Source: a virus. From it: a DNA stretch of 27,840 nt. Under the pieces are notes generated by a model. It was not told the origin of the DNA and searched no databases. It saw only the letters and a program-made list of their open reading frames with translations. Made by a program: the position numbers and the translations under genes. The stretch's first letter is position 1, and every line of letters begins with the position of its first letter. Positions 1 through 27,840 of the stretch are shown here, piece by piece. The DNA is taken from positions 1-27,840 of IMG/VR virus record IMGVR_UViG_3300007344_000180. The stretch is one strand, 5' to 3'.

Positions 1-517
1 AAACTTGTGCTGTTTCATGTTTTGTATTTAAGATTTCTTCCTTTCGTTTCTCCATCATGTCTATCTGACGATCGATGAATCTGATGCGCATCTCCTTGCT
101 CTTGATCCACCCCTCGACATTCATCTTGATGCCTATATCCTTCATCAATGGCCAAACATGATTGAAACATTTGACCATGTCGCTTCTCCTTGTGTCGTTA
201 CCCGAAATGATGGCTACAACGTCTCTCATGTGATGAGATAGTGTGGCTCTGACAATCCCGAAGTAATGCGTAAGGATGTATCGCTTCTCTATGTCCGTGT
301 ACTTGTGTACTCGATACCAAAAGAAACCACACGTCAGCTTGATTACTAGTGCCTCAGGCAGCGATGCCTTACCTGTGTCATGACGCTCTCGAACATCGAA
401 CTCGTCAATCTGCAAGTACTCAGCCACTAGTGTTTGAGCTTCCGCTACAACCTCGTCAATCTCAGCGATGGTCTCCTCTGAGATCTCCTTCATCCAATAT
501 GGTTTGTATTCACCCAT
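1..517 (-). CDS. DnaA domain IV-like DNA-binding protein (3' end missing)
   Basis: The frame is open from the ATG at 517 to the window edge (172 codons, no stop), so the gene is incomplete at its C-terminus. Residues about 28-105 recall the helix-turn-helix domain IV of DnaA: a helix with VAEYLQI, a basic stretch RERHDTGKASLPEA, then HYFGIVRATLSHHMRDV, comparable to the DnaA signature helix around FGGRDHTTVLHA. No AAA+ ATPase motif is visible, so it would be a stand-alone DNA-binding domain that could bind a phage origin or act as a regulator. The start overlaps the upstream stop by 8 bp (ATGGGTGA). The coding call is firm; the DnaA resemblance is judged by eye and is tentative. Confidence 0.65.
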   Translation of the reverse strand, partial: MGEYKPYWMKEISEETIAEIDEVVAEAQTLVAEYLQIDEFDVRERHDTGKASLPEALVIKLTCGFFWYRVHKYTDIEKRYILTHYFGIVRATLSHHMRDVVAIISGNDTRRSDMVKCFNHVWPLMKDIGIKMNVEGWIKSKEMRIRFIDRQIDMMEKRKEEILNTKHETAQV

Positions 518-1040
518 TGTTAAACAGAATCTTAGAGGTTTGAGTTACCACCTCGTTGTTGACGTCAGGGATCTCTTTGTTGAGAGCCGTGGTGGACTCA
601 AGAAACTTGCCGCGAAAGTCAGCCACACCTTGATTGTACCCCCATCGATGCGCTAGCACAACCATGTCGGAGGATTCATCCCTTAAGGATTTCACGCGCT
701 GATCCATGAGTTTCTTGTGGGTCGACAATGGGATGACACTCTCGTTTGTTTTGAACGTCTTGACTGCATCCTTGATTCTGTCAGCAATGGTTCGCTTCTT
801 GAATCCATCGACGTACTCAGAGAGGTGCTTCCGTCCCTCGTCAGTGTTTAGGAGCTTGATAGTCCCCTTGCGGACTTCGCTTCTCACGTGGACGATGGCT
901 CGATATGAGCGACCTAGCTCGTTGCACAACTCAACGACATCAGGATCGTTAGGAGACAACTTCTTTTTGTTGCGCGTGGAGCGCATAACTTTCTTGACCT
1001 CTTGTACTTTCCATGAGGTCGCGCCTTTGGTTCTAGGCAT
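510..1040 (-). CDS. Hypothetical basic protein, possible SANT/Myb-like N-terminus
   Basis: 176 aa, strongly basic at the N-terminus (KVQEVKKVMRSTRNKKK), followed by a segment LSPNDPDVVELCNELGRSYR whose spacing recalls a SANT/Myb or trihelix DNA-binding fold. The rest is charged and probably helical. It starts after an AT-rich 5' leader (AATTTATTTAATC before ATG) rather than the AC-rich leader used further up the operon. Its stop overlaps the next gene by 8 bp, so the two are probably translationally coupled. A DNA-binding role is inference only. Confidence 0.6.
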   Translation of the reverse strand: MPRTKGATSWKVQEVKKVMRSTRNKKKLSPNDPDVVELCNELGRSYRAIVHVRSEVRKGTIKLLNTDEGRKHLSEYVDGFKKRTIADRIKDAVKTFKTNESVIPLSTHKKLMDQRVKSLRDESSDMVVLAHRWGYNQGVADFRGKFLESTTALNKEIPDVNNEVVTQTSKILFNNG

Positions 1041-1051
1041 GATTAAATAAA

Positions 1052-1255
1052 TTAAGAGTTAAACACGTTCCCCTTTGGGACTAGTCCGTAGTTATCGCAC
1101 AAAGCATACACGTCTGACATCCGCTTTGCCAAATCTTTGAGCGCATGCGAGTTCGCTCTGAACGGCTCTTCTGTGTGCGCCTTGTAGTGGTATATGAATG
1201 CTTGGATGCAGGTGAGTGCGTCGAGGCATTTCATTTCAGATTTTGTTTTATCCAT
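1052..1255 (-). CDS. Hypothetical early protein, 67 aa
   Basis: A small, probably helical protein with a Cys- and His-containing N-terminal half (MKCLDALTCIQAFIYHYKAH). The start overlaps the upstream stop by 8 bp (ATGGATAA), the same arrangement as at 510-517. No family recognised. Confidence 0.6.
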   Translation of the reverse strand: MDKTKSEMKCLDALTCIQAFIYHYKAHTEEPFRANSHALKDLAKRMSDVYALCDNYGLVPKGNVFNS

Positions 1256-1643
1256 TTTGATCGATTTCCTTTTCTATTTCTTTCATGAGAGCAGCAACTT
1301 GTTCTCGAAGTTGAATACCTGCATAACAGCGTCCTTCACAAATTCCCCTCAAGATTCCTAGCATTTGAGGAAACTTTGACAGGTATGTCGCAGTTCTCCT
1401 CCCCTCGACAGGGTCACCATACACCTGCATGATGTTACCGAACTTGTCCTTGCTCTTGACGTAGAATCTCGACGATACGTTTTCGCTCCGTCCGTTACAT
1501 GTTCTGTACCTTGTTTTCTTTTCAACAACAACCCATGTATCAGGGAACATGCGCTCCTTGTCGTCTCTAATCTTTTGCTTGAGTTGTTGAATCTCTGATT
1601 CGAGAGCTGTAATTCTTTTTAGGTGGGATTCTATCCTGTTCAT
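1248..1643 (-). CDS. Hypothetical protein with N-terminal coiled coil
   Basis: 131 aa. Residues about 1-32 form a heptad-like helix (MNRIESHLKRITALESEIQQ...), followed by a basic, probably beta-rich segment with aromatic residues (WVVVEKKTRYRTCNG, SRFYVKSKDKFG), then a short helical tail. The ATG overlaps the upstream TGA as ATGA (1640-1643). It may be a small oligomeric early protein; no family recognised. Confidence 0.65.
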   Translation of the reverse strand: MNRIESHLKRITALESEIQQLKQKIRDDKERMFPDTWVVVEKKTRYRTCNGRSENVSSRFYVKSKDKFGNIMQVYGDPVEGRRTATYLSKFPQMLGILRGICEGRCYAGIQLREQVAALMKEIEKEIDQNG

Positions 1644-1801
1644 TGTTGTTCTTTAATTAGTAGTCGTTGCTTTGCTTCGTAGTCCCTGAGCATACACTCA
1701 AGTAAGGTCTCGTTTATCCAACACGGGTTTGATTCACACTTCTCAACCATCACGTCGATCCGCTTTTCAAGCCGCTTGATGTTGTAATCTAGCCCGCTCA
1801 T
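1640..1801 (-). CDS. Small charged protein, 53 aa
   Basis: The protein begins MSGLDYNIKRLEKRIDVMVE and ends LLIKEQQ. It is mainly helical, with a central CESNPCW. It fills exactly the gap between its neighbours and has ATGA overlaps at both ends (1798-1801 and 1640-1643), which strongly supports that it is translated despite its size. No function recognised. Confidence 0.6.
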   Translation of the reverse strand: MSGLDYNIKRLEKRIDVMVEKCESNPCWINETLLECMLRDYEAKQRLLIKEQQ

Positions 1802-2061
1802 TGCTTCGCCTGTGCCTTGAGTTCCCGAATCTTATCTCGGAGCTGAATCTCCAAGCTAGTCAGTCGCTCATTGTCTTCACGTAGCTTAGCGTTCTCCGCT
1901 TCGAGGGCTTGCTCACGCCCTGTCTGTTCAGCGTACTGCTTCTTAGCTAACTCTTGGCGGAACTCCATCGACTCGATGGTTTGTTTGGCAGAGGATATGG
2001 CGTTCTCTGCATAGCGGATCGCCGCTTCGAGTTCGTTCTTTGATTCTTGTACTGAGTTCAT
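1798..2061 (-). CDS. Coiled-coil early protein, 87 aa
   Basis: Almost the whole length is predicted helix with heptad periodicity (for example EQALEAENAKLREDNERLTS), so it should form a dimeric or trimeric coiled coil. ATGA overlaps link it to both neighbours. Coiled coils of this kind give no clue to function. Confidence 0.65.
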   Translation of the reverse strand: MNSVQESKNELEAAIRYAENAISSAKQTIESMEFRQELAKKQYAEQTGREQALEAENAKLREDNERLTSLEIQLRDKIRELKAQAKQ

Positions 2062-2249
2062 TTTTCGGTGTGGTTTATAAGGGTTAATTGAATTTCTGAT
2101 TCGCAGTTGTTATGCAAAGGGTCGAGGTATACGGCATCCACATAGAAGTCGTAGATGTCCTCGTAAGCCGTGGTGTCATGCACCATGATGACAACAATGT
2201 CGTCATCTTTGAAGTCAGACAGGCTATCAATCAGTTGCTTCTTCGTCAT
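2058..2249 (-). CDS. Small phage protein with MTKKQLIDSLSDFKDDDIVV opening
   Basis: 63 aa. The N-terminal pattern (TKKQLIDSL.DFKDD..VV) resembles a small protein type common in phages and mobile DNA, which has a short helix and then beta strands; its biochemical role is unknown. ATGA overlaps are present at both ends. Acidic overall. Confidence 0.6.
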   Translation of the reverse strand: MTKKQLIDSLSDFKDDDIVVIMVHDTTAYEDIYDFYVDAVYLDPLHNNCESEIQLTLINHTEK

Positions 2250-2428
2250 TGTTCTGTTGTGTAGTAGTTAATCATGTCGATGTTCGCTTGGTCAGGATTG
2301 GCTTCGTACCACTCTGCCATGTGATGCACAAGCGACTCGATGATGTCTGCGATGTCCATGTCATTGACTTGGTCGTAGCAGAACTGCTTGATGTCTTGGC
2401 GTTCCTTGTTGTTAATTTCTCGTGTCAT
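2246..2428 (-). CDS. Acidic helical early protein, 60 aa
   Basis: From the ATG at 2428 the protein begins MTREINNKERQDIKQFCYDQ and is rich in Asp/Glu. An in-frame ATG at 2455 would add nine residues but deepens the overlap with the upstream gene from 17 to 44 bp, so the shorter form is preferred. Its fold pattern (helices, then DIADIIESLVHHMAEWYE) resembles that of the upstream 76-aa protein, so the two may be distant relatives. Stop and next start overlap as ATGA. Confidence 0.55.
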   Translation of the reverse strand: MTREINNKERQDIKQFCYDQVNDMDIADIIESLVHHMAEWYEANPDQANIDMINYYTTEQ

Positions 2429-2642
2429 TGTCTGTAAATTTTGGGGATTGTTCAATGATGTATTGAGCTACAAGCTCTTCAATGTCATCGACCACGTTGT
2501 CCACGTCGTTGTGTGTGAGTTCGTACTCTTCTTGCATCAGCTTGGTGAGCCGCATGTATCCGCTGTCTGCACCTGCTCCTTCGCGGTGGTTGAAGCAGTC
2601 GCTGACGTAGCTTCGGATGTCTGATTCTGTTTCGTTAGTCAT
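2412..2642 (-). CDS. Acidic helical early protein, 76 aa
   Basis: MTNETESDIRSYVSDCFNHR..., ending YIIEQSPKFTDNDTRN. Helical and acidic, with DVDNVVDDIEELVAQYI near the C-terminus. Translation starts after a good copy of the AC-rich leader (TTAAACCCCAAACACA). Probably heads a translational subcluster of overlapping genes that runs down to 1248. No known function. Confidence 0.6.
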   Translation of the reverse strand: MTNETESDIRSYVSDCFNHREGAGADSGYMRLTKLMQEEYELTHNDVDNVVDDIEELVAQYIIEQSPKFTDNDTRN

Positions 2643-2657
2643 TGTGTTTGGGGTTTA
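2643..2657 (-). promoter_or_regulatory. AC-rich start-site leader (copy 9)
   Basis: Read on the minus strand: TTAAACCCCAAACACA directly before ATG. It lies downstream of an 85-bp non-coding gap, the longest inside the early operon. Confidence 0.5.
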
Positions 2658-2726
2658 AGGGTTTGTGTGTGTATGCAATATGGGGGGCGCGTTTCGTTGT
2701 CGCAAGACATTTAACACTTTTAACAT

Positions 2727-2936
2727 TTAGTTGAATCCATCGGTCAGGAGGATTCCGTTGTACTCCTCCATCGTTACTCGTTTGAACGAGTTGTAGTCGA
2801 TGGTCAGGATAGGTTCACGTTGGTCAGCCCAACGCTCTCTTGCCTGCTTTCGAGCGGATCGAATGTTGGTTGCCCATTCGGAGTTCCATCCACCTTCGTT
2901 CCAACTGAAGATGTAGCAGTGGTTCTTCTTGTTCAT
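2727..2936 (-). CDS. Aromatic-rich early protein, 69 aa
   Basis: MNKKNHCYIFSWNEGGWNSE..., with many Trp and Tyr and a basic helix (SARKQARERWADQ). Compact, probably alpha/beta. The start overlaps the upstream stop as ATGA (2933-2936). Last gene before an 85-bp gap. No family recognised. Confidence 0.6.
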   Translation of the reverse strand: MNKKNHCYIFSWNEGGWNSEWATNIRSARKQARERWADQREPILTIDYNSFKRVTMEEYNGILLTDGFN

Positions 2937-3148
2937 AACTCCATCAGGAATACGATGTTGATACTGCCCTCACCCAATGGGTTTGGGATGATTGATGCTT
3001 GTAGGTATAGCTTCTCGTCTAGTGCTTCGCTTACCCACGACATGGCTTCGGTGTCTAGTGCTCCATTGCTTCTTGGCACTGAGAACGTTTTCCATGCTAT
3101 CACGAGTTCATCGAGAGAGCAATCGAGGAAGGGGTTGGGGATGTTCAT
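2933..3148 (-). CDS. Hypothetical early protein, 71 aa
   Basis: MNIPNPFLDCSLDELVIAWK..., ending INIVFLMEL. Mixed helix and strand, no recognisable domain. ATGA overlap at both ends (3145-3148 and 2933-2936). Confidence 0.6.
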   Translation of the reverse strand: MNIPNPFLDCSLDELVIAWKTFSVPRSNGALDTEAMSWVSEALDEKLYLQASIIPNPLGEGSINIVFLMEL

Positions 3149-3312
3149 GCTTGTGAGTTGTTGGGGTTGAACATTGCGTTGAGTTCGTCCATTGACAGGT
3201 TCAGTGCTTCATCGGATTGATTTGCTGCCTTCTGCTTCAGGATGGTGGTCTTGGCTCGTGCCATCGCATCTTGGATGGACTCACCTTGACGGAGGATGAT
3301 TGATACTGACAT
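3145..3312 (-). CDS. Small helical early protein, 55 aa
   Basis: Begins MSVSIILRQGESIQDAMARA and ends MDELNAMFNPNNSQA. It has an AC-rich leader (TCTAAACCCAATACACA) before its ATG and an ATGA overlap with the next gene, which together support translation. The amphipathic helix suggests a protein-binding peptide; function unknown. Confidence 0.55.
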   Translation of the reverse strand: MSVSIILRQGESIQDAMARAKTTILKQKAANQSDEALNLSMDELNAMFNPNNSQA

Positions 3313-3327
3313 TGTGTATTGGGTTTA
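3313..3327 (-). promoter_or_regulatory. AC-rich start-site leader (copy 8)
   Basis: Minus strand TCTAAACCCAATACACA before ATG; a slightly diverged copy with AAT inserted after the C run. Confidence 0.45.
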
Positions 3328-3334
3328 GAGGGTT

Positions 3335-3571
3335 TTACTTGTTGTCGTTGTAGTGCTTGTCTACGAGTCGCTTGATGCTATCGGAGTTGAAGTCATCTCC
3401 ATAACTCAGGATGCTTATCGCCATTGACCTTACAAGGTCTGGTTTGTGGTAGGCAAGCGAGTTAATCTTGTACAGGTAGTTGGTTGGGTCTCCGCACCTG
3501 TCGTTCACCACTAGTGTGGCTCGTCCCACAGGTTGCTTGGTGATGTTGTCTACGATTTCTTTGTTGGTCAT
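3335..3571 (-). CDS. Hypothetical early protein, 78 aa
   Basis: MTNKEIVDNITKQPVGRATL... with a central CGDPTNYLYKINSLAYHKPD. The N-terminal helix followed by a possible beta hairpin gives no recognised family. ATGA overlap with the upstream 51-aa gene (3568-3571). Confidence 0.6.
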   Translation of the reverse strand: MTNKEIVDNITKQPVGRATLVVNDRCGDPTNYLYKINSLAYHKPDLVRSMAISILSYGDDFNSDSIKRLVDKHYNDNK

Positions 3572-3723
3572 GATTCCTTGAGTTTACTGATTGAGATGTT
3601 GATGAGAGAGATGTTGTAGTGGTGCTTCCACTTATTCAACGCAGACAGATTCTGCTTATTGCGTTTGTGGTGATATTTTTCTTGTGCCTGTGCTAGTGCT
3701 TGGCGTACTTGCTCGTGGGTCAT
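3568..3723 (-). CDS. Basic early protein, 51 aa
   Basis: From the ATG at 3723: MTHEQVRQALAQAQEKYHHK..., rich in Lys and His, helical at the start and Ile/Ser-rich at the end (ISLINISISKLKES). The start is chosen because it gives the ATGA junction (3720-3723) seen throughout this operon; a longer frame would run over the upstream gene. Confidence 0.5.
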   Translation of the reverse strand: MTHEQVRQALAQAQEKYHHKRNKQNLSALNKWKHHYNISLINISISKLKES

Positions 3724-3845
3724 TGTTGTGTTTTGTGTTCGATGTAGTCCAACGAGAAGGTGATGAGATGTCCGATGCCCGTGAGGATGATGCCCCAAGC
3801 AAGGGACATTTGGGCGTACATGAGGAAGGTTGTGTAGGTAGTCAT
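3720..3845 (-). CDS. Single-pass membrane miniprotein, 41 aa
   Basis: From the ATG at 3845: MTTYTTFLMYAQMSLAWGII..., with one continuous hydrophobic helix at about residues 7-32 followed by DYIEHKTQQ. It is preceded by a near-perfect AC-rich leader, which fixes the start. An early membrane miniprotein could alter the host envelope or block a host membrane process; this is inference. No similar family recognised. Confidence 0.55.
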   Translation of the reverse strand: MTTYTTFLMYAQMSLAWGIILTGIGHLITFSLDYIEHKTQQ

Positions 3846-3861
3846 TGTGTGTGGGGTTTTT
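3846..3861 (-). promoter_or_regulatory. AC-rich start-site leader (copy 7)
   Basis: Minus strand AAAAACCCCACACACA before ATG; one of the closest matches to the consensus. Confidence 0.5.
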
Positions 3862-3867
3862 AGGAGT

Positions 3868-4164
3868 TTACTTGTTGTCGGTTCTGAACAGGTTGAACAT
3901 TGCTTGTCGTGTCGCATTGAGTTCCTCTTGGGTTGGCTCGTCGTCGGCATCGTCCTCGTCCTCCCATTCGGTGTAGTAGTAGAGTTCGTCCTCGTAGCAT
4001 CGTCTTAGGTATTCTGTCACCACTTCGGATTCACCGATGGATTCTATAGCCATGAGCTGAATCAACAGAGTCTCGTCGGTTGCCGCGTATGCATCTCCAT
4101 CGCAGATGCAGTATCCTGAGTTCATTCCCTGTCCTGTAAGGGAGTCATATCGTGTGTGCTTCAT
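3868..4164 (-). CDS. Highly acidic early protein, 98 aa
   Basis: From the ATG at 4164: MKHTRYDSLTGQGMNSGYCI..., becoming extremely acidic toward the C-terminus (ELYYYTEWEDEDDADDEPTQ). The long acidic run and aromatic residues are the sort of composition seen in phage DNA-mimic proteins that block restriction or nucleoid proteins, but no specific family is recognised. Two upstream in-frame ATGs are rejected because the 4164 start is preceded by the second type of leader, which also precedes the gene at 5189. Confidence 0.55.
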   Translation of the reverse strand: MKHTRYDSLTGQGMNSGYCICDGDAYAATDETLLIQLMAIESIGESEVVTEYLRRCYEDELYYYTEWEDEDDADDEPTQEELNATRQAMFNLFRTDNK

Positions 4165-4198
4165 GTCTCTATAACGTTTGTGGTTTGGGATTATTGTG
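4165..4198 (-). promoter_or_regulatory. Second-type leader with 14-bp core
   Basis: This 34-bp spacer shares the exact 14-bp core TCTATAACGTTTGT (plus strand, 4168-4181) with the spacer at 5190-5224, ending 3-4 bases from the ATG in both cases. It also holds TTTGGGATTATTGTG versus TTTGGGTTATTGTG in the other copy. Role unknown: translation leader, promoter or operator. Confidence 0.4.
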
Positions 4199-4468
4199 TC
4201 AGCAGATGACAAAATCTTCGGGAGTTGTGTCGCAGTTCAGGACGAACAGGTCAGTGCCGTTTCCGACAACCGATGCGAAGGGGATGAGTTCCTCGATGTC
4301 CTCAATCATGTCCTCGATGTCGTAGGCATCACCGAACTCGCACATTAGTGCGTTAGAGATGTTCCTCTCGCTTCCGAGGATGATGGCGAAGTTCACGTTG
4401 AGCAGGTCATCAGTTAGTCCTGCGATGTCTACACAGGTATGGATGCGCATTAGCTTGTCGATATTCAT
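4199..4468 (-). CDS. Acidic early protein, 89 aa
   Basis: From the ATG at 4468: MNIDKLMRIHTCVDIAGLTD..., with a strongly acidic centre (DAYDIEDMIEDIEELIPFAS) and C-terminal DLFVLNCDTTPEDFVIC. The start follows an exact AC-rich leader; the longer upstream frame is ignored for that reason. No known family; low pI makes it a second candidate for a nucleic-acid mimic or inhibitor. Confidence 0.55.
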   Translation of the reverse strand: MNIDKLMRIHTCVDIAGLTDDLLNVNFAIILGSERNISNALMCEFGDAYDIEDMIEDIEELIPFASVVGNGTDLFVLNCDTTPEDFVIC

Positions 4469-4482
4469 TGTGTGTGGGTTTG
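4469..4482 (-). promoter_or_regulatory. AC-rich start-site leader (copy 6)
   Basis: Minus strand ACAAACCCACACACA before ATG. Confidence 0.5.
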
Positions 4483-4524
4483 TTGCGTGATGTTTGTGAG
4501 CAGTATGAATCGATCGATTTGGTG

Positions 4525-4683
4525 TCAACACATGTACAGGATGTTCGATGTGTCGTAGCCGAGTTCTTCCAAGTGAGTTTCCATGTCCTCGATTTGGTCA
4601 AGGTTTTCGATTGTGATTACGTCTACCTCTCGTGTTGTGTAGTCGAGGATGGCTACCTGATTGTCTCCAAGTTGAATTTTCAT
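4525..4683 (-). CDS. Small acidic early protein, 52 aa
   Basis: MKIQLGDNQVAILDYTTREV..., ending TSNILYMC. Probably a beta hairpin followed by an acidic helix (ENLDQIEDMETHLEELG). The AC-rich leader sets the start. It shares the opening MKIQ with the next gene upstream, hinting that the two N-termini may be related. Confidence 0.5.
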   Translation of the reverse strand: MKIQLGDNQVAILDYTTREVDVITIENLDQIEDMETHLEELGYDTSNILYMC

Positions 4684-4698
4684 TGTGTATAGGTTTAT
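4684..4698 (-). promoter_or_regulatory. AC-rich start-site leader (copy 5)
   Basis: Minus strand CATAAACCTATACACA before ATG; a diverged copy. The upstream spacer begins with a second TAAACCC formed by the stop codon of the preceding gene (4711-4709). Confidence 0.45.
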
Positions 4699-4708
4699 GT
4701 GGTTGGGT

Positions 4709-4873
4709 TTACTTTGTGTTCTTTGATTTGAAGCGGAGGAAGTTTGGGTGCTCCATCGCTTCCTCGATGGTCGTGCATCGTGGTGTCTTAATTTCTGTCC
4801 CGTCTGTCATGTGCAGGCAGTTGAGTTCTGGTGCGTACCTGTGTCGCTCCAATCCATGTACTTGAATCTTCAT
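4709..4873 (-). CDS. Small early protein, 54 aa
   Basis: MKIQVHGLERHRYAPELNCL..., ending FLRFKSKNTK. Basic C-terminus and TTIEEAMEHP helix. It starts right after a consensus leader and its TAA stop forms the first bases of another TAAACCC. No family recognised. Confidence 0.5.
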   Translation of the reverse strand: MKIQVHGLERHRYAPELNCLHMTDGTEIKTPRCTTIEEAMEHPNFLRFKSKNTK

Positions 4874-4888
4874 TGTGTGTGGGTTTAT
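4874..4888 (-). promoter_or_regulatory. AC-rich start-site leader (copy 4)
   Basis: Minus strand CATAAACCCACACACA before ATG. The TAA within it (4887-4885) is the stop codon of the upstream 44-aa gene, so the leader is merged with that stop. Confidence 0.5.
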
Positions 4889-5019
4889 GTGTATTCTTCA
4901 ACGATGTAGATTGCGGCAGTGATGGCTCTGTCGTCGGCATCGCCCATCTCTCCTTGCAGAACTTCGTTCTGAAAAGTTTGCAACAACTCGTGCAGTGTGT
5001 TCAATTCTTCTGGTGTCAT
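4885..5019 (-). CDS. Acidic miniprotein, 44 aa
   Basis: MTPEELNTLHELLQTFQNEV..., ending IYIVEEYT; two helices with an acidic GEMGDADD turn. The ATG at 5019 follows an AC-rich leader, so longer readings of this frame are rejected. Function unknown. Confidence 0.5.
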   Translation of the reverse strand: MTPEELNTLHELLQTFQNEVLQGEMGDADDRAITAAIYIVEEYT

Positions 5020-5034
5020 CGTGTGGGGGTTTAT
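5020..5034 (-). promoter_or_regulatory. AC-rich start-site leader (copy 3)
   Basis: Minus strand CATAAACCCCCACACG before ATG; the TAA (5033-5031) doubles as the stop codon of the upstream gene. Confidence 0.5.
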
Positions 5035-5189
5035 GTGGTTGGGTGAATGTAGTGTTCGTCGTAGGTGAACTGCTTGGTGCGTTCGATGTAGTCGATGAAG
5101 TTCCGCATGTGGTGTTGTCCGCTGAAGAACTTGGTAACCTTCCATCCTCGTGGTCGGTCGTTGGTGTGGAATACTAATGTTGCTTTCAT
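5031..5189 (-). CDS. Small basic early protein, 52 aa
   Basis: MKATLVFHTNDRPRGWKVTK..., ending YDEHYIHPTT. Aromatic and His-rich (FFSGQHHMRNFIDYI), probably alpha/beta. It starts behind the second-type leader. No family recognised. Confidence 0.5.
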   Translation of the reverse strand: MKATLVFHTNDRPRGWKVTKFFSGQHHMRNFIDYIERTKQFTYDEHYIHPTT

Positions 5190-5224
5190 GTGTCTATAAC
5201 GTTTGTCGTGTTTGGGTTATTGTG
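5190..5224 (-). promoter_or_regulatory. Second-type leader with 14-bp core
   Basis: Partner of the spacer at 4165-4198: the core TCTATAACGTTTGT (plus strand) lies at 5193-5206 and is identical, and the flanks also align. Confidence 0.4.
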
Positions 5225-5231
5225 TGGGGAG

Positions 5232-5414
5232 TTAGAGTTCAATGGTGCGGGCAATTTTCAGGAGAGCGTTCTTTGCGGATTCGATGCGCAGACGATGCAT
5301 CTTCTCCTCCTCAAAGGTTCTGCTGCTGTTTGTGGCGCGGGCTTCCTGTCGTGAAGCTAGGTTTGCTGCAATTGCGTCTTGGTAAGCCTTGGTAGCTGCT
5401 TTGAACTTGTCCAT
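5232..5414 (-). CDS. Basic helical early protein, 60 aa
   Basis: From the ATG at 5414: MDKFKAATKAYQDAIAANLA..., ending ALLKIARTIEL. Almost entirely helical and rich in Ala, Lys and Arg. The start sits immediately behind an AC-rich leader. Could bind nucleic acid or oligomerise; no family recognised. Confidence 0.55.
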   Translation of the reverse strand: MDKFKAATKAYQDAIAANLASRQEARATNSSRTFEEEKMHRLRIESAKNALLKIARTIEL

Positions 5415-5429
5415 GTGTGTGGGGTTTAT
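5415..5429 (-). promoter_or_regulatory. AC-rich start-site leader (copy 2)
   Basis: Minus strand CATAAACCCCACACAC before ATG; close to consensus. A second AAACCC lies just upstream. Confidence 0.5.
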
Positions 5430-5473
5430 GGGTTTGTGGGGAGGACAGCGTGTCCATCCTCCCCGTGATTTCA

Positions 5474-5677
5474 TTAGGCGTTGCGCTTCCGCTTTGTCAA
5501 CTCTGCGTCACACGCTCTGCGAACCATGACTGCCGTGGCGTTGTCAACTTCGTCCTGCTTGGTTGCGTCTCCAACTGCAATCTTGTAGTCGGTGCGATGC
5601 ATGACGTTAGTGGCGTTCTCCAACGTTGCGATGACCGTGGCCGTGTCTGCTTGCTTGATGATGTCTACGAAGTACAT
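5474..5677 (-). CDS. First gene of the early operon, 67 aa
   Basis: From the ATG at 5677: MYFVDIIKQADTATVIATLE..., with a basic C-terminus (ACDAELTKRKRNA). Helical, no recognised domain. As the promoter-proximal gene of the minus-strand operon it is probably the earliest and among the most expressed. The AC-rich leader sets the start and excludes a 14-residue longer reading. Confidence 0.55.
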   Translation of the reverse strand: MYFVDIIKQADTATVIATLENATNVMHRTDYKIAVGDATKQDEVDNATAVMVRRACDAELTKRKRNA

Positions 5678-5692
5678 GATGTGTGGGGTTTG
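5678..5692 (-). promoter_or_regulatory. AC-rich start-site leader (copy 1)
   Basis: Minus strand CAAACCCCACACATC before ATG, in the leader of the first early gene. Confidence 0.5.
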
Positions 5693-5716
5693 AATGGTTT
5701 GATGAATGATTCGGTA

Positions 5717-5748
5717 CAAACATCGTGAAGGGAACAGATACTTGTCAA
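5717..5748 (-). promoter_or_regulatory. Candidate early-operon promoter
   Basis: On the minus strand TTGAC (5748-5744) is followed 21 nt later by GATGTTTG (5724-5717), one mismatch from the Bacteroidota -7 box TAnnTTTG with acceptable -33/-7 spacing. A start near 5711 would leave about 34 nt of leader before the first early gene. Confidence 0.35.
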
Positions 5749-5757
5749 GTTTTCAAA

Positions 5758-5774
5758 TGTTAACGAATGTGAAT
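5758..5774. promoter_or_regulatory. Operator-like 17-bp site, copy 1
   Basis: TGTTAACGAATGTGAAT. A copy with one difference lies at 9796-9812. Both stand upstream of a minus-strand transcription unit, both contain GTTAAC, and both are flanked on the same side by a TTTTC(C)AAAT block. Likely a binding site for a phage or host factor. Confidence 0.5.
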
Positions 5775-6259
5775 CCCGCAGTATGACTGAGATACAGAGC
5801 GAAAAAAAGTTTGAGCATGGGGGTCAAGACGTGGTGGTTGGATGGGGGGTGCGACAGGTTCATGTGGTGGGGAGGATGTCGGTCAGCGCGTATACCCCTT
5901 CCGCTTAGGTCTGAGGATGGGAGGATTGGGGAGGGTTTGTTATTGTGGTCTGTATGTGTGCATAAAGCCACGTCTGTTGAATGCTTTGTACAAGTAACCT
6001 AGGTCAACACCCTGTGCGTCAACACGTTACACAAAACGCTAAAAGTTGTGCGCAAATCGCAACATAATGCAAGGGAGGGGGGACACAGATTCCGTTTCGG
6101 GTCGCGCGCGTGCTCGTCTATGTAGCACGATAATCCCATACTCAAACATTTCTCACCACTTTTTCCAGATCCGCTGTTCGAGTTTGACTTTAATGCGGAT
6201 ATTCTAAACTTATGATACACAATTAGTTAGGCTGTGTTGATTAAACTTTCAATTCAACC

Positions 6260-6290
6260 TTGACTTTTGAGATTTTTGTTTATACCTTCG
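6260..6290 (+). promoter_or_regulatory. Candidate late promoter
   Basis: TTG at 6260-6262, 20 nt, then TACCTTCG at 6283-6290, one base from TAnnTTTG. This is the best -33/-7 pair in the window and lies in the control region before the first plus-strand gene, leaving a leader of about 90 nt. Confidence 0.45.
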
Positions 6291-6332
6291 CAATCATCAA
6301 GCAGATCAGAGGGGTCTAAACTTCTCAGATGG

Positions 6333-6352
6333 TCTTTGTGTGAACACAGAGA
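6333..6352 (+). other. Hairpin in late 5' leader
   Basis: TCTTTGTG (6333-6340), loop TGAA, CACAGAGA (6345-6352): 8-bp stem with one G-T pair. No T-run follows, so it is not an intrinsic terminator. It could stabilise the leader or control translation of the 41-aa gene. Confidence 0.35.
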
Positions 6353-6383
6353 ATCTGTTAGATGTTTATGTCAGAGGATTGCT

Positions 6384-6509
6384 ATGTCTAAAACCAAACA
6401 CAATAAGAGGGTGTCTGACAAGATCAGGCTGTTAGTGCGAGAGGGGAAACCCTTGAAGCAGGCCATAGCCATAGCACTGTCCATGCACGGTAAGACTAAG
6501 AAGAAGTAA
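6384..6509 (+). CDS. Small basic phage protein with KQAIAIALS motif
   Basis: 41 aa from the ATG at 6384: MSKTKHNKRVSDKIRLLVRE..., then GKPLKQAIAIALSMHGKTKK. The pattern (K)IRxLVREGKPxKQAIAIAxSM is familiar from small late proteins of marine and Bacteroidota phages and looks like a helix-turn-helix-sized nucleic-acid-binding peptide. Function unknown. Earlier codons in this frame lack a start. First gene of the late block. Confidence 0.6.
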   Translation: MSKTKHNKRVSDKIRLLVREGKPLKQAIAIALSMHGKTKKK

Positions 6510-6511
6510 GC

Positions 6512-6519
6512 TATCTTTG
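6512..6519 (+). promoter_or_regulatory. TATCTTTG -7 box
   Basis: Exact match to TAnnTTTG, in the 15-bp gap between two genes; the next ATG (6525) is 6 nt after its last base. No clear -33 element. Confidence 0.55.
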
Positions 6520-6524
6520 CGTGT

Positions 6525-7253
6525 ATGAGAGCACTCAAGGGGAACGTTACTAGGACTGGTTATCGCAGGGATAGCAAGGACAGGTTCAATGACTTCAATG
6601 TCATCCCATCAAACAAGATCTCCATGAAGGGGGTTGATCACGATGTGATCGGTGTGAGTGATAGGGGGGATGTGAAGCACATGAAACCTGGTGGGGAGTA
6701 CAGGTTCAGTGGGAAGACTGTCACTGAGTTCCCTGTGTATCAAGGTAGCGGTCAGTTCAACATCCCGAAAGAGGCGTACAACGCACAGATGGACACAACA
6801 GCGTTCATTAGGGCACTTGCTGGGGTGGAGTCTGACCTGAACTACAGGGCTCAGAACCCAACCTCTTCGGCTGTTGGTGGGCATCAGTTCCTGTGGAATC
6901 TGCTCAAGAAGGACCCAAACCTATCTGGGGTAACTAAGGAGCAGTACATGTTCGATGAGGATCTTCAGAACGAGACGATGAGAAGAGCTCTCACTGAGTC
7001 TGTCGCTGGTGGGAATCCGTACATGGAGGATATCGCTGACATTAGAAAAGAGTATTCACCACAGATTCCTGGGTTTGACGATATGTTCTCAGACCTTGAC
7101 TTACTCCTTATGCGTCACCTTAAGGGGAGACAAGGCTCTAGAGAGTATCTTGGTCACACGATCAGAGATAAGAGGGATGAAAACCTCAAGGGTAAGAACA
7201 TGACCTTCCCTGACTATCAAGCCAAGTTCTATAGATACTACTACAACGACTAA
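6525..7253 (+). CDS. Virion lytic-transglycosylase-like protein
   Basis: 242 aa. Residues about 22-72 form a conserved-looking N-terminal region (NDFNVIPSNKISMKGV, then MKPGGEYRFSGKTVTEFP) of a type I associate with Bacteroidota phage structural proteins. Residues about 92-190 resemble the lysozyme-like fold of lytic transglycosylases: a candidate catalytic Glu102 in GVESDLNYRA, then NPTSSAVGGHQF (111-122), equivalent to the NPxSSAxGxxQF motif of that fold. Expected role: cleaving peptidoglycan glycan strands during DNA injection as part of the virion. It has its own TATCTTTG box 6 nt from the ATG. Confidence 0.7.
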   Translation: MRALKGNVTRTGYRRDSKDRFNDFNVIPSNKISMKGVDHDVIGVSDRGDVKHMKPGGEYRFSGKTVTEFPVYQGSGQFNIPKEAYNAQMDTTAFIRALAGVESDLNYRAQNPTSSAVGGHQFLWNLLKKDPNLSGVTKEQYMFDEDLQNETMRRALTESVAGGNPYMEDIADIRKEYSPQIPGFDDMFSDLDLLLMRHLKGRQGSREYLGHTIRDKRDENLKGKNMTFPDYQAKFYRYYYND

Positions 7254-7258
7254 CAGCC

Positions 7259-8155
7259 ATGGGGATATTTACTAAGAAGGATACAAACACAATCTCTGGT
7301 GAGGATAAGTTCAAGGGGTGGGGGAACACCAAGGAGAAGGTATTTGAGTCAGAGGCACAGAAGGGGGCTGTAACGTCTGCTGCAGGTGGTGACCTAAAGG
7401 GGGAGGACTTCAGGCAGCTCAAGAGAGATGTACACAAGCAGAAGAGACTCAACCGTAGAGCCCTTAGAAAGGCCGAGAGAAAGGGGATTGACCCGTCTCA
7501 GGTTGAGATGAGGGGTGGTGAGTACAAGGAACTTACCCGTAGAGAAGAGGACATCGAGCAGTACTTTAAGGATGTAAGGAAGGAGAGATCGGAGAACACT
7601 GCTGAGATAGTGGGTGTCTTGGCAGGGGCAGCCCTTACTGGGGGTGCTATCCTTGGCGCTGGGGGTGGAGGAGCTGCTACAGCTGGAGCTACTACGGCTG
7701 TTGCCCCGACAACAGTTGGGACTGGCATCACAGCAACTGGAGGATCAGGTCTTGGTGGCGTTGCCGCCACTCAAGCAGCCCTGACCCCTGCTGCCTTGAC
7801 AGGAACCACAGCGGCCACCACTGGAGCCACTGGAGCCACGACAGCTGCAGCCACAACTGGCACGACTGCTGCAACCACAGGGGTTAAGGCTGGCCTTAAG
7901 GAGTTTGGCAAGAAGGCGGCTATGGGGGCCATAGAGAACAATATGTCTGGTGGGGCTCAAGGGGGTTTTCAGCCAGACCCCAGAACAGCACAGCTGGAGC
8001 AACAGCTTGCAATGATGCAGAATCAAATGAACTTCATGCAGCAACCCACCTTCCAGGTCCCAGCGTATCAGACCCCACAACCATACACCATGCCACCACC
8101 GATGGTGCAACCCTCTTACACGGCGGCTGATGTGTACGATCCATTCCTCCAGTAA
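7259..8155 (+). CDS. Ala/Gly/Thr-rich virion protein, probable DNA-ejection protein
   Basis: 298 aa. Residues about 1-115 are charged and helical (RDVHKQKRLNRRALRKAERK). Residues about 116-225 are extremely rich in Ala, Gly and Thr, including a hydrophobic segment EIVGVLAGAALTGGAILGAG and a run of TTAATTGATGATTAAATTG type. The C-terminal 70 residues are rich in Gln, Met and Pro (LEQQLAMMQNQMNFMQQ). Charged head, membrane-compatible Gly/Ala middle and Q/M/P tail are typical of internal or ejection proteins of short-tailed phages; the neighbouring transglycosylase fits. Function is inferred from composition and context. Confidence 0.6.
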   Translation: MGIFTKKDTNTISGEDKFKGWGNTKEKVFESEAQKGAVTSAAGGDLKGEDFRQLKRDVHKQKRLNRRALRKAERKGIDPSQVEMRGGEYKELTRREEDIEQYFKDVRKERSENTAEIVGVLAGAALTGGAILGAGGGGAATAGATTAVAPTTVGTGITATGGSGLGGVAATQAALTPAALTGTTAATTGATGATTAAATTGTTAATTGVKAGLKEFGKKAAMGAIENNMSGGAQGGFQPDPRTAQLEQQLAMMQNQMNFMQQPTFQVPAYQTPQPYTMPPPMVQPSYTAADVYDPFLQ

Positions 8156-8173
8156 TAATTAAAACAGCTTTAC

Positions 8174-8181
8174 TATCTTTG
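8174..8181 (+). promoter_or_regulatory. TATCTTTG -7 box
   Basis: Exact TAnnTTTG match within CTATCTTTGC, as at 6511. The ATG at 8186 is 5 nt after the final G, so transcription probably starts at or next to the start codon. Confidence 0.6.
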
Positions 8182-8185
8182 CCTC

Positions 8186-8641
8186 ATGGCGACAATGAGC
8201 GTACAGATTGACGAGAAGGTAACTCTCAACGGGAGGGACTTTGGTCAGACTAGATCAACCACCATCGATGGGATCAACACCATTGATACTAGGGTGTTTG
8301 TCGCCACGTCCACTGAGATGGATCTTATCAAGTTCGACTTAGCTGCAGGGAACGGTCAGTTTATAGACGGTGCCCTGAAGTACCTCCGCATCTCTCACCT
8401 TTCAGGGAGCGATGACTTACACGTGAGGGTGGTTGGAACTGATGAGGAGTACGCCGTGTTGGTTCCGACAGGAGGTAGCGTGGTTTTCTTTGATCAGGGC
8501 ATGGACGCGACTCAGACATCAACAACACCTGCCGTCACAGCCGACGGTACGGTATCTATTAACTTTGCAAACATCAACAAGATTTCGGTGGTCTCTGACT
8601 CTGCCGACATCACAGCAGAATACTTTGTAGCAACATCATGA
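8186..8641 (+). CDS. Beta-rich small structural protein
   Basis: 151 aa, MATMSVQIDEKVTLNGRDFG..., almost all beta strand, ending SADITAEYFVATS. Its plan (KYLRISHLSGSDDLHVRVVG, then a Gly-containing VPTGGSVVFFD, then ITAEYFV) matches the small proteins at 23012 and 23458, so it is probably a paralogue. Likely a decoration, head-fibre or tail-surface protein. Own promoter 5 nt upstream suggests strong, leaderless expression. Confidence 0.6.
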   Translation: MATMSVQIDEKVTLNGRDFGQTRSTTIDGINTIDTRVFVATSTEMDLIKFDLAAGNGQFIDGALKYLRISHLSGSDDLHVRVVGTDEEYAVLVPTGGSVVFFDQGMDATQTSTTPAVTADGTVSINFANINKISVVSDSADITAEYFVATS

Positions 8642-9117
8642 GAACACTAAGAGACAACAGAATGTACCGTGCAAGCGGTATGAACGAGCACCAGAAGTCT
8701 AATAAGACGCCATCACAACTAATTGAGTACTTTAAGGCAAGTGGTAAGGCTAAGATCCAGGAGTATCAAGCAAGCGGAAAGTACGCTGATGATAGCCGTC
8801 TTCAGAATATGTATGACGATGCCTCTGCCATTGGGATGGGGTTGCTTAACCTGTTTACAGGTGAAGGTGATCTTAGAGATAGATACGTCTTGGGTTATGG
8901 AAATGAGTCGGCTGATGACTACGCTAGACAGCGTAGCGGGCAATCTGGTATGATCGACGCCATTGGATCTGCTATTAGCGGGTTTTATGATGAGCTTACT
9001 GCACCAGGCTATGAGTACGCCCCGTCAAGCGTACAAAAGCACCCAATTGATGCTGGCATGAGAGCCTTTGAGCGTGCTCGCATGACTAACGAGGAAAGAG
9101 ACGCTCTTAGAAGATAA
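8638..9117 (+). CDS. Late protein of unknown function, 159 aa
   Basis: MRTLRDNRMYRASGMNEHQK..., hydrophilic and helical, with repeated YxASGK (FKASGKAKIQEYQASGKYAD) and a short Gly-rich amphipathic stretch IDAIGSAISGFYDELTAPGY. Start overlaps the upstream stop as ATGA (8638-8641), so the two are probably translated together. Last gene before a terminator. Possibly a minor virion protein. Confidence 0.55.
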   Translation: MRTLRDNRMYRASGMNEHQKSNKTPSQLIEYFKASGKAKIQEYQASGKYADDSRLQNMYDDASAIGMGLLNLFTGEGDLRDRYVLGYGNESADDYARQRSGQSGMIDAIGSAISGFYDELTAPGYEYAPSSVQKHPIDAGMRAFERARMTNEERDALRR

Positions 9118-9148
9118 TCTACCTGACGGTCTGCTATTGATGAAACAA

Positions 9149-9178
9149 GAAAGCCCCCTTGCGGGGGCTTTTCTTTTT
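9149..9178. terminator. Bidirectional hairpin terminator
   Basis: AAAGCCCCC (9150-9158), loop TTGC, GGGGGCTTT (9163-9171), then TTCTTTTTG; on the other strand the upstream AAGAAA gives a T-rich tail too. It separates the plus gene ending at 9117 from the minus gene ending at 9180. Confidence 0.85.
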
Positions 9179-9179
9179 G

Positions 9180-9707
9180 TCAGACATCAGAGCATCGATA
9201 CACAGGTTGACTGTTCGAGGCATCTAGTTCATACCCAGGGGCTGTAATATGAACCCCCATCTCCTCTACAACAACTTGGTCGTTCGCGATGCATTGCTGA
9301 ACCCAGTCCTCGTCGAACAGAAGGATGAATGGTTCGTTCTCACCCTGAGGTCCAGCCGTGGAAACAACATACACCCCAGCCATTCCAGGGTGAAAGCTCA
9401 TGACGCTGTCAGGTTGTTCCATGAAGATGTGAACGTCACGCTTCATTTCGTAGTCGTAGATCTCACCACTGGCTAGCACACTGTCAAAGTCAGCCGTGCT
9501 TAAGCCTACCACGCGGTCCACGTTAATAACCTGAATCGGCATGTCTGATCGCACAGATTGGATGAACGGGACAGACACTCGATTTCGAAGACGCTCCATT
9601 GAGCAATCGAACGTGAAGGCCAGTACGAAGATAGCTGCGAAGAAAGCGAACACAGAGATTGCAGTCCAACGCAAGACCCGAAGGGTGAGGTTAATGAAGT
9701 TGTTCAT
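9180..9707 (-). CDS. Membrane-anchored protein, possible superinfection-exclusion gene
   Basis: 175 aa. Residues about 10-32 form one hydrophobic helix (LRWTAISVFAFFAAIFVLAF) preceded by a short basic N-terminus; the remaining 140 residues are soluble, with two Cys (C34 and C172), and should lie outside the cytoplasm. It is the only minus gene in this part, lies between a terminator and its own upstream region, and that region shares the 17-bp site with the early operon. An isolated, separately controlled membrane protein inside a late block fits an envelope-modifying or superinfection-exclusion role. No family recognised; function is inference. Confidence 0.65.
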   Translation of the reverse strand: MNNFINLTLRVLRWTAISVFAFFAAIFVLAFTFDCSMERLRNRVSVPFIQSVRSDMPIQVINVDRVVGLSTADFDSVLASGEIYDYEMKRDVHIFMEQPDSVMSFHPGMAGVYVVSTAGPQGENEPFILLFDEDWVQQCIANDQVVVEEMGVHITAPGYELDASNSQPVYRCSDV

Positions 9708-9709
9708 GG

Positions 9710-9741
9710 TTGTTTGTTTTAAGTGTTTGTTTGTACTTTCG
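9710..9741 (+). promoter_or_regulatory. Weak candidate plus-strand promoter
   Basis: TTG at 9710-9712, 21 nt, TACTTTCG at 9734-9741 (one mismatch to TAnnTTTG). It would serve the lysis/tail block starting at 9811 or 9887. Confidence 0.3.
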
Positions 9742-9795
9742 TGATTGATTCTGATACGATGATAGGATGAACATTCGACTTTTCCAAATATCGGC

Positions 9796-9812
9796 TGTTA
9801 ACGAGTGTGAAT
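9796..9812. promoter_or_regulatory. Operator-like 17-bp site, copy 2
   Basis: TGTTAACGAGTGTGAAT, one base different from 5758-5774. It stands 89 bp upstream of the minus-strand membrane gene, next to CAAATATC (minus-strand GATATTTG, one base off TAnnTTTG). Confidence 0.5.
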
Positions 9813-9948
9813 GAACAAGCACTACTTCAATCCGAAGAAGAAGCGTAAAGACTCTAGAGTAGAGAACGAGAAACGAAGACTAAACAATGAAAGTGTTAAA
9901 AAACAAGTCAGGAGATCCCAGCGTGAAAGACCTTCTCAAGCGTCTTAG
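9811..9948 (+). CDS. Possible basic miniprotein, 45 aa
   Basis: MNKHYFNPKKKRKDSRVENE..., ending RERPSQAS; about 40 percent Lys, Arg or His plus many polar residues. The ATG lies inside the end of the 17-bp site, and the frame overlaps the next gene by 62 bp, so it may not be real. The coherent basic opening is the only support. Confidence 0.3.
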   Translation: MNKHYFNPKKKRKDSRVENEKRRLNNESVKKQVRRSQRERPSQAS

Positions 9949-10123
9949 CAGGAAACCTTCTGCCGACATGAACGCCAAGGAATATGAAGCCATGCTCGAC
10001 AAGCAAGTCGCTGATGGCAGCCTCACCAAGGAAGAGAAGAAGAAGCTTGTGGATAACTTTAAGGTAAGTAGCGACATCGACAAGGCCTACCCTGACGTGT
10101 TTAACTTGCTTAACAAGAAATGA
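9887..10123 (+). CDS. Hypothetical helical protein, 78 aa
   Basis: MKVLKNKSGDPSVKDLLKRL..., then EYEAMLDKQVADGSLTKEEK: charged and helical. It ends in an ATGA overlap with the endolysin gene (10120-10123), so it is probably co-translated with it. It has no transmembrane helix, so it is not an obvious holin. Confidence 0.6.
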   Translation: MKVLKNKSGDPSVKDLLKRLSRKPSADMNAKEYEAMLDKQVADGSLTKEEKKKLVDNFKVSSDIDKAYPDVFNLLNKK

Positions 10124-10599
10124 AGTTATCCGACAACCTAACCCTTTCAGAGGTAACGAAAAGCCTTACAGCAAAGAGACTAGGTATTAACAACGAACCA
10201 GATGATTGGGTTACAGAAAATCTTAGACAGGTTGCGATCAATATATTTCAACCTCTTAGGGAGTGTCTCGGAGTTCCTATATACGTGTCGTCAGGGTATC
10301 GCTCGCCTGAACTCAATAAGGCGATCGGTGGCTCAAGGCGTAGTCAGCATATGGAGGGACGTGCGCTCGACCTGGATGCCGACGTATACGGCAAGTGCAC
10401 CAACGCAGACATCTTTAACTACATCAGAGAGAATCTTGAATTTGATCAACTCATTTGGGAGTTTGGTGATCAGGACAATCCTGATTGGGTTCATGTGTCT
10501 TTCGTTTATGATGGCCTTAATCGTGGTCGCTGCCTCAAGGCTTGTCGTGACGATCAGGGAAAGGTTTACTACGAAGTGATGTTCGGAAAACAACTTTGA
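10120..10599 (+). CDS. Peptidase M15 endolysin (L,D- or D,D-carboxypeptidase type)
   Basis: 159 aa, a full-length M15_3-type zinc peptidase. The motif SSGYRSPELN (57-66) is followed by SQHMEGRALDLD with zinc ligands His77 and Asp84, a catalytic-type Glu114 in LIWEFG and the third ligand His125 in PDWVHVSF. It would hydrolyse peptide links in host peptidoglycan for release at lysis. No signal peptide, so it would need a holin or another release route; no holin is recognised nearby. ATGA-coupled to the upstream gene and one base from the adhesin gene downstream. Confidence 0.88.
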   Translation: MKLSDNLTLSEVTKSLTAKRLGINNEPDDWVTENLRQVAINIFQPLRECLGVPIYVSSGYRSPELNKAIGGSRRSQHMEGRALDLDADVYGKCTNADIFNYIRENLEFDQLIWEFGDQDNPDWVHVSFVYDGLNRGRCLKACRDDQGKVYYEVMFGKQL

Positions 10600-10600
10600 T

Positions 10601-11524
10601 ATGCTAGGTCTAGGACTATCTTTAACCAATCAAGGGGTTGTCACTTCAGCTGTCATCCCACCACTTCTTGATGAATATTCAGGAGCTTCAGCAGCCTACA
10701 GCTTAAGGAAGCTTAGAACTGATTATTCAGGTAACGCCATCCGCATTCGCAGGTCAAATGATGATGCTGAGACAGATATAGGTTTTAGCTCAGGTTCGCT
10801 TGACACTGCTGCAATAGCTAGTCATTGCGGTGCGAACGATGGATTTGTCACCACGTGGTATGACCAAGCCTCAAGCAACAACGCTTCACAGTCTACCTCA
10901 GCAAACCAGCCAAAAATTTACGACGGAACAACGGGTGTTATAATAGTGAACGGAAAACCTGCGGTACAGATGTCTACCAGCAGCATAAGTCTTTCTGTAC
11001 CCAGTTCAAAGACAACATTCAAGTTCTTGCACGACGGATCAAGCAGTTCAACCTCATGGGTGGTGTCCCCGACCGATGCAAGAGAAACAAGTGGGACGAC
11101 AGAGCATGAGCTCTTTGAGACTGGCGCGTTTTCGGGTAGTGTGGGGGTTGAGATTTCATACCAGTCAAGTCAGTTCTCTTCTACAGAGTTGGCTCGTTTC
11201 TTGGTTAAGAATGGCACCTCAACCTCTGTTGACTACACGACTCCAGTAGAGACTTTTGCGGTTGGTCAAAACTTGGTTACGTTTTACATCGATGCTGACA
11301 ATGCAACAGCTGCAGATCGCCTCAAGGTGGGTGTAAATGGAGGAGCACTGTTAACTGGTAACACCTCAACGAACGCCCCAAGCACTGCTGACAGTCAGCT
11401 AGACTTCACTCTGTATGGCGGATTCACAGCGCTTTGGCAGGAGGTTATTGTTTGGAATTCAGATCAGTCAGCCAACCGAACCGCGATTGAATCCAATATT
11501 AACAACCTCTATTCTATCTACTGA
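10601..11524 (+). CDS. Lectin-like tail adhesin (ArabFuran-catal / concanavalin-like domain)
   Basis: 307 aa. From residue 23 it follows a pattern typical of the alpha-L-arabinofuranosidase-B-like concanavalin-fold domain seen in phage tail proteins: LLDEYSGASAAYSLRKLR, YSGNAIRIRRSNDDAETDIG, FVTTWYDQASSNN, QPKIYDGTTG and NGKPAVQM. The C-terminus has WQEVIVWNSDQSANR and ends in NLYSIY, also typical. Expected role: binding or modifying host surface polysaccharide as part of a tail spike or fibre. Catalysis cannot be judged. It shares an operon with the endolysin and overlaps the next gene by one base (TGATG). Confidence 0.7.
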   Translation: MLGLGLSLTNQGVVTSAVIPPLLDEYSGASAAYSLRKLRTDYSGNAIRIRRSNDDAETDIGFSSGSLDTAAIASHCGANDGFVTTWYDQASSNNASQSTSANQPKIYDGTTGVIIVNGKPAVQMSTSSISLSVPSSKTTFKFLHDGSSSSTSWVVSPTDARETSGTTEHELFETGAFSGSVGVEISYQSSQFSSTELARFLVKNGTSTSVDYTTPVETFAVGQNLVTFYIDADNATAADRLKVGVNGGALLTGNTSTNAPSTADSQLDFTLYGGFTALWQEVIVWNSDQSANRTAIESNINNLYSIY

Positions 11525-11919
11525 TGAATTACATTGTGGTAAGCCCTACTGAAGGAAAGACCTCAGAGGAAAGATGTGAAGAAATATCTGCGGCCTTGTG
11601 GACAATCCAACGTCCAAGATCAATTAGATCTCAGGATGATGTCACTAACAACTTCTGTGGGTATGTAACACATTCTGACGGCAGGGCGGCTCTCTGCATA
11701 TCCTCGACTGACAAGATTAGACCTCACGCATCTCTTGATACAACGGAGCTGTTTGATTCTATGCCAGAGTACACGACTCAAAAGAAGACTGCGGTTACGA
11801 CAAGGCTTAATGACAATCATGGTGTTGAGATAAATGTTGGGGACATTCTCCCCACTTCATTCTCTTATGTCAGTGAAGCCTACATGATTGGGGATGGGTG
11901 GTTCCCTGAGATCAACTAA
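11524..11919 (+). CDS. Partner of the tail adhesin, 131 aa
   Basis: MNYIVVSPTEGKTSEERCEE..., ending AYMIGDGWFPEIN. No recognised family. The one-base overlap with the adhesin gene and small size suit a fibre-tip or assembly partner. Its stop overlaps the stop of the opposing minus-strand gene (11916-11919). Confidence 0.5.
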   Translation: MNYIVVSPTEGKTSEERCEEISAALWTIQRPRSIRSQDDVTNNFCGYVTHSDGRAALCISSTDKIRPHASLDTTELFDSMPEYTTQKKTAVTTRLNDNHGVEINVGDILPTSFSYVSEAYMIGDGWFPEIN

Positions 11920-12338
11920 CCCTCTAGCTCCCTATAGAAGTCCTGCACCAACAACCTAGCCTTCTGGGTGATGGCATACCTCACCCTGTAGTTGTGCTTG
12001 GTTTCGTCCCTAAACAGGTGATCCTCTCTGGTATCTGACGGTGTAAGCCTGTCGAAGTGCTTATAGACATACCCCTCCTTCATAAGAGGATACAAGGTCT
12101 TTTGCGCCATTGGTGCAGCACTCTTCCCCATGTCCTTAGCAGCGTGCTTGATCGTAAAGAACTCAAGGTCGTACGCCCACAGCAAGAACATAAGCTCCCT
12201 CTCGAAAATATCTCTTTTCAAACAGAACTCTCTCGTCACCCTCTGAAGGTGTTTGAGGTAGTTCCTTTTGACGTACCTTTGATCAAGAGGGGAGAACTCC
12301 CTGAAGAGACGCTTCTTGGAACCCTTCCTAATCGCCAT
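11916..12338 (-). CDS. Winged-helix-type transcriptional regulator
   Basis: 140 aa, basic N-terminus (MAIRKGSKKRLFREFSPLDQ). Residues about 50-125 read as a winged helix like MarR or PadR proteins: LLWAYDLEFFTIKHAAKDMG, KTLYPLMKEGYVYKHFDR, then a charged wing (HNYRVRYAITQKARLLVQDF). The only minus-strand gene between 9.8 and 27.8 kb, with its own TATCTTTG promoter 6 nt upstream of ATG. It probably regulates phage transcription and may limit the opposing genes. Specific DNA target unknown. Confidence 0.65.
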   Translation of the reverse strand: MAIRKGSKKRLFREFSPLDQRYVKRNYLKHLQRVTREFCLKRDIFERELMFLLWAYDLEFFTIKHAAKDMGKSAAPMAQKTLYPLMKEGYVYKHFDRLTPSDTREDHLFRDETKHNYRVRYAITQKARLLVQDFYRELEG

Positions 12339-12343
12339 AAAAC

Positions 12344-12351
12344 CAAAGATA
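12344..12351 (-). promoter_or_regulatory. TATCTTTG -7 box for the regulator gene
   Basis: Reading the minus strand from 12351 to 12344. The regulator ATG (12338) is 6 nt after the final G. The first base of the box coincides with the A of the divergent gene's ATG (12351). Confidence 0.6.
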
Positions 12352-12653
12352 TGGACAAAGAAGGCTTCTTGTTAGAGATACAGAGACTTGCTTTCGAAAT
12401 GGAGCGAGTCATAGAAAAATATGGGGTGCGTGACGAGGTCTTGTCTCTTATGGTAACTGGGCTTGTCGAGGAGGATGAAGACGACCCAGAGGAGAAAAGA
12501 CTAAGGGCGATCTACAGCTACAACATGGACAGTGAGGATGAAATGCTTAGTGTCCTTAACTTTGTGGAAGAAACATTCATCCCGTCGGATAAGGGTGGCG
12601 GAGGTCCAGACCTCGACGACCTCCTTGATGGGCTGGGTATATCACTGAACTAA
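12351..12653 (+). CDS. Acidic late protein, 100 aa
   Basis: From the ATG at 12351: MDKEGFLLEIQRLAFEMERV..., with acidic runs (EEDEDDPEEK) and a Gly/Asp-rich C-terminus (GGGGPDLDDLLDGLGISLN). The longer upstream frame lies opposite the regulator gene and is not credible. Starts 12 bp from the divergent regulator; lacks a visible promoter of its own, so it probably relies on read-through. Function unknown. Confidence 0.6.
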   Translation: MDKEGFLLEIQRLAFEMERVIEKYGVRDEVLSLMVTGLVEEDEDDPEEKRLRAIYSYNMDSEDEMLSVLNFVEETFIPSDKGGGGPDLDDLLDGLGISLN

Positions 12654-12654
12654 A

Positions 12655-12891
12655 ATGGAAGGACTTATCAGGAAGATTGTCATAGGCCAAAACCCTAAGG
12701 ATGGTATGGCTTACTACGTTGGCATGAAGGTGGGGGATGGGAGCGTCTCTGCCATCGTGCTGGACGATGAACATCTTCACAGGCACAGGATGAAAAGATA
12801 TCTTGTATATATTAAGAGAGATGACGGTCAGGTTCTGTGGAAGGCCATAGACGAGATGCCGTGCTTGGTAGAATTCGATCTAAACTTCTGA
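12655..12891 (+). CDS. Hypothetical late protein, 78 aa
   Basis: MEGLIRKIVIGQNPKDGMAY..., probably beta strands with a His/Arg turn (DDEHLHRHRMKRYLVYIKRD). Two bases from the upstream stop and overlapping the next start as TGATG (12889-12893). No family recognised. Confidence 0.6.
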   Translation: MEGLIRKIVIGQNPKDGMAYYVGMKVGDGSVSAIVLDDEHLHRHRMKRYLVYIKRDDGQVLWKAIDEMPCLVEFDLNF

Positions 12892-13199
12892 TGACTAGAA
12901 ACAACCTTACGACAGACGGATCTGAGTTTGTGACACCAGACGGTAAGCCGTACACTGGCTCATACCATGTGCACATCTCTGAGGGAGCCATGGTTGGTCC
13001 AACTCACACTAATCAACCTCACAAGAGGCTCAGCTCTGTTAACGAGGTTGTTGCGTCCAAGGTTGCCATCATCCAAAGAGGGATGAGGAACGAAGCCCCA
13101 GCACAACCACAACCACAGCCAGCAAGACGTGCATCGACACCTTCAAGACAGGTTGCTCGACCTGCATCAGCTAGATCAAACTCTGGGGGTGCGTACTGA
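12891..13199 (+). CDS. Small phage structural-type protein with PYTGxYHxH motif
   Basis: 102 aa from the ATG at 12891. The first half has the pattern GSEFVTPDGKPYTGSYHVHI, then GAMVGPTHTNQPHKRL, a His-rich short repeat I associate with small late proteins of marine phages. The C-terminus is disordered (APAQPQPQPARRASTPSRQ). Probably a minor virion protein. The upstream in-frame codons overlap the previous gene and are rejected in favour of the TGATG junction. Confidence 0.6.
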   Translation: MTRNNLTTDGSEFVTPDGKPYTGSYHVHISEGAMVGPTHTNQPHKRLSSVNEVVASKVAIIQRGMRNEAPAQPQPQPARRASTPSRQVARPASARSNSGGAY

Positions 13200-13200
13200 T

Positions 13201-13350
13201 ATGAGCAAGAAAGTACCCAAGGGAGTTGGTGATAGCATCGCTAAGTTCCTAGAGATTACTGGGGTGCAGAGGGTTGTTAAGTCCACAGTGAAGGACTGCG
13301 GCTGCAAGAAGAGGCAAGAGAAACTGAACAAGCTCTTCCCTTACAAGTGA
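13201..13350 (+). CDS. Conserved phage miniprotein with DCGCxxRxxxLNxLFPY ending
   Basis: 49 aa: MSKKVPKGVGDSIAKFLEIT..., ending DCGCKKRQEKLNKLFPYK. The GxGDxIAKFLExTGVxxVVK and DCGC...LNxLFPY pattern is familiar from Bacteroidota phages and supports the host assignment. Cys pair could bind metal. Function unknown. Starts one base after the upstream stop. Confidence 0.65.
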   Translation: MSKKVPKGVGDSIAKFLEITGVQRVVKSTVKDCGCKKRQEKLNKLFPYK

Positions 13351-13373
13351 CATGAAATTCAATAAACTATATA

Positions 13374-13976
13374 ATGAAAACGTTCAACTTCTTTGTCGTC
13401 GAGCTCAAGAAGCTCATCAACGACACGATCAAGACTGACAGCGGTCTAGAGCTGTATATAGACACTAGGTTCGAGATGGGGGAGTTTGAGTACAGGATCA
13501 ACGAGGGTCCTGTGGTTGCATCCCCGTTCAAGTACGACACTGGTGTAAAGCCAGGGGATACGCTGTACTTTCACCACCTTGTCGTTATGCAGGGCGGGCA
13601 GCCACTTACTGGGGAGGACGACCACTACATTGTCAAGTACGACCCAGAGGCCATCAACTCACAAGCCATTGCCTTTAAGTGTCAGGATACTGGGGAGATC
13701 AAAACCCTTGGGGGGTGGACACTTCTTGAGGCTGTTGAAGAGGAGGAAGAGTTCCCATCTGATCTGATAGAGATGGTTGAGCTTGAGCAGAAACTCCCCA
13801 CAAAGGGGAGGCTTGTCTACGGCAATGAGGAGACAGACTACATGGGATTAGCTCCAGGGGATGTCGTTGGGTTTGCCAAGAACAGAGACTACAGACTCAA
13901 GATTGACGGTAAGGAGTATTACAGAACCAGAGCTGAAGATTTGCTTTATGTCGAGGAAGAAGTTCACAACGATTGA
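13374..13976 (+). CDS. Probable tandem GroES-like co-chaperonin
   Basis: 200 aa with two similar halves. The first (about 45-110) has KPGDTLYFHHLVVMQGGQPL and EDDHYIVKYDPEAI; the second (about 140-198) has LAPGDVVGFAKNRDYRLKID and GKEYYRTRAEDLLYVEEE. The order GD-V-x-F, a Lys/Gly turn, then a strand ending R..D.L.V is that of the GroES (Cpn10) barrel, including its C-terminal 'ESDILAV' strand. A phage co-chaperonin, like T4 gp31 in concept, would work with host GroEL to fold the capsid protein. Assignment rests on pattern reading only; it might also be another beta-barrel protein. Confidence 0.5.
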   Translation: MKTFNFFVVELKKLINDTIKTDSGLELYIDTRFEMGEFEYRINEGPVVASPFKYDTGVKPGDTLYFHHLVVMQGGQPLTGEDDHYIVKYDPEAINSQAIAFKCQDTGEIKTLGGWTLLEAVEEEEEFPSDLIEMVELEQKLPTKGRLVYGNEETDYMGLAPGDVVGFAKNRDYRLKIDGKEYYRTRAEDLLYVEEEVHND

Positions 13977-14238
13977 TGCTGCGGAGAAGCTCATGCACAG
14001 CATGGAGATCGCCATCAACAACATGATTGAGGAGATCAAGAAGCCTGTCGACCCAGAGGCAGGCGGTGCATCTAGAAAGGCTGAGCTTCAATCCATCAAG
14101 CAGACAGCTATTGACGCCAAGGAGTTGCTAGTGGAAAGGCAAAGACTTGAGCAGATGGTGAGGGATCTTAAGCAGAGCGGTGAGATAGAACAAGAAAAAG
14201 ATTACTCAGGGGGGTTCGCGGAAAGATTCTCTAAGTAA
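13948..14238 (+). CDS. Coiled-coil late protein, possible small-terminase analogue
   Basis: 96 aa from the ATG at 13948 (MSRKKFTTIDAAEKLMHSME...), overlapping the co-chaperonin-like gene by 29 bp. Mostly helical with a central KQTAIDAKELLVERQRLEQM and an ending DYSGGFAERFSK. Small helical oligomers just upstream of the large terminase often act as the small subunit, but no specific signature is seen, so that role is a guess. Confidence 0.5.
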   Translation: MSRKKFTTIDAAEKLMHSMEIAINNMIEEIKKPVDPEAGGASRKAELQSIKQTAIDAKELLVERQRLEQMVRDLKQSGEIEQEKDYSGGFAERFSK

Positions 14239-14245
14239 CTTTACA

Positions 14246-14322
14246 CCGCAAGTATCCCCTCAAGCTTATACCTTGTCGAAAGGGTAACTGGTTACATGTG
14301 GGTTCAAGTCCCACCTTGCGGA
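14246..14322 (+). tRNA. tRNA-like element with no evident D arm
   Basis: The acceptor stem CCGCAAG (14246-14252) pairs fully with CTTGCGG (14315-14321), discriminator A14322. The T arm is perfect: GTGGG, loop TTCAAGT, CCCAC (14298-14314). The 45 nt between do not fold as a normal D plus anticodon arm. Alternatives are TACCT/GGGTA with an 8-nt loop TGTCGAAA, or CAAG/CTTG around CTTATAC (would read UAU) plus a GTAAC-TG-GTTAC hairpin. No anticodon is assigned. It could be a degenerate tRNA, an odd functional tRNA or a tRNA mimic. Confidence 0.45.
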
Positions 14323-14335
14323 CAAATTAAATAAC

Positions 14336-14467
14336 ATGGCAAAGGTTCAGGAATCAAACTACAAGTCCAGGCGCGTGCGCCGAAAGGGAGTGCATGCAAA
14401 GACCAAGTACTCTAAGCACAAGAGCTCTAAGAACTACGTGAAGTCTAACAGGGGTCAGGGTCGTTAA
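14336..14467 (+). CDS. Very basic miniprotein, 43 aa
   Basis: MAKVQESNYKSRRVRRKGVH..., ending KNYVKSNRGQGR; roughly 40 percent Lys or Arg. The VRRKGVHAKTK...SKNY...RGQGR pattern recurs, to my recollection, in small proteins near packaging genes of Bacteroidota phages. Probably binds nucleic acid; it could condense packaged DNA or act on RNA. Function unknown. Confidence 0.6.
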   Translation: MAKVQESNYKSRRVRRKGVHAKTKYSKHKSSKNYVKSNRGQGR

Positions 14468-14469
14468 CT

Positions 14470-14817
14470 ATGGCCTACAAAAGCAAGGAAGATCAAAGCA
14501 GGGCCTCTAAGGATCACTATCGGCGCAACAAGGCTCTGTACAAGGAGAGGAGCTTAAAGCGAAACAAGAATAGAAGAAAGTGGGCGAGAGAGTTTGTTCG
14601 GAGAGTCAAGGTGCTTTTGAGCTGTGTTGACTGCGGGGAGTCAGACCCTATAGTCCTTGAGTTTGATCACGTAAGAGGTAAGAAGATCAAGAACGTCGCC
14701 GACATGGTTAACAACTCTTACAGCATAGAAGCTATAAAGAACGAGATCAGGAAGTGCGACGTCAGATGCGCTAACTGTCATAGAAGAAAGACTTACGAAA
14801 GGAGAAAGAAGAAATAA
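14470..14817 (+). CDS. HNH endonuclease
   Basis: 115 aa. Basic helical N-terminus, then an HNH zinc finger: CVDC (52-55), VLEFDHVRG with Asp66-His67, and RCANCHRR with Cys100, Cys103 and His104. Two CxxC pairs would bind structural zinc around a beta-beta-alpha metal site. Phage HNH proteins next to the large terminase often take part in DNA packaging, nicking or cutting concatemers; a free-standing homing nuclease is the alternative. It lies two bases from the upstream gene and next to tRNA-Arg. Confidence 0.8.
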   Translation: MAYKSKEDQSRASKDHYRRNKALYKERSLKRNKNRRKWAREFVRRVKVLLSCVDCGESDPIVLEFDHVRGKKIKNVADMVNNSYSIEAIKNEIRKCDVRCANCHRRKTYERRKKK

Positions 14818-14822
14818 CTACT

Positions 14823-14894
14823 GCCCCTATAGTTTAACGGATAAAACTCCGCTCTTCTAAAGCGGTAATCTTGGTTCGATTCCAGGTGGGGGTA
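14823..14894 (+). tRNA. tRNA-Arg (UCU anticodon)
   Basis: A 72-nt cloverleaf. Acceptor GCCCCTA / TGGGGGT with two wobbles; D stem GTTT/AAAC; anticodon stem CCGCT/AGCGG (14849-14853 with 14861-14865) around loop CTTCTAA, anticodon TCT at 14856-14858; T arm CTTGG-TTCGATT-CCAGG. CCA is not encoded. It reads AGA/AGG, and AGA is a common Arg codon in the late genes here, so it may top up the host pool. Confidence 0.9.
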
Positions 14895-14896
14895 CA

Positions 14897-15100
14897 ATGA
14901 CTGAATATCAATGTCTTATGGCTAACTATGTGTGTAAGTGCTGCGAGCACGAAGAAACAAGGGACAAGGCTTCTATCAAGATTATTGACGGGGAGGCTGT
15001 TCATAACGTTAAGTGTCCATGTGGTAAGTACATGGAGTTAAAGAACCCAAAGTCTGGAGCCCCTAGCTTCAGGAGCAATCGGTATGGCCAAGTCTACTGA
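14897..15100 (+). CDS. Zinc-ribbon protein
   Basis: 67 aa. CKCC (13-16) and CPCG (41-44) give two knuckles of a zinc ribbon; the C-terminus is basic and Ser/Gly-rich (NPKSGAPSFRSNRYGQVY). Likely a small nucleic-acid- or protein-binding factor. An alternative start at the internal MANYVCKCC is possible. It begins 3 nt after the tRNA and overlaps the terminase start by 17 bp, suggesting co-expression with packaging. Confidence 0.65.
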   Translation: MTEYQCLMANYVCKCCEHEETRDKASIKIIDGEAVHNVKCPCGKYMELKNPKSGAPSFRSNRYGQVY

Positions 15101-17180
15101 TGAATATATTATCCAGATTTGTCCCAACGGTACAGAGGGAGAAATTGTTAGGATTGGCGATCTTGACATTGCACTTCCCGCTCAGCCCCCCGAAGAAGAA
15201 ATTGTTGGATATGGACGTCCAAACCACTTGCAGTTGTGGGAGAGGATTCCTATGCCAAAGGAGTTGCTTCGGATTAAGAGCATGGATGAGTGGTCCGAGT
15301 CGCCAAGAGAGTTCAGGGAGAAGTTTCGTCCGTATATCGAGGAGGAGTTTCGTCGTCGTCGTGAGGGCTTTTGGTTTTACAACGATGGTAGGCCTACGTA
15401 TATTACGGGCAGGCATTACATGATGCTCCAGTGGACCAAGATGGATGTGGGTTATCCAGACTATCTTGAGTTCCAAAGAGATATTTTCGTACATTTGTCT
15501 GCGTGTGAGGCGGACCCCCGATGTATCGGGCAGCTGTATACTAAATGTAGGCGGAGCGGATACACTAACATCTGCTCTGCTGTGCTTCTGGACGAAGCCA
15601 CACAAGTCAAGGACAAGCTCTTGGGGATACAGTCGAAGACTGGTAAGGACGCCCAGGAGAATATATTCATGAAGAAGGTGGTGTACATGTTCAGACACTA
15701 TCCCTTCTTCTTCAAACCTATTCAGGATGGAACGACCAATCCGCGCATGGAGCTGGCTTTTCGCGAGCCGAGTAAGAGAATCACGAAGAAGAATAAGACT
15801 GCGCAGACGGGCGAGGCTCTTAATACGCTGATCAACTGGAAGAACACCACCAACAACGCATACGACGGTGAGAAGCTTCACCTGTTGTACTTGGATGAGG
15901 CTGGTAAGTGGGAGAAGCCTACGGACATTCGTGACGCTTGGAGAATTCAGCGCACGTGTTTGATTGTGGGTAGAAAGATTGTGGGGAAGGCCTTGGTCGG
16001 CTCCACTGTAAACCCTATGGATAAGGGTGGGAGGGAGTACAAGGACCTTTGGGAGGACTCCAACCCAGAAGAAAGAAACGCAAACGGTAGGACCAGATCT
16101 GGCTTGTACCGCTTATTTATTCCAGCCTATGAATCACTTGAAGGATTTTTTGACCGACACGGTCGACCCATCGTTGACGATCCTGATAGCCCTGTGGACG
16201 GGCTTGATGGGGATAGTATTACTATCGGGGCTAAGACGTACCTTAAGAACGAGAGGGAGAGCCTTAAAGGAGACCCCTCAGAACTCAACGAGGTAACGAG
16301 GCAGTTCCCCTTCAGCACTGACGAAGCCTTCAGGGACAGCATCGACGGTAGTCTGTTCAACATAGGTCAGATCTACGAGCAGATACAGTACAATGACGAA
16401 CTCTTCCCTAACCCTGTCGTCAGGGGTAACTTCGTTTGGAAGAACGGGGAGCAGGACACTGAGGTACTGTTTGACCCAGACCCAAAGGGTAGGTTTAGGG
16501 TTGCTTGGATGCCACCAGCTGAACTAAGAAATAATAAGATTGAGCAGCGAGGCAAGCTCGTTGCACCGAATGCAGAGCTAGGGGTGGGTGGGGTTGACTC
16601 CTACGACCTTGATGCCACCGTCGACGGACGTGGGTCTAAGGGGGCGCTGCACCTCTACAACAAGTTTCACATGGAGTACCCATCGAACATGTTCGTAGTG
16701 GAGTATGCATCTCGTCCACCTCTAGCCAAGATCTTCTATGAGGACGTCCTTAAGGCTGCGTTCTTTTACGGGTACCCTATCTTAATTGAAAACAATAAGT
16801 ACGGTATTGCAAGATACTTTGAATCAAGAGGTTACGATGGTTATCTAATGGATAGGCCAGAGCACTTAACCAGTGGCGGTAGCGCAAAGACCAAGACCAA
16901 GGGTATCCCCTCTAACTCTCAGGATGTGATCCAGTCGCACGCCCATGCCATTGAAGCCTACATACACGATCATGTGGGGATAAATAGAGATACTGGGGAG
17001 CACGGGAAGATGTACTTCAATAGGACTCTTGAGGATTGGATTGGGTACAAGATTGACAACAGAACCAAGTTCGACCTTACGATTAGTTCAGGGTTGGCGC
17101 TGCTTGGTGCTCAGAAAGCAAAACCAAAGAAGCCACCATCTGACTTTTCTGAAAGGGTGTTCTTGCGTAGGTTCAAGTAA
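15084..17180 (+). CDS. terL: Terminase large subunit
   Basis: 698 aa, the ATPase-nuclease that drives DNA into the prohead and cuts it. The ATPase domain has a Walker-A-like TKCRRSGYTN (153-162), atypical in lacking the classic GK[ST], Walker B LHLLYLDEAG with Asp271-Glu272, and the coupling motif GSTVNP (306-311). The RNase-H-like nuclease domain follows, with GGVDSYDLDA (Asp505), then ILIENNKYG (Glu569) and a QSHAHAIEAY helix. Length suits a TerL with an extra N-terminal region. It follows HNH and zinc-ribbon genes and is followed by the portal, the usual packaging order. Confidence 0.92.
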   Translation: MAKSTDEYIIQICPNGTEGEIVRIGDLDIALPAQPPEEEIVGYGRPNHLQLWERIPMPKELLRIKSMDEWSESPREFREKFRPYIEEEFRRRREGFWFYNDGRPTYITGRHYMMLQWTKMDVGYPDYLEFQRDIFVHLSACEADPRCIGQLYTKCRRSGYTNICSAVLLDEATQVKDKLLGIQSKTGKDAQENIFMKKVVYMFRHYPFFFKPIQDGTTNPRMELAFREPSKRITKKNKTAQTGEALNTLINWKNTTNNAYDGEKLHLLYLDEAGKWEKPTDIRDAWRIQRTCLIVGRKIVGKALVGSTVNPMDKGGREYKDLWEDSNPEERNANGRTRSGLYRLFIPAYESLEGFFDRHGRPIVDDPDSPVDGLDGDSITIGAKTYLKNERESLKGDPSELNEVTRQFPFSTDEAFRDSIDGSLFNIGQIYEQIQYNDELFPNPVVRGNFVWKNGEQDTEVLFDPDPKGRFRVAWMPPAELRNNKIEQRGKLVAPNAELGVGGVDSYDLDATVDGRGSKGALHLYNKFHMEYPSNMFVVEYASRPPLAKIFYEDVLKAAFFYGYPILIENNKYGIARYFESRGYDGYLMDRPEHLTSGGSAKTKTKGIPSNSQDVIQSHAHAIEAYIHDHVGINRDTGEHGKMYFNRTLEDWIGYKIDNRTKFDLTISSGLALLGAQKAKPKKPPSDFSERVFLRRFK

Positions 17181-17196
17181 ACATAGGATTTCCACT

Positions 17197-17204
17197 ATAT
17201 TTGC
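17197..17204 (+). promoter_or_regulatory. TATATTTG -7 box before portal
   Basis: Exact TAnnTTTG match in CTATATTTGC, in the 52-bp gap after the terminase. The portal ATG at 17233 lies 29 nt downstream. Confidence 0.6.
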
Positions 17205-17232
17205 AACTGCATGCAACTCACCACTTCGCGGA

Positions 17233-19641
17233 ATGTATAATAACACTAGGAAGTATTCAAAGAACTTTCCCGACCCTCTAGCCTCACGGGAGACCAAGAT
17301 GTCTCAGGACTACGGGTTGAAGTACGCGAAGGCTATTGAGAATCAGTGGGGGAAGATTCAGGACGAACAGTCCCTATATAAGAAGAGAGCGAGAACGTTT
17401 GAGAAGAACAGAGACTACGCCAACGGTGTTCAGGACACCACGATCTACAAGCAGATCCTTACGTCCCTAGATCCTAACAATGGCGATGGATCTCTGATAA
17501 ACTTAGACTACACTCCAGTACCTATCCTCCCCAAGTTCGCTCGCATCGTAGTGAACAAGATTCTGTCAAGAGCCCCTTACCCTAACCTTGAAGCGATTGA
17601 CCCCATCTCTACCTCTGCCAAGAACAAGCAGAAGCAGAGAATCATGAACCAGGTTCAGATGAAGGAGCAGCTTCAAGCTCTCAAGGAGATGACTGGCGGG
17701 TTGGTTTTAGATCAAGATCCAGAGAATTTGCCTGACACAGCGGAGGAGGCGGAGATTCTTCTTGAGACAAACATCAAGACAGACGCCGAGATTGCTGGGC
17801 AGATTGCCACAAATCTCACGCTAGAGTGGAACGACTTCTCGGACAACGTGTACAGAAGATGTGTGCAGGATTTGGTTGCATGCGGGATGGCTGTTGTCAA
17901 GAGGGACAATGACCCCACCTATGGGATCAAGACGTCATATGTAGATCCTGTGAAGTTTATTCACAGCTCCACCGATGACCCCAATTTCTCTGACATCGTA
18001 TACGCAGGTCACATCAGAACCATCTCCATTCAGGAGCTTAAGCGTATCGCTGGTGATGAGTTGACGGATGAGCAGTACAAGAAGATTGCTGAGAAGTCTA
18101 AGAGCCACAACAGCGACTACAACAAGATGAACCAAGTGTACTATGATGATACGCTTGGGAGAAACGTGTACGGGTATGAGGAGTATATGGTTGACGTGTT
18201 GGACTTTGAGTTCATCTCTGTCGACTGCATGTACTTTGAGGAGAAAGAAAATCAGTACGGGAATACTGGTTTCTACTACGAGGGTTTTGAGTACAAGGAG
18301 AAGTCTAATAAGGGGGTCTACGAACGCACACCTCACAAGATGGAGATCTCGTCAATCTATGGTGGGATGCTCGTTCTGGATTGTGACTACCTGATCAACT
18401 ACGGCCTTAAGACCAACGTGCCCAGAAACATGCACGACGTAACCAAGGCTCGTATGTCGTACTCTGTTGTTGCCACCAACCTTAGGGATATGATGCCCAA
18501 GAGCATGGTGGAGGGGTGTATCGGGTTTGCAGACATGCTCCAGATTACTCACCTTAAGATTCAACAGTCCATCGCAAAGGCTAAGCCTGACGGGTTGATC
18601 ATTGACATTGAGGGGTTGGAGAACGTACAGCTAGGTAAGGGTGGAGAGCTACAGCCGTTGGAGCTGCATGACATCTACGAGCAGACTGGTGTGTTCTACT
18701 ACAGAAGTAAGAACGCTGAGGGTGGATTCCAGGGTGCGCCTATCCAGCAGATCCCCAACAGCATTCGCAACATCAACGAGCTCATCACGCTGTACAACCA
18801 CTATCTCAACATGATCCGTGATACTACGGGCATCAACGAGATGATGGATGCATCAACTCCGAAGGGTGACACCCTCGTCGGTGTTCAGCAGCAAGCTATT
18901 GCGGCTGGTAACAATGCAACGTATGACATTACGAATGCGTCTACGATCCTGTTCAAGCAGGTTTGCCAGGACGTAGTTAGATGTCTTCAGATCATCCCAC
19001 CTGACTCCATCCTGATGCAGATCTATCAGAACGCTATCGGGAAGGAGAACATGGCTGCCCTGTCTGGATTCGCAGATCTACCTATGTACAACTTCGGTGT
19101 ACTGATCAAGAAGGAAATGGAGGATCAGGACAAGGTGTACTTGGAGCAGAACATTCAGCAGTCACTTGCGCAACAGCAGATAGACCTTGAAGACGCCATG
19201 GCCATTAGAAGCCTTAAGGATGTTAATCAGGCCGAAAGACTTTTGATTGTTCGCCGCAAGAAGCGCATGAAGGAGCAGCAAGAGCAGGCGCAACAGAACT
19301 CTCAGATGCAAGCTCAGGCCGCTCAACAGGCTCAGCAGGCTGCTGCACAGGCTGAACAGCAAAGGATGCAGATGGAGTTCCAGATGGAGCAGCAGAAGAT
19401 GCAGCTCAAGACTCAGATGGAGATGCAGCTTGAGGAGGTCAGACATCAGTACAGAAGAGAAATCGAACTCATCAGAGCTCAGGCAACACTAGGATTCAAG
19501 ACTGACGATCAAGAGTTCAAGGAGAAGATCGAAGTCTTTAAGGAAACTAAAAAGGACGATAGAGTAAAGAAGCAGGCTGAAGAGCAGGCCAAGCTTATCG
19601 ACAAGAGAAAGGGGATGGAACCTCAAATACCTATGATCTAA
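17233..19641 (+). CDS. Portal protein
   Basis: About 802 aa from the ATG at 17233 (MYNNTRKYSKNFPDPLASRE); MSQDYGLKYA at 17299 is an alternative. The first start is preferred because it follows a promoter at normal distance and keeps the FPDPLA...YGLKYAKAI segment. The dodecameric portal is the head's DNA gate and the terminase docking site. Visible traits: an early TPVPILPKFARIVVNKIL segment, helical wing, a conserved-looking NSIRNINELITLYNHYLNMI region, and a long C-terminal Gln-rich coiled tail (EQQEQAQQNSQMQAQAAQQA...). Readings that begin inside the terminase gene are rejected. Confidence 0.85.
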   Translation: MYNNTRKYSKNFPDPLASRETKMSQDYGLKYAKAIENQWGKIQDEQSLYKKRARTFEKNRDYANGVQDTTIYKQILTSLDPNNGDGSLINLDYTPVPILPKFARIVVNKILSRAPYPNLEAIDPISTSAKNKQKQRIMNQVQMKEQLQALKEMTGGLVLDQDPENLPDTAEEAEILLETNIKTDAEIAGQIATNLTLEWNDFSDNVYRRCVQDLVACGMAVVKRDNDPTYGIKTSYVDPVKFIHSSTDDPNFSDIVYAGHIRTISIQELKRIAGDELTDEQYKKIAEKSKSHNSDYNKMNQVYYDDTLGRNVYGYEEYMVDVLDFEFISVDCMYFEEKENQYGNTGFYYEGFEYKEKSNKGVYERTPHKMEISSIYGGMLVLDCDYLINYGLKTNVPRNMHDVTKARMSYSVVATNLRDMMPKSMVEGCIGFADMLQITHLKIQQSIAKAKPDGLIIDIEGLENVQLGKGGELQPLELHDIYEQTGVFYYRSKNAEGGFQGAPIQQIPNSIRNINELITLYNHYLNMIRDTTGINEMMDASTPKGDTLVGVQQQAIAAGNNATYDITNASTILFKQVCQDVVRCLQIIPPDSILMQIYQNAIGKENMAALSGFADLPMYNFGVLIKKEMEDQDKVYLEQNIQQSLAQQQIDLEDAMAIRSLKDVNQAERLLIVRRKKRMKEQQEQAQQNSQMQAQAAQQAQQAAAQAEQQRMQMEFQMEQQKMQLKTQMEMQLEEVRHQYRREIELIRAQATLGFKTDDQEFKEKIEVFKETKKDDRVKKQAEEQAKLIDKRKGMEPQIPMI

Positions 19642-19642
19642 A

Positions 19643-20107
19643 ATGGCGAAAAAGGTAAATTTAGACGTAAGCGAAAAGCTTGATATCACATGCCGTCGTG
19701 GAGACACGTTCTCACTTACGGTGACCCTGAAGGATTCTGATGGTGTAGCCCTGCCTCTCGCCACGGACAACTACAGCTTCGTTATGCAAGTTAGGGATGG
19801 CAACGCTTCTGCCGTTGAGAAGGGAGCTTCGGGCTTGATTATAGGTACCAAGGGCTTGGGTTCTAAGGCAGTTGATGCAAAGGGTCAAGAGAGAAGCTTC
19901 GAGTCCTTTGTCACAGACGATAGCGGTAACGTAACCATCACAGCCACTGCAACGACAATGCGTCAGGTTCCTGCAGGTAACTACATCTATGACCTTCAGC
20001 AGATCAAACCAAACACCACGACTGGTGTTGATGTGCACACCACAATCCTGAAGGGTGCGTTTAGAGTCAATCAAGACATTTCAGAGGCAGTACAAACTGG
20101 CATCTAA
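19643..20107 (+). CDS. Beta-rich tail/baseplate-type protein
   Basis: 154 aa: MAKKVNLDVSEKLDITCRRG..., then DTFSLTVTLKDSDGVALPLA and a strand-rich middle, ending LKGAFRVNQDISEAVQTGI. The 'crrGDTFxLxVTLKDSDG' opening is like the N-terminal domain of baseplate upper proteins (BppU-like) that attach fibres. It lies between portal and fibre, consistent with an adaptor. Start two bases after the portal stop. Confidence 0.6.
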   Translation: MAKKVNLDVSEKLDITCRRGDTFSLTVTLKDSDGVALPLATDNYSFVMQVRDGNASAVEKGASGLIIGTKGLGSKAVDAKGQERSFESFVTDDSGNVTITATATTMRQVPAGNYIYDLQQIKPNTTTGVDVHTTILKGAFRVNQDISEAVQTGI

Positions 20108-20109
20108 CA

Positions 20110-21759
20110 ATGAGTATTACAGTAACAAATCAAGATGGTTACTCGGTAGAAATTACAGCGCCTGCTGACTCATCTATTACTGTAACGAGTAAGGGTCCAA
20201 AGGGGGATACTGGAGAGACTGGCGCTACTGGTGCTACTGGCGCTACTGGTGCCGATGGAGCAGATGGCGCAGGTGTAATCGTTGGAGGAAATGAAAATGA
20301 ATTCCTTCAGAAGAACAGCGCAACTGATTACGACACGAAGTGGAGTGCTTACACGCTCCCAGCTGCTGACGGAACTGACAGGCAAGTTCTTATGACTGAC
20401 GGCGCTGGAACCGTTTCCTTTGCCTACCCTCAGACCATCGCAGAAAACGTAAAGAACGTAAGCGGTGGCCCATTATCCAAAGGGACTCCAGTACACGTCA
20501 CTGGTAGCGTAGGCAATCTTGCTGAGGTTATTGCGGCTGACGCAGCCACAAACTACCCAGCTCACTTTGTGCTTGACGAGGATCTTGCGGATGAAGGTGA
20601 AGGGAAGGGTATTGCTCTGGGCTTTATCAACAACGTTGATGTGCCTGACGCTTCTATCTATACAGAAGGTCAGACCGTATATCTCGGTGCTTCTGGTGGG
20701 TGGACAACTACAAAACCAACAGGAACAAACGCCATTCAGAACCTTGGGATTATCATCAAGGTCAACACATCTGGCAACAAGATCTCTGGCATTATCATGG
20801 GTGCTGGAAGGGCTAACGATGTACCAAACATTCCTAATGGCCAAACCTGGATTGGTAATGCTTCTGGCGTAGCCACGCCTACCACTCTGGCGGATGTAGC
20901 TACGAGCGGTAGCTACAACGACCTTTCAGATCAGCCTACCGATGTTAACTTAGGAAGCACTGATCTTACGCTTAGCGGGGCCAGAGTTGTTGAGATGAAT
21001 GGGAATACGCTCGACTTTAAGAATGGAGGTACAAGTGAGATAAAGTTCTTTCCCGCAGGCAACGTTCAGATAAACAACAGGCTGACGATTGATGGGGACA
21101 TTGAAGACTCTTCAATCAGGATGTTTGATAATGGCAACTCAAATGCCGTTACTATAGCTACGTCTGGATCTATGAGTGGAAACGTTTCGGTCACACTTCC
21201 GACAACGAACCTCACTTTCCCCACAAGTGCTGGAAGCTCAGGCGATGTCTTAAAGACTGACGGGAGCGGAAATCTTTCGTTCGGCAATGCTGTATCTAGA
21301 GGAGGGACGTATTCATACTCTGGGTACGCCACAGATGTTACGAATACAGCTACCTTTTACTATCAGTTCCCGTCAGCAACAGCTACGTCGTCATCAACAG
21401 ATATGATTAGCTCGAATGTTGGTCAGGGCGTTTCTCAAGCCACTTACGGGGCTAATGGAGCGATGTTGCTTGACGGTTTGTCGTCCACAGATTCTGCTAC
21501 GTACTCTATAACGGTTAAGGTGACTACAAACACCACCATTGCAATTCAAGTAGTTTCTCCATCTGCAGGCCAATTTGCTGCAGCGACTCAGTTTGCCTTT
21601 AGTAGCGCAAGTGAGCAGACGTTCACTTTAACTCAATCATCCCCCACGGCGTGTTTAAGCCAAGCTGGTAATCAATGGTATCTGGGTGTTTTTGTTCAAC
21701 TTTTTGCTGCGGGTAGTGTTGACTTTAGGGTTGAAGACTTAAGTATTACGGTTTCATGA
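20110..21759 (+). CDS. Tail fibre with collagen-like repeat
   Basis: 549 aa. Beta-type N-terminus, then a collagen-like Gly-X-Y run at residues 29-54 (GPKGDTGETGATGATGATG...). Next comes a widely used phage fibre segment: NVSGGPLSKGTPVHVTGSVG, PAHFVLDEDLADEGEGKGIA, LGFINNVDVP and MGAGRANDVPNIPNGQTWIG. A third part (about 270-400) has beta-repeat style KTDGSGNLSFG, and the C-terminus is Ser/Thr-rich and beta, the likely receptor-binding tip. Gly-X-Y is encoded by alternating GGTGCTACT/GGCGCTACT. Role: host recognition. Confidence 0.75.
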   Translation: MSITVTNQDGYSVEITAPADSSITVTSKGPKGDTGETGATGATGATGADGADGAGVIVGGNENEFLQKNSATDYDTKWSAYTLPAADGTDRQVLMTDGAGTVSFAYPQTIAENVKNVSGGPLSKGTPVHVTGSVGNLAEVIAADAATNYPAHFVLDEDLADEGEGKGIALGFINNVDVPDASIYTEGQTVYLGASGGWTTTKPTGTNAIQNLGIIIKVNTSGNKISGIIMGAGRANDVPNIPNGQTWIGNASGVATPTTLADVATSGSYNDLSDQPTDVNLGSTDLTLSGARVVEMNGNTLDFKNGGTSEIKFFPAGNVQINNRLTIDGDIEDSSIRMFDNGNSNAVTIATSGSMSGNVSVTLPTTNLTFPTSAGSSGDVLKTDGSGNLSFGNAVSRGGTYSYSGYATDVTNTATFYYQFPSATATSSSTDMISSNVGQGVSQATYGANGAMLLDGLSSTDSATYSITVKVTTNTTIAIQVVSPSAGQFAAATQFAFSSASEQTFTLTQSSPTACLSQAGNQWYLGVFVQLFAAGSVDFRVEDLSITVS

Positions 21760-22067
21760 TTCAGTCAAATCAAATAACACTGTACCTGGACGGCGTGGCC
21801 ACGCCAATGAAAGAGCCTGTTTTTGGTATTGGGTATACGGGTGGCCCTGCAGATTCTTTTGAAGACGTCCTCAGCACTGGCCAGCTTTCCGCAATCACAG
21901 CTACAGCCGTAGATTCTGGTTCCGCGAGAGCTAGCATCAACTCTGCATCCAACGTAAAGTTTGTTGTAAACACCTCTTCTGGGGATGTGGATATCAACGG
22001 AACTGTAGAGCAAGTCAATGACGCCTTTGGCGGCAGTCACTACTCCATAGTGTTTTTGGTGTCTTAA
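21756..22067 (+). CDS. Small fibre-associated protein, 103 aa
   Basis: MIQSNQITLYLDGVATPMKE..., Ser/Ala-rich and beta, ending SHYSIVFLVS. ATGA overlap with the fibre gene (21756-21759). Perhaps a fibre tip or chaperone; no family recognised. Confidence 0.55.
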   Translation: MIQSNQITLYLDGVATPMKEPVFGIGYTGGPADSFEDVLSTGQLSAITATAVDSGSARASINSASNVKFVVNTSSGDVDINGTVEQVNDAFGGSHYSIVFLVS

Positions 22068-22068
22068 T

Positions 22069-22076
22069 TATATTTG
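22069..22076 (+). promoter_or_regulatory. TATATTTG -7 box
   Basis: Exact TAnnTTTG match; the ATG at 22081 is 5 nt after the final G, the same spacing as at 8174-8186. Confidence 0.6.
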
Positions 22077-22080
22077 CTCC

Positions 22081-22350
22081 ATGTCCCAGAGCACAAGAGT
22101 AAAGAACCTACTTAAGAAGCACAACTTAAAGGGTGTCAACAAACCTAAGGCTACCCCCAAGCATCCTAAGAAATCTCACATCGTTCTGGCTAAGGTCGGT
22201 GACGTTGTGAAGCTCATTCGCTTTGGTGAGCAAGGGGCTAAGACAAATCAGAACGCAACGCAGCGCAAGTCATTCAAGGCTCGTCATGCCAAGAATATTG
22301 CCAAGGGCAAGTTGAGCGCGGCGTACTGGGCCAACAAGGTAAAGTGGTAA
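22081..22350 (+). CDS. Very basic late protein, 89 aa
   Basis: MSQSTRVKNLLKKHNLKGVN..., with KPKATPKHPKKSHIVLAKVG and a C-terminal AAYWANKVKW. The middle (VGDVVKLIRFGEQGAKTNQN) may form a small barrel. High pI suggests nucleic-acid binding, perhaps packaged with the DNA. First of four clustered basic miniproteins. Confidence 0.6.
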   Translation: MSQSTRVKNLLKKHNLKGVNKPKATPKHPKKSHIVLAKVGDVVKLIRFGEQGAKTNQNATQRKSFKARHAKNIAKGKLSAAYWANKVKW

Positions 22351-22351
22351 G

Positions 22352-22537
22352 ATGAAGGCTGTCAAGTACAACAAGGGGGGCAAGCTCAAGATCACTCAGA
22401 AGACTATGGACGTCCCACCTCCATCTGGCTACCACTGGATGCAGGAGAACGGTAGGTACTTCCTGATGAAGGGTGAGTACAAGCCACACCCAGGTGCTGT
22501 AGAAAACGCTAAGTTCAAACTTGTGAATCATGGGTAA
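22352..22537 (+). CDS. Small phage protein with PPPSGYHWM motif
   Basis: 61 aa: MKAVKYNKGGKLKITQKTMD..., then VPPPSGYHWMQENGRYFLMK and HPGAVENAKFKLVNHG. The PPxGYHWM...LMK...AKFK pattern is familiar from Bacteroidota phage late regions. Function unknown. One base after the upstream stop; stop overlaps next start by 8 bp. Confidence 0.6.
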   Translation: MKAVKYNKGGKLKITQKTMDVPPPSGYHWMQENGRYFLMKGEYKPHPGAVENAKFKLVNHG

Positions 22538-22718
22538 GAACAAGAGCAGAGTCAACGAGGCAGGGAACTACACCAAACCAAGTCTGCGGAAGCGTCTCTT
22601 TAACAGAATCAAGGCAGGCGGTAAGGGCGGTAGACCAGGTCAGTGGTCAGCTCGTAAGGCTCAGATGCTTGCCAAGGCTTACAAGGCTGCAGGGGGAGGA
22701 TACAGGGACAGGAAATAA
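22530..22718 (+). CDS. Basic SARKAQ-type miniprotein (DUF5872-like)
   Basis: 62 aa: MGKNKSRVNEAGNYTKPSLR..., then GGKGGRPGQWSARKAQMLAK and AGGGYRDRK. The G[RK]PGxWSARKAQ...YKxxGGGY signature is a widespread short viral motif (I place it with DUF5872 from memory). It is carried by many marine phages; role unknown. Confidence 0.65.
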   Translation: MGKNKSRVNEAGNYTKPSLRKRLFNRIKAGGKGGRPGQWSARKAQMLAKAYKAAGGGYRDRK

Positions 22719-22969
22719 TGGGGTTGAAGAAGTCACAGAAGTCCCTGAAGATGTGGACTAATCAAAAGTGGAGAACCAAGAGCGGCAAGCCCTCTACTCA
22801 AGGTAAGGATGCTACTGGTGAGCGCTATCTGCCAGAGTCTGCGATCGAGGCTATGTCCGACGAAGAGTATGCAGCAACCACTGCTAAGAAGAGAAAAGAC
22901 ACTGAAGCTGGCAAGCAACACAGCAGTCAACCTAGGCGTGCCAGACTCATCGCAAGGAGACACAGATAA
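22718..22969 (+). CDS. Basic QKWRTKSGKPS-type miniprotein
   Basis: 83 aa: MGLKKSQKSLKMWTNQKWRT..., then SGKPSTQGKDATGERYLPES and AATTAKKRKDTEAGKQHSSQ. The 'SLKxWTxQKWRTKSGKPS...GERYLP...KKRKxTxxGKQHSxQ' pattern is very common in aquatic phages and some eukaryotic viruses and is unexplained. TAATG overlap with the preceding gene. Confidence 0.65.
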   Translation: MGLKKSQKSLKMWTNQKWRTKSGKPSTQGKDATGERYLPESAIEAMSDEEYAATTAKKRKDTEAGKQHSSQPRRARLIARRHR

Positions 22970-22976
22970 TTCTTGC

Positions 22977-22984
22977 TATATTTG
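22977..22984 (+). promoter_or_regulatory. TATATTTG -7 box
   Basis: CTATATTTGC in the 42-bp gap; the next ATG (23012) is 28 nt downstream, like the portal promoter spacing of 29 nt. Confidence 0.6.
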
Positions 22985-23011
22985 CAACAAACTTTTCAAG
23001 ATAACTAAGCA

Positions 23012-23458
23012 ATGGCAACTACTACTGCAACAATCACGCTATCCAGTTCTGACCTCACTGGTGACGCTCTGTCTCTCTCGTCTACCGCGACGCTTACAAA
23101 GGGGAACAGCGTCACTGGTCTTGATCAAACCTCTGGTGTAGCCAGAAAAACTTTTACCTCCGATGACGAAGTCCTCCTCTTCGGGGATGCTGATTACAGT
23201 GCCACTGACCCTGGATTCAAGGTTTACCTCAGAAACCCAAGCACGGTGAGCTCTGAGTACTTCACCATCAAGATTGCAGATGCGGCTACAATCACAGGAT
23301 CTCCAGCTGCAAGTGTAGGGGGCAAGAACATGGGGAGGCTCTACGCTGGAGACTGGACACTCTTCCCCTACGACGCAAGCACAGCTTCTGACATCACCGT
23401 CACTCCAAGCGTGGCAACTGCCATGACCTTGGAGTACATGATCATCTACCACGTATAA
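23012..23458 (+). CDS. Beta-rich small structural protein A
   Basis: 148 aa: MATTTATITLSSSDLTGDAL..., FKVYLRNPSTVSSEYFTIKI, then GRLYAGDWTLFPYDAS and a final MTLEYMIIYHV. Its plan (xYLRNxxT..EYFTI..A..., a Gly-containing turn, aromatic PYDAS, closing LEYMI) is shared with the next gene and the one at 8186. Probably a decoration or head-fibre family. Overlaps next start by one base (TAATG). Confidence 0.65.
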   Translation: MATTTATITLSSSDLTGDALSLSSTATLTKGNSVTGLDQTSGVARKTFTSDDEVLLFGDADYSATDPGFKVYLRNPSTVSSEYFTIKIADAATITGSPAASVGGKNMGRLYAGDWTLFPYDASTASDITVTPSVATAMTLEYMIIYHV

Positions 23459-23865
23459 TGGGTACAGTTAGAGTAAACGTAACTCTAGCCACAGACGACG
23501 TATTGGCAACACCTGTTGCGATCACAGCTGCCAAGACGTTTACTGCTGATGCTGGAAGTGTGACGCGAGTCAAGTTGGCTCCGACCTCTTCTGCTGCAGG
23601 TAACCCAGTAATCTACAAGGCGTCAGATAAGCTAGATAGAGCCTACTTGTACATTAGAAATCTCGCAACAGATCTTGAAAAGTTTGTGTACTTGTGGGCA
23701 GATGGAACAACCGACGACATCGACATCGCTAAGATTGGTGGCGGCGAGGTTGCTATTATCCCTGTCCCTAACGGTCAGACCTTTAAGGCTTACGGAACTG
23801 ACGTTGATCAGTTGGTAGAGTATGCTGTGTTTGGCCTTGACAATTCATCTACAACACTAGGATAA
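23458..23865 (+). CDS. Beta-rich small structural protein B
   Basis: 135 aa: MGTVRVNVTLATDDVLATPV..., AYLYIRNLATDLEKFVYLWA, GGGEVAIIPVPNGQTFKAYG, ending LVEYAVFGLDNSSTTLG. Clear layout match to protein A. TAATG overlaps on both sides. Confidence 0.65.
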   Translation: MGTVRVNVTLATDDVLATPVAITAAKTFTADAGSVTRVKLAPTSSAAGNPVIYKASDKLDRAYLYIRNLATDLEKFVYLWADGTTDDIDIAKIGGGEVAIIPVPNGQTFKAYGTDVDQLVEYAVFGLDNSSTTLG

Positions 23866-24134
23866 TGGCACACCCATCAAATTCATTTCCGAAGGGCTTC
23901 TATCTCCTCGATGAGGATCAGGTAGCTACTGGCGACTTTTATGCTATTCAATGTTTGACTGCTGGAACTATCACGGTAAAGGGTAGCGGTATTTATGAAT
24001 ACGACTCAGGTTTTTCTGAGACAGCAGCTACTGCGAATGTGTCTATTACACTCCCAGCAGGGGCCACTATATACGGGGCATTCACAAGCATAGATGTGGG
24101 TGGTACCGCTAAGTGCATCGCATACTACAAATAA
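23865..24134 (+). CDS. Short beta-rich structural protein C
   Basis: 89 aa: MAHPSNSFPKGFYLLDEDQV..., then FYAIQCLTAGTITVKGSGIY and ITLPAGATIYGAFTSIDVGG, ending KCIAYYK. The 'FYAIQxLT...ITLPAGxTIYGxFTxIxV..GxxxAY' pattern is common in small virion proteins of aquatic phages placed near the capsid gene. Likely a head-decoration or fibre-tip protein. Confidence 0.65.
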   Translation: MAHPSNSFPKGFYLLDEDQVATGDFYAIQCLTAGTITVKGSGIYEYDSGFSETAATANVSITLPAGATIYGAFTSIDVGGTAKCIAYYK

Positions 24135-24140
24135 TTTAAT

Positions 24141-25259
24141 ATGGAAGATCAAATTCAATCTGAAGCTCCAGCAGTGGAGCAAGAAATTCAAGAGGTAGAA
24201 CAAGCGCAACCAGAAGTCCAGGAATCATCATCTGGACTTCAGTTCTTTGACAACGTAGACGATCTGGCAGCAAGCTTTAATGAAACCCCTCAGCAAGAGG
24301 AGGCTGTTGAAGTGCAGCCAGAACCACAGCAGTACGAGGAGACACCTTACGTAGACCCTGAGGCTGCACCAACAACGCAACCAACGCTTTCTGACGAAGA
24401 GGCAGGGCGTATGATGGGAGAGTATCTGAACGAGAGGTTTGGAGGTCAACCGCAGACGCTTGAAGATTCTGGGTCAGTAGGGCAACAACCACAACAACAA
24501 CTTGACGAGCGTGTAGAGGCTATCGCCAGATTCGTTGAGGAAACGGGCAGATCACCAGAGGACTGGTTTGCATACCAGCGACTGAACCCATCCGAGATGG
24601 ATGACTACAGCGCAGTACGTGTGCACATGGCCACTGAGTACAGCTCACTCTCCCCTGATGAGGTGAACACTCTCATGCAAGGCAAGTATAAACTGAATCC
24701 TGATATGTACAGTCAGGAAGAAGTCAAGATGGCACAGCTTCAGCTGAAGATTGATGCACAGAACGCAAAGGAGGCTATCGGAAGAATGAGAGATTCTTAC
24801 AAGCTCCCAGTTCAGCAGCAGTCACAGGTTGATGAAGACCCCATCATCACGGACGAGTGGATTTCAAACATGAGCAAGGAGGTTGACGCCTTGACTGGGT
24901 TAGAGTTTGACCTAGGAAATGGCAAGACCTGGACGTTCGGTTTGAACGATCAATACAAGTCCTCACTCAAGGAGAAGAACGCAAAGCTTGACGAGTTCTT
25001 CGACCCTTATGTACGCGACGACGGGAGCTGGGATTATGACACACTGTCATCTCACAGAACTGTTCTCGACAACATCGATCAGATTGTCTCTTCTGTTTAC
25101 AGACAGGGATTGAGCGATGGTCAGAGAGGGGTTGTGAGCAAGGCAGCCAACGTATCCACGAAGGCTCCAGTTCAAGGTCAAGCACCAACTTCTAATCCGC
25201 TTACCGATCAACTAAAAACTATTCTCGGTAACGGAAACAAAATGACTTTTAACATCTAA
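24141..25259 (+). CDS. Head scaffolding protein
   Basis: 372 aa, immediately upstream of the major capsid gene. Residues about 1-110 are highly acidic and Gln/Glu/Pro-rich (MEDQIQSEAPAVEQEIQEVE...); the middle is helical (YSQEEVKMAQLQLKIDAQNA) with FVEETGRSPEDWFAYQRLNP; the C-terminus ends LTDQLKTILGNGNKMTFNI. Composition, position and length fit a scaffold that guides prohead assembly and leaves later. No protease signature was seen. Confidence 0.8.
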   Translation: MEDQIQSEAPAVEQEIQEVEQAQPEVQESSSGLQFFDNVDDLAASFNETPQQEEAVEVQPEPQQYEETPYVDPEAAPTTQPTLSDEEAGRMMGEYLNERFGGQPQTLEDSGSVGQQPQQQLDERVEAIARFVEETGRSPEDWFAYQRLNPSEMDDYSAVRVHMATEYSSLSPDEVNTLMQGKYKLNPDMYSQEEVKMAQLQLKIDAQNAKEAIGRMRDSYKLPVQQQSQVDEDPIITDEWISNMSKEVDALTGLEFDLGNGKTWTFGLNDQYKSSLKEKNAKLDEFFDPYVRDDGSWDYDTLSSHRTVLDNIDQIVSSVYRQGLSDGQRGVVSKAANVSTKAPVQGQAPTSNPLTDQLKTILGNGNKMTFNI

Positions 25260-25271
25260 GACTAAGAAATT

Positions 25272-26615
25272 ATGGCTACAGTAGCTAAGAATGGTTCTGA
25301 CTCTTATGCAACGTTTACTTCGTCACCTGACAAGTACACTACTATTGATGCGTTGCTTAAGGTCAATAAGAATGACAACAGAGATCTGTTGATCAAGACG
25401 TATGGTGATCAAGGTATCACTGGATTTTTGGAATTGACTGGCGCAACCAAGTCTGCTGGTACGAACGACTTCGTTCAGTACTGGGAGGAGCAACGCCGTC
25501 ACGCCAAGGTAACTGTTGCTGGATCACCAGCAGGCACTGGTGGAGAAATCACTGGTATTACTGCGATCTCAGAACTTCAGCTTCAGGATGTTGTTATGAA
25601 CGCAACTACTGGTGAAGTGTTCATTGCAACTTCTCTCTCTGGAACAGATGTGAATAAATTCAAGAGACTCGACGGTTCTACATCTAACACTGCTTGGACG
25701 GCAGGTGACGAGCTGATCATCTTGGGTAACATGTACGATCAAGGTACTGAAGCTCCTTCAAAGTTCATGACCACAGACGCCACTAAGCGTCAGAATTCCT
25801 TCATGATCATCAAGGATAAGTACGAAGTAAACGGATCACAGGCTACCAACATTGGTTGGGTGAATGTCGGTGGCGATTACAGATGGTACATCCACGGTGA
25901 GCAGGAGACTCGTCAGCGTTTCTTGGACAGACGCGAGATGATGATGCTCTTTGGTGAGCAGTCAGATTCTGGTGACACCATTTCTTCTGAGCCAGGATCT
26001 GTCGCTGGTTCTGAAGGTTACTTCGCAGCTATTGCTGACAGAGGTATTGAGGTTACTAACGGTAGCGCCAACCCTCTCGATTCTTTCGCTGAGTTTGATA
26101 ACATCATCATTGAGCTCGATAAGCAAGGTGCTCCTGGTGAGTACGCTATGTACGTCAACAGAACTCAGGACTTGGCTATCGACGACATGCTTGCTGCTGG
26201 TATCGCTACTGGTGTGACAGCTGGTCTCCCAGGTCAGTTCGGTGCATTCCAGAACTCACCAGACATGGCTGTTCAGCTTGGATTCAAGAGCTTCACTCGC
26301 GGTGGGTACACTTTCCACAAGCACGACTGGAAGCTGTTGAACGATCCTACCTTGTTGGGTGCTTCTACTAAGTACATGGGTGCTATGATTCCTTTGACTC
26401 AGGTCACTGATCCACGCACTGGTACTAAGGCCCCAGCATTGGAGTTGAACTACAAGGAGGCAAACGGTTACAGCCGTGAGCTCGAGCACTGGGTACGCGG
26501 TGGTGGTGTCTTCGGACACAACGAGTTGTCTAAGGACGTCGCGGAAATGCACTACCGTTCTGAGATCGCTTTGATCACTCGCGCTGCTAATCAGCACGTT
26601 GCTCTCAAGGGATAA
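25272..26615 (+). CDS. Major capsid protein
   Basis: 447 aa, between scaffold and terminator. Begins MATVAKNGSDSYATFTSSPD; the middle has TTDATKRQNSFMIIKDKYEV and HGEQETRQRFLDRREMMMLF; the C-terminus has MTVTQ-like beta regions and ends ALITRAANQHVALKG. Codon choice is strikingly uniform (GGT, GCT, ACT) compared with neighbours, as expected for the most abundant late product. The fold was not established; the call rests on order, length and codon bias. Confidence 0.82.
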   Translation: MATVAKNGSDSYATFTSSPDKYTTIDALLKVNKNDNRDLLIKTYGDQGITGFLELTGATKSAGTNDFVQYWEEQRRHAKVTVAGSPAGTGGEITGITAISELQLQDVVMNATTGEVFIATSLSGTDVNKFKRLDGSTSNTAWTAGDELIILGNMYDQGTEAPSKFMTTDATKRQNSFMIIKDKYEVNGSQATNIGWVNVGGDYRWYIHGEQETRQRFLDRREMMMLFGEQSDSGDTISSEPGSVAGSEGYFAAIADRGIEVTNGSANPLDSFAEFDNIIIELDKQGAPGEYAMYVNRTQDLAIDDMLAAGIATGVTAGLPGQFGAFQNSPDMAVQLGFKSFTRGGYTFHKHDWKLLNDPTLLGASTKYMGAMIPLTQVTDPRTGTKAPALELNYKEANGYSRELEHWVRGGGVFGHNELSKDVAEMHYRSEIALITRAANQHVALKG

Positions 26616-26630
26616 TTAACCTAAAGTGAC

Positions 26631-26654
26631 GAGAGGGCCCTTCGGGGCCTTCTC
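26631..26654 (+). terminator. Hairpin terminator after capsid gene
   Basis: GAGAGGGCCC (26631-26640), loop TTCG, GGGCCTTCTC (26645-26654): 10-bp stem with one G-T pair and a stable UUCG tetraloop. The tail TTAGCTTCTTAATCTTT is moderately T-rich. It probably tunes rather than fully stops transcription into the next gene. Confidence 0.75.
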
Positions 26655-26677
26655 TTAGCTTCTTAATCTTTCAAGAT

Positions 26678-27151
26678 ATGGCTACTACATATAAGCATAC
26701 ATCTGGCGCTGTAACAGCAGCGAAGAGAGTGACTGCCACTGATGTGTTTACAAAGAACGCTGACGGAGCTATCATTGAAGTTGAGCAGCCTGCTGGCACC
26801 ATCTTGTCTGAAGTAATCGTGAGATTTACTAAGACTTCAACTCACGCTGCATCATCAGAGGCTGGATACGAGATTGGAACTGAAAGCAGTGGCGCTCAGA
26901 TTGCAAGTAATCCAGACGGATTCCTGGATGTTGGAACTGAAATTCCATCCAACGCTGTCTTTTACTTGAAAAACGGTAGAGATGCTGCAGGATGGGTAGG
27001 TGACTCTCAGCATGACGCGGCAGCTCCTGGTGACGCTGACGCTTACACTGACTCAGATAGAACCATCTACCTCACGTTCCTGCATAGCAACCACGATGTC
27101 ACGACCAACACAGACGCTGAAGTAAACTTCGTGTTTACACACTTGATCTAA
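26678..27151 (+). CDS. Head-associated beta-rich protein
   Basis: 157 aa: MATTYKHTSGAVTAAKRVTA..., with GTILSEVIVRFTKTSTHAAS and NTDAEVNFVFTHLI at the end. Beta-rich, acidic, directly after the capsid gene; a decoration or head-completion protein is likely. No promoter box is clear after the terminator. Confidence 0.6.
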   Translation: MATTYKHTSGAVTAAKRVTATDVFTKNADGAIIEVEQPAGTILSEVIVRFTKTSTHAASSEAGYEIGTESSGAQIASNPDGFLDVGTEIPSNAVFYLKNGRDAAGWVGDSQHDAAAPGDADAYTDSDRTIYLTFLHSNHDVTTNTDAEVNFVFTHLI

Positions 27152-27153
27152 TC

Positions 27154-27840
27154 GTGAAGCGTAAGTACTTTCTATTTAGGAAGGAAGACCTAAGTCTGCT
27201 AAGCTCATCTTCTTCAGAGGAAGGGGATGGGCTTAGCGTCTTTGGAGTAAGTGCAGACTCTATGTCGTACATCACTGCCATCAAAGGCGGTGTTGTCATG
27301 TACTTCAATAACGCCACACCATACGAAGAAAACCAATTGACTGACGGTGAGTCATTTGAGAAGACAAAGGTTGTTGTAAACTGTGAGGATGGGAAGGAGG
27401 TTGACTTGATCGAGTCAGTCATGAACTTCCTTAGCAGTGACCAGTCCCCAGCCGTAATGAGGTTCGACTCTGTTGATCAGGGTTCTAGTCTTAAGGAGGT
27501 GAGAACATCTGTGTCCGTTGGAGCAACGATCAAGACACACCCCATAAACAGAGTAACAAAAGAACCCAGCTTCCAGCTTGACAGCGCATTTACTGCAGCC
27601 ACAGGAGCTGTCGTAAACGACATTGACTTCATTTCAGTCAACCTTAGACCTGAGATAGATTACGAGTTTGAAGAGGGTACCTATAACGCATCCTCACCAT
27701 TCGAGTTGACTGCGCTAGCAAACAGCGGGACTGGAGGGTCTACTTATGATATAGACCTTGCTTCCTCTGTGGGGAACATAACCAAACTTGACGCGGGATC
27801 ATCTTCTGGGTTTACTAAGGTTTCTGGAGCCTTTGCGCTT
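27154..27840 (+). CDS. Structural protein, 3' end missing
   Basis: A frame open from GTG at 27154 to the window end (229 codons). It reads (V/M)KRKYFLFRKEDLSLLSSSSS..., then MSYITAIKGGVVMYFNNATP and a long beta-rich region with INRVTKEPSFQLDSAF. GTG is chosen because it begins 2 bases after the previous stop and precedes a continuous beta-type protein; the first in-frame ATG (27262) would cut off a coherent start. Probably a head or neck protein. Confidence 0.6.
   Translation, partial: MKRKYFLFRKEDLSLLSSSSSEEGDGLSVFGVSADSMSYITAIKGGVVMYFNNATPYEENQLTDGESFEKTKVVVNCEDGKEVDLIESVMNFLSSDQSPAVMRFDSVDQGSSLKEVRTSVSVGATIKTHPINRVTKEPSFQLDSAFTAATGAVVNDIDFISVNLRPEIDYEFEEGTYNASSPFELTALANSGTGGSTYDIDLASSVGNITKLDAGSSSGFTKVSGAFAL

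Follow-up and report, generated by a model that had tools for sequence, protein, structure and literature searches.

A near-fixed G-free A/C leader abutting non-overlapping genes of a Bacteroidota-type phage: a putative Shine-Dalgarno-independent translation-initiation region

Start codons are chosen by Bacteroidota ribosomes without Shine-Dalgarno pairing, and the known signals for this choice are faint. In the literature on these signals, A at -3, -6, -12 and -13 favours initiation in Flavobacterium johnsoniae (PMC6847099), and the initiation regions of Bacteroidetes are usually A/T-enriched with a GC content about 12.6% below that of the genome (PMC3155529). The phage leader examined here resembles these Kozak-like regions, as described for F. 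johnsoniae (PMC6847099) and Prevotella bryantii (PMC3155529), in that it lies directly before the AUG, has no Shine-Dalgarno sequence, is predicted to be little structured and carries A at -3 and -12/-13. By contrast, the described signals are statistical preferences and A/T-rich, whereas the leader is a near-fixed A/C string, half C, found in one phage block and mostly devoid of A at -6. A second point of comparison is provided by the operators of phage T4 RegA, which, as portrayed in PMC3014915, are unstructured and contain both an AUG and, 5' to it, a tract of A; an upstream UAA may also be involved. Like the leader, these operators are a shared unstructured site over the initiation regions of many mRNAs, with an upstream UAA sometimes included; unlike the leader, which is composed of A/C with little U, they are described as A+U-rich and variable (PMC3014915).

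The window, a stretch of 27,840 nucleotides of viral DNA (IMG/VR record IMGVR_UViG_3300007344_000180), contains a block of small minus-strand genes at 510..5677, with the leaders in its promoter-proximal part (2643-5692). The original prediction that nine minus-strand starts share an A/C leader was borne out. All nine are ATG and are abutted by variants of (T)AAACCCCACACACA-ATG, a G-free leader of 15 bases placed before nine unrelated small genes: start 5677 (leader at 5678..5692), the first gene of the block; 5414 (5415..5429); 5019 (5020..5034); 4873 (4874..4888); 4683 (4684..4698); 4468 (4469..4483); 3845 (3846..3860), an exact AAACCCCACACACAATG; 3312 (3313..3327); and 2642 (2643..2657). 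When both strands of the window were scanned for ACCCCACACACAATG with at most 3 mismatches, 11 matches were detected compared to a mean of 0.83 (sd 0.88) in shuffled windows, and none of 100 shuffles reached 11. Nine of these matches were the nine starts, and the remaining two were at 2507-2521 and 5218-5232. The TAA of the leader had also been thought often to be the stop of the previous gene; this was found for 5019 and 4873 (two of nine, with a gap of 11 nt) and not for the others, as the upstream stop of six leaders is 22-84 nt away and the first gene has no same-strand upstream gene in the block.

The leaders have a common layout, in which AAACC spans roughly -14 to -10 and ACACA occupies -5 to -1. 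Information content of the nine was 19.5 bits compared to 12.6 ± 0.57 in within-leader permutations (0/5000), and that of eight leaders chosen from other phages, a selected rather than exhaustive set, was 18.2 compared to 13.0 ± 0.65 bits (0/5000). Thus, the order of letters is kept beyond what composition accounts for. Among these 17 chosen leaders, A was present at -13 in 17, at -12 in 16 and at -3 in 15; A at -6 was detected in four, in departure from the Bacteroidetes initiation region.

The distribution of the leader was compared between uncoupled starts and starts that overlap the upstream stop (ATGA, coupled), the latter having been predicted to be devoid of it. By leave-one-out PWM, a score of at least 7 was reached by 9 of 12 uncoupled starts in the window and by 0 of 11 coupled starts (Fisher 3.4e-4), in agreement with the prediction. 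Similar results were observed when a matrix built from the window only was applied to related records G004, G002, G007 and G011, where 17 of 31 uncoupled starts (with one G002 start, entered 1 nt off, counted as a miss) and 0 of 40 coupled starts scored at least 7 (Fisher 2.6e-8). The block starts were curated by hand from single-strand gene calls after the leaders had been seen, since the automatic gene caller mis-called antisense ORFs within the block, and the coupled-start control is confounded because the sequence upstream of coupled starts is coding. The block coding strand has an A/C bias of its own (A 0.344, C 0.264, G 0.211, T 0.180), and only 1.1% of random block positions reached a score of 7. 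The motif was not equally frequent away from start codons: 13 of the 18 sites scoring at least 11.5 in G004, G002, G007 and G011 had an ATG at -1 to +2 nt relative to the end of the site. Outside the block, none of the 89 called starts of G006, G004, G002 and G007 that are uncoupled carried the leader. Three uncoupled starts of the window block are without this type-1 leader, as are 14 of the 31 in the related records. Two of the three, 5189 (minus strand, 5190..5225, ACACAATAACCC...AAACGTTATAGACAC) and 4164 (minus strand, 4165..4198, CACAATAATCCCAAACCACAAACGTTATAGAGAC), carry a conserved second (type-2) leader, CACAATAACCCCAAACCACAAACGTTATA...ATG; start 1040, the last uncoupled gene start of the block, has neither.

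Structure and 16S rRNA pairing were examined by prediction. The mean predicted cost of opening -15..+15 was 3.0 kcal/mol for the nine leaders, indicative of low structure around the AUG, compared to 6.5 for random block 15-mers set in the place of the leader, 4.7 for the 11 coupled starts and 7.9 for 25 late starts. Scrambling the leader letters hardly altered this cost (3.2 kcal/mol); thus, the predicted openness follows from composition alone, and the conserved letter order needs a reader. No G was detected at -20..-1 in seven of nine leaders, one G was present in the other two, GG was in none, and no Shine-Dalgarno sequence was found. Pairing to the 16S 3' tail of Capnocytophaga, which may not be that of the host, was weaker than the scrambled mean in eight of nine leaders, and a Shine-Dalgarno role was rejected on this basis. 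Pairing elsewhere in 16S rRNA was likewise rejected, as seven of nine leaders were below the scrambled mean for the whole molecule and the two above it (3312 and 2642) paired at different places.

Based on these findings, the repeated leader probably serves this Bacteroidota-type phage as a standardised region for Shine-Dalgarno-independent translation initiation. The block genes appear to share one polycistronic RNA, on which a gene whose start overlaps the end of the upstream gene (ATGA) would probably be translated by coupling and need no signal of its own, and a non-overlapping gene would rely on a 15-nt G-free leader. As it has no G and almost no U, this leader would remain single-stranded and be unable to serve as a Shine-Dalgarno site; it places A at -13, -12 and -3, positions that, together with -6, favour F. 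johnsoniae initiation, and would fix the choice of AUG. The host 30S subunit may recruit it, with bS1 as a possible intermediary. We infer any such effect on translation, and the early timing of the block genes from their layout. The proposal that the leader is a translation-initiation element is thus supported in part: its fixed register to the ATG, absence from coupled genes, G-free and predicted open state, A at -3, -12 and -13, and 3' tail pairing that is not above scrambled in eight of nine leaders are all consistent with it, and sequence cannot separate a ribosome site from a translational operator. Against it stand the half-C composition, which departs from the reduced GC of Bacteroidetes regions, the scarcity of A at -6 (4/17) and the confinement to one gene block. 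A phage-borne ribosomal factor was not detected, as S21 and S1 domains were found in 0 of 7 phage records (controls rang; the records may be incomplete). The block provides a natural experiment on what Bacteroidota ribosomes, or an associated factor, read: one near-fixed leader recurs on unrelated genes, the coupled neighbours serve as internal controls, and another lineage has a different leader. The leader could also provide a compact expression leader for Bacteroidota genetics.

Comparison of related phages revealed that orthologs change among the type-1 leader, the second leader type and coupling when neighbouring genes change. The leader of 4468 is retained in the G004 and G002 orthologs and the G007 ortholog has a type-2 leader; the G011 gene similar to that of 4683 has AAACCCCACACACC-ATG. 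Sister phages have a different repeated G-poor leader, TCAAACTTCAA-N10-12-ATG, partly on orthologous genes, with three ortholog families carrying the AAACCCCACACACA-ATG type in one clade and the TCAAACTTCAA-N10-12-ATG type in the sisters. A-12/A-13 is not kept in register in the sister-phage leaders. In a cultured relative, Flavobacterium phage elemo (host BAL314), the leaders are A/T-rich. A position-anchored information test on automatically called uncoupled starts of sister records gave p=0.82 (L095), 0.42 (G009) and 0.022 (L100); the second leader is visible in motif counts and not in this test, partly because its distance to the ATG varies. A scan with the three unspecified bases before the ATG held fixed gave 2 matches, a count that is not a frequency of the second leader since known cases vary at these bases. 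The type-2 string also matched L132 and L133, and neither related genes nor leaders were observed there. Exact copies of the type-1 leader in other virus contigs were within apparent coding regions (L008 and L010) or preceded a called gene with an 11-nt overlap to its neighbour (L012). It is possible, and we suggest it tentatively, that each lineage of this phage family has a private early-gene leader, the set changing together, and that a cognate reader defines a translational early regulon. This reader would be a phage RNA-binding protein or a lineage-specific host bS1/ribosome, acting by sequence recognition and not by Shine-Dalgarno pairing.

The main rival to initiation is a RegA-like translational operator, in which a phage protein would bind the common leader on many early mRNAs, block the ribosome and shut off these genes jointly, with coupled genes following their upstream partner. 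Competition of T4 RegA with the ribosome, reported at about 30 mRNAs (PMC3014915), provides precedent, and the restriction of the leader to the block, a letter order conserved past the needs of openness and the different repeated leader of the sister phages, which fits an operator set that changes with its protein, are all consistent with such a protein. We regard this operator as unlikely, as A at -13, -12 and -3 matches ribosome preferences without an extra protein and no candidate binder was found among 10 block proteins, none of which matched a PHROG of known function; the finding of RegA (PF01818) in 0 of 7 phage records shows little, since the same search rang in no control genome. An RNA-processing site, at which an endonuclease would cut the ACACACA run and yield leaderless or trimmed mRNAs, is far less probable still. 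MazF cuts at ACA, and ACA adjoins the AUG in most type-1 leaders. Phages do cut early initiation regions, as described for T4 RegB (PMC3014915). By contrast, ACA occurs 200 times on the block coding strand compared to 144 expected from base composition; thus, an ACA cutter would cut throughout the block.

A promoter or operator ahead of each gene was also considered, and such a DNA element is very unlikely. TAnnTTTG is the promoter motif of Bacteroidetes, and in this phage family TATATTTGC is located about 11-13 nt before the ATG of rightward genes. These promoters share with the leader a position close to the ATG and differ from it in sequence, in the genes that carry them and in being a DNA-level signal. 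A DNA-type repeat does occur in the leftward block of relative MW202828, where the palindrome GTGTCGTTAACGACAC is present 12 times; the leader, however, is non-palindromic, has a single orientation, abuts the ATG and often follows a stop within a gap of 11-25 nt, and as a -10-like box it would begin RNA within the gene. On the minus strand, TANNTTTG was not enriched (8 compared to 11.5 expected in G006) and the pattern TTG-N17-21-TAnnTTTG was absent from the window. No match to phage RNA polymerase PF00940 was detected in a search in which no control rang. Equally doubtful as RNA processing is the notion that the leaders were recently copied or serve gene shuffling as a recombination handle, with no translation role, as for the promoter/stem-loop (PeSL) cassettes of T4. 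The leaders and these cassettes, as cited in PMC4503421, are alike as repeated intergenic elements among small variable genes, one with a conserved hairpin; the leaders differ in that no promoter was seen per copy, that three phages each have the hairpin at a single leader, and that gene order is not broken more often at uncoupled than at coupled boundaries. The idea arose from two junctions at which between-phage homology extends up to the leader and is lost in the different genes that follow. At the first, the leader of 5677 and about 100 nt upstream (minus strand, 5678..5780, a presumed promoter that ends in the first leader) are kept in four records and followed by four different genes. 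At the second, the conserved hairpin sequence GGGGAGGATGGACACGCTGTCCTCCCC upstream of the 5414 leader (minus strand, 5438..5464; 27 nt) is identical in G004 and G007, where it precedes other genes; the folding run began inside this hairpin and took in only part of it. A recombination hotspot was not supported, as adjacency was conserved at 30 of 93 uncoupled and 36 of 105 coupled boundaries (p=0.88). Among 28 type-1 leaders, again a selected set, those of unrelated genes showed almost the same identity within a phage (0.714 over 91 pairs) as between phages (0.703 over 270 pairs), compared to 35% for random block 16-mers; thus, recent within-genome copying was not seen. Gene duplication was rejected as the source of the leaders, as no similar within-phage gene pairs were found at E 1e-4 among block genes of four records.

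Cellular genomes were also searched. In a collection of genome contigs, TAAACCCMACACACAATG had three hits: one precedes a gene start in Capnocytophaga, and the other two lie within ORFs. With at most 3 mismatches, the genomes of these hits contained 39 matches compared to 14 for the reversed pattern, and 3 of 20 near matches examined as loci had an in-frame stop on one side and an ORF of 204-501 codons on the other. Thus, a few ordinary cellular Bacteroidota genes do use such a leader. With at most 2 mismatches, 127 of 395 Bacteroidota genomes had a match and none exceeded 3, so no sampled genome uses the leader as a frequent repeat, and a host-genome signal was rejected for this sample, which may not include the true host of the phage. 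DNA similarity to named phages was not found, and the terminase relatives include phages of Flavobacterium, Cellulophaga, Tenacibaculum, Maribacter and Azobacteroides.

The A/C leader of the minus-strand block of small genes (window 510-5677) is a real, clade-specific and position-bound element that most likely represents a standardised initiation region. Nine minus-strand starts (5677, 5414, 5019, 4873, 4683, 4468, 3845, 3312 and 2642) had been noted as preceded by this leader, and the window sequence bore out both the starts and the leader directly before each. This 15-base G-free sequence was found 11 times in the window at up to 3 mismatches compared to 0.83 expected, and none of 100 shuffles reached 11. 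A weight matrix was built from the nine leaders and then applied to other records. The top six matrix sites of G004 and the top four of G002, both related records, directly precede ATG, with fewer such high-ranking sites in the relatives G007 and G011. Over these four records, 13 of 18 sites scoring at least 11.5 were at ATG, counter to the proposed refutation, a motif equally frequent away from starts; some of the remaining sites lay in the same intergenic gaps or within a second conserved (type-2) leader. By use of the window matrix, no site scoring at least 9 adjoined ATG in the sister records G008 (0/5) and G009 (0/7) or in MW202828 (0/5). Outside the block, none of 89 automatically called starts standing apart from the upstream gene scored at least 7 (27 in G006, 17 in G004, 14 in G002 and 31 in G007).

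G006, a 51.6-kb record, appears near-identical to the 27,840-base window record, with a 100% identical terminase and the nine leaders at constant offset. The large terminase (15084-17180) matched 113 phage records, all below 60% identity, named for Flavobacterium (68), uncultured (21), Cellulophaga (15), Bacteriophage (3), Tenacibaculum (2), Azobacteroides (2), Maribacter (1) and Caudoviricetes (1). The host is therefore probably a member of the Bacteroidota. The layout suggests early expression of the block. Its coding strand (window 1100-5700) is skewed towards A (0.344) and C (0.264); on the late strand these fractions are 0.285 and 0.224.

Within the block, a gene is either coupled to its neighbor by an overlap such as ATGA or stands apart from it (uncoupled). 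At a score of at least 7, the leader was detected at 9 of 12 uncoupled versus 0 of 11 coupled starts in the window (leave-one-out) and at 17 of 31 versus 0 of 40 in G004, G002, G007 and G011, which were outside matrix training; the starts were hand-curated once the leaders were known, and the coupled control is confounded, since coding sequence lies upstream of coupled starts. Starts overlapping an upstream stop thus lacked the leader, as had been claimed. Of the 14 uncoupled misses, four had type-2 leaders, three were copies of the block-ending gene (AT-rich leader), two had a leader of altered spacing and four were divergent starts in G007; the last was a G002 start scored 1 nt off position. 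At the block-ending gene (window 1040) and its orthologs, the A/C leader gives way to an AT-rich upstream stretch that is conserved (GTTTAACTCTTAATTTATTT in the window, G004 and G002; a similar one in G007).

Start type was found to change among orthologs. For the MKAT gene, the window shows a type-2 leader, G004 coupling, and G002 and G007 the A/C leader. The MNID gene has the A/C leader in three phages and a type-2 leader in G007, where its order is swapped relative to the MKH/MKY gene; the latter has a type-2 leader in three phages and is coupled in G007. In G004, G002 and G007 the MNSVQ gene is uncoupled and follows an A/C leader, but in the window it is coupled, with three other genes between it and the leader; the MTNETESD gene is coupled in G007 and carries the leader in the window. 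In four records, about 100 conserved bases precede the first leader, after which come four different genes. Based on these changes and on the first leader, the start signal is, as judged from sequence comparison, a property of position and not of the gene. A 27-nt hairpin sequence containing GGAGGA (window 5438-5464) precedes different genes in three phages without a single base change, and no T run follows it. An isolated minus-strand gene amid rightward genes (window 9707) starts behind CTTAAAACAAACAACC-ATG, a leader that G004 retains and G002 has in nearly identical form.

The nine leaders had a mean predicted opening cost (-15 to +15) of 3.0 kcal/mol, which rose to 6.5 when random block 15-mers took their place; the 11 coupled starts averaged 4.7 and 25 late starts 7.9. 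Scrambled leaders gave 3.2 kcal/mol, and openness is therefore due to A/C composition. Letter order is conserved all the same: information content was 19.5 bits for the nine leaders versus 12.6 ± 0.57 when permuted, and 18.2 versus 13.0 ± 0.65 for eight chosen leaders of other phages, with 0 of 5000 permutations attaining the observed value in either set. The order is either read by something or beneficial in a way these calculations miss, and a RegA-like operator is the serious rival to an initiation region. With regard to initiation, A was present at -13 in 17, -12 in 16, -3 in 15 and -6 in 4 of these 17 leaders; A at all four positions favours initiation in Flavobacterium johnsoniae (PMC6847099), with which the leaders agree at -13, -12 and -3 but disagree at -6. 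Bacteroidetes initiation regions are A/T-enriched around -12/-13 with lowered GC (PMC3155529), whereas the phage leader has C in place of U. The Capnocytophaga 16S 3' tail, which may not be the host's, paired more weakly than the scrambled mean with 8 of 9 leaders; against the whole 16S, 2 of 9 paired above that mean, at different places. S21 and S1 domains were detected in none of seven phage records, and promoter-like TTG-N17-21-TAnnTTTG was absent from the window minus strand.

In the genome collection TAAACCCMACACACAATG had three matches, one ahead of a Capnocytophaga gene; in these three genomes near matches numbered 39 versus 14 for the reversed pattern, and 3 of 20 near matches examined were at likely gene starts. 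None of 395 Bacteroidota genome rows had more than three leader matches at up to 2 mismatches. Among open-licence papers, titles and abstract beginnings yielded none describing the leader in a phage.

No similar gene pairs were found within the block of any of four records (E 1e-4). For 28 chosen leaders (16 nt), identity between leaders of unrelated genes was 71.4% over the 91 pairs from one phage and 70.3% over the 270 pairs from different phages, which rules against private homogenisation within each phage of the window clade. Orthologous leaders were 75.7% identical (17 pairs) and third codon positions of those orthologs 76.8%; random block 16-mers gave 35.4% and letter-permuted leaders 51.5%. 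A leader is thus nearly as like other genes' leaders as its own ortholog's, and evolves at about the rate of third positions. It looks as if selection keeps a leader consensus.

Ninety-four records were scanned de novo for 9-mers repeated at fixed distances before ORFs; such strings were found, and a Markov control (one copy per record) gave none in 93 records and one in 1. Of 93 records, 11 contained TCAAACTTCAA, with 38 occurrences in all (0.9 expected); in 27 of these, ATG lies 10-12 nt downstream. Leaders of the AAACTTCAA type preceded 31 ORFs of at least 30 codons in 15 gene families, some from the near-duplicate records L095 and L097. Three ortholog families that use the A/C leader in the window clade have AAACTTCAA in sisters (G004 19465/L021; G004 19153/G008 and G009; MNSVQ/L095 and L097), and one family coupled in the window clade bears AAACTTCAA in L021, L095, L100 and G008. 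When automatically called starts were put through an information test anchored on position, the sister leader showed weakly in L100 (p=0.022) and did not show in G009 (p=0.42) or L095 (p=0.82). In elemo, a cultured Flavobacterium phage, leaders in the leftward block were A/T-rich, and none of the 37 starts listed had the A/C leader. The leaders seem to change together from one lineage to the next, and on this rests a less likely reading of them as lineage-private early leaders. In the elemo block (NC_055852), AAATAAGAT adjoins ATG four times and AAAATTTATACA(C/T)T-ATG occurs at two starts, possibly a weak leader set of its own.

Other repeated signals were observed in the phage family. A perfect 16-bp palindrome, GTGTCGTTAACGACAC, recurs twelve times in the leftward block of MW202828 (L102; ~640-7650), with several copies 15-25 nt upstream of ATG, and is found in none of the other records compared; the copies look like a set of operators for a DNA-binding protein. 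TATATTTGC or TTATATTTG lies ~11-14 nt before ATG in G009, G008, L085, L084, L075, L063 and L045, with window counterparts TATCTTTG/TATATTTG at 6525, 8186 and 22081. Nearly all on the terminase strand, these putative Bacteroidetes-type promoter boxes would yield nearly leaderless late mRNAs.
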